Of a stretch of 64,000 nucleotides of DNA, positions 1 through 64,000 are shown piece after piece. Positions within the stretch are counted from its first letter, which is position 1; each line of letters opens with the position of its first letter. Position numbers and translations under genes: made by a program. The notes beneath the pieces are model-generated. The model saw nothing but the letters and a program-made list of their open reading frames with translations. It was not told the DNA's origin and made no database searches. The DNA comes from Guyparkeria hydrothermalis (GTDB taxonomy: Bacteria; Pseudomonadota; Gammaproteobacteria; Halothiobacillales; Halothiobacillaceae), in the NCBI RefSeq assembly GCF_023555385.1, contig NZ_JAJSED010000001.1, forward strand, positions 1,240,001-1,304,000, read 5' to 3'.

Positions 1-2
1 TC

Positions 3-983
3 TTCCGACAACTCCTCGCCCAGCCGATCGAGGCCGGTGGCCCATCCGCCCGGGAATGGCTCAAGGCCGAGTACCGTCGACTCGACCGGATCGGCAACCC
101 CGACCGTCGCCGTCAGGAGGCTCGCGCGACACTGGAACGGCTGCGCGCATGGATCGGCCGCACCGAACTTCCCGCCGGCTTTCTGCGTGCACTGCGCGCC
201 GCGCTGACCGGAACATTCGGAACTGCCGATACCGACGGCATCTTCGTCCGGAGCGACACCAACGTCGAGGATCTGCCGGGATTCAGCGGCGCCGGCCTGA
301 ATCGCACCGTAGCCCATGTCGTCGGGTTCGAATCGATCGTGGCCGCCATCCGCGAGGTCTGGGCCTCGCCATTTACCGAACGGGCCTTCGCATGGCGACA
401 AGCGCGCATGGACAGCCCCGAACACGTCTACCCCTCCGTCCTGCTACAGGCGACGGTGCCGGTGGACAAGTCGGGAGTGATGGTGACGGTCGATCTCGAC
501 AGCGGCGACCCGCACTGGCTGAGCGTCGCCACCAGCGAGGGCCTGGGGGGTGTCGTCGAGGGACAGGCCGCCGAGGAGCTGCGCATCCACCGTCAAACCG
601 GCGCCGTGCGCCTGCTGAGCGAGGCAACTGCCCCCTATCGCCGCGAGGCAGTCGCCAGCGGCGGGTTGCGGCAAGTGCGGGCCGCGGGTCCGTCACGCCT
701 GTTGAGCGAGGGGGAAATCGAACGCCTGCGGGCGCTGGCGAATGATGTCGACCGCCGCTCGTTGGTGACCGGAGAGGACGGGTCGCCCGCACCGGCGGAC
801 ATCGAGTTCGGCTTCGTTGACGGCCGGCTGGCGCTGTTCCAGACCCGCCCGCTGGTTGAGAACCGCCACGCCCGGGCGAGCGCCTATCTGGCCGACATGG
901 ACGCCCCGCTCCGGCACGGCCGCCCGACGCATGTCACCTTATCCGAACCGCCGCGCAGCGGTCCGTTCGGCGGCGCCCCATGA
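3..983 (+). CDS. PEP/pyruvate-binding (PPDK_N-like) domain protein, 5'-truncated
   Basis: The gene enters from outside the window; 326 residues are visible in frame 3. The segment FVRSDTNVEDLPGFSGAG (near residue 90 of the visible part) and the closing motif IEFGFVDGRLALFQTRPLVE are typical of the ATP-binding domain of PEP synthase and pyruvate phosphate dikinase, which phosphorylates a swivelling histidine domain. Here the protein stops about 35 residues after that motif, so no phosphohistidine or PEP-binding domain follows. It is therefore a stand-alone nucleotide-binding domain protein, or one whose extra domains lie upstream. A serine hydrolase gene starts 40 bases downstream on the same strand. 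Substrate unknown. Confidence 0.8.
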   Translation, partial: FRQLLAQPIEAGGPSAREWLKAEYRRLDRIGNPDRRRQEARATLERLRAWIGRTELPAGFLRALRAALTGTFGTADTDGIFVRSDTNVEDLPGFSGAGLNRTVAHVVGFESIVAAIREVWASPFTERAFAWRQARMDSPEHVYPSVLLQATVPVDKSGVMVTVDLDSGDPHWLSVATSEGLGGVVEGQAAEELRIHRQTGAVRLLSEATAPYRREAVASGGLRQVRAAGPSRLLSEGEIERLRALANDVDRRSLVTGEDGSPAPADIEFGFVDGRLALFQTRPLVENRHARASAYLADMDAPLRHGRPTHVTLSEPPRSGPFGGAP

Positions 984-1023
984 ACGGCAGGCACCATCCT
1001 GTGCACTGGCCTACGCTCAGTTC

Positions 1024-2313
1024 ATGAGCCCGTGGAACGGACAGTCAGCCTCTGGTCGCCTGCCGGGCATCCTGCTCGCCGTATTGGCGGCAGCGATCGC
1101 GCCCGGCACGGTGAGCGCCTACCCACTGGATGCCGCCGAGGAAACCGGCATCGAGCGGCTGACCGGCTATCGTCTGGCCAACGACGGCGTCATCCCGGGC
1201 AATCGGGTCCACCCCGGCGCCCTGCTCGATCGGGATCAGATTCAACTACGACTGACCGATCAGCCCGGCTTCTCGCTGCCGCCGAAAGACCCGGAGCTCA
1301 CCCGGCGAATCGTTGGGCTGCTGGGATCGGATGCACCGCGATACAGCCTCAGCGTCCTCGACATCAGCGATCCCGACGCTCCGCTCTATGCCGAACACAA
1401 CGGCCATGCCCGCCGCACGCCCGGTAGCGTCGGCAAGGTAATGCTGGCCGTCGCCCTGCTGCAGGCAATCGCCGACCGCTACCCAGACGACATCGAGGCC
1501 CGCAAGCGCCTGCTGCGCGAAACGCAGGTGACGGCCGACGAGTTCATCCATTGGGACAGCCACAAGGTGCCGCTGTGGAGCGCCGAGCGACAACGCTTCA
1601 CGCGCCGCCCGCTGCGGGTGGGCGACACCGCCAACCTGTGGACCTATCTCGACTGGACCCTCTCCGCTAGCTCCAATGCCGCGGCCAGCGCGGTGATGAA
1701 GCAGCTAGTGCTGCTCCACTACTTCGGCGACGCCTATCCGGTGCCCCCGGAGCGCGAATCGGAACTGTTCGAGGAGCTGTCGTGGAGCGAGCGGCGCGAG
1801 GTGCTGCTGGACGCCCTGCTCACCCCGCTGGCGCGCAACGGCTTCGACACGGAAACCCTGCGTCAGGGGGCGTTCTTCACCTCGAAAGGCAAGCAGCGCA
1901 TGCCCGGCACCAACAGCCTCGCGACCACGCGAACGCTGATGGAGCTGCTGGTGAAGATGGAAAAGGGTGAGCTGGTGGATGCCTGGTCGAGCCGCGAGCT
2001 GAAACGCCTGCTCTACATCACTCAGCGGCGCATCCGCTATGCCTCGTCACCGGCGCTCCGGGACGCGGCGGTGTACTTCAAGTCCGGCTCGCTCTACAAG
2101 TGCGACCGGGAGAAGAACCCGGACTGCGGTAAGTATCGGGGCAACGTCTACAACTACATGCACTCGGTCGCCATCGTGGAGTCGCCCGCTGGCGACCCCG
2201 ATCACGTCTACCTGGTGACCATGACGTCGAACGTGCTGGGAAGGAATTCCGCGGTCGCCCACCAGACGTTCGCCACCCGGCTCCACCGTCTGCTGACCGG
2301 CTGGCGAGAGTGA
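1024..2313 (+). CDS. Secreted serine hydrolase, beta-lactamase/PBP fold
   Basis: A 429-residue protein if started at the ATG at 1024, which puts a hydrophobic signal-like segment at residues 12-32 ending SAYP. The three active-site motifs of the penicillin-binding/class A beta-lactamase fold can be read: SVGK at 135-138 (SxxK), SSN at 216-218 (SxN) and KSG at 353-355 (K[ST]G). A basic, cysteine-containing stretch (C360, C368) follows the KSG motif. It probably acts in the periplasm on a peptide or ester; penicillin hydrolysis cannot be claimed. It lies 40 bases downstream of the PEP-binding gene and converges with a second hydrolase of the same fold. Confidence 0.8.
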   Translation: MSPWNGQSASGRLPGILLAVLAAAIAPGTVSAYPLDAAEETGIERLTGYRLANDGVIPGNRVHPGALLDRDQIQLRLTDQPGFSLPPKDPELTRRIVGLLGSDAPRYSLSVLDISDPDAPLYAEHNGHARRTPGSVGKVMLAVALLQAIADRYPDDIEARKRLLRETQVTADEFIHWDSHKVPLWSAERQRFTRRPLRVGDTANLWTYLDWTLSASSNAAASAVMKQLVLLHYFGDAYPVPPERESELFEELSWSERREVLLDALLTPLARNGFDTETLRQGAFFTSKGKQRMPGTNSLATTRTLMELLVKMEKGELVDAWSSRELKRLLYITQRRIRYASSPALRDAAVYFKSGSLYKCDREKNPDCGKYRGNVYNYMHSVAIVESPAGDPDHVYLVTMTSNVLGRNSAVAHQTFATRLHRLLTGWRE

Positions 2314-2339
2314 GAGGCGTGCGGCTGCCCCGTCCCCGA

Positions 2340-3230
2340 TCAGAGACCGGCGGTGCGTACCGGCGACTTGAGGATCAGGCCATCGAGCTCGACGATCAGG
2401 CGCTTGAGCCAGTCACCACCACGAGCATTCCGGGCCAGCGCCACGGCAATGTAGGTCCGCCCACCGTGCTCGACGATCGCGCTGTCGGCGTGCCATTCGC
2501 GCCAGCTGCCGGATTTACGATAGATCTGCGCATCCGGCGCCTCGTGCAGCAGCCCGCCAACAAACTTGTGATTGATGGCCGGCTCACCGAGGATCGACTT
2601 CATCTCCCGCGACCATTTGGGAGAAACCAGGCCGCCGGTCTCGAGCAGGTAGTAGAACCGCGCCACCTGGAAGGTGGTCGCCCCGTGCGAGAGATGGTGC
2701 AGGGGGTCACGCTCGTAGGCCGAGCCGCGACCGTACTCCTTGCCGACCCAAAGCCCGCCGTTGAGCTCCTCGTCGTAGAGGCGATAGCGTGGCGAACGGA
2801 GCACATCGTTGATGTAGTCACGCCCCACTCGGCGGATCATCTCGGTGGCAGCCGAGTTGGAGGACTTCCGGATCATCCGTGTGAGCAGATCGCGGGTTTC
2901 CGCATCCAGTGCCAGTTCGCCCTGATCGATGCGCTGGAAGGCTGCCAGCAGGATGGCGATCTTGGGCAGGCTGGCCGCGTAGAGCATCTCGTCACCGTTG
3001 ACCTCGGCCAGACGCGGCCGCTCGGGATCGGTCACGTCCACCAGGGTCACGGCCAGTTGGCCCGCCGATACGCTGTCGTTCAGTCGCAGTTCGTCCAGCC
3101 GGGCCTCGAGGCGGGCCTGCAGGGTCGGGTCGGCAGCATCGCGCAGGGTGGAGGCATCGGCGGGCAGCGCAGCTTGCGCCGCGCCCCACGCGCTGCCTAC
3201 CAACAACATCATCGCCCACATCAGCCGCAT
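2340..3230 (-). CDS. Secreted serine hydrolase, class A beta-lactamase-like
   Basis: A 296-residue protein. The ATG at 3230 is chosen because GGAGGTGGCC lies directly upstream and it opens a signal peptide (MRLMWAMMLLVGSAWGAAQA). Motifs are SLPK at 87-90, SSN at 123-125, DEELN at 153-157 and KSG at 239-241. DEELN resembles the omega-loop ExELN of class A beta-lactamases but has Asp where the catalytic Glu166 would be. Length and motif spacing fit the serine hydrolases related to class A enzymes. It is convergent with the gene at 1024-2313, and both share the NG-(x)n-SxxK arrangement, so they may be distant paralogues. Role unknown; a cell-wall or periplasmic amidase/esterase is plausible. Confidence 0.8.
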   Translation of the reverse strand: MRLMWAMMLLVGSAWGAAQAALPADASTLRDAADPTLQARLEARLDELRLNDSVSAGQLAVTLVDVTDPERPRLAEVNGDEMLYAASLPKIAILLAAFQRIDQGELALDAETRDLLTRMIRKSSNSAATEMIRRVGRDYINDVLRSPRYRLYDEELNGGLWVGKEYGRGSAYERDPLHHLSHGATTFQVARFYYLLETGGLVSPKWSREMKSILGEPAINHKFVGGLLHEAPDAQIYRKSGSWREWHADSAIVEHGGRTYIAVALARNARGGDWLKRLIVELDGLILKSPVRTAGL

Positions 3231-3335
3231 GGCCACCTCCTGACCGGAGCCGGTCGGAATCAAACACAAAATCTCCGCCACAATACCGCACTTTTGCCGT
3301 AAAGTCATGGTGATAGCTCGACGGAGGGACCCCGT

Positions 3336-4607
3336 GTGAATCTGCTGCCGCGCCATGAAACCTCGCTGACGCTGCGCCGCGTGCTGCTGTTCACGAACTT
3401 CTTTCTGATCATCGCCGCGGTGTACCACCTCAAGCCGGCGAGCCGCTCGCTGTTCCTCAGTGCACTGGGTGCCGATGCCCTGCCTTGGGTCTGGATTGCT
3501 ACGGCCATCGCGCTCGGACTGACCATCGGGCTCTACCACCGTCTGATTGCGCGCTTCTCGCGCATCCATGTGGTGCTCGGCACCTGCACGATCGTCATCG
3601 GGGTGCTGCTGGCACTCTACCCATTGATCGACAATGGCGGCTTCGCGCCCGCGTTCGCGTTCTATGTCTTCGTCGACATGACCAGCGTGATCCTGGTGGA
3701 GCAGTTCTGGAGCCTGACCAACAGCATGTCCACCACGCGCGAGGGCAAGCGCTGGTACGGCTTCATCGCGACCGGCGGGCTGGTCGGCGGGGTTGTCGGC
3801 GGGATCGCGTCGAGCGCGTGGATCCGTCAGTTCGGTCTGGAAACGATGGACCTGCTTCCCATCGGGGCGGCCCTGTTCGGGTTGCTGGCCCTGCTCACCC
3901 TGCTTATGGGGCGCCTGGGCCTGTACACCGAGAAGCACGGCGTGGACAGTCACGTCAGCCCATCGACAGGCGACTGGCGCGCGATCCTGCATCACCGATA
4001 CCTGCTGCTGATCGCCCTGATCCTGCTGCTCGCCCAGATGGCCGAGCCGATCATCGAGTATCAGTTCATGAAGGTGGTCGAGGCGACCATCACTGACCGG
4101 GACGCGCGCACCGCCTATCTGGGCGCGTTCTTCAGCGTACTCAGCGCGGTGGCCATCGGCATCAACCTGCTGATCACGCCGCTAATCCACCGCTGGCTCG
4201 GCGCGCTTGGCGGCCTGTTCGTCCAACCGCTCGCCGTGCTGGCCGGCAGCCTCTGGTTCATGTCGCAGGCCACGCTGCAGGCGGGCGCTTTTCTCAAGAT
4301 CGCCGACCGCGGCCTGTCCTACTCGATCAACCGCGCCTCCAAAGAGCTCCTGTACGTCCCGATCGCGCCATTGCTGATGTTCCGTGCCAAGGCCTGGATC
4401 GACATGTTCGGCTACCGGCTGTTCAAGGTGACCGGCTCGCTGCTGATCCTGCTGCTCACGCAGTGGATCCCTTGGCCGCTCGAGGCGGCCGGCCTGGCGT
4501 GGCTGGTGCTCGGCATCTGTCTGGTGTGGATGCTCGTATTGACCCGGCTGGGCACCCGCTACCGAGATCTACTGGAGCGGGCCGAGACAATCCACCGCAA
4601 TTCATGA
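3336..4607 (+). CDS. Nucleotide-translocase-like (Npt/NTT, MFS superfamily) membrane protein
   Basis: A 423-residue polytopic membrane protein with about 11-12 hydrophobic segments. The GTG start at 3336 follows CGGAGGGA at a spacing of about 7. The N-terminus (HLKPASRSLFLSALGADALP), the EQFWSLTNSMSTTREGKRWYG stretch and the RASKELLYVPI stretch resemble the ATP/ADP translocase-like carriers found in obligate intracellular bacteria and, in shorter form, in free-living proteobacteria. True NTT proteins are nearer 500 residues, so this belongs to the shorter branch and nucleotide transport is not proven. It is followed by a bidirectional terminator. A generic MFS carrier is the alternative. Confidence 0.7.
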   Translation: MNLLPRHETSLTLRRVLLFTNFFLIIAAVYHLKPASRSLFLSALGADALPWVWIATAIALGLTIGLYHRLIARFSRIHVVLGTCTIVIGVLLALYPLIDNGGFAPAFAFYVFVDMTSVILVEQFWSLTNSMSTTREGKRWYGFIATGGLVGGVVGGIASSAWIRQFGLETMDLLPIGAALFGLLALLTLLMGRLGLYTEKHGVDSHVSPSTGDWRAILHHRYLLLIALILLLAQMAEPIIEYQFMKVVEATITDRDARTAYLGAFFSVLSAVAIGINLLITPLIHRWLGALGGLFVQPLAVLAGSLWFMSQATLQAGAFLKIADRGLSYSINRASKELLYVPIAPLLMFRAKAWIDMFGYRLFKVTGSLLILLLTQWIPWPLEAAGLAWLVLGICLVWMLVLTRLGTRYRDLLERAETIHRNS

Positions 4608-4625
4608 GGGTCTCTCGCCGGGCAT

Positions 4626-4657
4626 GAAAAAACCCGGCTCCAGGGGCCGGGTCTTTT
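4626..4657. terminator. Bidirectional rho-independent terminator
   Basis: A 7-bp stem ACCCGGC/GCCGGGT with a 7-base loop, an A6 run on the left and CTTTT on the right. It separates the convergent plus-strand carrier gene and minus-strand slipin gene and could end both transcripts. Confidence 0.85.
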
Positions 4658-4682
4658 GTCCGCAGGCTTTGCCGGGCGGTCG

Positions 4683-5471
4683 TCAGCCCTCCCCACGCCC
4701 CTTCGGCGTAAAGTGTTCCGCGAACTGCTGGAAGGCGCCGGTGAGCTCCATTGGCAGCGGGAAGAAGATCGAACTGGTCTTGCCGCTGGTCGACATGTCC
4801 GCCATGGTCTGCAGGTAGCGCAGCTGCAGCGCCGCCGGGCTCTCCTCCATCATCCTCGCGGCATTGACGAGTTGCTCGGCAGCCTGGAATTCGCCCTCGG
4901 CGTGAATAACCTTGGCGCGCCGCTCCCGCTCGGCCTCGGCCTGGCGGGCGATCGCGCGGATCATGGACTCGTCCAGGTCGACGTGCTTGATCTCGACGTT
5001 GGTGACTTTGATGCCCCAGGCATCCGTCTGCTGGTCGAGGATGCCCTGGATGTCGTTGTTGAGCTTGTCGCGCTCGGAGAGCATTTCGTCGAGGTCGTGC
5101 TTGCCGAGCACCGACCGCAACGTGGTCTGTGCGAGCTGGCTGGTGGCGGCGTAGTAGTTCTCCACCTGGATCACCGCCTTCTCCGAATCGACCACCCGGA
5201 AGTAGAGCACCGCATTGACCCGCACGGTGACGTTGTCCTGCGAGATCACATCCTGACTGGGGACATCGAGAGTGATGATGCGCAGGTCGACCTTGACCAT
5301 CTGCTGGATCACCGGCACGACGATGATCAGACCGGGCCCTTTCACCCGCTGGAACCGGCCGAGAAAGAACACCACGCCGCGCTCGTACTCGCGCAGCACC
5401 CTGAGCGACATCGCGATGATCGCGACCAGGATGATCAGTGGCACCACCAGAACACCGAAATTACCGAGCAT
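4683..5471 (-). CDS. Slipin (stomatin-like SPFH protein)
   Basis: 262 residues with one N-terminal membrane anchor (residues 4-22), then an SPFH/band-7 domain ([41 protein letters not shown]). A charged coiled-coil follows ([20 protein letters not shown]). This is the prokaryotic stomatin (slipin) arrangement; such proteins form oligomeric membrane microdomain scaffolds and are often the partner of an NfeD membrane protease. Here the NfeD gene lies immediately upstream on the same strand with a 50-base gap, so the two are probably co-transcribed. The C-terminus (FTPKGRGEG) is short. HflC is a less likely alternative because no hflK gene is adjacent. Confidence 0.9.
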
Positions 5472-5521
5472 CGTCCGTCTCCTCCCGGGGCCCTCGGCCC
5501 TTCGTTATCGTCTCGTCGTCA

Positions 5522-6910
5522 CTATTCCACCGGCTCGACGGTCAGCGTCAGCCCGTCGATGGCCACCACCCGTACCGTCTGCCCGGAGCGGACCGGCGAA
5601 CGGGTGCGCGCATTCCACAGCTCGCTGTGCACCCACACCCGGCCGGTGGCGGAAAAGTCCTCGCGCGCCGTACCTTCCATGCCCACCATTTCCTCGTAAC
5701 CGGTGGCCGGCTTCTTGCGCCGCACGTCGAGAAAGCGGCCCAGCACCCAGATGGAGAAGCCGGCGATGCCGAGCGCAACGCCGATGATCAGTGGCAGGGC
5801 AATATTCAGGTTGGGGTCGTCCCAGAGCATGATGGATCCCGCGGTGAAAGCGGCCAGGCCGCCGATGCCAAGCGCGCCGAAACTGGGCACGAACGCCTCG
5901 GCGATCATGAACACAATACCCAGCAGAATCAGTGCCAGGCCCGCGTAGTTGAGTGGCATCACCTGCAGGGCGAAGAAGGCCAGGATGAGCGCGATCGAGC
6001 CGATCGTCCCGGGCACGATTGCGCCGGGGTTGGCCAGCTCGAAGATGATGCCGTAGATCCCGATCAGGAGCAGGATATACGCGATATTGGGATTGGTGAT
6101 CACGGCGAGCAGCTCGGCGCGCCAGCCCGGGTCCTTGCGCACCACCTCGAGGTCGTCGGTCGAGAGCGTCCGTGGCGTTCCGCCGACCAGCGCCTCGCGG
6201 CCGTCGAGCTGGGCAAGCAGATCGGAAACGTCCTTGGCGACGATGTCGATCACATTCTGCTCGAGTGCCTCGCGCGCCCCGAGATTGGCGCCTTCGCGAA
6301 CCGCCTTCTCGGCCCAGTCGGCGTTGCGCCCGTGACGCTCCGCCAGCCCACGGATGTAGGCGACCGCGTCCTCGAGCACCTTGCGCTCCATGGCACTACC
6401 CGCCTTGGCGGGCTCCTCCTCGCCATTGCCATTGCCGCCCTCATCCGGCGACGGCATGCCGGGCAGGCCACCGCCGCCGATCTGAACCGGCGTGGCCGAG
6501 CCGAGGTTGGTCGATGGCGTCATCGCCGCCACCGGCGAACCGTAGAGTATGTAGGTGCCAGCACTGGCGGCCCGTGCCCCGGCCGGGTGGACGTAGCTCG
6601 CTACCGGTACGCGGGCCTGGAGAATCGCCTGGATGATCGACCGCATGCTGGAATCGAGGCCGCCGGGCGTATCGAGTTGCAGGACGACCAATTCGGCCCC
6701 GGACGTCTCCGCCGATTCGATACCGCGCATGACGTAATCGGCAGTCGCCGGCGTGATCGCATCCTGCACCGTCAGCAGGATCGCCTCGCGCTGGCGATCC
6801 TGGGCCGTGGCGGCAATCAGCCAGACCAGCCCGGCCAAGGCCACCAGCACCCACGCGAACCAGCGCCATGCGATCCGGAACCTTTTTCCCTCGTGGGATG
6901 CTGCCTGCAT
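5522..6910 (-). CDS. NfeD-family membrane serine protease (ClpP class)
   Basis: 462 residues from the ATG at 6910, which opens a transmembrane segment (WFAWVLVALAGLVWLI). The N-terminal half is a ClpP-like protease domain: LQLDTPGGLDSSMRSI is the oxyanion region and the serine of GARAASAGTYI is the likely nucleophile. Several membrane helices follow (residues about 270-400), then a C-terminal OB-fold NfeD domain (GMEGTAREDF to VEPVE). Known relatives cleave stomatin partners in the membrane, and the downstream slipin fits that. A Gly/Asn/Glu-rich linker (DEGGNGNGEEEP) sits inside the protease domain. An alternative ATG at 6981 would add 24 residues but has no better ribosome-binding site. Confidence 0.88.
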   Translation of the reverse strand: MQAASHEGKRFRIAWRWFAWVLVALAGLVWLIAATAQDRQREAILLTVQDAITPATADYVMRGIESAETSGAELVVLQLDTPGGLDSSMRSIIQAILQARVPVASYVHPAGARAASAGTYILYGSPVAAMTPSTNLGSATPVQIGGGGLPGMPSPDEGGNGNGEEEPAKAGSAMERKVLEDAVAYIRGLAERHGRNADWAEKAVREGANLGAREALEQNVIDIVAKDVSDLLAQLDGREALVGGTPRTLSTDDLEVVRKDPGWRAELLAVITNPNIAYILLLIGIYGIIFELANPGAIVPGTIGSIALILAFFALQVMPLNYAGLALILLGIVFMIAEAFVPSFGALGIGGLAAFTAGSIMLWDDPNLNIALPLIIGVALGIAGFSIWVLGRFLDVRRKKPATGYEEMVGMEGTAREDFSATGRVWVHSELWNARTRSPVRSGQTVRVVAIDGLTLTVEPVE

Positions 6911-7015
6911 GCCGAATACCCGTCTCCTTACTTCCGTCACCGACCGCAATGACGGCCGGAACCCGACACCAGCATAGGTCATTGATCTGTCCCGGGCAGG
7001 AACGCCCCGTCCACG

Positions 7016-7044
7016 AAAAAGGCCGCCCATGGGCGGCCTCTTTT
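7016..7044. terminator. Rho-independent terminator after moaA (bidirectional form)
   Basis: The self-complementary stem GGCCGCC-CATG-GGCGGCC is flanked by A5 on the left and TCTTTT on the right. Reading the minus strand it lies 20 bases after the moaA stop codon and gives a T5 tract. Confidence 0.88.
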
Positions 7045-7066
7045 ACCGAGTGTCGAGAGACAGCCG

Positions 7067-8053
7067 TCAGCCGCCGGTCATCGACATGAAGCGGACCACT
7101 TTCTCGGGTTTTTCGGTGAACTCGTGGCGCTCGGGCTTGAGAGCGATCGCCTGCATCAGCGCCTCCTTGAGCTCGTCGTCGGGAATGCCCTTTCGCAGCA
7201 GCGGGCGGAAGGAAAAGCTCTCCTCCTGTCCCAGGCACATGTACATGGTGCCGTCGCAGGACAGGCGCACGCGGTTGCATGTCTCACAGAAATGGTCGGA
7301 CATCGGGGTAATGAAACCGACCATGGTCTCGGTACCCGCCACCTGCAGGTAGCGCGCCGGACCGGCGCCGGTGACCGAGTTGACTGCGGGAATCAGGTCG
7401 TATTTCGCCTTGAGGCGCTTCTTGACGTCCTGCAGGCTGACGTAGCGATCGATGGCGTCGCGGCCGGTCTCGCCCATCGGCATGGTCTCGATCATGCGCA
7501 GGCTGAAACCGTTGTCGATGCAGTAGTCGAGCAGATCTTCCATGTCGTGCTCGTTGAGGTCCTTCATCACCACGGCATTGATCTTGATCGGATCGAAGCC
7601 GGCATCCTTGGCGGCGGCCAGGCCGTTGAGGACCTTGTCGACCTTGCCTTTGGTGATCGACTTGAAGCGCTCGGGATCGAGTGTGTCGAGGCTGACGTTG
7701 ATCCGATCGGCCCCGGCGGCGCGCAGGGTCTCGGCCATCTTGTTCATGCGGGTGGCGTTGGTCGACAGGGACACGTCCTGAATGCCGGGCATCGACGCGA
7801 CCCGGCCGACAATGTCCTCGATGCCCTTGCGCACCAACGGCTCGCCGCCGGTGATCCGCACATGGGAGAGGCCCATGTCGGCCATCACGCCCACCAGGCG
7901 CTCGATCTCGTCGGGGGTGAGCCAGTGCTCGGGGACCTCGAAGTCCTTGAAGCCCTCGGGCATGCAGTAGAAACAGCGCAGGTCGCAGCGGTCCGTCACG
8001 GACAGCCGCAGGTAGTTGATGGAACGTCCGAAGGGGTCGGTCAACTGCTGCAT
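7067..8053 (-). CDS. moaA: GTP 3',8-cyclase MoaA (radical SAM)
   Basis: 328 residues from the ATG at 8053. MoaA converts GTP to 3',8-cyclo-dihydro-GTP, the first step of molybdopterin synthesis. The radical-SAM cluster cysteines are C23, C27 and C30 (CDLRCFYC), followed by the SAM-binding ITGGEP. The second C-terminal cluster site reads CETCNRVRLSC, and the protein ends in the functional Gly-Gly pair (MTGG). MoaC, which completes the step, is encoded 277 bases upstream on the same strand. The gap holds inverted CATAACG/CGTTATG motifs and may contain a separate moaA promoter. A GTG/ATG further upstream (8080) is possible but less typical. Confidence 0.96.
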   Translation of the reverse strand: MQQLTDPFGRSINYLRLSVTDRCDLRCFYCMPEGFKDFEVPEHWLTPDEIERLVGVMADMGLSHVRITGGEPLVRKGIEDIVGRVASMPGIQDVSLSTNATRMNKMAETLRAAGADRINVSLDTLDPERFKSITKGKVDKVLNGLAAAKDAGFDPIKINAVVMKDLNEHDMEDLLDYCIDNGFSLRMIETMPMGETGRDAIDRYVSLQDVKKRLKAKYDLIPAVNSVTGAGPARYLQVAGTETMVGFITPMSDHFCETCNRVRLSCDGTMYMCLGQEESFSFRPLLRKGIPDDELKEALMQAIALKPERHEFTEKPEKVVRFMSMTGG

Positions 8054-8237
8054 TGTCTTGTCAGCCCTTGCCTGGACCATGCCGACATCCGAGTGGCATG
8101 GGTGTCTGAAAGAAGCGTGACCGGCACGGCGGCCGATCGCGCGGGAATGGGTCCGGCCGGGACCGAGGGGTCGGAATCGGCCTCGACCGGAGCCTGCTAT
8201 GCAGGAGCAAGTGAAACGTGCGTCATGTTCACTTGGA

Positions 8238-8301
8238 CATAACGGTATCAGCCACGCATGAAAATGCAAGCGTTATGGCGAGACAAACCGAACGGATAAC
8301 G
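8238..8301. promoter_or_regulatory. Inverted CATAACG/CGTTATG repeats upstream of moaA
   Basis: In the 277-base gap between moaC and moaA, CATAACG (8238-8244) and CGTTATG (8271-8277) form a 7-bp inverted repeat around an inner GCAT-GAAA-ATGC hairpin. A third ATAACG is at 8296-8301. These hexamers resemble half-sites of the molybdate regulator ModE, but the spacing (19 bases between CGTTAT and ATAACG) differs from the E. coli site as I remember it. An operator or a structured moaA leader are both possible. Confidence 0.35.
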
Positions 8302-8329
8302 CACGATCAACGTGGCCGGCGGCCTGGCG

Positions 8330-8818
8330 TCAGGACGCGGCGTCGGCCTGCCAGTGGCCGCTCTTGCCGCCCCGCTTCTCCAGCAACCGGGTCTGCTCGA
8401 TCACCATGCCGCGATCGACGGCCTTGCACATGTCGTACAGGGTCAGCGCGGCAACCGAGGCAGCGGTCAGCGCCTCCATCTCCACGCCGGTCTGACCGGT
8501 CACGGCACACTCGGCGGTGATGTGCACGGCATGCTGTTCCGGCTCCGGCGTGAGCTCGACCTTCACCTTGGTGAGCATCAGCGGGTGACACATCGGGATC
8601 AGATCGCCGGTGCGCTTGGCCGCCATGATGCCGGCGATCCGCGCGGTGGCGAGTACGTCGCCCTTCTTGTGGCCGCCCGAGAGGATCAGCTCTAGGGTCT
8701 CGGGCTGCATGACGATGCGTGACTCGGCCACGGCGACACGCTGGGTGTGCGCCTTGTCGCCAACGTCGACCATGCGGGCCTCGCCCTTCTCGTCCAGGTG
8801 GGTGAGTGTGCGGCTCAT
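8330..8818 (-). CDS. moaC: Cyclic pyranopterin monophosphate synthase MoaC
   Basis: 162 residues. MoaC turns the MoaA product into cyclic pyranopterin monophosphate. Diagnostic stretches are [16 protein letters not shown] near the N-terminus, [13 protein letters not shown] (the substrate-binding CHP motif), [24 protein letters not shown] and a C-terminal [10 protein letters not shown]. The ATG at 8818 overlaps the moeA stop codon by the ATGA arrangement, so moeA and moaC are translationally coupled. Length matches the family (about 160). Confidence 0.96.
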
Positions 8819-10008
8819 AGACCAAGCTCCTTGAAGGCGGTGAATTCGACTGTATCGCCGGCGGCAAGACGGGCTCCGGGCGGGATCAATGCAAGGCCGT
8901 CGGCCCAGGCGAGCGAGCTCAACAGCCCCGAGTTCTGGTCCGGGTAGACGTCGAGCATCACCCGACCGTCGACCTCGACACGGCGCACGCGGATGTACTC
9001 CGGCCGATCCCCACCGGTTCTCGCCGAGGCCAGCGGCAGCGGCAGCGTCGGCCACGCGCCGGGATCTTCCTGCCCGGCCAGCCGGTCGATCGCCGTACGC
9101 ACAAAGCGCAGGTAGGTGACGAAAGTGGAAACGGGGTTGCCCGGCAGGCCGAGGAACGGCGTGCCCAGCACCTCACCGATTGCCAACGGCTTGCCCGGCT
9201 TGAGGAAGATGCGCCAGTGATCGATGCGTCCCAGCGCCTCGACTCCGGCGCGCACCAGGTCGGCCTCCCCCACCGACACACCGCCGGAGGTGACGATCAG
9301 GTCGGCCTCGGCCGCCTCGCGCAGGCGCGCGTCAATTTCGGAGCGGTCATCGGGCAGCACGGCTCGCTGGACGATCTCGACACCAGCAGCAGCCAGCAGC
9401 ACCTCCAGCATCGGCCCGTTGGCATCGTAGATCTTGCCCGGCGCGAACGGATCGCCGGGCGCGAGCAGCTCGTCACCGGTCGTCAACAGGGCCACGCGCA
9501 CCCGCCGACCGACCGTCACTTTTGCCTGCCCCGTGCTGGCGAGCAGGCCGAGCATGGCGGCCGTGACACGCGTGCCGGCGGACAACAGCCGCTCGCCTTC
9601 ACGCGTATCCGCACCGGTCTGACGCACGCCATCGCCCTGCGAGACGTCAGCCTGCCAACAGGCCCGGTCGGCATCGATCTCGACGGATTCCTGGGCGATG
9701 ACCGTATCGGCCCCTTCCGGCAACAGCGCCCCGGTAAAGATGCGCATCGCGGTCCCTGGCTCGAGGGTCGCGGGCGGGTCGCCGGCGAACTGCTTGCCGA
9801 CGACCGGACACGACTCGCCGGCCACCAGAGGGCCGGCACCCGCGTAACCGTCGAACAGGCTCAACGGGGCAACCGGCACGTCGCGCGGCGCGGTGACCGG
9901 CTCGGCCAGCACCCGGCCGACCGACTCGAGCACCGGCACCTGCTCGGCATCCCCGAGTGGCTGGATCCAGTCGCGCAGGCGCGCAACCACGTTATCGACC
10001 GTATCCAT
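8815..10008 (-). CDS. moeA: Molybdopterin molybdotransferase MoeA
   Basis: 397 residues from the ATG at 10008. MoeA inserts molybdate into adenylylated molybdopterin to give active Moco. The protein shows the MoeA order: N-terminal domain with [17 protein letters not shown] (substrate loop), the [11 protein letters not shown]-like [15 protein letters not shown], the MogA-like core with LLTTGDEL and [23 protein letters not shown], and a C-terminal beta domain. It lies 16 bases after moaE. An in-frame GTG four codons upstream (10020) is an alternative start. Confidence 0.95.
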
Positions 10009-10024
10009 CGGCGCGGCCACCCCT

Positions 10025-10498
10025 TCAGTCCTCGAACTCGGCAAACCAGCGGCGGCGCGCCGCCTCGTCGCTCTCACGAGCATCCACCCAGCGGGTGTTG
10101 CCCTCGGGATCAACCTCCTTCTTCCAGAATGGCGCGTGCGTCTTGAGGTAATCCATGATGAAGGTGCAAGCATCCAGCGCATCACGTCGGTGGGCACTGG
10201 CGACCGCGACCAGCACGATCTGATCCGTGGGCCGCAGGTGACCCACTCGATGAACGATGCTCACGCCGGCCAGTGGCCACCGGGAAATCGCTTCGTCCGC
10301 CACCCGTCCCAGGGCGCGCTCGGTCATGCCCGGATAGTGCTCGAGCACCAGGTCGCTGACCTCGAGATCGTCGTTGATGTCGCGCACGGTGCCGAGGAAG
10401 CTCGCCACCGCACCCACATGAGCGCACTGCGAACGCAGTTCGCCGAGCACACCGCCGATGTCGAAATCGGCCTCTTGAACACGAATGGAACGGTACAC
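10025..10498 (-). CDS. moaE: Molybdopterin synthase catalytic subunit MoaE
   Basis: 157 residues from a GTG at 10498 (VYRSIRVQEADFDI), chosen because it gives the usual MoaE length and lies 30 bases after a good promoter. MoaE transfers sulfur from thiocarboxylated MoaD onto precursor Z. Family stretches are GAVASFLGTVRD, LEHYPGM, HRVGHLRPTDQIVLVAVASAHR and TFIMDYLKTHAPFWKKE, which carries the catalytic lysines. No moaD gene lies next to it, which is unusual because MoaD is its obligate partner; it must be elsewhere in the genome. First gene of moaE-moeA-moaC. Confidence 0.94.
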   Translation of the reverse strand: MYRSIRVQEADFDIGGVLGELRSQCAHVGAVASFLGTVRDINDDLEVSDLVLEHYPGMTERALGRVADEAISRWPLAGVSIVHRVGHLRPTDQIVLVAVASAHRRDALDACTFIMDYLKTHAPFWKKEVDPEGNTRWVDARESDEAARRRWFAEFED

Positions 10499-10534
10499 GG
10501 TTGCTGTCGATGCCCTTCTGGATATTTCCGGCAG

Positions 10535-10563
10535 ACTATAACGGTCCGGCGTGCGCCGGCCAA
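10535..10563 (-). promoter_or_regulatory. Sigma-70-type promoter for moaE-moeA-moaC
   Basis: On the minus strand TTGGCC (10563-10558) and TATAGT (10540-10535) are separated by 17 bases. Transcription would start near 10528, leaving a leader of about 30 bases before the moaE GTG. Confidence 0.6.
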
Positions 10564-10666
10564 GGGCGTTATTGCCGGGGCGCGGTAGCATGCCGCCTGG
10601 CCAGGAAGCCCGCTTGAAGCCGCCTGCATGACTGATACCCCATTAAATGTTCAAAACCGGCCTCGG

Positions 10667-10695
10667 TTGTTAATTAGAACCCTCTGATGTAGATT
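10667..10695 (+). promoter_or_regulatory. soxC: Candidate sigma-70 promoter for soxCD
   Basis: TTGTTA (10667-10672) and TAGATT (10690-10695) are spaced by 17 bases in an AT-rich patch within otherwise GC-rich DNA. If used, it gives a leader of roughly 210 bases before soxC, long enough to hold the small ORF and the hairpin described below. Confidence 0.45.
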
Positions 10696-10746
10696 GCTGC
10701 CGGTTCAAATTTTTGATCCGGTGGTCGATCATGGACCCCTGTCTGG

Positions 10747-10787
10747 ATTGACCCGACCGGAAGACCCATGAACAATAGCGGGTCAAT
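10747..10787. promoter_or_regulatory. 9-bp inverted repeat upstream of soxC (possible operator)
   Basis: ATTGACCCG (10747-10755) and CGGGTCAAT (10779-10787) are exact inverted copies whose centres are 32 bases apart, about three helical turns. The element lies downstream of the putative soxC promoter and overlaps the start of the small ORF at 10768. A regulator site is possible; it may also pair in RNA. Confidence 0.35.
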
Positions 10788-10935
10788 TGGCGACATCGGC
10801 AAGCCGCCGGCCTGTCCTCAAAAATGCGCGCCTTGCGGTTGTCGGAGAACCGCAAGGCACGGAATGGATCGAAATGAGTTGATCCGACCAATTGCCTACG
10901 ATGCAGGAGTGAGCAATGTCAGAAACCACACTTGA
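10768..10935 (+). CDS. Small Cys-rich ORF in the soxC leader (possible leader peptide)
   Basis: A 55-codon frame too short for routine gene calling. The ATG at 10768 is preceded by GGAAG at a spacing of about 5. The product has four cysteines in a tight cluster, C16-PQK-C20-AP-C23-G-C25, encoded exactly where the perfect hairpin at 10830-10858 begins. The stop codon at 10933-10935 lies 20 bases inside soxC, so its translation would run through the soxC ribosome-binding site and start in another frame. This arrangement is what a cysteine- or sulfur-responsive leader peptide would look like, but no homologue is recognised and chance is possible in GC-rich DNA. Confidence 0.3.
   Translation: MNNSGSIGDIGKPPACPQKCAPCGCRRTARHGMDRNELIRPIAYDAGVSNVRNHT
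10830..10858 (+). promoter_or_regulatory. Perfect 11-bp hairpin in the soxC leader
   Basis: GCCTTGCGGTT and AACCGCAAGGC pair exactly around a 7-base loop GTCGGAG. No T-run follows on the plus strand, so it is not a plain terminator for rightward transcripts. On the minus strand it is followed by GCGCATTTTTG, so it could end leftward transcripts. It overlaps cysteine codons of the small ORF, 58 bases before soxC. Confidence 0.5.
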
Positions 10936-12289
10936 TCAGACGCCGCAGAGCGATGCCCGCGAGGGCGTGGCTTCCAGCGACCGTCGCAAATTCCTCCGCA
11001 AGAGCGTCGCGCTGGCGGCATCTGGCGCTGCCGCTGCAGCCGCCGGCAATGCCTACGCAGGTGACGTCAAGCTGGAGACCGTAACGGATCCGCTGAAGCC
11101 TGGCGCGACCCGCAACATCCTCGGCCGCGGCGTGGTATCCGTTCCTTACGGCATGCCGTCGAAGTTCGAGAAGCACGTCGTTCGTCGCAACGTCAGCTGG
11201 CTGACCGCCGATACCGTCGCCTCGATCAGCTTCACCCCGTGGCAGGACCTCAACGGCATCATCACGCCGAACGGCCTGCACTTCGAGCGTCACCACGCCG
11301 GTGCCGTCGACGTTGATCCTGAGACCCACCGCCTGGTTATCCACGGCATGGTCGACAAGCCGATGATCTTCACCATGGAAGATCTCAAGCGCATGCCGTC
11401 GCACACCGCGATCCACTTCCTCGAGTGCCCGGCCAACGGCGCAATGGAATGGCGCGGCGTCCAGATGGACTCCATGCAGTTCACCCACGGCATGATGGCC
11501 TGCTCCGAGTGGACCGGCGTCAAGCTGACCGACCTGATGGAGTACGTTGGTGTCGATCCGAAGTCGACCTGGCTGTACGCCGAAGGCACCGACGGTTCTG
11601 CCCTGCAGCGTTCCATCCCGATGGAAGGCGCCAAGGACCAGTTCGGCGAGCCGCTGCCGGCTGACAGCTGCGAGATGTACAAGGACGCGATGATCGCCTA
11701 CGCCCAGAACGGCGAAGCGCTGCGTCCGGAAAACGGCTACCCGATCCGCTTCCTGCTCCCGGGCTGCGAAGCGAACATGTCGATCAAGTGGCTGCGCCGC
11801 ATCAAGTTCGTCGACAAGCCGCTGGTCACCTACCAGGAGACCCGCCACTACATCGAGCCGCTGCCGGATGGCACCATCCGCCAGTTCTCGCTGGTGAACG
11901 AGACGAACTCCGTCATCAACTACCCGTGCCCGGACAACCAGATGAAGGGCAAAGGCGCCTACGAGATCCGTGGTATCGCCTGGTCGGGTCGCGGCAAGAT
12001 CGCTCACGTCGACGTATCCGTCGATGGTGGCAAGAACTGGAAAGAGGCCGAACTGGTCGAGCCGGTCATGAGCAAGTGCGTGACCAAGTTCAAGCTGCCG
12101 TTCGAGTGGAACGGGGACGAGCACCTGATCATGAGCCGGGCCACCGACGAGACCGGCTATGTCCAGCCGACCCTGATGCAGCTGCGCAACGTTCGCGGCA
12201 CCAACAGCATCTACCACAAGAACTCCATTCAGGCCTGGAAAATCGAGAAGACCGGCGAGGTGAAGAATGTCCAAATTGAAAACTTCTAA
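10916..12289 (+). CDS. soxC: Sulfane dehydrogenase molybdenum subunit SoxC
   Basis: 457 residues with a twin-arginine signal (SSDRRKFLRKS, residues 20-30; probable cleavage after AYA-48), so it is exported folded with its Moco. SoxC, with SoxD, oxidises SoxY-bound sulfane sulfur in the thiosulfate pathway. The sulfite-oxidase fold is clear: the molybdenum-ligating cysteine is C171 in HFLECPANG, and ANGEALRPENGYPIRFLLPG, IKWLRRI and VDVSVDGGKNW match SoxC. Oddities: PGCEAN at 282-287 where Paracoccus SoxC, as I recall it, has PGWEGN, and extra residues at about 240-255. The ribosome-binding site AGGAG sits 8 bases before the ATG. It overlaps soxD by 23 bases. Confidence 0.95.
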   Translation: MSETTLDQTPQSDAREGVASSDRRKFLRKSVALAASGAAAAAAGNAYAGDVKLETVTDPLKPGATRNILGRGVVSVPYGMPSKFEKHVVRRNVSWLTADTVASISFTPWQDLNGIITPNGLHFERHHAGAVDVDPETHRLVIHGMVDKPMIFTMEDLKRMPSHTAIHFLECPANGAMEWRGVQMDSMQFTHGMMACSEWTGVKLTDLMEYVGVDPKSTWLYAEGTDGSALQRSIPMEGAKDQFGEPLPADSCEMYKDAMIAYAQNGEALRPENGYPIRFLLPGCEANMSIKWLRRIKFVDKPLVTYQETRHYIEPLPDGTIRQFSLVNETNSVINYPCPDNQMKGKGAYEIRGIAWSGRGKIAHVDVSVDGGKNWKEAELVEPVMSKCVTKFKLPFEWNGDEHLIMSRATDETGYVQPTLMQLRNVRGTNSIYHKNSIQAWKIEKTGEVKNVQIENF

Positions 12290-12920
12290 GTTCGGCCTGG
12301 GTCTTGCCGCTGGTGTGATGGCCCTGGGCCTGAGCACCGCCGGTATCGCAGGCGGTTTCAACGGCATCGGCGCGAACATCACCGAGAAAGCCGTCGATCC
12401 GTGGGACATCAGTGTGTTCTACGACGGCACCAACCTGCCGAAGGGCTCGGGCACCGTCGAGGCGGGCCAGCAGCCGTATGACGCCAAGTGCGCCATGTGC
12501 CACGGCGCGTTCGGTGAAGGCGCCGAGGGCTACCCGAAGATGGCCGGCGACCCGATGCCCGCGTTCATCCAGTCCCTCAAGCAGGGCCTCGATGGCGTAG
12601 GCAACCGTGGCGTGAACAACGCTTGGGGCCACGCTCCGACGCTGTTCGACATGATCAAGCGCCACATGCCGTTCTACGCACCGGGCACCATGGGTGTTGA
12701 CGAGTCCTACGCTGTCACCTGCTACGTCCTGAACCTGGGCGGCATCGTCGACATGGACTTCACCTGCAGCAACGAGACGCTCGCAGACGTCGACATGCCG
12801 GCACGTGAGTACTACGTCACCGACACCCGTCCGGACGTGGACAACAAGCGTTGCATGAGCGACTGCTACGACGAGAAGCCGAAGGTTGTCGGCGCCGCGG
12901 TAACCGGCGTCAGCGAGTAA
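12267..12920 (+). CDS. soxD: SoxD-like cytochrome c subunit, single heme
   Basis: 217 residues with an N-terminal signal (residues about 8-29, ending AGIAGG). One c-type heme site is visible, C75-AM-C78-H79 in CAMCHG, with downstream methionines (for example MPFYAPGTM) as possible axial ligands. SoxD accepts electrons from the SoxC molybdenum centre and passes them to the respiratory chain. Paracoccus SoxD is larger and carries two hemes; here there is no second CxxCH. The C-terminal CMSDCYDEK pair is not a heme motif. The start lies 23 bases inside soxC, indicating translational coupling. Identity as the SoxC partner rests on this coupling and the KMAGDPMPAFIQSLKQG-type sequence. Confidence 0.88.
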   Translation: MSKLKTSKFGLGLAAGVMALGLSTAGIAGGFNGIGANITEKAVDPWDISVFYDGTNLPKGSGTVEAGQQPYDAKCAMCHGAFGEGAEGYPKMAGDPMPAFIQSLKQGLDGVGNRGVNNAWGHAPTLFDMIKRHMPFYAPGTMGVDESYAVTCYVLNLGGIVDMDFTCSNETLADVDMPAREYYVTDTRPDVDNKRCMSDCYDEKPKVVGAAVTGVSE

Positions 12921-12945
12921 ATCGCGACAAACTCTCGGTAAGAAA

Positions 12946-12973
12946 AAGCCCCGCCACTGGCGGGGCTTTTTTT
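12946..12973. terminator. Bidirectional terminator between soxD and atpG
   Basis: A 10-bp stem AAGCCCCGCC/GGCGGGGCTT with the loop ACT, T7 on the right and A5 on the left. It ends the rightward soxCD transcript and probably also the leftward ATPase operon, whose atpG stop codon is at 13000. Confidence 0.92.
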
Positions 12974-12999
12974 GTGTCCGGCAATCCTGTTCCGGCCGC

Positions 13000-13878
13000 C
13001 TAGCCGAGGGCCTCGAAGCTCGCGATCAGATCGAACAGCTCCGCGTCGATACCGCTCTGCCGCTGGTGATGAAAGCGCGTTTCGAGCCGTTCGAGCATGT
13101 CCTCGATATTGCGATCGGCCCGTTGCATGGCCGCCAGGCGAGCCGCGTTTTCGCTCGCCAGCGACTCGGCACAGGCCCGGAACAGCGTCACAAACAGATA
13201 CTCGCGCAGCAGGGCCCGCAGGGTGTCTCCCCCCTCCCCCATCACCTCGGGCAGGTTGTTCGTCGGCCATGGCTGATCCCTGAGTGAGACGAGCCAGTCA
13301 CGATCCAGCGGCAACAGTCGCCGGTGAGTCGGCTCGAACGGGGCATCGCCGCCCGGCCGATTGTGGAACAAGTGCAGTTCGGTTGCCTCGGTATCACCCA
13401 GCTGATCCTCGTTTGCCAGCAACAGGCGGCCAACCAACTCGCCGACCCCGTGGACGCCAGCGGGCACGTCGAAGCGCCCCTGCACCGCCAGGCCAAGATC
13501 CAGTAACCGCGCCTCCACACGTTCGCCGACCGCCCACAGATGCAATGTGTCGCCCTCTCCTCCGAGGCGACGCCCGGCGACGGCCGCGATCCGCTCGTTG
13601 AACTGGCCGGCCAGCCCCTGATCGGACCCGAACACGATAGCCACCCGCACCCTTTCGCCTCGATTGCCCGCCGGTGCCGGAACCGCCTCGCCAGCCTTGC
13701 CCCTCAACGCGGCCGCCAGCCCCAGGGTGACCGTCCGGTGGTAGTCCTCCAGGGCACGCACCGACTCCTCGAACTGGCCGATACTCGATGCCGAGAGCGC
13801 CTTCATTGTCTGCACGACCGATTGCAGGTCACGTGCGCTCTCTATCTGGTGACGCAATGCCAGCATGCCTGCGGTCAC
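13000..13878 (-). CDS. atpG: N-ATPase gamma subunit
   Basis: 292 residues. The gamma subunit forms the rotating stalk inside the catalytic head. The N-terminal coiled-coil [24 protein letters not shown] and the C-terminal [48 protein letters not shown] match the family ends. The GTG start overlaps the atpA stop (GTGA); an ATG four codons on is an alternative. As in other N-ATPase operons this is the last gene, and the middle of the protein is divergent from ordinary AtpG. The terminator is 27 bases further on. Confidence 0.9.
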
Positions 13879-15437
13879 GAGGTCGTCCCTTCCTGACTGT
13901 CCTCCGGGTTTACCGCAATCGATGCCACCGCATCCCGCGCCACCTCGATGATGCGTGCATGCTGCTCCGCCGTCACGACCTCCCCCGCCTGCAGACGTCG
14001 GCGCAGGGCCTCCGGCAGGTCCGTCACGGCCGCCCGCAACGCGTGCTCGGCCTCGGGCATCCGCTCCAGAGGCACTCGTTCGAACAATTGCTCGTTGAGC
14101 GCCATCAGCACTACCAGTTGCTCGGCCACGGGCACCGGGCTTGCCTCTGGCTGTCTCAGGCTGGCCCGAATGCGTCGACCGTGATCGATTCGGCGCCGCG
14201 TGTGCTCGTCCAGCCGCGCACCGAAACGGGCGAAGGTTTCCAGCTCCTCGAACTGGGCGTAGGCGAGCTTGAGAGCTCCGGCTTCGCGACGGAATGCCTT
14301 GAACTGTGCCTTGCCGCCCACTCTGGAAACCGACTTGCCCACGTCGACTGCCGGCAGCATGCCGAGCTCGAACAGCGACGGCGACAGGTAGACCTGCCCG
14401 TCGGTGATCGATATCAGATTGGTGGGAATGTAGGCCGAGATGTCCTGCGCCTCGGTCTCGATGATGGGCAACGCGGTCAGGGAACCGCCACCCTCCTCCT
14501 CGCGCAGGTGAGTCGCCCGCTCGAGCAGCCGCGAGTGGATGTAGAAGATATCGCCGGGAAAGGCCTCGCGCCCCGGCGGCCGGCGCAACAGGAGGGAGAG
14601 CTCACGGTAGGCGCGCGCATGCTGGGTCAGGTCGTCGTAGACGATCAGCACATCCTGCCCTTCGGCCATCAGGTGCTCGGCTATGCTGGTGGCCGCATAG
14701 GGTGCGATGTAGGAAAGTCCCGGCGGGCCGTTGCCCTCGGTCACCACGACAGTGGTGTATTCCATCGCCCCATGCGCACGCAGCGTGGCAACGGCCTTGG
14801 CCACCGACGCCGTGCGCTGCCCGATCGCGCAGTAAAGGCAGAAGACGTTCTTGTCGCGCTGGTTGAGAATGGTGTCGATCGCTATGCTGCTCTTGCCCGT
14901 CTGGCGGTCGCCAAGGAGCAGCTCCCGCTGGCCGCGGCCTATCGGGATCATGGCGTCGATCACCTTAATCCCGGTCTGCAGCGGCTCGGCTACCGGGGCG
15001 CGATCCATAATCGCCGGCGCGGGACGTTCGATCGGCAGACGACGACTACCACGCGGCGCCGGCCGATCGTCCAGCGGCCGGCCCAGCGGGTCGATGACAC
15101 GCCCGATCAGCTCCTCGCCAACCGGCACATCCATTACCCGGCCGGTTCGTTCCACCTCGTCCCCCGCCTGGAGCTGCCAGTGCTCGCCGAGCAGCACCAC
15201 CCCGATCTCGTCGGCATCGACGTTGAACGCGATGCCCATGACGTCGCGCGGGAATCGCAGCAGTTCCTCGTAGCCGACATTCGGCAATCCGGTCACCCGC
15301 GCGATACCCGCCGACGCACTGCGCACGTGACCGATTTCACGCACGCCGATCCGGGGCGCGAACGAGTCGCAGGCCTCGCCAAGACCACGCAGACCCTGCT
15401 CGAGTTCGTTGGCGAGCAGCTGGTCGGGCGCCGTCAT
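13875..15437 (-). CDS. atpA: N-ATPase alpha subunit
   Basis: 520 residues from the ATG at 15437, whose ATGA overlaps the atpF stop. The non-catalytic nucleotide-binding subunit of the F1 head: P-loop GDRQTGKSS at 176-184, [45 protein letters not shown] and the alpha signature region [12 protein letters not shown]. It is shorter in the N-terminal part than some F-type alphas, consistent with a head that lacks a separate delta subunit. Downstream atpG overlaps by 4 bases. Confidence 0.93.
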
Positions 15438-16243
15438 GGCGACGGGGCCTCCGTGGCCGGGCGGTCGCCGTCGCTCCTTTCCCCGACCTCCCCGTCGAGC
15501 CGTTCGGCCAGATGGTGACGCAGGGCCCGGAGATACTCGTCGATGCTCCACCCCAACTTCTCACCGTCGGTGGCCAGTTCGATGCCGCCGATGATCTCGG
15601 GGGCGACCTCGAAACGCACCGAGGCCTTCAGGACCAGGATGTCTGAAAGGGACTTCTGGAGACGTTGCCGCTGCTCGTCGGACAGCGGGAAAGCCGTGCG
15701 CAACCGGACCGCGTCAGCCTCTCCCGCCAGTTGCTCGGTCAGACGCTGCCGCTCGCCCTCGTCCAACGACGTCAGCCGCTCGAGGAACACCGACGTCATT
15801 GCCTCCTCGAGGTCACGATGGGCAAGATCACGCAGGGCCCGCCGAGTGATGGCCAGGACCTGTTCGCGGGCCTCGCGCATCAGTTCGTCCCCCAGACGCT
15901 CCTGCTCCCGTTTTAACGACTCGATCTGACGCTCGCGAAGCTGTTCGGCAGAGCGCCGCGCCGCTTCCATCAGGCGGTGATGCTCCTCGCGCGCTTCCTC
16001 GGCCACCTCTTTAAGCCGCCGGTCGCGCTGCCTTTCAAAGTCGGCATTGCGTTCCTCGAAAGTCTCGCGTTCGCGTTCGGCCTCGGCTCGCGTTGCATCC
16101 GCCTCGGCAAGTGAATTACTGATGCGCTTCTCGCGGGCGTCGATCGCCTCCAGGATCGGGCGATACAGGAAGCGCTTGAGCAGCCATACCAGGACCGCAA
16201 AGTTGATCACCTGGGCGGCGACGGTGTACCAGTCGACCAGCAT
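15434..16243 (-). CDS. atpF: N-ATPase b subunit with delta-like C-terminus
   Basis: 269 residues, much longer than a usual b subunit (about 160). A single N-terminal membrane helix ([20 protein letters not shown]) is followed by a long charged coiled-coil (about residues 35-140). A C-terminal domain (about 150-250, with [29 protein letters not shown]) resembles the delta subunit. N-ATPase operons lack atpH, and an extended b subunit is known to stand in for it; no atpH is seen here. It forms the peripheral stalk that holds the head still. Lies 3 bases after atpE. Confidence 0.9.
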
Positions 16244-16246
16244 CGA

Positions 16247-16525
16247 TCAGCCACCCGTCGCGGCGAGAAAGTGGTTCCAGAACGGATTGGCGAACAAAAG
16301 GATCATCGCGACCACGAAGCAATAGATGGCGGTCGACTCGATCATCGCCAGGCCGACGAACAGCGTCCGCGTGATAGTGGGGGCGGCATCCGGTTGCTGT
16401 GCCAACGAGGTCAGGGCGGTGGCAACTGCACGCCCCTCGCCCAGCGACGGCCCCAGTACGCCGATTCCCAGCGTCAGGCCGGCGGTGACGATGGAGACCA
16501 CCGCGATAATGGTCATGCTGTCCAT
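16247..16525 (-). CDS. atpE: N-ATPase c subunit (rotor ring, probable Na+ site)
   Basis: 92 residues, two hydrophobic helices joined by a polar loop (LAQQPDAAPTITR). The ion site is readable: E63-S64-T65 in helix 2 (MIESTAIY), with P26 and E30 in helix 1 (GPSLGEGRA) and Y68. These positions correspond, with an offset of two, to P28, Q32, E65, S66, T67 and Y70 of the sodium-binding Ilyobacter ring, but Gln is replaced by a second Glu. Two carboxylates per subunit are a known feature of N-ATPase rings. Sodium coupling is inferred from these residues. Confidence 0.92.
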   Translation of the reverse strand: MDSMTIIAVVSIVTAGLTLGIGVLGPSLGEGRAVATALTSLAQQPDAAPTITRTLFVGLAMIESTAIYCFVVAMILLFANPFWNHFLAATGG

Positions 16526-16551
16526 GGTTTCCCTTCTCCCCTTGATGACTG

Positions 16552-17235
16552 TCAGCGATCGGTGTCGGTCCGGTGCACCCGCGTGGCCGCCGCGATGTAG
16601 ACAGCAGCCAGAATGAAGAAGATATAGGCCTGTACCATCCCGGTAAGCAAGCCGAGCGCCGTCATGACGACCGGGAACAGGAACGGCGTGATCGTCAGCA
16701 GGATGCCGATGATCATCGCCCCGCTCATCATGTTGCCGAACAGGCGCACCGCCAGCGCCAGTGTCCGCGAGAACTCACTGATGACGTTGAACGGCAGCAT
16801 GATGGGGGTCGGCCGGGCATACGACCGCAGGTAGCTGCCCACCCCCTGTTCGGCGATGCCGTAGAAAGGCACGGCGACGAATACGCTCAAGGCCAGCGCG
16901 GTGGTGGTTGACAGCGAGCCGGTGGGCGCCAGGTAACCGGGAATCATGGTGCAGAGTGCCGAGACGGCGATAAACAGGAAGAGTGTGCCGAGAAACCCCA
17001 CGTGCTCGCGCGGACTATCAAGACCGACGTCATCAAGCTGCCGCTCGATCTGGATAACGATGATCTCTAGCAGGTTCTGCCAGCGCGAGCGCGCCTCGCC
17101 GCTCGACAGCCGCGAGGTGATCAGCCATGAGCCCAGCACCAGCAACAGCATCACCGCCCAGGTGAACAGGATGGTCGCGTTGAGCTTCAACCAGCCGGCC
17201 TGCCACAGCACGATCTCGTCGGGGCTTAGCTGCAC
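16552..17235 (-). CDS. atpB: N-ATPase a subunit
   Basis: 227 residues from the GTG at 17235 (VQLSPDEIVLWQ), preceded by GGAG at a spacing of about 8. The a subunit carries the half-channels against the c ring. Five or six membrane helices are visible. The essential arginine is in LALAVRLFGNMMSGAM and the following GLLTGMVQAYIFFILAAVYI matches the family's last helices. The start lies inside the end of atpR (10-base overlap), so the two are coupled. Confidence 0.9.
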   Translation of the reverse strand: MQLSPDEIVLWQAGWLKLNATILFTWAVMLLLVLGSWLITSRLSSGEARSRWQNLLEIIVIQIERQLDDVGLDSPREHVGFLGTLFLFIAVSALCTMIPGYLAPTGSLSTTTALALSVFVAVPFYGIAEQGVGSYLRSYARPTPIMLPFNVISEFSRTLALAVRLFGNMMSGAMIIGILLTITPFLFPVVMTALGLLTGMVQAYIFFILAAVYIAAATRVHRTDTDR

Positions 17236-17543
17236 GATCGACTCTCCTCGCCCATCTTGGCGGGAGCCTGCTGCCGGCGCGTCCAACGTGTCACCAGCCA
17301 GCGGGCGACCAGGAAACCGGCCAGGCAGGCGACCAGTCGTCGCCAGTCGCCAGCCGAGATCAGCCAGAAGCCCCCGGCCGCCACAGCAAGGCGCAGGACC
17401 ATGCTGCCGATGAATAGCAACGCTGGGTGACGTGTGATCACCCCACGCTGGACGGTCCACCACAGTCCGCCGAAGAAGAACAGCCCCAGCGCGAACCCGG
17501 CAATGACGGCCAGCGGCAGGGCCAACAGATCATTCATCCGCAT
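17226..17543 (-). CDS. atpR: N-ATPase accessory membrane protein AtpR
   Basis: 105 residues with three hydrophobic segments (ALPLAVIAGFALGLFFFGGLWW, ALLFIGSMVLRLAVAAGGFWLI, RRLVACLAGFLVARWLV). AtpR is found only in N-type ATPase operons, between atpQ and atpB. Its membrane arginines are proposed to assist assembly of the glutamate-rich c ring; R50 or so in GSMVLRLAV fits. Identification rests on position and hydropathy because the family is short and variable. Overlaps atpQ by 14 bases. ATGs at 17543 and 17537 are both possible. Confidence 0.85.
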   Translation of the reverse strand: MRMNDLLALPLAVIAGFALGLFFFGGLWWTVQRGVITRHPALLFIGSMVLRLAVAAGGFWLISAGDWRRLVACLAGFLVARWLVTRWTRRQQAPAKMGEESRSCS

Positions 17544-17874
17544 CCTCCCCGATCGAGTCGATTGCCTGACGTTCGCGACTGACCCAGCGCCAGGCGTTGA
17601 GGCAACCGAGCATCAGGCCGGCCACAATCAGTGCCAGCGTCCAGGAAAATGGTGCGGGGTAGTGCCCGTCGAGCCACAATCCGGCAAGTGCACCCAGCAG
17701 GGTCGGCACCGCCACGGACCAGCCGACCAGCCCCATCATGCCCAGGCCGAACCAGACACCGTGAGTGGTGTCGCGCTGGGCAGCCAGCTTGCGCGCTGCC
17801 TTGGCACCCACGGCACGGCTGAAGTCGTTGCCGTCGTTACGGTCGACCTCTCTCTCATCGCGCCCCTCAGTCAT
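17530..17874 (-). CDS. atpQ: N-ATPase AtpQ (AtpI-like membrane protein)
   Basis: 114 residues. A polar N-terminus (about 35 residues) precedes two hydrophobic helices (GVWFGLGMMGLVGWSVAVPTLLGALAGLWLD and SWTLALIVAGLMLGCLNAWRWV), the layout of AtpI/AtpQ proteins that help assemble the rotor ring and may bind Mg2+ or Ca2+. It overlaps atpC by 8 bases and atpR by 14. Confidence 0.85.
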   Translation of the reverse strand: MTEGRDEREVDRNDGNDFSRAVGAKAARKLAAQRDTTHGVWFGLGMMGLVGWSVAVPTLLGALAGLWLDGHYPAPFSWTLALIVAGLMLGCLNAWRWVSRERQAIDSIGEDADE

Positions 17875-18271
17875 GCTGGAACTCCGCCAATCGTCGGATC
17901 AGGCCGCTCTCGAGTTTCTCCATCACCGACCGGACGCTCCGCTCATGTTCGTCAAGGCTCATAAAGCGCGCCTCGACGGCCTCGCGCAGCTCGCCAAGGT
18001 CGGCACCGGCGAGCGCATCACGCACCGACACCCGCACTTCGCGGCCTGTCTTGACCAGCACACCTTCATCCACCGCCACATAGTTCTCGCCCTGCTCGAG
18101 GGTTTCGACGACCAGTATGCCGGGAGGCAGGGCGGCCACCCCGTCCCGGCGACGAGGCAGGATGCCGAACGCGCCCGAGCGCCCCTCCGCCACGATCCGG
18201 ACCACATCCGATCGGTCGAGGAAGACAGCGAAAGGCAGCAGGACCCGCAATGTCATCGCTCGCCTCGCCAT
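17867..18271 (-). CDS. atpC: N-ATPase epsilon subunit
   Basis: 134 residues. The N-terminal beta-sandwich is visible (LRVLLPFAVFLDRSDVVRIVAEGRSGAFGILPRRRDGVAALPPGILVV), followed by a C-terminal helical part. GAFGILPRRRD replaces the usual G-x-x-G-I-L-P-x-H motif, a variation seen in N-type operons. Epsilon couples gamma to the c ring. The ATG at 18271 lies 4 bases after atpD; an in-frame ATG at 18256 is also possible. Confidence 0.88.
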   Translation of the reverse strand: MARRAMTLRVLLPFAVFLDRSDVVRIVAEGRSGAFGILPRRRDGVAALPPGILVVETLEQGENYVAVDEGVLVKTGREVRVSVRDALAGADLGELREAVEARFMSLDEHERSVRSVMEKLESGLIRRLAEFQHD

Positions 18272-18275
18272 GGCC

Positions 18276-19823
<1,548 letters not shown>

Positions 19824-19851
19824 TCATGGCATCGACCGTGCTTCGTGGCGA

Positions 19852-21018
19852 TCAGCCCATGAAACCGAGGATCGCGTTGCGCACCGAGTCGAGATCGGCG
19901 TCGATGGTGACCATGGTGGCCTTGTCGACGCCCGGCATGTCGCCGGTGCACTGGCCGATGGCGGTATCCGGGTCCTTCAGGCCGTTGCCGGTCAGAGTCA
20001 GGACGATGCTCGAGCCGTCCTGGATCTTGCCGGCCTCGAGGTCGTTGATCAGGCCGGCCAGCGAGGCGGCGGAGGCCGGCTCGCAGAAGATGCCCTCGTG
20101 CTGGGTCAGCATGCGCTGGGCGGCCAGGATCTCGGCGTCCGAGACCTCGGCGAACCAGCCACCGGACTCGTCCATCACCTTCCAGGCGCGGTCCCAGCTC
20201 TGCGGATGACCGATGCGGATAGCGGTGGCGACGGTGTCCGGATCGTCGACCATCTCGCCGCGCATGAACGGCGCCGAACCGCTGGCCTGGTAGCCGACCA
20301 TCTTGGGTCGGTTGCCGCCCGAACCGCCGCCGGCGAACGGGCACTTGCCGTTGCAGTAGGCGCAGGACTCGGTGACCTCGTCGCCCGAGGCGGCCGAGAA
20401 CTCGCAGTAGCCGATCCAGTGCGCGGTGATGTTGCCGGCATTGCCGACCGGCAGGCAGTGGTAGTCCGGCGCGCGACCCAGTTCCTCGATGATCTCGAAG
20501 GCGGCGGTCTTCTGCCCCTGCAGGCGGTACGGGTTGACCGAGTTGACGATGGTCACCGGCGCCTCTTCGGCGACTTCCTTGACCAGACGCATGCCGTCGT
20601 CGAAGTTGCCCCGGATCTGCAGGATGGTCGCGCCGTACATCATCGCCTGGGCCAGCTTACCCATGGCGATCTTGCCGTCCGGGATGATGACAAAGGCGGT
20701 GATGCCGGCACGCGCAGCGTAGGCCGCGGCCGCCGCCGAGGTGTTGCCGGTCGAGGCGCAGATGATCGCCTTGGAGCCCTCCTCGACGGCCTTGGTCACC
20801 GCCATGGTCATGCCGCGATCCTTGAACGAACCGGTCGGGTTGAGGCCCTCGAACTTGACGTAGATGTCCACCGAGCGGCCCAGCACCTTGGGCAGGTTGT
20901 GCAGCCGGATGAGCGGCGTGGCACCCTCGCCCAGGCTGATCAGGCGGGTGTCGTCGGACAGCGGCAGACGGTCACGATACCGGTCGAGCAGACCGGTGTA
21001 GCGGCTTTGATGCGTCAT
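19852..21018 (-). CDS. thrC: Threonine synthase
   Basis: 388 residues; PLP-dependent conversion of O-phosphohomoserine to threonine. The PLP lysine is K66 in NPTGSFKDRGM; substrate and phosphate loops are ICASTGNTSAAAAAYAARAG and GNAGNIT, and TGNGLKDPD lies near the C-terminus. Odd feature: between WIGYCEFSAA and RPKMVGYQASGSAPF, where ordinary enzymes have a short loop, there is an insert of about 25 residues holding C219, C222 and C226 (CAYCNGKC) with C205 nearby. This looks like a small metal-binding or redox element. Not in an operon with hom or thrB here. Confidence 0.95.
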   Translation of the reverse strand: MTHQSRYTGLLDRYRDRLPLSDDTRLISLGEGATPLIRLHNLPKVLGRSVDIYVKFEGLNPTGSFKDRGMTMAVTKAVEEGSKAIICASTGNTSAAAAAYAARAGITAFVIIPDGKIAMGKLAQAMMYGATILQIRGNFDDGMRLVKEVAEEAPVTIVNSVNPYRLQGQKTAAFEIIEELGRAPDYHCLPVGNAGNITAHWIGYCEFSAASGDEVTESCAYCNGKCPFAGGGSGGNRPKMVGYQASGSAPFMRGEMVDDPDTVATAIRIGHPQSWDRAWKVMDESGGWFAEVSDAEILAAQRMLTQHEGIFCEPASAASLAGLINDLEAGKIQDGSSIVLTLTGNGLKDPDTAIGQCTGDMPGVDKATMVTIDADLDSVRNAILGFMG

Positions 21019-21152
21019 GGAGATCTCGCTTGGATGACGCGCCGCCAGCGCGGCCGTGTGAACGGCGCACCAGGCGGCGAGCTGGATGATTTGCGGGCAT
21101 TTTACCCTGCCAGCGGGCGACTGTCAGGGGGCGGATTCCTCGGGTGGCAGAC

Positions 21153-21923
21153 TCAGCCGGCCGCGACGCGGCAGAGCATGCAGTCCTCGCCGCTGAGGAT
21201 CTGCTTGAGCACCTTGCGTACCCCGCGCATCGAGTTCGACAGGGTCTTCTCGATTTCCGCCATCGAGACGATATCGCCATCGTGAACGCCGGCGGCCCAG
21301 TTGGCCACCACGTTGAGGCTGGCGTATTCGATCTCGGCCTCGCGGGCCAGCACCGCCTCGGGCATGCCCGTCATGCCCACCACGTCGCAACCGTCGCGTT
21401 CCAGACGGCGAATCTCAGCGGCGGTCTCGAGCCGTGGTCCCTGCGTGGCCCCGTAGGTGCCACCATCGGCCATCGGGATGTGGAGCGCCTTCCCGGCGGC
21501 AAGAAACGCCTGGCGCAGCGACTCGTCGTAGGGGTAGGTGAAGTCCACGTGGGTCACCGATTCGAGATCGCCCTCGTAGTAGGTCGACGGCCGCCCCCAG
21601 GTGTAGTCGATCAGCTGGTCGGGCACGACCAGCGATCCCGGCCCCATGTCGGGGTGAATACCACCGACGGCTGCCACGGCGAGGATGCGGCTGACGTTGA
21701 GCTCGCGGAGCGCCCAGATATTGGCGCGGTAGTTGATCTGGTGCGGAGGGATGCGGTGGTTGTAGCCGTGACGAGGCAGAAACACCACATCGCACCCCTG
21801 CAGCCGGCCGATGGTCACGGGCCCGGAGGGCTCGCCGAACGGCGTCGAAACCATCTGGTGGCGCACGTCTTCGATGCCTTCGATCTGGGACAGTCCAGTC
21901 CCGCCGATGATTGCCAGATGCAC
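21153..21923 (-). CDS. mtnP: S-methyl-5'-thioinosine phosphorylase
   Basis: 256 residues from a GTG start preceded by GGGAGGAG. A PNP/MTAP-family phosphorylase: IGGTGLSQIEG at the N-terminus, PRHGYNHRIPPHQINYRANIWALRELNV, GIHPDMGPGSLVVPDQLIDYTWGR, TYGATQGPRLETAAEIRRLE and MTGMPEAVLAREAEI. The GIHPDMGPG and DYTWGR stretches are those I associate with the Pseudomonas PA3004 type, which splits methylthioinosine rather than methylthioadenosine. The next gene, hpt, would use the hypoxanthine released, supporting that substrate. MTA phosphorylase is the alternative. It ends CMLCRVAAG. Confidence 0.85.
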   Translation of the reverse strand: MHLAIIGGTGLSQIEGIEDVRHQMVSTPFGEPSGPVTIGRLQGCDVVFLPRHGYNHRIPPHQINYRANIWALRELNVSRILAVAAVGGIHPDMGPGSLVVPDQLIDYTWGRPSTYYEGDLESVTHVDFTYPYDESLRQAFLAAGKALHIPMADGGTYGATQGPRLETAAEIRRLERDGCDVVGMTGMPEAVLAREAEIEYASLNVVANWAAGVHDGDIVSMAEIEKTLSNSMRGVRKVLKQILSGEDCMLCRVAAG

Positions 21924-21955
21924 GTCAGCTCCTCCCGAAAGGGGTTACGCCGGGC

Positions 21956-22531
21956 TCACGCGCCATCGGGCAGCGCGTGAATACCGGGCAGATTCCGAAA
22001 GTAACCATGGTAATCCATGCCCTCGCCGAAGATGTAACGGTCCGGCACCGGCACACCGATGAAATCCGCCTTCAGGCCCGCCACCTTGCGGTCATGCTGC
22101 TTGTCGGTCGCCACGGCGATCCAGACCCGATCGGCACCCGCATCCAGGCACCACTCACGCACCGCGGCCAACGTGTGGCCCTCGTCGAGGATGTCGTCGA
22201 CCAGGAGCACCTCGCGACCGGCCAGCTCGATGTCCGGCTGTGCCAGCCACTTGAGCGCCCCGCCGCTGGTCGCACCCCGATAGCGGGTGGCATGCAGGTA
22301 GGAGAGCTCCAGCGGAAAGTCCAGCATCGGCAGGATCTGGCCGGCACTGACCAGCCCGCCGTTCATCAGGGACAGCACCACGGGCAGGCGCCCGGCAAGG
22401 CGAGCGTTGATGGCATCCGCCAGCCGGGCGTACGCCGCCTGCATCTCATCGGGGGTGATCAGACAGTCGCAGCGGGCGAGCAGCCCCTCGAGGTCCTCGG
22501 AACGCTGCCGCCAGGAAACCGGATCTTGCAT
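21956..22531 (-). CDS. hpt: Hypoxanthine-guanine phosphoribosyltransferase
   Basis: 191 residues from the ATG at 22531. A type I phosphoribosyltransferase: PRPP-binding motif VLLVDDILDEGHTL and the purine-specific segment VPDRYIFGEGMDYHGYFRNLPGIHAL at the C-terminus. It makes IMP (and GMP) from hypoxanthine (and guanine). It sits between nagZ (37 bases upstream) and mtnP (32 bases downstream), a compact salvage unit. The sequence is of the branch of HPRTs common in marine gammaproteobacteria, more divergent than E. coli Hpt. Confidence 0.9.
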   Translation of the reverse strand: MQDPVSWRQRSEDLEGLLARCDCLITPDEMQAAYARLADAINARLAGRLPVVLSLMNGGLVSAGQILPMLDFPLELSYLHATRYRGATSGGALKWLAQPDIELAGREVLLVDDILDEGHTLAAVREWCLDAGADRVWIAVATDKQHDRKVAGLKADFIGVPVPDRYIFGEGMDYHGYFRNLPGIHALPDGA

Positions 22532-22568
22532 GGATAAGGAAACCAAGGTGTGGGTCGAAGGATACGGT

Positions 22569-23630
22569 TCAGGCCCGATCGGGAAACAGATCGGGCTGAT
22601 CCACGCCGAGCCGCTCGATCCACTGCCGAGCCTCGGCAAGGCGGGGCGAGCGGGCTAGCCGCTCTTCCGACGGCACCGGACCATGGCCGAACATGCGTGC
22701 CAGACGCGCTTCGCGCTGCGGGCTGGCGACGAATTCGAGCCGCTTCTGCACGCGATCGACCAGCTCGGGATGGTTGCAGATCAGCGCCATGTCGACACCG
22801 GCGGCGAGGCACTGCTCGACCCGCTGCTCGATCTCGCCGACTGCGGAGGCGGCCGCCATGGTCAGGTCGTCGCTGAACACCGCTCCCTCGTAGCCCCACT
22901 GCTCGCGCAGGATCTCGCGCACCCACACCGGGGAGAAGCCGGCCGGGCGCTCGTCGACCTCGGGGTAGATCACGTGGGAGACCATCAGTCCCGGGATCAG
23001 ACGCTCGGCCATGGCCCGGAACGGCCGCAGGTCGGTCTTCTCCATGGTGGCAAGCGAGCGCGTGTCGACGGGATGAGCGATATGCGAGTCGGCCGCCACC
23101 GCCCCGTGGCCGGGGTAGTGCTTGCCGACCGCCGCCATGCCCGCCTCACGCATGCCGCCGGTCCAGGCAATCGCCAGGGCGATCACGGCCTCGGGACGCT
23201 CGTCGAAGGCGCGATCACCGATCACGCCGCTGATGCCTCGGTCGAGATCGAGCACCGGCGCGAAACTGAGGTCCACGCCGACTTCACGCAGTTGGGTCGC
23301 CATCAACCAGCCCAGCGAACGGGCTGCCTCCAGCCCCGCCTGGCGGTCCTTGTCGAACAGGTCGCCAATGCGGCCCATCGCCGGCAGCGGCAGGAATCCG
23401 TCTTCCTTGAAGCGCTGAACGCGCCCTCCCTCCTGATCGACGGCGACCAGCAGGTGCGGCCGACGCAAGGAACGGATCTCCTCGATCAGTGCCTTGAGCT
23501 GTGCTCGGCTTTCGAAGTGGCGGGCGAACAGGATCACGCCCCCCACCGAAGGGTGTTGCAAACGTCGACGATCGGCGGCAGTGACCTCCGGGCCGACCAG
23601 ATCGATCATGAGGGGACCAAGTGCCGTCAT
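22569..23630 (-). CDS. nagZ: Beta-N-acetylglucosaminidase NagZ
   Basis: 353 residues, glycoside hydrolase family 3, cytoplasmic (no signal). It removes GlcNAc from GlcNAc-anhydroMurNAc muropeptides during cell-wall recycling. Family motifs: MIDLVGPEVTAADRRRL, HPSVGGVILFARHFES, VDQEGGRVQRF, the catalytic histidine loop GKHYPGHGAVAADSH, and the nucleophile Asp in FSDDLTM. The length is typical. Confidence 0.95.
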   Translation of the reverse strand: MTALGPLMIDLVGPEVTAADRRRLQHPSVGGVILFARHFESRAQLKALIEEIRSLRRPHLLVAVDQEGGRVQRFKEDGFLPLPAMGRIGDLFDKDRQAGLEAARSLGWLMATQLREVGVDLSFAPVLDLDRGISGVIGDRAFDERPEAVIALAIAWTGGMREAGMAAVGKHYPGHGAVAADSHIAHPVDTRSLATMEKTDLRPFRAMAERLIPGLMVSHVIYPEVDERPAGFSPVWVREILREQWGYEGAVFSDDLTMAAASAVGEIEQRVEQCLAAGVDMALICNHPELVDRVQKRLEFVASPQREARLARMFGHGPVPSEERLARSPRLAEARQWIERLGVDQPDLFPDRA

Positions 23631-23660
23631 GGCTATGTCCTTAGCAGGTTCGGTTGAGAA

Positions 23661-24653
23661 TCAGCCCGGGTGGTCTTCTCGGGCGTGGCGTTGCCGACGA
23701 GACCGGCCGTTGTTGCTCAGGAGCGCCTTTTCCGCAAGCGCTCCAAGGTAAACGTAGAGCCCCAAGGCGACCAGCAACGCGGCTGCCGCGAATACCATCA
23801 GGGTGGCCACCGCGCCCTGATCGGAGTAACCCATCGAGACCTTGAACATCGTCAGCAGGCCCTCGATCAGGATGGCGACCAGGATGGCGGCAACGAAGCG
23901 GGTCATGGTCCGTCGCACCGTGCTGTGCCGGTGGACGTCCTTCTCCATCAGGACCTCCTCCTCGAACACCGTCTTGGCGAGATCGAAGATCGCCATCGCC
24001 AGGGTGAGCACGACGATCACCTCGAATGGCTTGAGCCTGAGCTCCGCCGCCCAGCCGGGCTGCATCAGGGCACCGACCAGTTCGCTCATGCTGCTGTAGA
24101 ACAGCACCCCGGCAACCAGCAGCATGGCCGCCGCGAACAGCCCATAGAGGACGCGGAAGAACGGTTCGATGCGACGACGCAGCGTATCGCCGAGCAGGAA
24201 GCTGATCATCGCCTCGAGATCCACGTCGATGACCAGATAGCCCACCCGTCCCTGGTGCTCGATGCGCAGGGTCGCCGAGATGCACAGATCCCGCGAAGCC
24301 GAGGACAGGTAAGGCTCGGTCAGGTGAACGTGCTCCTCGTCGGACTTGTAGAACTTGAAGTACGGCCGCTCGCTGCGATCCATGCCCTTGCCGCGTCCCA
24401 TGGCCCGGTTGACGTGGCCGGTCTCGTCGGCGCCGAACTCGGCAATTTGCACACCCTCCTCGTCGAGCAGGTAGACCAGATCGACGAACGGATACAGTTC
24501 GATCAGCTTCTCGGTGACCGAATGCAGCGCAGACTGGTCGGTAAGCAGTCGCGGCTCGCCGATGCCGGTGATGATCGATTCGATCAATTCTCGGATCGAG
24601 CGGGACTGCTCGTGATAGCGGTCAATGGTGCTGATGTAGTTGGCCGAGTGCAT
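23661..24653 (-). CDS. PDC/Cache sensor domain membrane protein without output domain
   Basis: 330 residues from the ATG at 24653, preceded by AGGGAAGCC. The first 170 residues form a PDC-like (Cache) sensor domain: helix RSIRELIESIITGIGEP, then FVDLVYLLDEEGVQIAEF, RSERPYFKFYKSD and LCISATLRIEHQGRVGYLVIDVDLE. No N-terminal membrane anchor precedes it. The C-terminal half has three or four membrane helices (about 188-208, 232-252, 268-290, 295-320). No kinase, GGDEF, EAL or methyl-accepting domain follows, so how a signal is passed on is unclear. Such proteins are known only by domain name. It lies 30 bases upstream of nagZ on the same strand. Confidence 0.75.
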   Translation of the reverse strand: MHSANYISTIDRYHEQSRSIRELIESIITGIGEPRLLTDQSALHSVTEKLIELYPFVDLVYLLDEEGVQIAEFGADETGHVNRAMGRGKGMDRSERPYFKFYKSDEEHVHLTEPYLSSASRDLCISATLRIEHQGRVGYLVIDVDLEAMISFLLGDTLRRRIEPFFRVLYGLFAAAMLLVAGVLFYSSMSELVGALMQPGWAAELRLKPFEVIVVLTLAMAIFDLAKTVFEEEVLMEKDVHRHSTVRRTMTRFVAAILVAILIEGLLTMFKVSMGYSDQGAVATLMVFAAAALLVALGLYVYLGALAEKALLSNNGRSRRQRHAREDHPG

Positions 24654-24723
24654 GGCTTCCCTGATTGAGGTAGGTGAACGCTCCGGTGGGCAGTGTAACC
24701 CGAGCCGGGCCGGGGCCTCGCGC

Positions 24724-24750
24724 AAAAAAAGAGGCGCCCGATTGGGCGCC
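24724..24750 (-). terminator. Rho-independent terminator (leftward)
   Basis: A 7-bp stem GGCGCCC/GGGCGCC with a GATT loop, followed on the minus strand by TCTTTTTTTG. It is 260 bases downstream of the dienelactone-hydrolase stop codon. Confidence 0.85.
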
Positions 24751-25009
24751 CAGCAAGGAGGAGTCAAAGAGCACCAAACGGGTCACGTCTACATTGGAGA
24801 TGGAAGAACGTGTCGTGTTGGCAACCCACCAGCAGCGAGAAGCATGCCAAGTCCACGTGACAGGCTGATGGCAACCGGGAAACCGCGAACTGGCGGGGTT
24901 TCCCGTATCGCGCCTCGAGCCGTGCCACGCGGGGAAGCCGAACGGCTGCGCCTGCACCGTTGCTCCAAGATGGGGCAGCGCGATGAGCGCCGCCCAACGG
25001 TGGGTCGCC
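24751..25009. other. Gene-free stretch with a structured segment, possible small RNA
   Basis: From 24654 to 25009 there is no convincing gene. On the minus strand the stretch ends in the terminator above. It contains an inverted repeat CGGGAAACC / GGTTTCCCG (about 24876-24906) with a 12-base spacer. It could be the 3' untranslated region of the hydrolase mRNA or an independent small RNA. I recognise no Rfam-type consensus (not 4.5S, 6S, tmRNA or a known riboswitch). Confidence 0.3.
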
Positions 25010-25744
25010 CTAGCCCAGCCGGCGAGCGAAGAATTCGAGGGTCTTCTGCAGGGAGTCGCGATCGGCGGCGTGGTCATAGGCCAGCGGCAGGCCGAACCGC
25101 GCCGCCTTATCGTCAGCGCCGGGGTTGGTGAAGGCGTGACTGACACCCGGATAGCGAATGACCTGCACCTCGGCGCCCGCCTCTCGCATCTCCTCGGCGA
25201 CCCGCTCGACCTCGTCCGGGTCGGCCATGGGGTCTTCCTCGCCGGTAAAGATCCAAGTCGGCGTGTCGACCCGGCCGGCAACCGGCGCCAGACCGCCGAT
25301 GCCGGCATGGAAGGTCGCCAGTGCATCATGATGGACGCCTTGGCGTGCCATGCTCAGGCCCACCGAGCCGCCGAAGCAGTACCCGATCGCGCCGAGACGC
25401 TCGGCATCGACTCGGTCATGGCGCTTGATCGCCTCGATCGCGAGCCGGTAGCGACGCTTCAGCGCCTCGAAATCCGACAGGGCCCGGTTCATCAGTTCGG
25501 TGGCCTCGTTGGCATCCTCGGTCAGCTTGCCGTCGCCGTAGAGGTCGATGGCGAAGCCCACATAACCGGCCTCGGCCATGTCGCGGGCACGCTTTTCCAT
25601 GTAGGCGGTCCGCCCCCAGAACTCGGGCACCACCAGCACGGCCGGTCGCGGTCCGGCGGCATTGGCATCGAAGGCGACCATGCCCTGCATGCGCAGATCG
25701 TCACCGTGGTACTCGAGCTCCTGGGTCTTGATCTCAGCGGCCAT
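25010..25744 (-). CDS. Dienelactone hydrolase family protein
   Basis: 244 residues, alpha/beta hydrolase with a cysteine nucleophile: GYCFGGSVGLSMA (C about 121), acid DPMADPDEVERV near 172 and histidine in VSHAFTNPGAD near 206, the Cys-Asp-His triad of carboxymethylenebutenolidase relatives. No signal peptide, so cytoplasmic. PEFWGRTAYMEKRARDMAEAGYVGFAIDLYG is the usual N-terminal pattern. There is no chlorocatechol gene nearby and many such homologues have unknown substrates, so only the family is called. It follows the rnf operon after a 102-base gap holding a strong hairpin. Confidence 0.85.
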   Translation of the reverse strand: MAAEIKTQELEYHGDDLRMQGMVAFDANAAGPRPAVLVVPEFWGRTAYMEKRARDMAEAGYVGFAIDLYGDGKLTEDANEATELMNRALSDFEALKRRYRLAIEAIKRHDRVDAERLGAIGYCFGGSVGLSMARQGVHHDALATFHAGIGGLAPVAGRVDTPTWIFTGEEDPMADPDEVERVAEEMREAGAEVQVIRYPGVSHAFTNPGADDKAARFGLPLAYDHAADRDSLQKTLEFFARRLG

Positions 25745-25775
25745 GCCGTTCTCCTTAGATTCAGCACCGTGGGAA

Positions 25776-25807
25776 CGACGCTCCCCCCGGCTCGGGGCGG
25801 AGCGTCG
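25776..25807 (-). terminator. Strong GC hairpin between rnfE and the hydrolase gene
   Basis: CGACGCTCC and GGAGCGTCG flank an inner CCCCG-GCT-CGGGG stem, giving a nearly continuous 32-base hairpin. No T-run follows on the minus strand, so it may be a weak or rho-assisted terminator or an mRNA-stabilising structure at the end of the rnf transcript. Confidence 0.4.
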
Positions 25808-25846
25808 CTACGAAAGGAAAAGTCTTAGCAGCTCGCGGCCGTGTTT

Positions 25847-26548
25847 TCAGCCAACCGGGTCGGCAGTCGGCTCGCCGCTGCGGGCAGCCTGAGCGGCACG
25901 GGCGCGCCGCGCGGTGCGCTGGTCGACCGCCTGCTTGAAGGCGACCAGCAGACCCAGGCCGATGAAGGCGCCCGGCGGCATTAGGGCCAGCAGGAAGGTC
26001 ATCTGCTCGGGCAGGAGGCGCACGCCCCAGTCGACGGCCATCGGGCCGAACAGCTGCTCGGCGCCCGCCAGGAGCGTGCCGAAACCGATCAGTTCACGCA
26101 TGCCGCCGAGCGTGATCAGCACCAGCCCGAATCCGGCCCCCATGACGAAGCCGTCGAACACCGAGAAGCCGAAGGCGTGACGCGAGGCGAAGCCCTCGGC
26201 GCGGGCGATGATGATGCAGTTGGTGACGATCAGCGGAATGAAGATGCCTAACGTGTTGTAGAGCGAGTGGAAGTGCGCGTTCATGATCAGCTCGATGATG
26301 GTCACCACCGAGGCGATCACCATGACGTAGACGGGCAGACGGACTTCCGGGCGAACCCAGTCACGGATCAGCGACACCACGCCGTTGGACACCACCAGTG
26401 TCACCAGCGTGGCAACCGCCAGGCCGATCGCGTTGACCATGGTGTTGGATATCGCCAGCAGCGGGCACAAGCCCAGCACCTGGACCAGCGCCGGGTTGTT
26501 CTTCCACAGCCCGTCGAGGGCCAGTTCGGACAGACGTGGTTCACTCAT
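25847..26548 (-). CDS. rnfE: Electron transport complex subunit RnfE
   Basis: 233 residues, six hydrophobic helices. From the ATG at 26548, which sits 7 bases after GAGGAG (a second ATG at 26554 is too close to it). Family stretches: GLWKNNPALVQVLGLCPLLAISNT, NTLGIFIPLIVTNCIIIARAE and LLALMPPGAFIGLGLLVAFKQ. RnfE and RnfA are the antiparallel homologous core of the Rnf ferredoxin:NAD+ oxidoreductase and coordinate an iron site in the membrane through conserved cysteines (C in GLCPLL and TNCIII). It ends in a short basic tail. Overlaps rnfG by 8 bases. Confidence 0.93.
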   Translation of the reverse strand: MSEPRLSELALDGLWKNNPALVQVLGLCPLLAISNTMVNAIGLAVATLVTLVVSNGVVSLIRDWVRPEVRLPVYVMVIASVVTIIELIMNAHFHSLYNTLGIFIPLIVTNCIIIARAEGFASRHAFGFSVFDGFVMGAGFGLVLITLGGMRELIGFGTLLAGAEQLFGPMAVDWGVRLLPEQMTFLLALMPPGAFIGLGLLVAFKQAVDQRTARRARAAQAARSGEPTADPVG

Positions 26549-27278
26549 CGTCATGCTCCTCCTCGTCGTCACGCGCGGCCTGCTCGAACAACTGGCGGCG
26601 ATGCTCGCGCACGTACAGCAGGACGTCCTCAATCGCCTCGACCACCGCCCGTGGCGACACGGTAGCCCCGGTGAACTGGTCGAAGGCGCCACCATCCTTC
26701 TTCACCGCCCAGCCCTCGAGCGGCGGATCGCCGAGCCGACGTCCGGCAAAGTCCTTTATCCAGTCGGTCTTGTCGGCCTTGATCTTGTCGCCCAGCCCCG
26801 GCGTCTCGTTCTGCTCGAGCACCCGCACGCCGGAGATCACGCCATCGGCCCGCACCCCAACCAGCAGCCGGATGTCGCCGCTGTAGCCACGGTGGGTGAC
26901 CACCGGGATCGCCACCGCCGTGATTTGGCCACCCTCACGCCCCCGAAAGCCGAGCTGGCCGGCAGCCATCGCTCGCTCGCGCTCCTCGACCGTCAGCGAG
27001 GCCGGCAACACACCGTCTGCCGGTGGCTCGATCACCGGTTCGCCCAGGTTCAACGCTTGCGGGTCGGGCAGGACGAAGGCGTCCTCGGCCGGGTTATTGT
27101 CGTGCGCCTCGCCCGAGAGTACCGCCATGATCTGACCCAGCAACACCGCCTGGCGATTGAGCTCGATCTGGTCGGCCGTCTTCTGCTGGGTATAGGCGAC
27201 GAAGCCCACGCCCAGACCGAAGAACACGGCCAGGATCACCGCGGTGATGACGACACGACGCAGCTCCAGGTCCTTCAC
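26541..27278 (-). CDS. rnfG: Electron transport complex subunit RnfG
   Basis: 245 residues. One N-terminal membrane helix (VVITAVILAVFFGLGVGFVAYT) anchors a periplasmic FMN domain. The covalent FMN threonine is in FTGATVSPRAVV, the [ST]GA[TS] motif. The acidic C-terminal tail DDEEEHDDE is distinctive. A GTG start overlaps the rnfD stop (GTGA). Confidence 0.93.
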   Translation of the reverse strand: MKDLELRRVVITAVILAVFFGLGVGFVAYTQQKTADQIELNRQAVLLGQIMAVLSGEAHDNNPAEDAFVLPDPQALNLGEPVIEPPADGVLPASLTVEERERAMAAGQLGFRGREGGQITAVAIPVVTHRGYSGDIRLLVGVRADGVISGVRVLEQNETPGLGDKIKADKTDWIKDFAGRRLGDPPLEGWAVKKDGGAFDQFTGATVSPRAVVEAIEDVLLYVREHRRQLFEQAARDDEEEHDDE

Positions 27279-28327
27279 GAGCCCTTCTCCCCGCCAGCAT
27301 CAACCCGGCCCTTGCGGCCGAACACCGCCGGCTGCGTGTAATAGTCGATCAGCGGCACGGCAAGGTTCATCAGCAGTATCGCGAAGGCCACTCCGTCAGG
27401 GTAGTTGCCGAAGCTGCGGATCAGTACGGCGAGCATGCCGATGCCGAAACCGAACACCAGCCGTCCGCGCGGCGTAGTCGAGGCCGTGACCGGGTCGGTG
27501 GCGACGAACAGGGCGCCGAAGATCACCCCGCCGCTGATCAGATGGAACAGCGGGTCGGCGAAGCGCTCGGAATCAATGCCCCACAGCAGGGTTGCCGTGG
27601 CCAGCACGCCCGTGATCATCGCGACCGGGATGTGCCAGCGGATCGCACCGCGCCAGAGCATCCACGCCCCGCCGGCGAGGAAGGCGACGTTCAGCCACAG
27701 CGACCAGCCGCCACCCTGCCAGATCGAGGCACCCGCACCGGCCATCTCGCCGCCTTGGGTCATTACCATGCGCCACTGATCGAGCGGGGTTGCCTGACTC
27801 AGGGCATCGAAGCCCGTGCCGGCCGGCAACACGCCGAACAGACTCCACTGCAGCGCCTCGAAGAACGACAGGCTGGCCGCCCCACCCTCGATGGGCGCGC
27901 CCCAGCGTGTCATGGCCTCGGGGAAGGACACCAGCAGCACCACGTAGCCGACCATGGCGGGGTTGAACAGGTTGTAGCCGATACCGCCGTAAAGCTGCTT
28001 GGCGACCGCCACGGCGAATACCGCCCCGACCACCGGCAGCCACCAGGGCGCGAGATTGGGCAGGCACAGCGCCAAGATCCAGCCGGTGATCAGCACCGAG
28101 CGATCGGTGAGCGCCGGACGGAACGGTCGCGCGCGCAGCCACAGCATCAGCGCCTCGGCCAGCCAGGCCGCGCCGACTGCCAGCAGGACGTTGACCAGCA
28201 CCCCCCAGCCAAGCAGCCAGACGGCGGCGACCGTGCCCGGCACCAGCGCCCAGAGCACGGTGGTCATCACGTCGGCGACGCTCGAGCGGGCCTCGACGTG
28301 CGGCGAGGTCTGGACCGGAAACTTCAT
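27275..28327 (-). CDS. rnfD: Electron transport complex subunit RnfD
   Basis: 350 residues with about nine or ten membrane helices. The covalent FMN site is ALSQATPLDQW near residue 190 (SxAT motif). KQLYGGIGYNLFNPAMVGYVVLL and SGGVIFGALFVATDPVTASTTPRGRLVFG are characteristic. RnfD is homologous to NqrB and is part of the ion-translocating path. It overlaps rnfC (ATGA) and rnfG. Confidence 0.94.
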   Translation of the reverse strand: MKFPVQTSPHVEARSSVADVMTTVLWALVPGTVAAVWLLGWGVLVNVLLAVGAAWLAEALMLWLRARPFRPALTDRSVLITGWILALCLPNLAPWWLPVVGAVFAVAVAKQLYGGIGYNLFNPAMVGYVVLLVSFPEAMTRWGAPIEGGAASLSFFEALQWSLFGVLPAGTGFDALSQATPLDQWRMVMTQGGEMAGAGASIWQGGGWSLWLNVAFLAGGAWMLWRGAIRWHIPVAMITGVLATATLLWGIDSERFADPLFHLISGGVIFGALFVATDPVTASTTPRGRLVFGFGIGMLAVLIRSFGNYPDGVAFAILLMNLAVPLIDYYTQPAVFGRKGRVDAGGEKGS

Positions 28328-30069
28328 GACGACCCTCCCGGCCGTTCAGGTGATTCGCCCGATTTGGGGGCAGCGCTCTTATCCGCATCTGCCGCCGGCT
28401 GCGCCTGTTGTGCGCGCGCCTTGCGGGCCTTGGCCCGCGCTCGGGCCGCCTCGATGCTCAGCGCAGCGGCGGATTTGTCCTCGCCGGCCGGCTGATCGGC
28501 CTTCGGCTTCTGATCTCCGCTCGCCTCGGCCGGGCCAGAGTCCTCGTCGCCGGCCGCCTCCTTGGCCGCGGCCTTCTCCTGGGCGGCCTTGATCGCGGCA
28601 CGCTTTTTCGCCAGGGCCGCCTCGCGCTCGGCCTTCTGCCGCTCGATACGCTCGTTGTGGAATTCGAACCGGCGCCGCGCATGCTCGGCCTTGGCCTTCT
28701 CACGCTCGGCCGACCAGATCTCGGTCTTGGCGTGGCGGAAGTACTGCACCAGCGGGATATGCGACGGACACACCGCCGAGCAGACGCCGCACTCGATGCA
28801 GTCGAACAGATGATAGTCGTGGCTGCGGTCGAACTGCTGGGCGCGCGCATACCAGTAGAGCTGTTGCGGCAGCAAGTCGGCCGGGCAGGCCTCCGAGCAG
28901 CGCGAGCAACGAATGCAGGGCTGCGGCGGCGGTGCCGGGTCACGGTCGACCGGGCGCATCGCCAGCAGGCAATTGGTCGCCTTGACCACCGGCACCTCAT
29001 CATCGTGCAGAGCGAAGCCCATCATCGGCCCGCCCATCAACAACCGGTCGACGCCCTCGGTATAGCCACCTGCCGCCTCGATCACCTTGGCCATCGGCGT
29101 GCCGATACGCACGCGGAGATTGCGTGGCTCGGCCACTCCGCCGCCGGTAACGGTCACGACCCGCTCGGTCAGCGCCCGACCTTCGACCACGGCGTGCCAG
29201 CTGTTGGCCACCGTGCCCACGTTCAGGCACAGCAGCTGGTAGTCGGTCACATGACGGTTACGCGGCACCTCGATGCCCGTGAGCGTGCGGATCAACTGCT
29301 TCTCGCCACCGGCCGGGTAGATGCTCGGCACCACCTTGATGCTGAAGCGATCCTCGCCCTCCTCGGCCGCCAACCGGTCGATCACCGCCTGCAGCGCCGC
29401 GATCGCCTGCGGCTTGTTGTCCTCGATGCCGATCAGGCAGCGGGCCGCGGCCACCGCATGCAGCATCATCTGTGCCCCGCGGATGATGCTCTCGGGCGCC
29501 TCCTGCATCAGGCGGTCATCGCAGGAGATATAGGGCTCGCATTCGGCGCCGTTGAGCACCAGCGTCTCCACCCCGCCGGGATTGGCAGTGGCGAGCTTCA
29601 CGGCCGTTGGGAAGACGGCCCCGCCCAGCCCGACGATGCCGGCCTCGCGCAACCGCGAGCGGATCTCGACCGGACTCTTGTCCCGGTAGTCGGGCCAGGG
29701 CGGGAAGGGGTCGGCCGCACGGTCCTCGCCGTCGGCGGCCAGCACGATGCTCTGCGCCGACAGACCACCCGGATGCGGCAGCCCACGCGGCTCGATCGCC
29801 TTGATCACCCCGGAAGTCGGGGCATGGATAGCCGCGGAGATGAAGTCGTCCGGGCGGGCCAGGAGCTGACCGCGACCGACATGATCGCCCACCGACACCA
29901 CCGGGATCGCCGGCGCGCCGATATGCATGTGCAGCGGCAGGACGTACTCGTCGACCAGCGGCATCTCGCCGATGGAACGGTCACAGGCAGGCGCCTTGTG
30001 AGACTCGACATCGAGCCCCCCGTGAAAGCCATGCAGCCCCGGCGAGACCGTCGCGCGCGCCTCAGGCAT
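28324..30069 (-). CDS. rnfC: Electron transport complex subunit RnfC
   Basis: 581 residues from the ATG at 30069. RnfC binds NADH and FMN and carries two 4Fe-4S clusters: [17 protein letters not shown] and [17 protein letters not shown]. The nucleotide-binding part includes [15 protein letters not shown] and [17 protein letters not shown]. The last 130 residues are an Ala/Lys/Glu-rich low-complexity tail (repeats such as [23 protein letters not shown]), similar in character to the Ala-rich extension of E. coli RsxC. The start overlaps the rnfB stop by 8 bases. Confidence 0.95.
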
Positions 30070-30652
30070 GGGCCGGCGCCTCCCGTTGGGCGGCCGGGCC
30101 GCGCGTGGGTACCGGGTGGGCGGATTCGGGCATCGGGAAGCGGTAGGCTTCGACACCCTCCTCGACCGGCACCATGTCGATGCAGTCCACCGGGCAGGGC
30201 TCGACGCACAACTCGCAGCCGGTGCACTCGTCCTCGATCACCGTGTGCATCTGCTTGGCCGCACCGAGGATCGCGTCCACCGGGCAGGCCTGAATGCACT
30301 TGGTGCAGCCGATACAGACGTCCTCGTCGATGATGGCGAGGGTCTTGACCTCCTGGACCTCAAGCTCGTCATCCAGCGGCTTGAACTCCACGTCCAGCAG
30401 GTCGGCGAGATTGCGGATGGTCGACTCGCCGCCCGGCGGGCAACGGTTGATGTCCGCATCGCCCTTGGCCATCGCCTCGGCGTACGGCTTGCAGCCGGGG
30501 TAGCCGCACTGGCCGCACTGCGTCTGCGGCAACAGCTCGTCGATCCGTTCGGCGAGCGGGTTGCCCTCCACACGGAAGAACTGCGCCGCCAGCCCCAGCA
30601 GCACACCGAACAGGATCGCCAGCCCGACGGCAAGAAAGATCGCCAGCCACAT
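30062..30652 (-). CDS. rnfB: Electron transport complex subunit RnfB
   Basis: 196 residues. An N-terminal membrane helix is followed by the 4Fe-4S domain [19 protein letters not shown] ... NRCPPGG and two ferredoxin-type clusters ([16 protein letters not shown] and [16 protein letters not shown]). RnfB is the entry point for electrons from ferredoxin. Overlaps rnfA by the ATGA arrangement. Confidence 0.96.
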
Positions 30653-31239
30653 CAGACAGTCACCATCCCGGCAAAGCCCATGAAACCCAGTGCCATCAAC
30701 CCGGCCGTGACCAGGGCGATCGGCACGCCTTCGAAGGCCGCCGGCACGTCGGCCGCGGCCAGTCGCTCACGTAGAGCGGAGAACAGGATAAGCACCATCG
30801 AGAAGCCCACCGAGGCACCGAAGCCGTACAGCGCCGACTCGATGAAGGTGTTCGCCTGCTGGACGTTGAGCAGCGCCACACCCAGCACGGCGCAGTTGGT
30901 GGTGATCAGCGGCAGGTAGATGCCGAGCACGTTGTGCAACAGCGGGCTGGTCTTTCTCACCATCATCTCGGTGAAATTGACCACCACCGCGATCACCACG
31001 ATAAACATGATCGTACGCAGGTAGCCCAGCCCCAACGGTTCGAGCAGCCAAGCGTGCGTGACGTAGCTGGCGATCGCCGAGAGCGTGAGCACGAAGGTGG
31101 TCGCCAGCGACATGCCGATGGCCGTCTCGACCTTGTTCGATACCCCCAGGAACGGGCACAGGCCGAGGAACTTCACCAGCACGAAGTTGTTGACCAGGAT
31201 GGTACTGATCAGGATGAGGATGTATTCAGTCAAGGCCAC
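30652..31239 (-). CDS. rnfA: Electron transport complex subunit RnfA
   Basis: 195 residues with six helices. [29 protein letters not shown] at the N-terminus and [17 protein letters not shown] are invariant stretches, with the cysteines of GLCPF and TNCAV. The GTG start at 31239 gives [10 protein letters not shown]. First gene of rnfABCDGE; every junction in the operon overlaps. The 160 bases upstream contain a near-perfect hairpin at 31319-31347. Confidence 0.95.
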
Positions 31240-31318
31240 CTACCGTGCGTCCCGGAAACCGCGCCGACGGGGCCGGCACTGTATTCCCGCCATGGTATCA
31301 AGGAAGGGCCGCGGCCCG

Positions 31319-31347
31319 CGAACCGGTATGTTCATGCATACCGTTCG
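31319..31347. promoter_or_regulatory. Inverted repeat upstream of the rnf operon
   Basis: CGAACCGGTATG and CATACCGTTCG pair around TTCATG with a single extra base. The repeat lies about 80 bases upstream of rnfA in the 163-base gap between rnfA and dnaQ. It may be an operator for rnf or a hairpin at the end of the dnaQ transcript; no T-run is present. Confidence 0.35.
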
Positions 31348-31402
31348 CAGGTTTCAAGTTGCCGCGGACGGGCGACGCTCGCTCAGGCCGACGCGGGCGC
31401 CC

Positions 31403-32116
31403 TCAGGAGGAGAATTGCGGCCACTCGAAGGCCTCGTCGGCCTTCTTGAGCCGCTCAACCCACTCGGCATGCGCGGCGGCCGCATCGGCCTCGGGCGCGA
31501 TCACGCGCAAGCGCGGCCGGTCGCCGCGGATGGTGCCCAGTGCCGCCTGGCCGGCGGTGGCTGTCTCGGCGGGATTGTCAAAGGACAGGTCCCACTGGCC
31601 GCCGGTCAGGGCGAGGTAGACGTCGGCGAGGATCTCCGAGTCGAGCAGCGCGCCGTGCAGGGTCCGGTCGGAGTTGTCGATCTGGTAGCGACGGCAGAGG
31701 GCGTCGAGGCTGTTGCGCTGCCCGGGGTGCTTGTCGCGGGCGATGGCGAGCGAGTCGGTGACCAGATCGACGTGCTCGGACAGCGGCGGGAAGCCGGCGC
31801 GCTTGAGCTCGGCATCAAGGAAGCCGACATCGAACGCGGCATTGTGGATGATCAGCTCGGCACCACGGACGTAGTCGAGGAATTCCTCGACCACCTCGGC
31901 AAAGCGCGGCTTGTTTTCCAGGAAGTCATTGGACAAGCCGTGCACGGCGAAGGCGCCGGCATCCACCGCCCGCTCGGGGTTGAGGTACTGATGATAGTTG
32001 CGGTGCGTCGGGCGCCGCTCGACCAGCTCGACCGCGCCGATCTCGATCAGGCGGTGACCCTCCTCGACCGGCATGCCGGTGGTTTCGGTGTCCAGAACGA
32101 TCTGTCGCAGTGTCAT
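31403..32116 (-). CDS. dnaQ: DNA polymerase III epsilon subunit (3'-5' exonuclease)
   Basis: 237 residues from the ATG at 32116. Proofreading exonuclease: ExoI LDTETTGM, GHRLIEIGAVEL, ExoII HNAAFDVGFLDAEL and ExoIII LHGALLDSEILADVYL supply the DEDDh residues. The C-terminal WVERLKKADEAFEWPQF is the polymerase-alpha-binding segment. Its ATGA overlaps the stop of the upstream YaiI-family gene. In enterobacteria dnaQ is next to rnhA; here rnhA is 7 kb away. Confidence 0.95.
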   Translation of the reverse strand: MTLRQIVLDTETTGMPVEEGHRLIEIGAVELVERRPTHRNYHQYLNPERAVDAGAFAVHGLSNDFLENKPRFAEVVEEFLDYVRGAELIIHNAAFDVGFLDAELKRAGFPPLSEHVDLVTDSLAIARDKHPGQRNSLDALCRRYQIDNSDRTLHGALLDSEILADVYLALTGGQWDLSFDNPAETATAGQAALGTIRGDRPRLRVIAPEADAAAAHAEWVERLKKADEAFEWPQFSS

Positions 32117-32586
32117 CGACGGTTTTCGCCTCCGCATTGGCGTTGATATTGATTCAGCCATCGCTCCAGGGCGCTGGCGAAGGCCTGCTTGTCCTTAGGC
32201 CCCAGCGGCGGCGGGCCGCCGGTGGAAACCCCGCTCTCGCGCAGGGTCTGCATGAATTCGCGCTGCGCCTGCCGGCCGCGGATGGATTCGGCATCGAAAC
32301 GCTCGCCACGCGGGCCGATCGCCGCCGCGCCCTTGGCCAGCACTTCAGCCGCCAGCTCGATATCGGCGGTGATCACCAGCTCGCCGGCGGAAACGCGCTC
32401 GACGATGGCATTGTCGGCGACATCAAAGCCCGGTGCCACCTGAAGAAAGCTGACCCGCCGGGAACGTGGCGTCGGCAGCGGGTGATTGGCCACCAGCACG
32501 ATATCCACACCCACCCGGTCGGCGGCTCGGAACAGCATGGTCTTGATCGGCCCCGGACAGGCATCGGCATCGACCCAGATGGACAA
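32113..32586 (-). CDS. YaiI/YqxD family (UPF0178) protein
   Basis: 157 residues from a TTG start at 32586, selected because AGGAG lies 7 bases upstream and the product begins at the conserved SIWVDADACPGPIK. Other family features are VLVANHPLPTPRS, DVADNAIVERV, GELVITADIELAAEVLAKGA and REFMQTLRESGVSTGGPPPLGPKDKQAFASALERWL. The fold is PIN/NYN-like with conserved acidic residues, so a nuclease activity is possible but the family's function is not established. Confidence 0.9.
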   Translation of the reverse strand: MSIWVDADACPGPIKTMLFRAADRVGVDIVLVANHPLPTPRSRRVSFLQVAPGFDVADNAIVERVSAGELVITADIELAAEVLAKGAAAIGPRGERFDAESIRGRQAQREFMQTLRESGVSTGGPPPLGPKDKQAFASALERWLNQYQRQCGGENRR

Positions 32587-32699
32587 GACGGCACTCCTGC
32601 GAATCGCCCTGGAATCGGGCGTGACTGATGGGCGTCGATCATACGCCAGACGGGCGGTTGCTATCATGCCCCGTCATTCAGCCCAGGGCAGGACGGAAC

Positions 32700-33875
32700 A
32701 TGGACTTCGACGTGGTGATCATCGGCGCGGGCGCGGCGGGCCTGATGTGCGCCGCCACCGCCGGCTACCGCGGCCGTCGCGTGCTGGTGCTCGATCACGC
32801 CCGCAAGGCCGGCCAGAAGATCCTGATGTCCGGCGGCGGGCGCTGCAACTTCACCAACCTCAACAGCACGCCGAACCAGTTCCTGTCGGCCAACCCGCAT
32901 TTCTGCATCTCGGCACTCAAGCGCTACCCGCCGAGCGCCTTCCTCGAGCTGGTCGACCGCCACGGCATCGACTACGTCGAAAAGGCCCCGGGACAGCTGT
33001 TCTGCGCCGGCAAGGCGCGCGAGATCGTCGACCTGCTGCTGACCGAGTGCGACTGGGCCGGCGCCGAGGTGCGCATGAAGACCGGGGTCGAAGCGATCGA
33101 GGTAATCGACGGCGGCTACCGCCTGCGCACCCCGAACGGGACGATCACCACCGAGTCGCTGGTGATCGCCACCGGCGGTTTGTCGATTCCCACCATGGGC
33201 GCCACCCCGTTCGGCTACGAGGTCGCCCGCCAGTTCGGCCTCAAGGTGCTGCCGACACGCGCCGGGCTGGTGCCCTTCACGCTGCATCCCGCGCTCAAGG
33301 AGCGTCTCGCCCCGCTTGCCGGCATCAGCACCCCCGTCGCGGCAAGCGCAGGCGGGATGCGTTTCGAGGAGCCACTGCTGTTCACCCACCGCGGCCTTTC
33401 CGGTCCGGCCATGCTGCAGATCTCGAGCTTTTGGCAACCGGGCGAGCCGCTGATGATCGACCTGCTGCCCGGGCGCGATGTCATCGCCGAACTGACCGAG
33501 CGGCGCCGCCGGCACCCTCAGGGCACGATGCTGCAGTACCTCGACGAGCACCTGCCACGCCGGCTGGTGCGGGTCCTGTGCGACTGGCACGGCTGGTCAC
33601 AGCCGCTGCAGGAATACTCGCGCGAAGACATCGCGGCGGCCGCCGATCACCTGCAGCGCTGGGCGGTGCATCCCGCCGGCACCGAAGGCTACCGAACCGC
33701 AGAAGTCACCCTCGGCGGGGTCGATACCCACGAGCTTTCCTCGCAGAGCATGGAAGCACGCAGCCAGCCGGGTCTATTCTTCATTGGCGAAGTGGTCGAC
33801 GTCACCGGCCACCTCGGCGGCCACAACTTCCAGTGGGCCTGGGCCTCGGGAGTCGCGGCTGGCCAGGTTGCGTGA
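32700..33875 (+). CDS. HI0933/BaiN-family flavoprotein
   Basis: 391 residues. An NAD(P)/FAD-dependent oxidoreductase: FAD-binding IIGAGAAGLMCAATAG at the N-terminus, MSGGGRCNFTN (family signature), ATGGLSIPTMGATPFGY in the middle and a C-terminal FAD contact LFFIGEVVDVTGHLGGHNFQWAWASG. The ATG at 32700 follows GGCAGGACGGA. Members range from bile-acid dehydroxylation enzymes to uncharacterised YhiN proteins, so only the family is given. It is divergent from the YaiI-like gene with a 113-base gap, and it is followed after 26 bases by the MgtC/DUF4010 gene. Confidence 0.9.
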   Translation: MDFDVVIIGAGAAGLMCAATAGYRGRRVLVLDHARKAGQKILMSGGGRCNFTNLNSTPNQFLSANPHFCISALKRYPPSAFLELVDRHGIDYVEKAPGQLFCAGKAREIVDLLLTECDWAGAEVRMKTGVEAIEVIDGGYRLRTPNGTITTESLVIATGGLSIPTMGATPFGYEVARQFGLKVLPTRAGLVPFTLHPALKERLAPLAGISTPVAASAGGMRFEEPLLFTHRGLSGPAMLQISSFWQPGEPLMIDLLPGRDVIAELTERRRRHPQGTMLQYLDEHLPRRLVRVLCDWHGWSQPLQEYSREDIAAAADHLQRWAVHPAGTEGYRTAEVTLGGVDTHELSSQSMEARSQPGLFFIGEVVDVTGHLGGHNFQWAWASGVAAGQVA

Positions 33876-33901
33876 CGGGATATATTGGACAGGGAGTCGG
33901 C

Positions 33902-35185
33902 ATGGATAGTCTGACCGGTCAGTTCTTGCAGGAGAACCAATCACTGGTGCTGCTGACGGTAGCCCTGCTGCTGGGGGCGCTGATCGGCCTGGAACGCGGC
34001 TGGTCGAGCCGGCAGAAGGAAGCCGGTGAACGGATCGCCGGCATCCGCACCCACGCACTGGTGGGCCTGTTGGGCGGGCTGGCCGCCCTGCTCTCCACGA
34101 CGCTGACCGGTTGGGCCTTCCCCACCCTGCTGCTCGCGGTCACCGCGGTGTCGCTGGTGGCCTGGCGCACGCGGGCCGAATCGGTGCGCAACTTCAGCAT
34201 CACCGACAGCATCGGGCTGTTGATCACGTTCTGCATCGGGGCGGTGGCTGTGGCGGTCGACGTGGTGATCGCCACCGCGGCGGCGGTCATCACCGCGATG
34301 ATCCTCGACAACAAGGACGAGATCCACGGCCTGCTGCAAAAGCTCGAGGCACGCGAGCTGGATGCGGCCCTCAAGCTGCTGCTGATCAGCGTCGTGATGC
34401 TGCCACTGCTGCCCAACGAGCCGCTCGGCCCCGGCGGAGCATTGAATCCTTACCAGATCTGGTGGATGGTGGTGCTGATTGCCTCGATCTCGTTCGTCGG
34501 CTACTTCGCCATCCGCGTCGGCGGCGCCGAAAAGGGCATCCTGTTCACCAGCCTGTTCGCGGGCCTGAGCTCCTCGACCGCACTCACGCTTCACTTCGCG
34601 CGGCAATCGCGACGCACACCGGATCTCGGCCCGATGCTTGCGGTGGGCATCCTGATCGCCTGCGGCACGATGTTCCCCCGAGTCTTGCTGGTCGCCACCG
34701 CGGTCCACCCGCCCATCTTTGCGCCCCTGCTCTGGCCGGTGGTGGTGATGACGGTTCTGCTTTACGTCCCGGCCGGCCTAATGTGGCACCGGGCCCGACG
34801 CCGAAGCACGGTCCAGCAACCGCAACTGACACAGAACCCGCTCGATCTCACCTCTGCGCTGCTGTTCGGCGCCCTGCTGACCGTGATCATGCTCGCCGGA
34901 GAGTGGCTGCGCGAGTGGCTCGGCAGCGCCGGCATCTACCTGCTGGCCGCCTCCTCGGGCGTCGCCGACGTCGATGCGATCAACCTGTCGCTGACCCGCA
35001 TGGCGCGCGACACCATCGATATCCACACCGCCGTGATGGGCATCATCATCGCCTCGGCGGTGAACAACATCGTCAAGACCGGCATCGCCGGCAGCATCGG
35101 CACCCAGCGGCTGGGGCTGCACGTCGCCGGCCCAATGGTGCTGTCGCTCGCCGGTGGCCTACTGACCGCCTGGCTGTTCGTCTAG
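33902..35185 (+). CDS. MgtC/SapB-type membrane protein with DUF4010
   Basis: 427 residues. The ATG at 33902 follows CAGGGAG. The N-terminal 140 residues match MgtC/SapB proteins (LLLGALIGLERGW, AGIRTHALVGLLGGLAALLS, DSIGLLITFCIGAV). The rest is the DUF4010 membrane region (ELDAALKLLLISVVMLPLLPNEPLGP to the C-terminus), with 10-12 helices in total. No experimental role is known for the fused form; MgtC proteins are linked to Mg2+ stress and F-ATPase control in other bacteria. It ends 4 bases inside the stop of the convergent RND pump gene. Confidence 0.85.
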   Translation: MDSLTGQFLQENQSLVLLTVALLLGALIGLERGWSSRQKEAGERIAGIRTHALVGLLGGLAALLSTTLTGWAFPTLLLAVTAVSLVAWRTRAESVRNFSITDSIGLLITFCIGAVAVAVDVVIATAAAVITAMILDNKDEIHGLLQKLEARELDAALKLLLISVVMLPLLPNEPLGPGGALNPYQIWWMVVLIASISFVGYFAIRVGGAEKGILFTSLFAGLSSSTALTLHFARQSRRTPDLGPMLAVGILIACGTMFPRVLLVATAVHPPIFAPLLWPVVVMTVLLYVPAGLMWHRARRRSTVQQPQLTQNPLDLTSALLFGALLTVIMLAGEWLREWLGSAGIYLLAASSGVADVDAINLSLTRMARDTIDIHTAVMGIIIASAVNNIVKTGIAGSIGTQRLGLHVAGPMVLSLAGGLLTAWLFV

Positions 35186-38100
35186 GCCGATTGCTCACCC
35201 CGACGTTCGGCCCAGGCGAGCATCGCCGGCGTGAACAGCAGGGTCAGCGCCGTGGCGGCGATCAGGCCGCCGGCGATCGCGGTGGCCAGTTGCACCCAGT
35301 ACTGGGTCGAGGGCGCACCGATGCTGAACTCGCGACCGATGAAGTCGATGGTCAGGCCGAAGACCATCGGCGTAAGCCCCAGCACCGTCGTCACGCTGGT
35401 CAGCACCACCGGCCGCAGGCGCTGGGCGCCGGTGCGCAGGGCCGCTTCCTCGGCCGGAACGCCCTCGCGGCGCAGCTGATTGAAGGTATCGATTAGGACA
35501 ATGTTGTCGTTCACCACCACCCCGGCCAGCGCGATTACGCCAATGCCGCTCATCACCACCGAGAACGGCTCGCCACGCAGGATCAGCGCCAGCAACACTC
35601 CACCGGTGGAGATCACGATCGCGCTCAGCACGAGGAAGGCCTGGTAGACGCTGTTGAATTGAGTGATCAGGATCAGCAGCATCAGGCCGATCGCGATCAC
35701 GAAGGCCCAGGAGAGGAACTGGCCGGCCTCGGCCTGGTCCTCCTGCTGGCCACGCACGGCCTGTCGCAGGCCGTCAGGCAGGGGATGGGCCTCAAGCCAG
35801 TCGGTCAACACACCGAGCCGCTCATCCACCAGCCGCCCCGGCCCGACGTCGGCCTCGACGGTGAAGGTGCGCCGGCCGTCGACCCGGTTGATGATCCCGG
35901 TCTTGGGCGCCGGCACGAAATCGACGAAATTGCGTATAGGCACCAACCCGGCCTGGGTCGGCACCCGCAGGTTGACCAGTTGCACAAGGTTGCGCTCGTC
36001 GAAGGGGAAGCGCACCCGTATCTCGACCTCCTCGTCGGCGTCCGCCGGCCGGTAGTCGCCCAACTCCAGCCCCCGGGTGAGCATCTGCACCGCGCGTCCG
36101 AGCAGGCTGACATCGGCACCGAAGCGGGCGGCCTCGCGGTGGTCTATCTCGAGCCGGATCTCGACACCTGGCAGCGGCCGGTCATCCTCGACGTCGACGA
36201 AGCCGCCGACCGTCTGCATGCCGTCACGCAGATGCTCGACACCCGCCGAGAGTGCGCCTACCGAGGCACCCTTGCGTTCACCCGACACCTCGAGAACCAC
36301 CGGTTTGCCCTCTTGTGGCCCGCCCGATTCGGTCAGGAATTGCAGCCGCACACCCGGAATGCCCGCGAGGTCCGCTCGAAGGCGATCGAGGATATCGGCT
36401 GCCGGCGGGCGCTGCTGCCAGTCGACGAATTCCAGCTGGATCACACCAATCACGTCCTCGGCATAGTCCTGGGCGAGCCGGTCCCGGGACGAGCCGATAG
36501 TGCGGGCATAGACAGTCTTGAGCGAAGGGCGGTCGAGCAAACGCGATTCGACCGAGCGCACCAGATCGTCGGCCTCCCAGACCGATAGATCGCCGCGGGC
36601 CTGCACCTGGATCTGGGCGAAGCGCGGCTCGATCTCGGGGAAGAAATCGACGCCGCGACCCAGCTCGGCGTAGGCAACGAACAGCCCGCCCGTCACGACC
36701 ACGGCCGCCACCAGCGTCTGCACCGGATGCGTCACGGTCCAGCGCAGCAGGGTCACGTAGCGACCGGTCCCGCCGTCGAGCTCGTCGAAGCGGCCCGCCT
36801 CGGCCGCGCGGATGTGCTTGACCTGCTCGGGACGACTGGGTTGCTCGCCGCCCAGCGAGGCGGCCAGCACCGGGATGAACACCAGCGCCATCGCCAGCGA
36901 CATCAAGAGCGTGATGATCACCGTCGCCGGCAGGTAGAACATGAACTCGCCCACCATGCCGGGCCAGAACAGCATTGGCAGGAAGACCGCCAGCGTGGTG
37001 GCCACCGAGGCAATGATCGGCCAGGCCATCCGCTGGGCCGCGTCGCGGTAGGCAGTCTCGGCACGTCCTTCGGCAAGATAGCGATCGGCCTGCTCGATCA
37101 CCACGATCGCCCCGTCGACCAGCATCCCAACCACCAGGATCAGCGAGAACAGCACCACGATGTTCAGGGTGTAGCCCAGCAGGTACAGCACCAGCACCCC
37201 GCCGAGGAACGCACCCGGGATCGACAACCCCACCAGCCATGACGAGCGCCCGCCGAGCGCGGCAACGATCACCAGCATGACCAGCACGATCGCGGTGAGC
37301 ACGCTGTTCTCCAGGTCGCCAAGGAGATCACGGACGTCCCGCGCCTGGTCCTGCAGATAGCGCACTTCGACGCCACCCGGCCAGTCATGGCTGGCATCCG
37401 CGATGATCGTGCGGGCGGCGGCGACGGTATCGAGAATGTTCGCCCCGCCGCGCTTGCGGATCTCCAGCGAGATCGCCGGCTGGCCGTTGACCCGGGCGAA
37501 TCCCTCCGGGTCCTTGAAGGTCCGCCGGGCCGTGGCCACCTCGTCGAAGGTGACCACGGTGCCATCATGAGCAAGTGCCGGCAGATCGAGCACGTCCTCG
37601 ACCGACTCGATCACGCCGGGCACCTTGAGGGTCAGGCGCCCCGCACCGGTGTCGATGGCCCCGGCGGCGACCAGCCGGTTGTTGCGTTCGAGCGCCGCGA
37701 TCAGTTCGTTGTAGGGCAGTCGGTAGGTCTCCAGCGTCTGCGGGTCGACCATCACCTCGAGCAGGTCCTCGCGCTCACCGCCGATCTCGACCTCGAGTAC
37801 GCCGGGCACCGCCTCGATGCGGTCGCGCAGATCACGGGCGATGCGGATCAGGGTCGCCTCGGGCACCGACCCGGACAAGGTCGCGGTGAGCACCGGGAAC
37901 ATGGAGAGATCGACCTCGTTGACCACCGGTTCCTCGGCCCCCGGCGGCAATTCGGGGCGCACCAGATCGACTTCCTCGCGCACGTCGGCCAGGGCACGGC
38001 GGTTGTCGTAGCCGGCGCGGAAGTCCAGCCGCAGCAAAGCGAAACCCTCGCCGGCACTGGCCCGAATCTCGTCGAGGCCCTCGATGGTCGACAATTCGCG

Positions 38101-38307
38101 CTCCAGAGGCCGGATCAGCAGCCGTTCGCTGTCTTCGGGCGAGATGCCGGGGTAGGAAACCGAGACGAAGAAGATCGGCACATCGACATCGGGTGCCGCC
38201 TCCTTGGCGATCTGCACGTAGGCGATCCCGCCCGCCGCCAGGAGTGCCAGCAGAAGCAGCAGCACGCTACGCGAGCGGGAGAACAGGGCGGCGAGCATCG
38301 CCCTCAC
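35182..38307 (-). CDS. RND-family efflux pump, inner-membrane subunit
   Basis: 1041 residues with the RND layout: an N-terminal helix (SVLLLLLALLAAGGIAY), two large periplasmic loops and 12 membrane helices. Family stretches are YPGISPEDSERLLIRPLE, VVNEVDL and VVGMLVDGAIVVIEQADRY. In helix 4 the usual Asp-Asp of AcrB reads Asp-Gly, and helix 10 reads GVVVNDNIVLIDTFN with no AcrB-type lysine. The proton relay therefore differs from AcrB. Substrate unknown. The GTG start overlaps the adaptor's stop (GTGA). No outer-membrane channel gene is adjacent, so a TolC-like partner must be elsewhere. Confidence 0.92.
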   Translation of the reverse strand: MRAMLAALFSRSRSVLLLLLALLAAGGIAYVQIAKEAAPDVDVPIFFVSVSYPGISPEDSERLLIRPLERELSTIEGLDEIRASAGEGFALLRLDFRAGYDNRRALADVREEVDLVRPELPPGAEEPVVNEVDLSMFPVLTATLSGSVPEATLIRIARDLRDRIEAVPGVLEVEIGGEREDLLEVMVDPQTLETYRLPYNELIAALERNNRLVAAGAIDTGAGRLTLKVPGVIESVEDVLDLPALAHDGTVVTFDEVATARRTFKDPEGFARVNGQPAISLEIRKRGGANILDTVAAARTIIADASHDWPGGVEVRYLQDQARDVRDLLGDLENSVLTAIVLVMLVIVAALGGRSSWLVGLSIPGAFLGGVLVLYLLGYTLNIVVLFSLILVVGMLVDGAIVVIEQADRYLAEGRAETAYRDAAQRMAWPIIASVATTLAVFLPMLFWPGMVGEFMFYLPATVIITLLMSLAMALVFIPVLAASLGGEQPSRPEQVKHIRAAEAGRFDELDGGTGRYVTLLRWTVTHPVQTLVAAVVVTGGLFVAYAELGRGVDFFPEIEPRFAQIQVQARGDLSVWEADDLVRSVESRLLDRPSLKTVYARTIGSSRDRLAQDYAEDVIGVIQLEFVDWQQRPPAADILDRLRADLAGIPGVRLQFLTESGGPQEGKPVVLEVSGERKGASVGALSAGVEHLRDGMQTVGGFVDVEDDRPLPGVEIRLEIDHREAARFGADVSLLGRAVQMLTRGLELGDYRPADADEEVEIRVRFPFDERNLVQLVNLRVPTQAGLVPIRNFVDFVPAPKTGIINRVDGRRTFTVEADVGPGRLVDERLGVLTDWLEAHPLPDGLRQAVRGQQEDQAEAGQFLSWAFVIAIGLMLLILITQFNSVYQAFLVLSAIVISTGGVLLALILRGEPFSVVMSGIGVIALAGVVVNDNIVLIDTFNQLRREGVPAEEAALRTGAQRLRPVVLTSVTTVLGLTPMVFGLTIDFIGREFSIGAPSTQYWVQLATAIAGGLIAATALTLLFTPAMLAWAERRGEQSA

Positions 38308-39380
38308 GAGCCGACCTCGCCCACCTCGATCCGGTCACCATCGCGCACAAACCCCTGACCGAGCGCGATGAGCCGGACGGTCTCCGGCAATCCGGTCACC
38401 CAGATACGCCGGGCATCGGCACGCACGGGTTCGACCGGCACGAAACGGGCTCTGAGACCGCCCTCACTCTCGATCGCGACCTTGACCCCGAGGCGGCCGT
38501 CCTCGTCCTGGGAGATCAGCGCCGGGGAAATGCCGTGAGCCGCGACCTGCTCGACCGGAATCTCGACGGTCACGCTGGTACCCGCCGGCAGGCTGCGCTC
38601 GGGGTTGTCGACCCGCACTCGCGCGGAGAAGGTGCGCGTGGCCGGGTCGGCGGTCACGGAAAGGTAGCTCACGCGCCCTTCGCGTTGCGTGCCGTCGAGA
38701 AAGATCACCCGGGCGGGCAACCCCTCGTGGATCGCATCGATGCGCTGCTGCGGAATGCTGACCACTGCGCGCAACGGATCGTTCTCGACGATCTCCGCCA
38801 CCGGCTCACCGACAGCAAGGTAGTCGCCCTTGCGAGCAATCTGGGTATTGAGGACGCCCGCGATCGGGGCGGTGATACGGGTATGGCGGATGTCGAGTTC
38901 GATCTCGGCGACACTGGCCCGGGCGGCCTCGAGTTCGGCGCGAGCACGCTCGACCTGCTGTTGGGCCTGGTAGCCGCCCTGGGCGAGGCGGGAGGCCGCC
39001 GCGTAGTCACTCTGGGCACGCTGCAGCTCGGCACGGGCCTCGCGCAGGCGCGCCTCGCGGTCGTCGAGGTCAAGTTGGGCGATCAGGGTGCCGGCATCGA
39101 CTACGGCACCCTCGTCGACCGGTGTCTCGATCACTTCACCGCCGGTCTTCGCCCGCACCGTCACGATCTGATCTGGCTCGATCTCGCCCTGGATAGTCAC
39201 CAGCCGCTCGATCGATTCGGCCCGGCTGGTCTTGAGCGCCACCCGCACCGAATCGGAGCGTTCGGCCACGGACGACTCGGGGACAGGGGACTCGCCCGTG
39301 GCGATCCAGAGTGCCAGCAGCCCGATCACGGCAATCACCACCAGCCAGCCGGCATTGCCTCGCAGCCATTCCCGCGTCAT
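38304..39380 (-). CDS. RND efflux periplasmic adaptor (membrane fusion protein)
   Basis: 358 residues from the ATG at 39380, which has GGAGGG 8 bases upstream. One N-terminal anchor helix (AGWLVVIAVIGLLALWIAT), a biotinyl-lipoyl-like domain split by a coiled-coil hairpin (VRAKTGGEVIETPVDEGAVVDAGTLIAQLD ... DIRHTRITAPIAGVLNTQIARKGDYLAVGEPVAEIV), then beta-barrel and membrane-proximal domains. It bridges the pump encoded immediately downstream to an outer-membrane channel. No regulatory gene is beside the pair. Confidence 0.92.
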   Translation of the reverse strand: MTREWLRGNAGWLVVIAVIGLLALWIATGESPVPESSVAERSDSVRVALKTSRAESIERLVTIQGEIEPDQIVTVRAKTGGEVIETPVDEGAVVDAGTLIAQLDLDDREARLREARAELQRAQSDYAAASRLAQGGYQAQQQVERARAELEAARASVAEIELDIRHTRITAPIAGVLNTQIARKGDYLAVGEPVAEIVENDPLRAVVSIPQQRIDAIHEGLPARVIFLDGTQREGRVSYLSVTADPATRTFSARVRVDNPERSLPAGTSVTVEIPVEQVAAHGISPALISQDEDGRLGVKVAIESEGGLRARFVPVEPVRADARRIWVTGLPETVRLIALGQGFVRDGDRIEVGEVGS

Positions 39381-39456
39381 CACCACGACCCTCCATGTTG
39401 CCGATCCGTCGATTTCACGCCCCGTCTGCGCCCGAGCGCCACCGCTACGCCACTGT

Positions 39457-39933
39457 TTAGTCCGGTGCGGCCGCCTCGTCCATGGCCCGGTTGGCCAACT
39501 GGTCGGCACGCTCGTTCTCCGGGTGGCCGACGTGGCCGCGGGTCCAGTGCCACTGGACGTGATGTCGCTCGGCCGCCTGCTCGAGACGACGCCAGAGATC
39601 CGCGTTCTTGACCGGCTTGCCGGCGGCCGTACGCCAGTTGCGTCGGCGCCAGTTGTGGATCCATTCGGTGATGCCCTGGCGCACGTACTGCGAATCGGTG
39701 GTCAGATGCACCTCGCAGGGCTCCTTGAGCGCCTCGAGTGCCTCGATGGCGGCGGTCAACTCCATGCGGTTGTTGGTGGTTTCCGTGTCCGCCCCCCACA
39801 GATCACGCTCATGCTCGCCAAAACGCAGCACCGCCCCCCAGCCGCCCGGACCGGGATTGCCGCGACAGCCGCCGTCGGTCCAGGCATGAACGACCTTGCG
39901 CCGATCGGAGGAGGGAGTATCGGGTTGCTGCAT
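39457..39933 (-). CDS. rnhA: Ribonuclease HI
   Basis: 158 residues from the ATG at 39933. It removes RNA from RNA-DNA hybrids. Catalytic acids can be read: D20 in [16 protein letters not shown]58 in NNRMELTA, D80 in TTDSQYV and the final Asp in [13 protein letters not shown], with the basic handle region [18 protein letters not shown]. Upstream lies the yafS-like methyltransferase, as in enterobacteria. Confidence 0.96.
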
Positions 39934-39944
39934 GATCTTGAGAC

Positions 39945-40739
39945 TTATCGGTTGGAGTGGCTTGACTGGCGACGGAACCCGGCCACCTCGCCGCGAACGG
40001 GCTGGCCGACCAGCGACGGCAGGCGGAAACCCGATTTCGCCGGGGTGGGCCGAGCGACGCGACGCGTGGCGTCGATCACGTACAGGCCGTTGAGGAACCA
40101 GGCCCAGTCGCCACTGAGGCGGCGCAGGCGCTCGCAACGACGGTAGGCGGAATCGCGGCACCACGGTGCCACGCCGCCGACCGGCTCGATCGCTTCGATC
40201 CGATAGCCCAGCACGCGCAGCCAGTCGACGACCCGCCAGGCCGGATGATGATGACCGAACGCCAACGGCGCATGACAGCGCGGCCAGAAACGGGCGCTCA
40301 GGTGCAACAGGCTGGCCGGATTGATGCCGACCACGAGCAGGCGTCCCTCGGGACGCAGTGAACGGTCGATCTCGCGCAGGATCTCGTGCGGGTTGCGCCG
40401 GTCCTCGAGCACGTGCAGGGCGATCACCAGATCGGCCGCCTCGCTCTCGATCGGCAGCGCATCGAGGTCGACCGGCAGCCGTCCGGAAGCCGACCCGCCG
40501 GGCGGGCCGGCCAGCACCTGATGGGCGATGCGCAACTGCTGATTCCAGTCGAAGCGCCGGTCGAATTCCAAGCCGGCCTCGCCCAGCACCAGCGCGTGGT
40601 AGCCGAAGGCCGTCTCCGCCCGCCGGGCGAGCAGCTCGATCAGGTCGGCAGCCACCAGCTGCCCCACCGGGGCACGATACCAGTCGGCCGCGGCCACACT
40701 GGCGGGAAGCTCGTTGGGGCTGACGGGCGACTGGCTCAC
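39945..40739 (-). CDS. YafS-like SAM-dependent methyltransferase
   Basis: 264 residues, GTG start. A methyltransferase type-11 domain: the usual GxGxG loop is degenerate ([13 protein letters not shown]), but the acidic and post-I motifs [52 protein letters not shown] are clear. In E. coli, yafS lies beside rnhA; this neighbour relation supports the assignment. Substrate unknown. It ends 11 bases before rnhA, so the two are probably one transcript. Confidence 0.85.
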
Positions 40740-40761
40740 GGCGACAACGTGGTCCTCGGGT

Positions 40762-41985
40762 TCAGGCAGGGGGCCGTTGGTCGGCCTCGCGTTCGCCGGG
40801 TGACCAGTGCACCACCCGCCGGCTGGCGAGCATCAGGCCGAGCGCGAGCAGGCTGGCAAGGGTCATTGCGGCGAAGGCCGTACCGGGCTCCACTCTACCC
40901 CAGAGCAGCCCGGCAAGGTACAGGCCAAGTGCCGCGCCACCGCCGTAGCTCGCTGCCGACAGGATCGCCTGGCCACGAGCATGCGCCCGACCGGGGAACT
41001 GGTGGTCGATCACCCAGATGCCGACCGCGTGAGTCATGCCGAAACTGGCCGCATGCAGCAGCTGGGCGAACAACAGCCAGCCGAGCACGTCGGCCTGGTA
41101 GCCGATCAGCAACCAGCGCAGCGCCATCAGGGCAATCGCGACCAACAGCAGACCAAGCGGTGCGAACCGGTTGCGTAGGCCCGGAAGGAGGAAGAACAGC
41201 ACGATCTCGGCGACCACGCCCAGCGCCCACAACAGGCCGATGGCGGTCGCCGAATAGCCGAGATCGGCAAGATGGACCGAGAAGAAGGCGTAGTAGACGC
41301 CATGGGCGAGGTTGATCAGGAAGGAGCCGGCGAAGAATCCGAGCATGGCCGGCTCCTTGAGCCGGGCACGGATCGATACCGGACGGGTACCCGTCTCGCG
41401 CGGCACGCCCGGCTCCGGCACCCGCCACAACACCAGCGCCAGCGCGGCCAGGGCCACGGCCATCAACCAGGGCACCGCATCGAGACCGACCCGGTCGATC
41501 AGCGCGCCCAGCCCGACCGAGGCGACGATGAAGCCGATCGACCCCCAGGCGCGCAGGGCCGGATACCGTTCGGGCGCGGGTCCGGTCAGCCGCAGCGCGG
41601 CGACATCCAGCTGCGAGAGCAATGGCTGCCAGAAAAAACCGAACAGCACCAGCAACGCCATCCAGCCGAGCAGGCCGGCGTCAAGGCCACCCAGCAGCCC
41701 GAGGCCCGCGGCGAGCAGACCGCTGATCACGGCCGCGGCGATCAGCCAGACAATCACCCGGCCGCTGTGATCGACCATCCAGCCCAGCAGGGGTGGAGCG
41801 ATCAGCTTGGCGGCCATCACCATGGCCAGCATCGCCCCGACCGTGTCGGGACCGAAGCCCTGCTCGATCAGGTAGGGACTGAAATACGGCAGATAGACGC
41901 CGAGCCCGAGGAAGAAGGCGAAATACCCGAGCCGGATCGGGTTGAGACTGCGCGCCTCGCCCTGTCCTGCCGGGTTCGTGCTCAT
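40762..41985 (-). CDS. MFS transporter (HcaT/MFS_1-like)
   Basis: 407 residues, 12 predicted helices. The N-terminus [28 protein letters not shown] and the loop [19 protein letters not shown] resemble the HcaT/LacY-like group of MFS carriers (MFS_1_like), many annotated as phenylpropionate or unknown-substrate transporters. The ATG overlaps the aroC stop (ATGA), so it is coupled to aroC translation, although a functional link to chorismate synthase is not obvious. The C-terminal tail is short and basic. Confidence 0.85.
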
Positions 41986-43103
41986 TGGCCGGGCGTCGAA
42001 CCGTCCCCGGCCGGCACCACCGGCGTGTCGCTGTCGACATCACCACACTGGCCACGATGGCGCAGCGCGTGATCCATCAAGGTCAGTGCCAGCATCGCCT
42101 CGCCGATGGGCGTGGCCCGGATGCCGACGCAGGGGTCGTGGCGACCGGTGGTGACCACCTCGGCCGACTCGCCGTGCACGTCGACGCTCTGCCCGGGCAG
42201 GCGAATGCTTGAGGTGGGCTTGAGCGCGAGGTGGGCGACGATGTCCTGCCCGCTGGAGATGCCGCCGAGCACGCCGCCGGCATGGTTGCTCAAAAAACCC
42301 TCCGGCGTGATCTCGTCGCGGAATTCCGTACCGCGTGCGGCAACGCAGTCGAAGCCGTCACCGACCTCGACACCCTTGACCGCGTTGATCCCCATCAGCG
42401 CGTGGGCGATGTCGGCGTCGAGACGATCGAACACCGGCTCGCCCCAGCCCGGCGGGCAGCCCTCGGCGCGCACCGTCACCTTGGCCCCAACCGAGTCGCC
42501 CGAGCGACGCAGGTCGTCCATGAAGGACTCGAGCTCCGGCACCTGTGCCGCACAGGGCCAGAAGAAGGGGTTCTCGCCGACGGCCGACCAGTCGAAGCAA
42601 CCCTCGTCCAGGCGGATCGGGCCGAGCTGCGAGAGGTGCCCGCGCACGGTCACGCCGAATGTCTCGGCCAGCCACTTCTTGGCGATCGCACCGGCAGCGA
42701 CGCGCATGGCGGTCTCGCGGGCCGAGGAACGCCCGCCACCGCGGTAGTCGCGCCGACCGTACTTCTGCCGGTAGGTGTAGTCGGCATGGCCGGGGCGGAA
42801 CTGCTCAGCGATCTTGGAGTAGTCCTTGGAGCGCTGGTCGACGTTCTCGATCAGCAGGCCGATGGGCGTGCCGGTGGTCTCGCCCTCGAACACCCCCGAG
42901 AGGATGCGCACCTGGTCGGGCTCACGACGCTGCGTGGTGTGCCGCGAGGTGCCCGGCCGGCGCCGGTCGAGATCTGCCTGCAGGTCCGCCTCGGTCAGCG
43001 GCAGCCCGGGCGGGCAGCCGTCGACGATCGCGCCGAGCGCCGGTCCGTGGGATTCGCCGAATGTCGTGACCCGAAACAGGGTGCCGAAGGTGTTGCCTGA
43101 CAT
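41982..43103 (-). CDS. aroC: Chorismate synthase
   Basis: 373 residues from the ATG at 43103 ([20 protein letters not shown]). It converts 5-enolpyruvylshikimate-3-phosphate to chorismate with reduced FMN. Signatures: [60 protein letters not shown] and [15 protein letters not shown], plus [18 protein letters not shown]. The C-terminus carries a family-typical short extension. It precedes the MFS gene with a 4-base overlap. Confidence 0.97.
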
Positions 43104-43194
43104 GCGTGTTATTCCAAATACTGGCCGTTCCAAAAACCGGCGGCCGCCGCGGCCGCGATAGCGGCTGCGCCCCGCACGGGCGGCCCGCGGGACA

Positions 43195-43203
43195 TGCTAA
43201 ACT
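43195..43203 (+). promoter_or_regulatory. Candidate extended -10 promoter for the ligase-decarboxylase pair
   Basis: TGCTAAACT (TGn plus TAAACT) lies in the 205-base divergent gap between aroC and the ligase gene, about 105 bases before the ATG. The -35 region is GC-rich and not recognisable. Confidence 0.3.
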
Positions 43204-43308
43204 GCGCGGTCCGCGTCCGGCCGGCACGCCAATGCGCCGGGGGCACGCCCCGCCAAAGACCGCAGAGTATACCTGTCCGATCCGGACACTGCCCAAGACC
43301 AGCCGTCC

Positions 43309-44841
43309 ATGCCCATCGACCTCATCTCCACCATCGACCGGCAGGCCCGAACCCGCCCAGCTGCGCGCGCCCTTGGGGACAGGAAGCAGTGGCTGGACTA
43401 CGCGACGCTGGCCGGTCGCCTGCAGGCAGCTCGCCAGTCGCTGCGGGCGCTCGATCTGACAGACGGTGACCGGGTGGTGCTCTGGGCGGGCAAGTCGGTC
43501 GACACCGTCGTCTGGCTACTGGCCATGCTTGCCGAAGACATCGTGCCCGCCCCGGCGCATCCCGGGCTTCGTCCCGAGCAGGTCGACCACCAGCTCGCCC
43601 GCTGCGAAGCCCGAGGACTGCTTGCCGACCGTCCCCGCCTGCGGCAATACGGCCCGGGTGACTTCGAGGCCGGATGGGGCTGGTGGCCCACCGACAGCGA
43701 GAGGCCACGGGAGCTGGCGTCGCCCGAGTCGACCGGACCGGGGGGCGAGCCGGCGGGCAATCGAAGCGCGAGTCCCGACCGGCTGGCGATGCTGTTCTTC
43801 ACCTCCGGCAGCACCGGGCTGCCCAAGGGGGTGATGGTCAGCGAGGGCAACCTCGACGCCGGCACGACCGTCGTGGCCGACTACCTCGAGCTGCAGCCCG
43901 ACGACGTAGTCGCCGCCATCCTGCCACTGGCCTTCGACTACGGGTTCTCTCAGGTCACCACGGGGCTTGCGTCCGGCGCGGCGGTCTACCTCGATGACTA
44001 CTTGCTGCCCGCCGACCTCAAGCGGCCGTTGCTGACCGAGCGGGCAACCGTCTTCGCCGGCACGCCCGGTCTGCTGGTGCCGCTCTCCCGACAATCATGG
44101 CTCGTCGACGCCCCGGCGCTGCGCGTGCTGACCAACTCCGGCGGCGCCCTGCCGGTGACCGCCGTCCGTCGTCTGCGAAGCGCGCGTCCGGAAACGCGAC
44201 TGTTCCTGATGTACGGTCTGACAGAGGCCTTCCGCGCCACCTACCTGCCTCCCGAGGAAGTCGACGCCTTCCCGGACGCCATTGGCTACCCGCTGCCCGG
44301 GACGACCGTCGGACTGGTCGACGGCCGCGACCGGCTGCTGGGGCCGGGCGAAAGCGGCGAACTGGTGCAGGGCGGACCGCTGGTGAGCGCCGGCTATATC
44401 AACGACGTGGAGGCCACCGCAAGACGCTTTCGCCGCCCGCCGCCAGGCTGGCCGGACCGGGAAGCCAAACGCGTGGTATACAGCGGTGACCGCGCGCGCA
44501 TGGACACCTCGGGGCGACTGTTCTTCGAGGGGCGGCTCGACGAGCAGATCAAGGTCGCCGGTTTCCGCATCAGCCCCGAGGAAATCGAGTTGGTGGCGCA
44601 TGCCGCTCCCGGCATCGAGGAGTGCATCGCCGTGGGCATCCCCGACCCGGAAAGCGGCAACCAGCGGCTGCGGCTGCACGTCGCCCCGGCGGAGGCGGAC
44701 GTCGATGCCCTGCGCCACCACCTGCGGATTCATCTCGCCCCCTACCAGCAGCCGGCCGAGATCGTCGTGCATGCCGCCCTGCCCCGGTCGGCCAACGGCA
44801 AGTTCGATCGCCAGGCCCTGACCACGATGGAGGAGCACTGA
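43309..44841 (+). CDS. AMP-dependent acyl/aminoacyl ligase, exosortase-A-associated type
   Basis: 510 residues of the ANL superfamily. The phosphate loop is TSGSTGLPKG at 165-174, the adenine motif region is FLMYGLTEAFRATYLPP, the hinge and A8 region are YSGDRARMDTSGRLFFEGRLDEQIKVAGFRISPEEIE, and the catalytic lysine is K498 in SANGKFDRQAL. The overall pattern and the immediate partner (a PLP decarboxylase 3 bases downstream) match the acyl-CoA ligase subfamily associated with exosortase A systems (TIGR03098-like, from memory). Family members would adenylate an acid and load it on a carrier protein, but no carrier gene is near. Substrate unknown. Confidence 0.8.
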   Translation: MPIDLISTIDRQARTRPAARALGDRKQWLDYATLAGRLQAARQSLRALDLTDGDRVVLWAGKSVDTVVWLLAMLAEDIVPAPAHPGLRPEQVDHQLARCEARGLLADRPRLRQYGPGDFEAGWGWWPTDSERPRELASPESTGPGGEPAGNRSASPDRLAMLFFTSGSTGLPKGVMVSEGNLDAGTTVVADYLELQPDDVVAAILPLAFDYGFSQVTTGLASGAAVYLDDYLLPADLKRPLLTERATVFAGTPGLLVPLSRQSWLVDAPALRVLTNSGGALPVTAVRRLRSARPETRLFLMYGLTEAFRATYLPPEEVDAFPDAIGYPLPGTTVGLVDGRDRLLGPGESGELVQGGPLVSAGYINDVEATARRFRRPPPGWPDREAKRVVYSGDRARMDTSGRLFFEGRLDEQIKVAGFRISPEEIELVAHAAPGIEECIAVGIPDPESGNQRLRLHVAPAEADVDALRHHLRIHLAPYQQPAEIVVHAALPRSANGKFDRQALTTMEEH

Positions 44842-44844
44842 CCC

Positions 44845-46131
44845 ATGGCGAAGCGCACCCCGATCGATCCCGGCAGCGGCCAGCAGGTCCTCGAGCTGAC
44901 GCTCGGGCCACTGGCCGAATGCTGGGGTCGGGAGAACGGCCATCTCTCGATAGACGGCCAACCGCTCTCGGCACGCGTGCCGCAGACCCCGGCCTACCTG
45001 TACAGCCGTCGCTGTCTGGATGCGGCCGCGGCGGCATTGCGCACCGCGCTGCCCGAGTCGATCGGCATCCACTACGCCATCAAGGCCAATCCGTTCCCGC
45101 CGCTGGTGCGTCACATGGCCGGTCTGGTCGACGGTTTCGACTGCGCGTCGCTGGCCGAGATGCAGCTGGCCGGCGAGGTGGCGAACGCCGAACACAACAT
45201 CTCGATAGCCGGACCGGCCAAGTCGCGTGCCGAGCACCGTCATGCGATCGAGCACGGCATCACCATCAACGCCGAGTCGGTCGGGGAGCTCGAGCGGATC
45301 ATGATCGAGTCGCGGGCCATGTCCCGTCGCGCTCGGGTGGCCCTGCGGGTCAACCCGCCGTTCGCGCTCAAGGGCTCGGGCATGCACATGGGTGGCGGCG
45401 CCCGCCCGTTCGGCATCGACAGCGAGGCGATCCCCGCCCTGCTCGAGCAGCGCGAGACACTGGCCGAGGGCGGCATCGATCTGGTCGGGCTGCACCTGTT
45501 CGCGGGTTCGCAAAGCCTGGATGCCGAAGCCATCGCCGGCACCCTCGATGCCTGGATCGAACTGCTGCGCGAGTGGCAGACCACCACCGGCTACACGCCG
45601 GATGAACTGATCATCGGCCCCGGACTGGGCGTGGCCTATCACCCCGGCGACCGCCCCCTGGATTTCGATGTGCTGGCACCGGCATTCACCCGCCTCGGCA
45701 AAGCGCTGGCCACCTTGGGCGACGGCGGCGACACGACCATCGACACCCGTCTGGAACTGGGTCGATTCCTGGTCGCCGGCGCGGGGGTCTATCTCACCCG
45801 CGTGATCGACCGCAAGGTCTCGCGCGGCACCACCTACCTTGTCTGCGACGGCGGCATGCACCACCACCTGGCGCTGTCCGGCAACCTCGGCGCGGTATTG
45901 CGACGCAACTGGCCATTGATCGCGATCGATCGTCTCGACGACGAGGCGATCGAGACGGTCGACCTGGCCGGTCCGCTATGCACGCCGCTCGATGTGCTCG
46001 GGAAGAACCAATCCCTGCCACCGCTCTCGCCGGGCGACTGGGTGGGTGTGCTGCAGTCGGGCGCCTATGGCGCCTCGGCCTCGCCCGGTGGTTTCCTCTC
46101 CCGGGACGCGGCCAACGAGTTCCTCGTCTGA
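44845..46131 (+). CDS. PLP-dependent decarboxylase, exosortase-A-associated type
   Basis: 428 residues of fold type III (alanine racemase/Orn-Lys-DAP decarboxylase). The PLP lysine is K80 in IHYAIKANPFPPLV; HLFAGSQSLDAEAI is the conserved H-x-GS-like loop, ELGRFLVAGAGVYLTRVIDRK is the glycine-rich phosphate and substrate region, and the C-terminal LCTPLDVLGKNQSL and LQSGAYGASASP complete the site. The sequence resembles the decarboxylases associated with exosortase A systems (TIGR03099-like). Only 3 bases separate it from the ligase. Possible product: an amine that the ligase attaches, but this is inference. A diaminopimelate or ornithine decarboxylase is the alternative. Confidence 0.82.
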   Translation: MAKRTPIDPGSGQQVLELTLGPLAECWGRENGHLSIDGQPLSARVPQTPAYLYSRRCLDAAAAALRTALPESIGIHYAIKANPFPPLVRHMAGLVDGFDCASLAEMQLAGEVANAEHNISIAGPAKSRAEHRHAIEHGITINAESVGELERIMIESRAMSRRARVALRVNPPFALKGSGMHMGGGARPFGIDSEAIPALLEQRETLAEGGIDLVGLHLFAGSQSLDAEAIAGTLDAWIELLREWQTTTGYTPDELIIGPGLGVAYHPGDRPLDFDVLAPAFTRLGKALATLGDGGDTTIDTRLELGRFLVAGAGVYLTRVIDRKVSRGTTYLVCDGGMHHHLALSGNLGAVLRRNWPLIAIDRLDDEAIETVDLAGPLCTPLDVLGKNQSLPPLSPGDWVGVLQSGAYGASASPGGFLSRDAANEFLV

Positions 46132-46162
46132 GGAACACGTCGGCCGGCATATCGGCCTCAGC

Positions 46163-46783
46163 TCAGGGCAGCAGCCGGCGCACCGGAGCAAACGAACGCC
46201 GGTGGATGGGACTGGGGCCGAGTTCGGCCAGGGCCGCAAGATGGGCCGGAGTGGGATACCCCTTGTGGCGAGCTAGACCGTAGCCCGGATGAGCGGCATC
46301 CAGCGCTACGATCTGCCGATCACGCGACACCTTGGCCAGTATCGATGCCGCGGCAATGGCGGGGTCAGAGGCATCGCCGCCGACGACCGCCCGGCCAAGC
46401 ACCGGTAGCTCGGGGCAGCGGTTGCCGTCAATGTGCGCCCGATCGAGCACATGGCCGTCGTCGAGCAGCGCTAGAACCGCCCGGCGCATGGCGAGCATCG
46501 AGGCGTGCAGGATGTTTATCTCGTCGATCTCGGCGACGCTTGCCTCGGCGATGGCCCAGCCGGCGGCATGCTCGCGGATCTCTTCGAACAGGGCTTCGCG
46601 GCGAGCCTCGGTCAGCTTCTTCGAATCGTCGAGGAGCCGGATCGGCCGCGCCGGGTCGAGTATCACTGCCGCGGCGACCACCGGCCCGGCCAGCGGGCCG
46701 CGCCCGGCCTCGTCGACACCGCAGTAACAGCCCATGGCGTCCAGATCGTCAAACAGGTCGGCTTGCGGCATACTCGCGTCCAT
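46163..46783 (-). CDS. rnhB: Ribonuclease HII
   Basis: 206 residues from the ATG at 46783 (a GTG three codons upstream and an ATG four codons downstream are also possible). Removes ribonucleotides misincorporated in DNA. Catalytic motifs: [43 protein letters not shown] and [22 protein letters not shown], followed by [18 protein letters not shown]. It is divergent from lpxB, with 33 bases between the starts. Elsewhere rnhB commonly follows lpxB on the same strand. Confidence 0.95.
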
Positions 46784-46816
46784 TGTGATCACTCATCTTG
46801 CTGCAGGGAGGCCAGC

Positions 46817-47986
46817 TTGAATTCATCGACCCACCACCCGCAGATCCTGTTCGCTGCCGGCGAGGCCTCCGGCGACATGTACGCCGCCGAGCTGATGCCC
46901 CGACTGGCCGAACGCCTGCCGGGGGTCTCTGCCTTCGGCCTGGGCGGCGCCCAGTCACGCGCCGCCGGCATCGACACCATTGTCGACATGGACCAGGTCT
47001 CGGTGATGGGCCTGGTCGAGGTCCTGCGCCACTACGGCCAGCTACGCGCGGCCATGAACACCCTGATCGAGGCGCTCGACAGCCGCCGCCCGGATCTCGT
47101 CATCGTGATCGACTTCCAGGAATTCAACCAGCGCTTGGCCAAGGAGGCCAAGGCGCGGGGCATCCCGGTACTGTTCTTCGTCGCCCCGCAGGTATGGGCC
47201 TGGCGACCGGGACGGGCGAAGCACTTCGACCGTTACGCCGACCAGCTGGCGGTGCTGTTCGATTTCGAGGTGCCGCTGTTCGCCCGCCACGGCCTGCCCA
47301 CCACCCATGTGGGCCATCCGCTGCTCGACCTGGTCGACCGCGAGGCGCCGGAGAGGGCCACCGCCCGGCACGCCCTATCGCTGACCGCCGACGAGACCGT
47401 GATCGGCCTGCTGCCCGGCAGTCGCAAGAGCGAGATCGAACGGCTGCTACCGGTATTCCTCGAGGCCGCCGACCGCCTGCTGGCCGCCGATCCGGAGCGC
47501 CGCTTCGTCGTGCCTCGAGCAGGCTCCATCGATCCCGACTGGCTCGACGCACAGATCGAGGCGGCCGACCTGACCGACGCCCTCCGGGCACGACTGAGCG
47601 TCACCGAAGGCGGAGCACGGCAGGTAATGGCCGCCAGCGACGCGCTGCTGGTCGCCAGTGGCACCGCCACGCTCGAGGCCGCCCTGATCGGCACACCGCA
47701 GGTGATCGCGTATCGCACCAACGCGCTGACTTACGCGCTCGCCAGGTATCTGGTGCGCATCGAACACGTCGGCCTGCCCAACGTCATCCTCGGACGGACC
47801 GCGATTCCCGAGCGGATCCAGCACGAGGCCACCCCAAACCGCCTGGCGCCGGACATCGAGTCGATCCTCAGCCGTCGGGGTGCCCGTGAGCAGCGAGCGG
47901 CACTGGGGGAAGTCCGCGAGCGGCTCGGCGCCGGTGGCGCACTCGAGCGGCTCGCCGACCTGGCCGCCCGGATGCTGGCGCGCTAG
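46817..47986 (+). CDS. lpxB: Lipid-A-disaccharide synthase
   Basis: 389 residues from a TTG start at 46817, with AGGGAGG just upstream. LpxB joins UDP-2,3-diacylglucosamine and lipid X. Family stretches: LFAAGEASGDMYAAEL, LGGAQSRAAGID, VLRHYGQLR, IDFQEFNQRLAKEAKARGIPVLFFVAPQVWAWRPGRAK, HVGHPLLDLV, LLPGSRKSEI, and SDALLVASGTATLEAALIGTPQVIAYRTN. It is on the opposite strand from the other lpx genes (lpxD-fabZ-lpxA), from which it is separated by fumC. Its TAG stop overlaps the fumC TAG stop. Confidence 0.96.
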   Translation: MNSSTHHPQILFAAGEASGDMYAAELMPRLAERLPGVSAFGLGGAQSRAAGIDTIVDMDQVSVMGLVEVLRHYGQLRAAMNTLIEALDSRRPDLVIVIDFQEFNQRLAKEAKARGIPVLFFVAPQVWAWRPGRAKHFDRYADQLAVLFDFEVPLFARHGLPTTHVGHPLLDLVDREAPERATARHALSLTADETVIGLLPGSRKSEIERLLPVFLEAADRLLAADPERRFVVPRAGSIDPDWLDAQIEAADLTDALRARLSVTEGGARQVMAASDALLVASGTATLEAALIGTPQVIAYRTNALTYALARYLVRIEHVGLPNVILGRTAIPERIQHEATPNRLAPDIESILSRRGAREQRAALGEVRERLGAGGALERLADLAARMLAR

Positions 47987-49377
47987 CCCTCGCCGGTGAG
48001 GCGACGCGGATCGAGCAGCTCGGTCAGCGTTGCCTCGTCGAGGTCGGTCATCTCGCGCGCCACATCGATCACCGCCCGTCCCTCGGCGTAGGCGCGCTTG
48101 GCGATCGCGGCACCGGCCTCGTAGCCGATGACGGGATTCAGTGCCGTGACCAGAATCGGATTTGCCGCCAGATCGCGCTCGATGCGTTCACGATTGACCG
48201 TGAAGCCGGCTATCGCCTTGTCGGCCAGAAGCCGCGAGGCATTCGCGGCCAAGTTGATCATCTCGTCGAGGTTGGCAGCCACCAGCGGGAACATCACGTT
48301 CAACTCGAAGTTGCCGGACTGGGCCGCCATTGCGATGGCGTGATCGAGGCCCTGGATCTGCACCGCGACCATCGCCGCCGACTCCGGCACCACCGGGTTG
48401 ACCTTGCCGGGCATGATCGAACTGCCCGGCTGCAGCGCCGGCAGGCTGATTTCACCCAGGCCGGCCAGCGGACCGCTGTTCATCCAGCGCAGGTCGTTGG
48501 CGAGCTTGTGCAGGAATGCGGCCACGCCACGCAGGGCCGAGCTCAGCGCCAGCGAATCGTCCTGAACGCTCATGCCCGCAGCGGGCCGCGACAGGAGGAT
48601 GAACGAGCGTTCGCAGGCAAGATCGCGGTTGAGCGCTTCGACGCTCGCCTGGGCGAAGCCCTGCGGGGCGTTCAGGCCGGTCCCCACGGCCGTGCCGCCG
48701 AGCGGCAGGGCGAGATTCCGGTCGCAAGCCTGCTCCACCGCGCCACGCCAGCCGCGCAACTGCTCGACATAGCCCTCGATCATCTGATCGAAGCGAATGG
48801 GCGTAGCGTCCATCAGGTGCGTTCGCCCGGTCTTGACCACGTCCTGTAGCTCCTTCGCGCGACCGAGCAGCACCGTCTCCAGGTGCGCCAGTGCCGGAAG
48901 CATCTGCTGCTCGATCTGCAGGACCGACATCACCCGGATGGCGCTCGGCACCACATCGTTCGAGCTCTGGCTCATGTTGACGTGGTCGTTGGGATGAACG
49001 TCCGCGTCCGCCGCGAGATGCGCGATCACCTCGTTGGCGTTCATGTTGCTGGAGGTACCCGATCCGGTCTGGTAGACATCGACCGGGAAGGCTTCGCGGA
49101 ATTGCCCAGCCGCCAATCCGTCGACGAGGCGGTCGGCCGCGCCCGCGATCGCCGCGGCACGGTCGCTATCGAGCGTACCAATCCGCTCATTGCCTCGCGC
49201 ACAGGCGCCCTTGAGGCGGCACAGGGCGTCGATGAAGGCGACCGGCATGGGCCGACCACTGACCGGGAAGTTGTCGACCGCCCGCTGCGTCTGCGGGCCG
49301 TAGAGGGCGTCCGCGGGCATCCGCACCTCGCCCAGGCTGTCGTGTTCGATGCGTTCGGCGGGATTGGTGGCTGTCAT
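47983..49377 (-). CDS. fumC: Class II fumarate hydratase
   Basis: 464 residues. Interconverts fumarate and malate without a metal cluster. Signatures: YQTGSGTSSNMNANEVIAH, HPNDHVNMSQSSNDVVPSAI, the catalytic histidine in KTGRTHLMDATPI and the catalytic serine loop GSSIMPGKVNPV. Its TAG stop codon shares 4 bases with lpxB (convergent, CTAG). It interrupts what is elsewhere the lpxA-lpxB junction. Confidence 0.96.
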   Translation of the reverse strand: MTATNPAERIEHDSLGEVRMPADALYGPQTQRAVDNFPVSGRPMPVAFIDALCRLKGACARGNERIGTLDSDRAAAIAGAADRLVDGLAAGQFREAFPVDVYQTGSGTSSNMNANEVIAHLAADADVHPNDHVNMSQSSNDVVPSAIRVMSVLQIEQQMLPALAHLETVLLGRAKELQDVVKTGRTHLMDATPIRFDQMIEGYVEQLRGWRGAVEQACDRNLALPLGGTAVGTGLNAPQGFAQASVEALNRDLACERSFILLSRPAAGMSVQDDSLALSSALRGVAAFLHKLANDLRWMNSGPLAGLGEISLPALQPGSSIMPGKVNPVVPESAAMVAVQIQGLDHAIAMAAQSGNFELNVMFPLVAANLDEMINLAANASRLLADKAIAGFTVNRERIERDLAANPILVTALNPVIGYEAGAAIAKRAYAEGRAVIDVAREMTDLDEATLTELLDPRRLTGEG

Positions 49378-49441
49378 GGCGTTGGAACGGGCGGGTTAGG
49401 AGTGAATGCGGCTAGTACGGCACCGGGCCGGTCTGTCGGGA

Positions 49442-50209
49442 TCAGCGGGTGATCCCGCGCTCGCTCTCGCGGATGAAGTCGAGCATCTCGGCCAGCGCCG
49501 GTTCGGTCTCGGCCGCCTGCTCGAACTCGGTCCAGGCCAGGTCGTCTCCCTGGCGCTTGACCAGTTGACGAAAGCAGCGGTTGAGCAGCGTGATGGTCTC
49601 TTGCGAGAACCCGCGGCGCTTGAGTCCTTCCTTGTTCAGGCCGATTGCCCGCGCCCGGGCCCCATCGGCCATCACGAACGGCACCACGTCCTTGGAGACC
49701 TTGGAAAAGCCACCGATGAAGGCATGCGGGCCGATATGGCAGAACTGGTGCGCCACCGCGAAGCCGCCGAAGATCGCGTACTCGCCGACCTCGACGTGCC
49801 CGGCCAGTGAAGCCGCGTTTGCAAGGATCACGTGATCGCCGACGAGGCAGTCATGTGCGACATGCGCGTAGGCCATCACCAGGATGTCAGAGCCCAGCCG
49901 CGTCAGGCCACCCCCACCGCTGGTGCCACGGTGAATGGTGGAGAACTCGCGGATCCGGTTGCGGTCGCCGATTTCGAGGAACGTCCGTTCACCGGCGTAC
50001 TTGAGGTCCTGTGGCACCTCGCCGACCACGGCGTGGCTGAAGATATGGTTGTCGGCGCCGATCCGGCACGGCCCCTTGATCACGGCATGAGACTCGACGA
50101 CGGTATTGGCGCCGATTTCCACCTCACCCTCGATGATCGCAAAGGGGCCGACCGACACGCTCTCGTGCAGTCGGGCCTCGTCACTGATGATCGCGGTCGG
50201 GTGGATCAC
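49442..50209 (-). CDS. lpxA: UDP-N-acetylglucosamine acyltransferase LpxA
   Basis: 255 residues from a GTG at 50209, coupled to the fabZ stop (GTGA) and preceded by AAGGAA. It performs the first acylation of lipid A. Hexapeptide repeats ([41 protein letters not shown]) form the left-handed helix; the catalytic base is H119 in AHVAHDCLVGDHV, and EVPQDLKYAG and QFCHIGPHAFIGGFSKVSKDVVPF are typical. The C-terminal helical part begins near residue 195. Confidence 0.96.
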   Translation of the reverse strand: MIHPTAIISDEARLHESVSVGPFAIIEGEVEIGANTVVESHAVIKGPCRIGADNHIFSHAVVGEVPQDLKYAGERTFLEIGDRNRIREFSTIHRGTSGGGGLTRLGSDILVMAYAHVAHDCLVGDHVILANAASLAGHVEVGEYAIFGGFAVAHQFCHIGPHAFIGGFSKVSKDVVPFVMADGARARAIGLNKEGLKRRGFSQETITLLNRCFRQLVKRQGDDLAWTEFEQAAETEPALAEMLDFIRESERGITR

Positions 50210-50664
50210 TCCGTCACTTCCTTGGCCACACACTTGACCGTTGCCCGCGCCGCGAGCTCGTCGCCCACGTGCGCTTCGCAGTTGAAGATACCCATGCCGC
50301 GCGCCATGCGCTTGATCTCGACGCGGATGGTGAGCTGGTCACCCGGCTCAACCATGCGGCGGAACGACACGTCGTCCAGTCCGACAAGCATATAGAGCGC
50401 ATTATCCTTGGGCTTGCCGCCATTGCTGCGGAAAGCGAGCACACCGGTGGCCTGGGCCATCGCCTCGGTGACGAGCACCCCCGGCATGATCGGGCGCACC
50501 GGAAAATGCCCCTGGAAGAAAGGTTCGTTGAAGGTGACGTTCTTGATCGCCACCAGGTATTCGTCAGGCGCCCAGTCCACCACGCGATCGATCAGCAGGA
50601 ACGGGTAACGGTGCGGCAGGAGTTCCATGATCTCCTGCACGTTCATGATGTTGTCTTCGTTCAC
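50206..50664 (-). CDS. fabZ: 3-hydroxyacyl-ACP dehydratase FabZ
   Basis: 152 residues from the GTG at 50664, which follows GAGGAA at 5-7 bases. Hot-dog fold dehydratase of fatty-acid elongation. [16 protein letters not shown], the catalytic H53 in [14 protein letters not shown] and E67 in TEAMAQ are visible. The ATG seven codons later is an alternative start. Sits between lpxD (GTGA overlap) and lpxA, balancing acyl supply between phospholipid and lipid A. Confidence 0.96.
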
Positions 50665-51725
50665 GAGTCTTCCTCACGCGTCGGCACCTCGCCGAGCTGT
50701 TTTTCGAGTTGTTTTACCCGGCGCGCCAGCCGGTCCAGTTGTTTGAAGCGAGCGGCGTTGCGATGCCAGCGCTCGTTGCTGTCCAGCGGGGTTCCGGCCG
50801 AGTACACGCCCGGCTGGTGAATCGAACGGGTAACCATCGACATACCTGTGATGTGGACGTTGTCCGCCAGCTTCAGGTGACCGGCAAGTCCCACACCGCC
50901 GCCAAGCGTGCAGTGCCGACCGACCTCGCTCGATCCCGCCAGCCCGGCGCAACCCGCGACCGCCGAGTGCGCTCCGATGCGCACGTTGTGTGCGATCTGG
51001 ATCAGGTTGTCCAGCTTGACCCCGTCATCGATCACGGTGTCGTCGAGCGCACCCCGGTCGATGGTGGTGTTCGCGCCAATGTCGACATCGTTACCGATCA
51101 CCACACGCCCCACTTGTGGCACCCGCCGCCAGCTACCGCGGTCCTGTGCCAAACCGAAGCCGTCCGAGCCGATGACCACGCCGGGCTGGATCACGCAGCG
51201 GGCACCGATCACGCTGTCGTCGAGCACCGTCACCCGTGCCAGAAGCCGGGTGTTGGCTCCGATCACGACATTACGCCCGATCACGCAACCGGGCCCGATT
51301 TCCGCACCCGCCTCGATCCGCGCACCATCCCCGATGACGGTCTGCGCGCCGACGCTGACGGACGGGTCGATAACCACCTCGCCCACCACCGCGGAGGGAT
51401 GAATGCCTGCATCCGGCGTGGGTCGCGCATAGAGCCGCTCGAGTGCGCGAGCGAACGCAAGGCGCGGTTCCGCAACCACGATGGCCGGCACGCCCGACGG
51501 CAGGCTCGCCCTACCGGTCTCGGTGGTGATCACGAGTCCGGCGGAAGTCTGCGATGCCACGGCGGCCGTCTTGCGATCGCCATCGTAGTAGGCCATCTCG
51601 CTGCCGGAGGCGGAAGCCAACGAGGCCGCCCCCGTAATCCGGGTAGCGGCCTCGTTGGTGACCGCGGCGTCAAGCCAGGCGGCGATTTCGCCGACGGTCA
51701 CGCTCGTGCTGGCGGGAATGCTCAC
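50661..51725 (-). CDS. lpxD: UDP-3-O-acylglucosamine N-acyltransferase LpxD
   Basis: 354 residues, GTG start with TTGGAG 7 bases upstream. Adds the second acyl chain of lipid A. An N-terminal uridine-binding domain precedes a long hexapeptide helix (AGIHPSAVVGEVVIDPSVSVGAQTVIGDGARI onward); the catalytic histidine is in LIQIAHNVRIGAHSAVAGCAG. The C-terminal helix FKQLDRLARRVKQLEKQLGE is the ACP-binding extension. Confidence 0.96.
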   Translation of the reverse strand: MSIPASTSVTVGEIAAWLDAAVTNEAATRITGAASLASASGSEMAYYDGDRKTAAVASQTSAGLVITTETGRASLPSGVPAIVVAEPRLAFARALERLYARPTPDAGIHPSAVVGEVVIDPSVSVGAQTVIGDGARIEAGAEIGPGCVIGRNVVIGANTRLLARVTVLDDSVIGARCVIQPGVVIGSDGFGLAQDRGSWRRVPQVGRVVIGNDVDIGANTTIDRGALDDTVIDDGVKLDNLIQIAHNVRIGAHSAVAGCAGLAGSSEVGRHCTLGGGVGLAGHLKLADNVHITGMSMVTRSIHQPGVYSAGTPLDSNERWHRNAARFKQLDRLARRVKQLEKQLGEVPTREEDS

Positions 51726-51748
51726 CGCGACTCCAACCCCGACCGCGA

Positions 51749-52264
51749 TCAGCGGCCTTTCTGCTCGAGGCGGTCCAGCACCTCCTCGGTCAGCTCGACC
51801 CGATCGGCGGAGTAGACGACACCCTCGGAGAGCACCAGGTCGTAGCCCTTGTCGCGGGCAACCTCGCGAATGGCCTCCAGCACCAGGCGCTGAAGCTTGC
51901 CCAGCTCCTCGTTCTTGCGCAGGTTGAGATCGTCGCGGAAGTTGCTCTGCTGACGCTGCAGATCGCGCAACTTGCGGTTGAGCTCCCGCTCAAGGCCACC
52001 GCGATCGGAGTCGGTCATGGTGACCCCCTCACGGTTCAGTTGCCCCTCGAGACCCTGGATCTCCTGACGGAGCTGACGCAGTTCCTCTTCACGGGCGGAG
52101 AACTCCTGCTCGAGCTTCTGCTTCGCCTGCGCGGCTTGAGGCGCCTGCTCAAGCAGCACTGACGAGTTGACGAAACCGATCTTGACGTCGTCAGCGGCCT
52201 GGGCCAGCAACGGCACGCAGAGCGCGACGGTCAGAAAAGCCAATCGTTGAACGAAGCGAATCAC
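51749..52264 (-). CDS. skp: Periplasmic chaperone Skp/OmpH
   Basis: 171 residues, GTG start after AGGAGATGATCGC. A signal peptide (residues 1-23, cleaved after AQA) is followed by KIGFVNSSVLLEQAPQAAQAKQKLEQEF, a long charged coiled-coil (about 50-120), and the closing strand YDLVLSEGVVYSADRVELTEEVLDRL. Skp holds unfolded outer-membrane proteins for delivery to BamA, encoded just upstream. Confidence 0.93.
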   Translation of the reverse strand: MIRFVQRLAFLTVALCVPLLAQAADDVKIGFVNSSVLLEQAPQAAQAKQKLEQEFSAREEELRQLRQEIQGLEGQLNREGVTMTDSDRGGLERELNRKLRDLQRQQSNFRDDLNLRKNEELGKLQRLVLEAIREVARDKGYDLVLSEGVVYSADRVELTEEVLDRLEQKGR

Positions 52265-52380
52265 GCGATCATCTCCTGAAACATCTGGGCCCTCATGGGC
52301 CGAACGGGCGTCGACGATTCAACGCCCCACTTCATCGGTGGTGCCTCATTATGCCACAGCGGACATGCAGCCCGTGGGCA

Positions 52381-54711
52381 TCAGAACGATGCGCCGATGG
52401 AGAACTGGAAGCTCTGCGTCCGGTCGCCCGGCTCGTCGTTGAGCGCCTCGGCATAGCTGAACATCAGCGGACCGACCGGCGAGATCCAGCTCAGGCCGAT
52501 ACCGACCGACTGGCGCATCGTGTCGGCCTTGAAGTTCTCGACATCGCGATAGGCATTGCCCACGTCCCAGAAGACCGACATGCGCACCGAGTCGCGCTGT
52601 TCGGTCAGGAACGGCAGCGGCGAGTAGACCGCCAGCCCGCCATTGACCTTGAAGGTCCCGCCCATCGGATCGCCGTTGTTGTCGCGCGGGCCGAGCGAGT
52701 AGTCCTCGTAGCCGCGCACCGACCGAATACCGCCGGTGAAATAGTTGAGGAACGGCGGCAGGCCGTCGTAGTACGGGCTCACGCCACTGTATTCCGACTG
52801 GGTGTCACCGTAGGCCTTGATCTGGCCGACGTTGCCGTGAGCCTGAAGCGTGAACATGTCGGTGAGCGGGAAATAGAACTCGCCGTCGTACTCGCCTTTC
52901 ACGTAGGTCAGGTCACTGCCCGGCACGGCCACTGCGGCCGAGAGCTTGTGATACTGACCCGAGGTCGGGAAGAGGTGCCGGTTGCGCGAATCGTACCGCC
53001 AGGACGGGCGAATCGTGTAGGTGTAGTACTGCTCGCCGTCGAAGCCCGGACCACCGTCTTCGCCTGTCACCCAGCTGGGCGAGTACGTCGTCGCCTTGAT
53101 CTCCTGGCTCTCGATGCCGAAGGCGATCTTGGCATACGTGCGCTCGGACAGCGGCACGCCGAAGTTGATGTTGCCGCCGTAGGAGTCGACCAGGTAGCGC
53201 GACAGCGAAAGCTCGGTGCCGTCCTGCTTCTGGTAGAACAGCCCGAAGCCCTGACTCACGCCGTTGACCGTAAAGTACGGGTCGAGGTAGTTGAACTGAT
53301 AGTACTCGCGGTACGAGCTGCGCTCGACGTTGAAGCCGACTTCCTTGCCGGTACCGAGGAAGTTCGACTGGTTGAGACCGACGTTGAACAGCACGCCCTC
53401 GGCCTGCGAGTAGCCCACCCCGGCGGACAGCGAGCCGGAGAGCTGCTCGGTGATGTCGTACTCAACGTCGACCTGGTCCGGCGCGTCGGGCACCGGCGAG
53501 ACCTGCTGCTCGACCTTCTGGACGGACGGCAGGCGCTCGAGGCGCTCCTTGGAGCGGTCGAGCTTGTCGCCGGCGTACCAGCTGCCTTCCATCTGGCGCA
53601 TCTCGCGCCGGTAGACGACCTCGTTGGTGTTGTAGTTGCCCTGGAACTCGATCCGGCGGACGGAAACCCGGCGGCCCGGCTGCATGTTAAAGTCGACGAC
53701 CACCGTCTTGTTGTCCTCGTCGATCTGCGGCCGCGGCTCGACCCGGGCGAAGGCGTAGCCGTAGTCGCCCATGCGGCTGCCGATAGCCTCGCTGGTATCG
53801 ACGACCTGGCGACGGTTGAAGTACTCGCCGACCTCGACCTGGTTCAATTCCTCGAGGGTCTCTTCGTTCAGCAGCATGTTGCCGCTGTAGGTCACGTCCT
53901 CGACCTTGTAGCGGTCGCCCTCGGTAATGTTGATGACGACCTCGATGTCCTTCTTGTCGGGCGTGATCGTCACCTGGGTGGAATCGATCGAGAACTTGAG
54001 ATAGCCGCGATCGAGATAGAACGAGCGCAGGCGCTCGAGATCCGCCTGGAGCTTCTGCTTGGAGTACTGATCGGCGTTCGACCAGAAGCGCCACCAGGAG
54101 ACCGGGCCGAGCTCGACCTCGTCGAGCAGCTCGTCCTCGTCGAAGTCCTCGTTGCCGATGATGCGCACACGGCGAATCGAGGCCGGCTTGCCCTCATAGA
54201 TCTCGATGTCGACGAAGACACGGTTGCCATCGAGCTCCTCGACTTCGGTCTCGATCTGCACCCCGTACTGACCGAGGCTGTAGTAGACCCGCTGCAGCTC
54301 GGTCTGCATCTTGTCGAGCGCGCGCTGGTCGAGCACCCGGCCCTGAACCAGGCCGATCGACTTCAGCGCTTCCTGCAGCTTCTCGGTCTCGACCTTCTCG
54401 TTACCGTCGACCTCGATCGCGGTGATGGTCGGCCGTTCCTCCAGGCGGATCAGCAGGGCATCATCCGGCCCGCGCCCCACCTCGACGTTCTCGAAGAAAC
54501 CCGTGTCGTAGAGGGCCTCCACCACACGGGTACTGTCACCGGGCTCGAAGTCGTCACCGACCTCGTAGGGGATGTAGGTAAAGACGGTGCCGGGCGAGAT
54601 GGTGCGAAGCCCCTCGACCCGGATGTCGGTAATTTCGAATGCCTGTGCCAGCGTGGGCAGGAAGAGCAGCGCGGCGAGCGCCAGAGAGGTGCAGCGTTGG
54701 ATGATGGTCAT
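52381..54711 (-). CDS. bamA: Outer membrane protein assembly factor BamA
   Basis: 776 residues. Signal peptide (1-24, ending AQA), five POTRA domains (about 25-425; starts FEITDIRVEGL and ITAIEVDGNEKV) and a 16-stranded C-terminal barrel (from about 430, LSGSLSAGVGYSQAEG). The lid-loop motif VRGYEDYSLGPR replaces the common VRGF with Tyr. The last residue is Phe (IGASF), the usual insertion signal. It catalyses folding of beta-barrel proteins into the outer membrane. Confidence 0.96.
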   Translation of the reverse strand: MTIIQRCTSLALAALLFLPTLAQAFEITDIRVEGLRTISPGTVFTYIPYEVGDDFEPGDSTRVVEALYDTGFFENVEVGRGPDDALLIRLEERPTITAIEVDGNEKVETEKLQEALKSIGLVQGRVLDQRALDKMQTELQRVYYSLGQYGVQIETEVEELDGNRVFVDIEIYEGKPASIRRVRIIGNEDFDEDELLDEVELGPVSWWRFWSNADQYSKQKLQADLERLRSFYLDRGYLKFSIDSTQVTITPDKKDIEVVINITEGDRYKVEDVTYSGNMLLNEETLEELNQVEVGEYFNRRQVVDTSEAIGSRMGDYGYAFARVEPRPQIDEDNKTVVVDFNMQPGRRVSVRRIEFQGNYNTNEVVYRREMRQMEGSWYAGDKLDRSKERLERLPSVQKVEQQVSPVPDAPDQVDVEYDITEQLSGSLSAGVGYSQAEGVLFNVGLNQSNFLGTGKEVGFNVERSSYREYYQFNYLDPYFTVNGVSQGFGLFYQKQDGTELSLSRYLVDSYGGNINFGVPLSERTYAKIAFGIESQEIKATTYSPSWVTGEDGGPGFDGEQYYTYTIRPSWRYDSRNRHLFPTSGQYHKLSAAVAVPGSDLTYVKGEYDGEFYFPLTDMFTLQAHGNVGQIKAYGDTQSEYSGVSPYYDGLPPFLNYFTGGIRSVRGYEDYSLGPRDNNGDPMGGTFKVNGGLAVYSPLPFLTEQRDSVRMSVFWDVGNAYRDVENFKADTMRQSVGIGLSWISPVGPLMFSYAEALNDEPGDRTQSFQFSIGASF

Positions 54712-54824
54712 GCCAAAAGGCTTTCCTGGTCAGGCGGATGAAACAGGTACGGAGAACCGGCCGCGGCACGGCGGGCACGCACCCGGCACAAGCGTGAATC
54801 CGGGCTATTGTGGCCCAAGCAGGG

Positions 54825-56207
54825 CTAGTGCATCAACCGGGCAATATCGTTGTAGAAAACCACCAGCATCAACAGGCCGAGAACGGCGATCCCCAGGCGA
54901 GCAAACACTTCCTCGAAGGCCGGTCCGACCGGGCTGCCCTTGAGCGCCTCGATCGCGTACAGAAGCAGGTGACCGCCATCCAGCATCGGGATCGGCAGCA
55001 GATTGAGAATGGCCAGCGAAAGACTGACCAGCGCGAGAAAGCCGAGGAAGGTCGAGACACCCAGCACGAGGCTCTTGCCGGCGTACTCGGCGATTGCCAC
55101 CGGCCCGGAGAGGTTGGCGAGGCTCGCCTCGCCGCGCAGCAGCCGATAGAACACCTCGAAGGTCAGGGCGGTCATCTCCCAGCTGCGCTCGACGGCGAGC
55201 CCCATCGCCTCGATGGGCCCTGCCCGCTCGATCAGGAACATCACCTTGGCGGCTTCGGGATCGAGCGGACGGGATGCCAGCGCCACGCCAATACGTCCGA
55301 CGGTCTCGCCATCCACCTCGGTCGGCCGCGGGGTCACGCTCACCCGGCGCTCGCCGTGCTCGCCCGCGACAATCAGTTCGGAGGCCTGCCCGGCGCGCCC
55401 GCTGATCGCCTCGATCAGCGCCCAGGGATCGTCGTAGCGGACTCCCTCCAGCCCGACGATCCGTTCGCCGGCGGACAAACCGGCCGCCTCGGCGGGCGAG
55501 CCGGACTGGACTTCGGCGATCTCTGCCTCGGCCGGCGCCCGCCAGGGCGCGAAACCGACCCGCTCCAGGATGTCGGTGGGCTGACGACCGATCTCGCCGC
55601 CGAGCGGGTCGAGCTCACGCAGGTCGAGCATCACTTCGCGGGTGCCGCCATCACGCTGCAGCTCGACCGACAGGCGCTCCTGCTCGATCGCGCCATTGAG
55701 CAGCTGCAAACGCAAATCGGAAAGCGTCGTCACCGGCTTCCCATCGACGGCACGGATCACGTCACCGGCCTCGACACCGGCGCTCGCAAGACGAGACTCC
55801 GCCTCGAGATCCCCGACTTTCGGCAACAGCCCCTGCGTGCCGATCATGAACATCAGCCACCAGAAGAACAGGGCGAGGACCACGTTGGCGGCCGGCCCGG
55901 CCGCGACGACGGCAGCACGCACACGGATCGGCTGACGGTTGAAGGCCCGGTGGCGCTCGGCCGGATCAACCTCGCCTTCGCGCTCATCGAGCATGCGTAC
56001 GTAGCCACCCAGCGGCAGCATGCCGACGCGATACTCGATCGACTCCGGACCACGGCGGGTGGAGAAGATCGCGCGGCCGAAGCCGAGCGAGTAGGTCAGC
56101 ACCCGTACGCCCAGACGCCGCGCAACCCAGAAGTGACCGTATTCGTGGAAGGCGACCAGGATGCCGATGGTCAGCAGGAAGCCGACCAGACTGACGAGAA
56201 TGTCCAT
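54825..56207 (-). CDS. rseP: Site-2 zinc protease RseP
   Basis: 460 residues. Catalytic HEYGH at 21-25 in the first membrane helix and LLPIPMLDGGHLL near residue 400 in a later helix supply the zinc ligands. Two tandem PDZ domains lie between them (GVEAGDVIRAVDGKPV and AGLSAGERIVGLEGV). RseP performs the intramembrane cut that activates sigma-E and clears signal peptides. Lies between dxr and bamA, the usual gammaproteobacterial position. Confidence 0.95.
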   Translation of the reverse strand: MDILVSLVGFLLTIGILVAFHEYGHFWVARRLGVRVLTYSLGFGRAIFSTRRGPESIEYRVGMLPLGGYVRMLDEREGEVDPAERHRAFNRQPIRVRAAVVAAGPAANVVLALFFWWLMFMIGTQGLLPKVGDLEAESRLASAGVEAGDVIRAVDGKPVTTLSDLRLQLLNGAIEQERLSVELQRDGGTREVMLDLRELDPLGGEIGRQPTDILERVGFAPWRAPAEAEIAEVQSGSPAEAAGLSAGERIVGLEGVRYDDPWALIEAISGRAGQASELIVAGEHGERRVSVTPRPTEVDGETVGRIGVALASRPLDPEAAKVMFLIERAGPIEAMGLAVERSWEMTALTFEVFYRLLRGEASLANLSGPVAIAEYAGKSLVLGVSTFLGFLALVSLSLAILNLLPIPMLDGGHLLLYAIEALKGSPVGPAFEEVFARLGIAVLGLLMLVVFYNDIARLMH

Positions 56208-56210
56208 GCC

Positions 56211-57449
56211 CTACCCCGCAACCCGATCCGGGGACGAGGAACACCACGTTGCCGTCCAGTCACGCACGGCTCGATCCGCATCGAGAACCGCATCGATGCT
56301 CGAGGGTAGTGGCGGCCCGCCTGTCTCTGCGAAATGAGCCATGGCCGCCTCGATGGCCGCCGGGATCGCCATGAAACCGATCCGCCCATCGAGGAAGCTT
56401 TCGACGGCCACCTCGTTGGCGGCATTGAGCACCAGCGGCATGCTGCCGCCGGCAGCCAACGCCTCGAAGGCAAGTCGCAGTGCGGGAAAACGTTCAGGGT
56501 CGGGTGCCTCGAAATGCAGCCCGGCCAGGGCGCCGAAATCGAGCGGCGCGACACCCGAGTCGATCCGATCGGGCCATGCCAATGCGTGGGCAATCGGCGT
56601 GCGCATGTCCGGCTCGCCCAGTTCGGCGATCACCGAGCCATCGACAAAGCGCACCATCGAGTGGATCACGGATTCGGGGTGGACCAGGACCTCGATACGT
56701 TCGGCGCAGACGCCGAACAGGCGCGCCGCTTCGATGACTTCCAGACCCTTGTTCATCATCGTGGCCGAGTCGACCGAAATCTTGCGCCCCATCGACCAGT
56801 TGGGATGGGCGCAGGCCTCCTCTGGGCTGATGGCGGCGAAGTCGTCCAAGGGGCGATCGCGGAACGGGCCGCCGGAGGCCGTCAGGACCAGCCGTTCGAT
56901 GTCGCGGTTCTCCTCGACCACGCCGGCGCGACCGACCAGCGCGGCCTGCTCGGCCGGCAAGCACTGGAAGATGGCGTTGTGCTCACTGTCGATCGGCAAC
57001 AGCGTCGCCCCGCCCTGACGAGCCACGTCCAGCATCAACTCGCCCGCCGCGACCAGAGACTCCTTGTTGGCCAGCAACACGCGTTTGCCCGCGGCCAGGG
57101 CGTTCCAGGTCGAGCGCAACCCGGCCGTGCCCACGACCGCCGCCACCACGATGTCCAGGTTGGCGGTGCCGGCCAGTTCGTCCACGGCCGCCTGCCCGGT
57201 CACCACGGTCGGTCGTTGACTCGACGGCAGGCTCGTCAGACGCTCTTCCAGCGCGGCGCGCCGGTCGCCATCGACCAGCCCGACAGTAGCGGGTCGGAAA
57301 CGCTTGATCTGCTCGAACAGCGGCTCGACCCGCGAGTGGGCGGCGAGCACCTCGACGGAAAAACGCTCGGGGTGGCGCGCCAGCACATCGAGCGTGCTGC
57401 TGCCGATGCTGCCGGTCGACCCGAAAAGACCGACGCGCTGCCTCTCCAT
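56211..57449 (-). CDS. dxr: 1-deoxy-D-xylulose-5-phosphate reductoisomerase
   Basis: 412 residues from the ATG at 57449. First committed enzyme of the MEP isoprenoid pathway. The NADPH site GLFGSTGSIGSSTLDVL, KESLVAAGELM, IDSEHNAIFQCL and the active-site loop LTASGGPFRDRPLDDFAAISPEEACAHPNWSMGRKISVDSATMMNKGLEVIEA are all present. It precedes rseP by 3 bases and follows cdsA by 2 bases; the polyprenol made downstream is used by UppS, encoded in the same block. Confidence 0.96.
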   Translation of the reverse strand: MERQRVGLFGSTGSIGSSTLDVLARHPERFSVEVLAAHSRVEPLFEQIKRFRPATVGLVDGDRRAALEERLTSLPSSQRPTVVTGQAAVDELAGTANLDIVVAAVVGTAGLRSTWNALAAGKRVLLANKESLVAAGELMLDVARQGGATLLPIDSEHNAIFQCLPAEQAALVGRAGVVEENRDIERLVLTASGGPFRDRPLDDFAAISPEEACAHPNWSMGRKISVDSATMMNKGLEVIEAARLFGVCAERIEVLVHPESVIHSMVRFVDGSVIAELGEPDMRTPIAHALAWPDRIDSGVAPLDFGALAGLHFEAPDPERFPALRLAFEALAAGGSMPLVLNAANEVAVESFLDGRIGFMAIPAAIEAAMAHFAETGGPPLPSSIDAVLDADRAVRDWTATWCSSSPDRVAG

Positions 57450-57451
57450 CG

Positions 57452-58279
57452 TCACGCCCCCAGCAACTGCATCTGCCACAGGCCGAGCCACCAAAGGGGC
57501 ATGGCCGCGAACTGCCCGTCAAGCCGGTCGAGCACACCGCCGTGTCCCGGCAGCACCCGGCCACTGTCCTTTACGCCCGCCTCCCGCTTCAGACGGGACT
57601 CTTCGAGATCACCGCCCACCGAGGCCAATGCCACCACGACACACCAGCCGGCCAGCAACCAACTGGGGGTGGCGGCAAACAACGGCAACACCGCGCCGAT
57701 GGCGGCCAGCACGGCCACCCCGAGCAGACCGCCGATCACGCCCTCGATCGATTTCCCCGGGCTGATCATCGGAGCGAGCTTGCGCCGACCGAATGCCCGG
57801 CCGGCGAAATAGGCCAGCGAGTCGGCCACCACGACCACGAGGATGCCGAAGACCAGCAGCCATTCGCCCTGCGGAGCGGCATGGATTGACACCAGCGCCA
57901 GCCAGAACAGCGGCAGGATGATCAGGCCGATCAGTCGACGCAGCCAGAACGGCCGGTTGGCCGGGCGCTCGCTGCGATGACGCAACTGGGCGACGAACAA
58001 GGCCAGCCAGACCATGGCGACCGCGCCCAGCAGCCAGGCACGCTGCCCTTCGGGCCAGGCCACCTGCCAGCCGACCGCCACCGCCACGGTAGCGAGCACC
58101 CAAGGCCAGATCTGGCATGGCTCGAGCCCGCAGAGACGAAACCATTCCACCGCCGCCCAGCCGAGCACCACCAGCGTGATACCGGCGAAAACTCGTTCCG
58201 GGGCCAGCAGGATAACGGCCAGCGATACCAGACCGGCGGCGATGCCGGTCACCAGTCGCAACGGCGTGCCGGTGATCAT
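57452..58279 (-). CDS. cdsA: Phosphatidate cytidylyltransferase
   Basis: 275 residues with about seven membrane helices. The CDP-alcohol synthase signature is SRLKREAGVKDSGRVLPGHGGVLDRLD, with GRRKLAPMISPGKSIEGVIGGL upstream. It makes CDP-diacylglycerol for phospholipid synthesis. The ATG overlaps the uppS stop (ATGA). Confidence 0.95.
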   Translation of the reverse strand: MITGTPLRLVTGIAAGLVSLAVILLAPERVFAGITLVVLGWAAVEWFRLCGLEPCQIWPWVLATVAVAVGWQVAWPEGQRAWLLGAVAMVWLALFVAQLRHRSERPANRPFWLRRLIGLIILPLFWLALVSIHAAPQGEWLLVFGILVVVVADSLAYFAGRAFGRRKLAPMISPGKSIEGVIGGLLGVAVLAAIGAVLPLFAATPSWLLAGWCVVVALASVGGDLEESRLKREAGVKDSGRVLPGHGGVLDRLDGQFAAMPLWWLGLWQMQLLGA

Positions 58280-59049
58280 GCCTTGCCACCTTCAGCGACC
58301 TGACCGAAGCGGCGGTCGCGATTGCCGAACCAGGCCAGGGCCCGGTCGAACTCGGCCTCGTCGAACAACGGCCAGAGCACGTCGGTGAAGTAGAGCTCGG
58401 CGTAGGCCATCTGCCAGAGGAGGAAGTTGCTGAGACGGTGCTCGCCGCCAGTTCGAATGAACAGATCGACGGGGGGCTGCTGGTCACCGGTGGAAAGTCC
58501 GGCAACGAAGGATGCGCGCAAGGTCTCCGGGTCGTCGAGATCGACCGGGGTCTCGGCCTGTCGCTCCGCGAGTCGGCGGGCGGCCTGAAGGATGTCCCAC
58601 TGACCGCCGTAACTGACGGCGATCTGCAGATGGAGGCGGTCATTCCCGGCCGTGCGGGACTCGGCCGCTTCCATCAGCCCGCGCACCTGCTCATCGAGGC
58701 GCGAACGCTCGCCGATGAAACTGAGGCGGACGCCGTTCTCGTCGAGCTCGTCGAGCTCCTTCTCGAGGGCGTTGATGAACAGCTTCATCAGCGCATCGAC
58801 TTCCTCGATCGGGCGCTTCCAGTTCTCGGAGGAGAAGGCGAACAGGGTCAGGAGGGGGACGCCGCGGCGCATGGCAGCGCGGATGGTGGCGCGCACGGCG
58901 CGGCGGCCGCGCTGATGCCCCACCGTGCGAGGCAGGTGCCGGGCGCGCGCCCAGCGACCGTTGCCATCCATGACGATCGCCACGTGGCGCGGCAATCGCG
59001 CCCGGTCGAATTCGGGCGCCGGCTCGTGCTCGTTGCTACGCGCCCGCAC
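58276..59049 (-). CDS. uppS: Undecaprenyl pyrophosphate synthase
   Basis: 257 residues, GTG start. A cis-prenyltransferase: HVAIVMDGNGRWARARHLPRTVGHQRG near the N-terminus with the catalytic Asp, LTLFAFSSENWKRP, and the C-terminal DLFIRTGGEHRLSNFLLWQMAYAELYFTDVLWP. It makes the C55 carrier for cell-wall and O-antigen synthesis. About 15 residues precede the core, longer than in E. coli. Confidence 0.95.
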   Translation of the reverse strand: MRARSNEHEPAPEFDRARLPRHVAIVMDGNGRWARARHLPRTVGHQRGRRAVRATIRAAMRRGVPLLTLFAFSSENWKRPIEEVDALMKLFINALEKELDELDENGVRLSFIGERSRLDEQVRGLMEAAESRTAGNDRLHLQIAVSYGGQWDILQAARRLAERQAETPVDLDDPETLRASFVAGLSTGDQQPPVDLFIRTGGEHRLSNFLLWQMAYAELYFTDVLWPLFDEAEFDRALAWFGNRDRRFGQVAEGGKA

Positions 59050-59055
59050 GTCGAA

Positions 59056-59613
59056 TCAGACTTCCATCAGCTCTTTTTCTTTCTCGGCCACGATCTGGTC
59101 CACCTCGGCGACCCGCTCGTCGGTCAGCTTCTGGATGGTGTCCTGGCCACGGCGCTCCTCGTCCTCGGAGATCTCCTTCTCCTTGAGGAACGCCTTGAGG
59201 TCGTTGTTGGCATCACGACGGATGTTGCGGATGGCGATCTTGGTGTTCTCGCCCTCGTGACGGACTACCTTGCCCAGCTCGCGACGGCGCTCTTCAGTCA
59301 GCGGCGGCATCGGCACGCGGATGACGGTGCCGGCGGTGGCCGGGTTGAGACCCAGATCCGAGGTCATGATCGCCTTCTCGATCTTGCCCACCATGTCCTT
59401 TTCCCACGGGGTGACGGCCAGGGTGCGCGCATCCTCGGTCGACAGCTTGGCGACCTGGGACAGCGGCACATCGCTGCCGTAGTACTCCACGTGGATATGG
59501 TCGAGCACGCTCACATGCGCCCGGCCGGTGCGGATCTTGGCAAGCTCGCCCTTGAGTGCGTCGATGCTCTTGTTCATCCGCGAACGGGCGTCTTTGACCA
59601 CGTCGTCAATCAT
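59056..59613 (-). CDS. frr: Ribosome recycling factor
   Basis: 185 residues. Releases the ribosome from mRNA after termination with EF-G. The triple-helix core is visible: [41 protein letters not shown] and [42 protein letters not shown]. Its ATGA overlaps the pyrH stop, so the two are coupled. Confidence 0.97.
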
Positions 59614-60350
59614 TTCTTCACGTTCTCCGCTGTCACCAGGGTTCCCACGGTCTCGCCGGCGACGGCGCGCACCAGGTTCCCCGGTTCATTGATGTCAACC
59701 ACCATCAGCGGCATATGCTGATCGCGACACATCACGATCGCGGTAGCGTCCATGACGCCCAGCCGCTGGTCGAGCACGGCATTGTACGTCAAATGATCGT
59801 AGCGTTCCGCATCCGCATGGGTGGTTGGATCGGCACTGTAGACCCCATCGACCTTGGTCGCCTTGATCATCAGATCGGCTTTGAGTTCGACCGCCCGCAG
59901 GCTTGCCCCCGAGTCGGTGGTGAAGAACGGATTGCCGGTCCCGCCGACCAGTACGACTACGCGCCCCTTCTCCAGGTGGCGAACGGCACGGCGGCGGATG
60001 TAATCCTCGCAGACCGCATGGATGGACACCGCCGACATCACTCGCACCTGCAGGTCTCGGCGTTCGAGCACGTCCTGCATGGCGAGGCCGTTCATGACGG
60101 TCGCCAGCATGCCCATCTGGTCGCCGGTGACCCGGTCCATGCCGGCGTCAGCCAGCCCCTCGCCGCGGAAGATGTTGCCGCCTCCGACGACCACCGCGAC
60201 CTCGACACCCTGGTCGCGCAGGGCCTGGATGTCGTCACCCAGCCGATTGATGACCGCCGGGTCGATGCCAAACGCCTGTTCACCCATCAGCGCCTCACCG
60301 CTGAGCTTGAGCAGGACACGTCGGTAGCGGGGGGAGCCGGCAGCTTGCAT
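59610..60350 (-). CDS. pyrH: UMP kinase
   Basis: 246 residues from the ATG at 60350; an upstream GTG at 60359 would form part of the ribosome-binding region AGGTGAACG. An amino-acid-kinase-fold enzyme that phosphorylates [84 protein letters not shown]. It follows a strong terminator after tsf, so it has its own promoter in the 178-base gap or relies on readthrough. Confidence 0.96.
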
Positions 60351-60488
60351 ATCGTTCACCTGTGGGCTGTGGTCATGCGACGGACGGGGCGCCGCGGGCG
60401 GTCGCGGCGTCGTCGGATATCTCTGCCTAAGCCCCGTCGGAGCGCCACCGGGTCGCGGGCCGGGGCTTAGGCGGAGATTCCGCAGTTC

Positions 60489-60516
60489 AAAAAAAAGCCG
60501 GGGCAAGCCCGGCTTT
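60489..60516 (-). terminator. Rho-independent terminator after tsf
   Basis: The 7-bp stem AGCCGGG/CCCGGCT with a GCAAG loop is followed on the minus strand by T8. It lies about 13 bases past the tsf stop codon and separates rpsB-tsf from pyrH-frr. Confidence 0.92.
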
Positions 60517-60528
60517 TCGGCAAGGGGA

Positions 60529-61404
60529 TCAGCTCCCCTTGACCTGCGCCATCACCTCGGCGGCGAAATCGGCTTCCTCTTTCTCGATGCCTTCGCCGAC
60601 CTCCATGCGCTCGAAGCGCGCGACCTTGGCGCCCTCCTTCTTCAGGAGCTGGCCGACGGTCTGGTCCGGGTCCTTGACGAACGGCTGCCCGACCAGGGTG
60701 ATCTCGGCCAGGAACTTGCGCAGGCGGCCTTCGATCATCTTCTCGACGATCTCCGGCGGCTTGCCCGACTCAGCGGCCTGAGCACGGAAGATCTCGCGCT
60801 CCTTCTCGAGGGTCGCCTCGTCGACCTGGGACTCGTCGACGCAGGTCGGTTGGGAGGCCGCGACGTGCATCGCCAGGTCACGCGCCAGCTCCTCGCTGCC
60901 GCCTTCAAGCTCGACCAGCACGCCGATCCGCTCGCCGTGACGGTAGGCACCGACGACGCCCGAGGTGGCGATGCGAACGAAGCGACGGATCTGGATGTTC
61001 TCACCCAGCTTGGCGACCAGCGCCTTGCGACGATCATCGGCCGCCTCGCCGTCCACCTGAAGAGCGTTGACGGCGTCTAGGTCAGCCGGGTCACCGGCCA
61101 GGATCTGATCAGCAACGCCCTGGGCGAAGCCGGTGAAGTCGTCGCCCTTGGCCACGAAGTCGGTCTCGGAGTTGATCTCGACCATGGCGGCGCTCTTGCG
61201 ATCATCGGAGAGCGCGATGGCTACCTGACCTTCGGCGGCAACGCGATCAGCCTTCTTGTCGGCCTTTGCCAGGCCGCTCTTGCGCATCTGCTCGATCGCG
61301 GCCTCGATGTCGCCGTCGGTCTCTACCAGTGCCTTCTTGCACTCCATCATGCCCGAGCCGGTGCGCTCGCGGAGCTCTTTGACCAGAGAGGCGGTAATTG
61401 CCAT
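60529..61404 (-). CDS. tsf: Elongation factor Ts
   Basis: 291 residues. The nucleotide exchange factor for EF-Tu. The N-terminal UBA-like module [52 protein letters not shown] is followed by the core ([27 protein letters not shown]) that contacts EF-Tu. It is cotranscribed with rpsB across an attenuator-like hairpin. Confidence 0.97.
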
Positions 61405-61436
61405 GAGCTGTTGTCTCCCGAATCTGTCTTGTACGA

Positions 61437-61464
61437 AAACAACGGGCCAACGGACCCGTTGTTT
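61437..61464 (-). terminator. Attenuator-like hairpin between rpsB and tsf
   Basis: The 10-bp stem AAACAACGGG/CCCGTTGTTT with an 8-base loop CCAACGGA, followed on the minus strand by TTTTCG. It probably acts as a partial terminator that sets the S2 to EF-Ts ratio. Confidence 0.6.
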
Positions 61465-61509
61465 GGAAATTTGGCGGCGGACGACCGCATAGCCGTCCGA
61501 CCTACGACC

Positions 61510-62250
61510 TTACTTGGCCGCTTCTTCCTCGTCGGACACTTCGACGAAGTCCGACTCGCTCACGCTGGAAGCGCCCTTGGCGTCCAGAACCGCGTCGGCC
61601 ACGGCGGTGGTGTAGAGCTGGATGGCGCGGATGGCGTCATCGTTGCCCGGAATGACGTAGTCAACGCCTTCGGCGCTGTTGTTGGTGTCGACTACGGCAA
61701 CCACCGGGATGCCAAGCTTCTTGGCTTCCTTGATGGCGATGTCCTCGTGGCCCACGTCGATGACGAACAGGGCGTCCGGCAGGCGCTCCATGTCCTGGAT
61801 ACCGCCGATGGAACGCTCGAGCTTGGCGCGCTCGCGGGTGGTTTCCAGCGCTTCCTTCTTGACCAGCTTCGCCAGGCTGCCGTCCTCTTCCATCTGCTTG
61901 AGCGCCTTCAGGCGGCGGATGGAGGAGCGAACGGTGCGGAAGTTGGTCATCATGCCGCCGAGCCAACGGTGGTTGACGTACGGCATGCCGCAGCGCTTGG
62001 CTTCCTGCTCGACCAGGTCGCGCGCGGAACGCTTGGTGCCGACGAACATGATCTTGCCGCCGTTACCTGCAAGCTTGCCGACGTAGTTCAAGGCGTCCTC
62101 GAACATCGGCAGGGTCTTTTCCAGGTTGACGATGTGGATCCGGTTGCGCTGACCGAAGATGTAGGGCGCCATGCCCGGGTTCCAGTATCGAGTCTGGTGA
62201 CCGAAGTGGACACCGGCCTCGATCATCTGACGCATCGTGATTTTAGCCAT
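61510..62250 (-). CDS. rpsB: 30S ribosomal protein S2
   Basis: 246 residues. Family stretches: [22 protein letters not shown] at the N-terminus, IYGQRN-like [53 protein letters not shown], and the C-terminal [13 protein letters not shown]. The ATG at 62250 follows AGG at about 9 bases. An acidic tail [18 protein letters not shown] ends the protein. Transcribed from a strong promoter about 150 bases upstream. Confidence 0.97.
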
Positions 62251-62271
62251 TAGTAACTACCTGATTTTATT

Positions 62272-62306
62272 GGGTTGGGCCTCCGCCACATCTGACAACG
62301 CAACCC
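62272..62306 (-). promoter_or_regulatory. rpsB: Structured rpsB leader element
   Basis: In the rpsB leader, GGGTTG (62306-62301 on the minus strand) pairs with CAACCC (62277-62272), enclosing a 23-base segment that ends GGCGGAGGCC. The element lies 20-55 bases before the start codon, the position where S2 represses its own mRNA in E. coli. Autoregulation by S2 is inferred from this. Confidence 0.4.
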
Positions 62307-62397
62307 CGGCCGAACCGCTGGGCACCCCGCGCTGCCAACTCGATGGGCGTGTGGGATTTCGGATCACCGCCTGCGAGAGGGGCGACCCGGCGCGCGA

Positions 62398-62426
62398 ATT
62401 ATACGGGAGAACGACGCCGGACGGAA
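62398..62426 (-). promoter_or_regulatory. rpsB: rpsB-tsf promoter with GC-rich discriminator
   Basis: A perfect TATAAT (62403-62398) has TTCCGT 17 bases upstream on the minus strand, and is followed by TCGCGCGCC, a GC-rich discriminator like those of stringently controlled ribosomal promoters. The expected leader is about 140 bases. Confidence 0.65.
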
Positions 62427-62450
62427 CCGGAAATTGCGAGACGAGCCGGA

Positions 62451-63785
62451 TCAGCTTGCCGCGTGCACACGAACTACCTCGGCGAGGGTTTCCGCCACGC
62501 TGCACACCTGCGTTTCGGACTCACCCTCGACCATCACGCGGATCAGCGGCTCGGTACCGGACGGGCGCAGCAACACCCGGCCACGCTCGGCCAGTTCGCG
62601 TTCGGCAGCCGCGACTGCCTCGACGATCACCGGGTCCTCGAGCGACACGGGCTGTTCGATCCGCACGTTGATCAGTGTCTGCGGCAGAATGCTCATCGGC
62701 TCGAGCAGCTCGGTCAACGAGCGGTCACGGCGCGCCATCTCGGCGAGCACCTGCAGGGCGGCGATGATGCCGTCTCCGGTGGTGTGTCGGTCGAGGCACA
62801 GCAGGTGGCCGGAGGACTCACCGCCCAGCAACCACTGCTCGCGCTTGAGCGCCTCGTGGACGTAGCGATCGCCAACCTTGGCGCGCTGGAACGGCCGACC
62901 GAGTGCCTCGATTGCCTGCTCCAGCCCGAGGTTGCTCATCAGGGTGCCGACGACGCCACCCTGATAACCCTGCTCGATACGACCGGCGGCAATGACGTAC
63001 AGCAACTCGTCGCCGTCACGAATTCCGCCATCCGCATCCACCATGATCACCCGATCGCCATCGCCATCGAACGCGATACCGAGATCGGCCTTCGACGACT
63101 GCACGGCCGCCTGCAACGTCTCCGGGTGGGTCGAGCCGACGCCCTCGTTGATATTGAAGCCGTCGGGCGCGGCGCCGATCACCTCGACCTCGGCGCCCAG
63201 CTCGGCGAAAACCCGCGGGGCGACGTGGTAAGTGGCGCCGTGGGCACAATCGACCACGATGCGCAGGCCGGCAAGGCTCATCCCGTTGGGGACGGTGCTC
63301 TTGCAGAACTCGATGTAGCGCCCGGGCGCATCCTCGATGCGGTCAGCCTTGCCCAGACGGCGGTTATCGATCACGGCCAGTTCGTGGTCGAGCAACCCCT
63401 GAATGTCGTCCTCGATCGCGTCCGGGAGCTTTTCCCCATGCGCGGAGAAGAACTTCACGCCGTTATCGTCAAAGGGATTGTGCGAGGCACTGATCACGAC
63501 CCCGGCCGAGGCGCTCAGCGTACGCGTCAGGTAGGCGATGGCCGGAGTGGGCATGGGACCGAGCAGGCGCACGTCCACGCCCGCCGCCGCGAACCCGGCC
63601 TCGAGCGCCGACTCGAACATGTAGCCGGACACGCGCGTATCCTTGCCGATCAGCACCCGCCGGCGGCCGTGATCGCCCAGCACCTTGCCGGCCGCCCAGC
63701 CCAGCTTGAGCACGAACTCGGGGGTCATGGGGTACTGCCCCACCGCCCCTCGCACGCCGTCGGTTCCAAACACCCTCGTCACCAT
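62451..63785 (-). CDS. glmM: Phosphoglucosamine mutase
   Basis: 444 residues from the ATG at 63785, which follows GAGGGAAAG. Interconverts glucosamine-6- and 1-phosphate for UDP-GlcNAc, feeding peptidoglycan and lipid A. The phosphoserine is S101 in [16 protein letters not shown], the metal site is [13 protein letters not shown], the sugar loop is [19 protein letters not shown], and the phosphate loop is [15 protein letters not shown]. Confidence 0.96.
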
Positions 63786-63846
63786 CTTTCCCTCTTTATC
63801 ACCAAGCGGGCGACACCATCGCCAACCCGCATCCCAAAACGCAAAG

Positions 63847-63870
63847 ACGCCGGCATGATAGCCGGCGTCC
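63847..63870. terminator. Hairpin between the cytochrome gene and glmM
   Basis: The 9-bp stem GACGCCGGC/GCCGGCGTC with an ATGATA loop. Minus-strand reading gives the hairpin 55 bases after the cytochrome stop codon, with only TTTGCG after it, so termination would be weak. Confidence 0.5.
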
Positions 63871-63924
63871 AAGATACGTTCACCCCTACCCGACCGAAAT
63901 ATTCGGGCGGCGGGTGGTCAGGGA

Positions 63925-64000
63925 TCAGTTCCCCTCGACGTTCGGGGGCACTTCCTCGTCCGTGCCGATGGTGGCCACATAGGCCGCCAGGTTGTTGATG
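63925..64000 (-). CDS. C-terminal end of a probable c-type cytochrome (partial)
   Basis: Only the last 24 codons are inside the window: INNLAAYVATIGTDEEVPPNVEGN. The pattern NLAAYVATI is typical of the final helix of class I cytochrome c domains. The heme site lies beyond the window, so the assignment is tentative. It is on the same strand as glmM. Confidence 0.5.
   Translation of the reverse strand, partial: INNLAAYVATIGTDEEVPPNVEGN

Follow-up and report, generated by a model that had tools for sequence, protein, structure and literature searches.

Hairpins in the 5' leaders of bacterial operons are known from several regulatory systems. In leaders controlled by CsrA/RsmA, such as those of the glgC type, GGA is found both in the loop of an upstream hairpin and in the Shine-Dalgarno (SD) sequence; leader hairpins bound by small RNAs present an exposed, invariant loop on a stable stem near the start of the operon; and the trp, his and leu attenuators place a small reading frame near a hairpin ahead of the operon. 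The hairpin described here (H1), which precedes soxCD in Guyparkeria hydrothermalis, shares features with each. Like the CsrA-type leaders, the soxCD leader has GGA in an upstream hairpin loop and in the SD, in a family that encodes CsrA, but the loop and closing pair of H1 do not fit the CsrA motif, the loop is invariant throughout and there is one strong site per genome. As in the small-RNA-bound leaders, there is a stable stem with an exposed, unvarying loop near the operon start, although a search for its 11-nt complement did not find a partner RNA. A small frame lies near H1 as in the attenuators; here, in contrast, neither the frame nor its codons are conserved, and a scan of positions 10500-13200 gave no plus-strand terminator-like site, and so none before soxC. 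Rfam (release 15) holds structured cis-regulatory leaders of this general type, but H1 matches no family in the loci searched, whether at positions 8000-14500 up to an E value of 1 or in five other loci of the family (L004, L011, L014, L019 and L022) up to 0.5. Among the literature matches listed, no title or abstract opening mentions an RNA element at soxC, and a soxCD leader hairpin is described nowhere in the literature searched at that level.

The window, by which we mean the whole 64,000-nucleotide stretch of DNA that was analysed, is part of one 2,392,942-base contig. It contains a molybdopterin-subunit gene that, from its protein family and the gene order, we take to be soxC, and the start of soxD overlaps the end of this gene by 23 bases (Table 1). 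Excerpts of a published account credit Guyparkeria sp. SCN-R1 with a complete soxABXYZCD set (PMC6504805).

Table 1. Features of the soxCD locus, in positions of the window.
Feature	Position	Strand	Description
Conserved DNA block	10634-10725	+	Upstream of the proposed promoter; from the alignment and leader listing
Distal pair P1	within 10634-10725	+	TTGTTA-N17-TAGATT; weak, read by eye; absent from the promoter scan output
Promoter-like pair P2	10748-10776	+	-35 TTGACC (10748-10753), 17 nt, -10 AACAAT (10771-10776)
Cys-rich frame	10768-10935	+	55 codons, ATG start; no Pfam match; judged non-functional
Hairpin H1	10830-10858	+	Arms 10830-10840 and 10848-10858; loop GUCGGAG (10841-10847); invariant U-A, U-A closing pairs
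Hairpin H2	10866-10885	+	GGATC (10866-10870) with GATCC (10881-10885); loop of variable length
Possible RBS hairpin	10891-10917	+	ATTGC (10891-10895) with GCAAT (10913-10917); from the consensus fold
soxC	10916-12289	+	Sulfane dehydrogenase, molybdopterin subunit; Pfam PF00174 (Oxidored_molyb), PF03404 (Mo-co_dimer)
soxD	12267-12920	+	Cytochrome c subunit; Pfam
moaE		-	Flanks the stretch on the side opposite soxC; Pfam MoaE

The perfect hairpin to which the initial annotation had drawn attention is borne out, with an 11-bp stem and a 7-nt loop, and ends 57 bases upstream of soxC. The window has only one other perfect hairpin with a stem of 11 bp or more and a loop of 3-10 nt, the terminator-like one that follows soxD. 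When counted as listings, in which one hairpin can appear several times, the window gave four, and six first-order Markov simulations gave 1, 3, 0, 0, 0 and 2. By itself, then, H1 is only mildly unusual against chance, and the judgement rests on conservation, which supports the hairpin and not the peptide frame. The covariation set comprised 16 leaders (11 of them distinct), aligned gap-free over 35 bases around the loop centre. Across it, eight of the 11 stem pairs have changed on both sides and one on one side, while the two loop-closing U-A pairs do not vary, and loop and closing pairs together (UU-GUCGGAG-AA) are identical in all 16. Paired cells make up 92.6% of the stem, against 67.4% in shuffled alignments, cells with changes on both sides number 32 against 12.4, and the covariation score is 0.744 against 0.256; none of 500 shuffles, which ignore relatedness, came as high on any of these measures, and versions of the stem slid along the alignment scored at most 0.245. 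The bare count of eight doubly changed pairs is weaker (shuffle mean 6.2, with 30 of 500 reaching eight), and at the seventh position just 10 of the 16 leaders have a standard pair. One further leader, from genome G026, was left out of the set and of model building and thus provides an independent confirmation: its match, at the end of a contig and immediately upstream of a ribosome-binding site of soxC type, has nine of 11 standard pairs in a rewritten stem under the same loop plus one U. In all 16 leaders folded, assuming a start at P2, the predicted probability of pairs 3-5 is at least 0.97, and that of an unpaired loop 0.91-0.93. H1 is almost certainly a real RNA structure. The suggestion that an RNA structure in this leader might control soxC has in this respect gained support, the alignment of related leaders having revealed compensatory changes in the stem.

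Turning to its distribution, a covariance model search of 27 genomes of the family returned one strong match in each of 16, all before soxC, together with the weak match in G026 (E 0.002). Among the ten genomes that gave no match, three yielded no soxC (G004, G006 and G008, which are 64-85% complete), two have contigs that begin inside soxC (G010 and G020), and five have soxC behind a different leader (G011 and four genomes of the genus g3). A second match in G017 (E 0.0045) has the stem without the loop and was rejected, and the window holds no further match to the model. Under stricter filters, which lose weak matches, four of 369 genomes matched in a sample of the class, all of them in the family; in a sample of the phylum, also under stricter filters, the three matches among 398 genomes were the source genome itself and two at E 0.005 and 0.007, which we take as chance. 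H1 is lineage-restricted, being found in two genera only, Guyparkeria and Halothiobacillus. The searches did not recover it from the remaining two genera of the family, which have different hairpins ahead of soxC. The g3 leaders have a long upstream hairpin, with the loop UGUGCAA in all four that could be read (L021, L022, where the loop lies near 1400, L023 and L024), and by eye its stem differences seem to preserve pairing; the single g2 leader has a long upstream hairpin with the loop GGCUCGA. A second hairpin, wholly different in sequence, stands at the place of H2 in both genera in single-sequence folds. From these five sequences, folded singly, the order of elements seems to be common to the family though the sequences differ.

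Downstream of H1, the arms of H2 are identical in the 16 aligned leaders and in G026. The possible hairpin around the ribosome-binding site, which is missing from some individual folds, would hold the SD (AGGAG, 10905-10909) mostly in its loop and leave the start codon partly paired. Since both structures are almost invariant in the two genera, covariation cannot test either. Silent sites in soxC were compared in six Guyparkeria and nine Halothiobacillus genomes, with G007, whose contig ends inside soxC, omitted. In Guyparkeria, silent sites differ at 0.011 over codons 1-30 (10916-11005) and at 0.03-0.29 in the remaining full blocks of 30, with a value almost as small (0.031) for codons 271-300; in Halothiobacillus, codons 1-30 differ at 0.207, against 0.40-0.49 across codons 31-420, and codons 421-450 stand at 0.21. 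Two genes served as controls. For moaE, with codons numbered from a motif close to the start and the short final block omitted, the first 15 codons gave 0.30 in Guyparkeria (mean of the remainder about 0.38) and 0.40 in Halothiobacillus (remainder about 0.53); the start of soxD gave 0.13 against 0.07-0.47 and 0.30 against 0.37-0.57, respectively. Low silent variation is common at the starts of genes, so the dip in soxC is supportive only. Silent variation is also strongly reduced in both genera over the last 35 or so codons of soxC (to 12289), which adjoin and overlap the start of soxD.

Upstream of H1, P2 scores nine of 12 promoter matches in the window. Its hexamers and 17-nt spacing are kept in all 17 leaders, over a spacer of variable sequence, with AACAAT or AAGAAT (AASAAT) or, once, AAAAAT as the -10 box. 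From P2, the soxC transcript would be expected to start at about 10782-10785. A perfect 9-bp inverted repeat, ATTGACCCG/CGGGTCAAT at 10747-10755 and 10779-10787, spans the -35 box and the region just past the -10 box in the window, and is kept in relatives only in part. The conserved block further upstream contains TGATACCCCATTAAA, TTGTTAATTAG and CTGATGTAGATT, is partly common to Halothiobacillus, and may be a second promoter or a site for an activator. A sox-wide regulon is unsupported, both motifs examined being essentially single in the genome: CTGATGTAGATTG, with at most one mismatch, has this block as its sole site, and TGATACCCCATTAAA matches exactly here alone, with one further place at two mismatches.

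The same region carries the reading frame on which the initial annotation had centred, proposing either a leader peptide at whose Cys codons ribosomes stall or a peptide that binds metal. The frame is present as described, with 55 codons, Cys at positions 16, 20, 23 and 25 and GGAAG before its ATG, and it extends past the start of soxC. Frames of at least 40 codons are common here (59 overlap positions 8500-14500), and at least four Cys within ten residues occur in three of the 229 frames of 40-80 amino acids in the window, this one included; the cluster is uncommon, yet within chance for a frame chosen by eye. If such a frame were translated, ribosomes stalled on it could alter the fold of the leader, and its ATG is indeed kept in 16 of 17 leaders, nine of which, all from Halothiobacillus, have a common 7-codon frame. 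The ATG, however, abuts the -10-like box of P2, whose fixed 17-nt spacing can account for its conservation, and if that box is used the start of the frame lies outside the transcript. Use of the weak distal P1 would give a longer transcript that includes the frame, so we reject the peptide on the comparison of leaders and not on the promoter alone. From the homologous position, the frame has 55 codons in three of the 17 leaders (the window, G001 and G009), 38, 37 and 13 codons in one each, seven in the nine from Halothiobacillus, and no stop in the stretch read in G005 and G026, the latter with GTG in place of ATG and the 7-codon stop lost. The peptides of G001 and G009 are nearly alike and have no Cys; they match that of the window in the first six codons and in the tail across the soxC ribosome-binding site, and are unlike it over codons 7-37. 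In the closest relative, G005, whose SoxC is 98% identical, the cluster retains only C16, joined by a Cys at 26, with more Cys beyond the position of the window's stop, and GGAAG is altered in five of the seven Guyparkeria leaders. With frame, length, Cys codons and SD all unconserved, both the stalling and the metal-binding proposals fall, and a leader peptide is by this comparison extremely unlikely. The small Cys-rich protein is probably not real, to judge from the sequences; we take the Cys peptide to be a chance product of the sequence that makes up the hairpin and the promoter.

What, then, might H1 do? A loop that is exposed and invariant while its stem is free to vary is the usual sign of recognition in trans, and the combination seen here favours a reading by a small RNA or an RNA-binding protein. 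We therefore lean, with moderate confidence, towards a cis-acting RNA element in the soxCD 5' leader whose loop is read in trans to set translation or stability, the transcript start, the trans recognition and the level and sign of control being what we infer. In this model, transcription would probably start near 10783, and in the resulting leader, about 130 nt long, H1 would be followed by H2 and perhaps by the weak hairpin around the ribosome-binding site. Selection preserves base pairing in H1 together with every letter of its loop, so GUCGGAG is most likely read by a kissing small RNA or an RNA-binding protein; this factor would control how soxCD mRNA is translated or degraded, independently of the other sox clusters. 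Exact searches for the 11-nt complement TTCTCCGACAA, within whose reach a 7-nt kissing partner does not fall, found the leader as the sole match in seven of the 17 leader genomes (G003, G005, G009, G017, G022, G024 and G025) and additional matches in the other ten. Candidate partners in cis were rejected. When the best four complements per leader were taken between -140 and +150, 15 of 16 leaders had one place in common, near +110 in soxC, that could pair at least six letters with the loop region (G-U allowed). The pairing needs G-U, however, its register is not the same in the two genera, and shuffled loops matched this result in 26 of 100 cases. Likewise, in each of the seven leaders from Guyparkeria, GUCGGA could form an intramolecular kissing interaction or pseudoknot with UCCGAC, which lies partly within the 3' arm of H2 and partly beyond it, but by eye Halothiobacillus lacks UCCGAC. 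When H1 was blocked in silico, SD accessibility rose in some species and fell in others; with so inconsistent a shift, H1 is not a simple cis switch.

One known candidate for a reader of the loop is CsrA, which is encoded in 23 of the 27 family genomes, including the source genome, and which might bridge the GGA of the H1 loop and the SD (CAGGAG) so as to block ribosomes until CsrB/RsmZ-like small RNAs relieve it; this would itself be a case of trans recognition. GGA is found in the H1 loop, the 5' arm of H2 and the SD of the 16 aligned leaders, but in H2 it sits in the stem, and the H1 loop of the four readable g3 leaders is without it. The CsrA loop motif is (A/U)CANGGANG(U/A), with an A-N-GGA core and a C-G closing pair, from which the loop UGUCGGAGA deviates: set against the motif, UGUCGGAGAA keeps GGA and is without the A two positions before it and without the C-G closing. 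CsrA would, moreover, not account for the invariance of every loop base and of the UU/AA pairs, and near the locus the one match of CsrB/Rsm type, to RsmY, is below threshold and covers the terminator-like hairpin that follows soxD. We consider repression by CsrA unlikely.

Equally, H1 might have no partner at all and merely stabilise or insulate the mRNA, with its loop fixed by a tertiary fold of its own or by nuclease resistance. The strong stem in the 16 folded leaders would suit such a role, as would an SD whose accessibility in silico depends on H1 in no one direction, and relatives carry other hairpins at the same place. Stabilising hairpins, however, usually stand at the very 5' end, and about 45 nt would precede H1 if P2 is used; a purely structural role also rarely fixes all seven bases of a loop, which makes this explanation quite improbable. 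We judge it very unlikely that H1 acts as a terminator or attenuator, or as a DNA site for a transcription factor. A minus-strand terminator-like call does cover it (stem 10861-10827, then CATTTTTGAG), but no recognised minus-strand gene reads into H1, the plus strand has no U-run after it, and termination would not require the loop to be invariant. Operators can be palindromes lying upstream of a gene, but it is their arms that are conserved; in H1 the arms vary and the non-palindromic centre is fixed.

A selected RNA element on soxCD argues for regulation of at least this cluster after the start of transcription. With SoxCD, the Sox system can take sulfane sulfur all the way to sulfate, and the dosage of SoxCD therefore bears on the accumulation of sulfur. 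A more specific version of recognition in trans, which we put forward as a tentative possibility, is that a dedicated small RNA or RNA-binding protein recognises GUCGGAG and adjusts the dosage of SoxCD against the rest of Sox, the sister genera doing the same job by different loops that have changed along with their partner. Such a factor, if it exists, would decide between full oxidation of thiosulfate to sulfate and the deposit of elemental sulfur. According to excerpts of a published study, sulfur accumulates on these cells, and inhibition of SoxCD by low pH could explain the accumulation (PMC9032823).

Beyond the leader, the second perfect hairpin of the window, at 12943-12971 on the 3' side of soxD, is bordered by runs of A and T. 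Nine weak Rfam matches were obtained over positions 8000-14500: one at 14341-14431 and eight, with the sub-threshold matches to the Leu and Thr leaders among them, at 12819-13050, across this terminator-like hairpin. The hairpin probably terminates transcription in both directions, from soxD and from convergent genes on the minus strand, which from their translations we take to be ATP-synthase-like.
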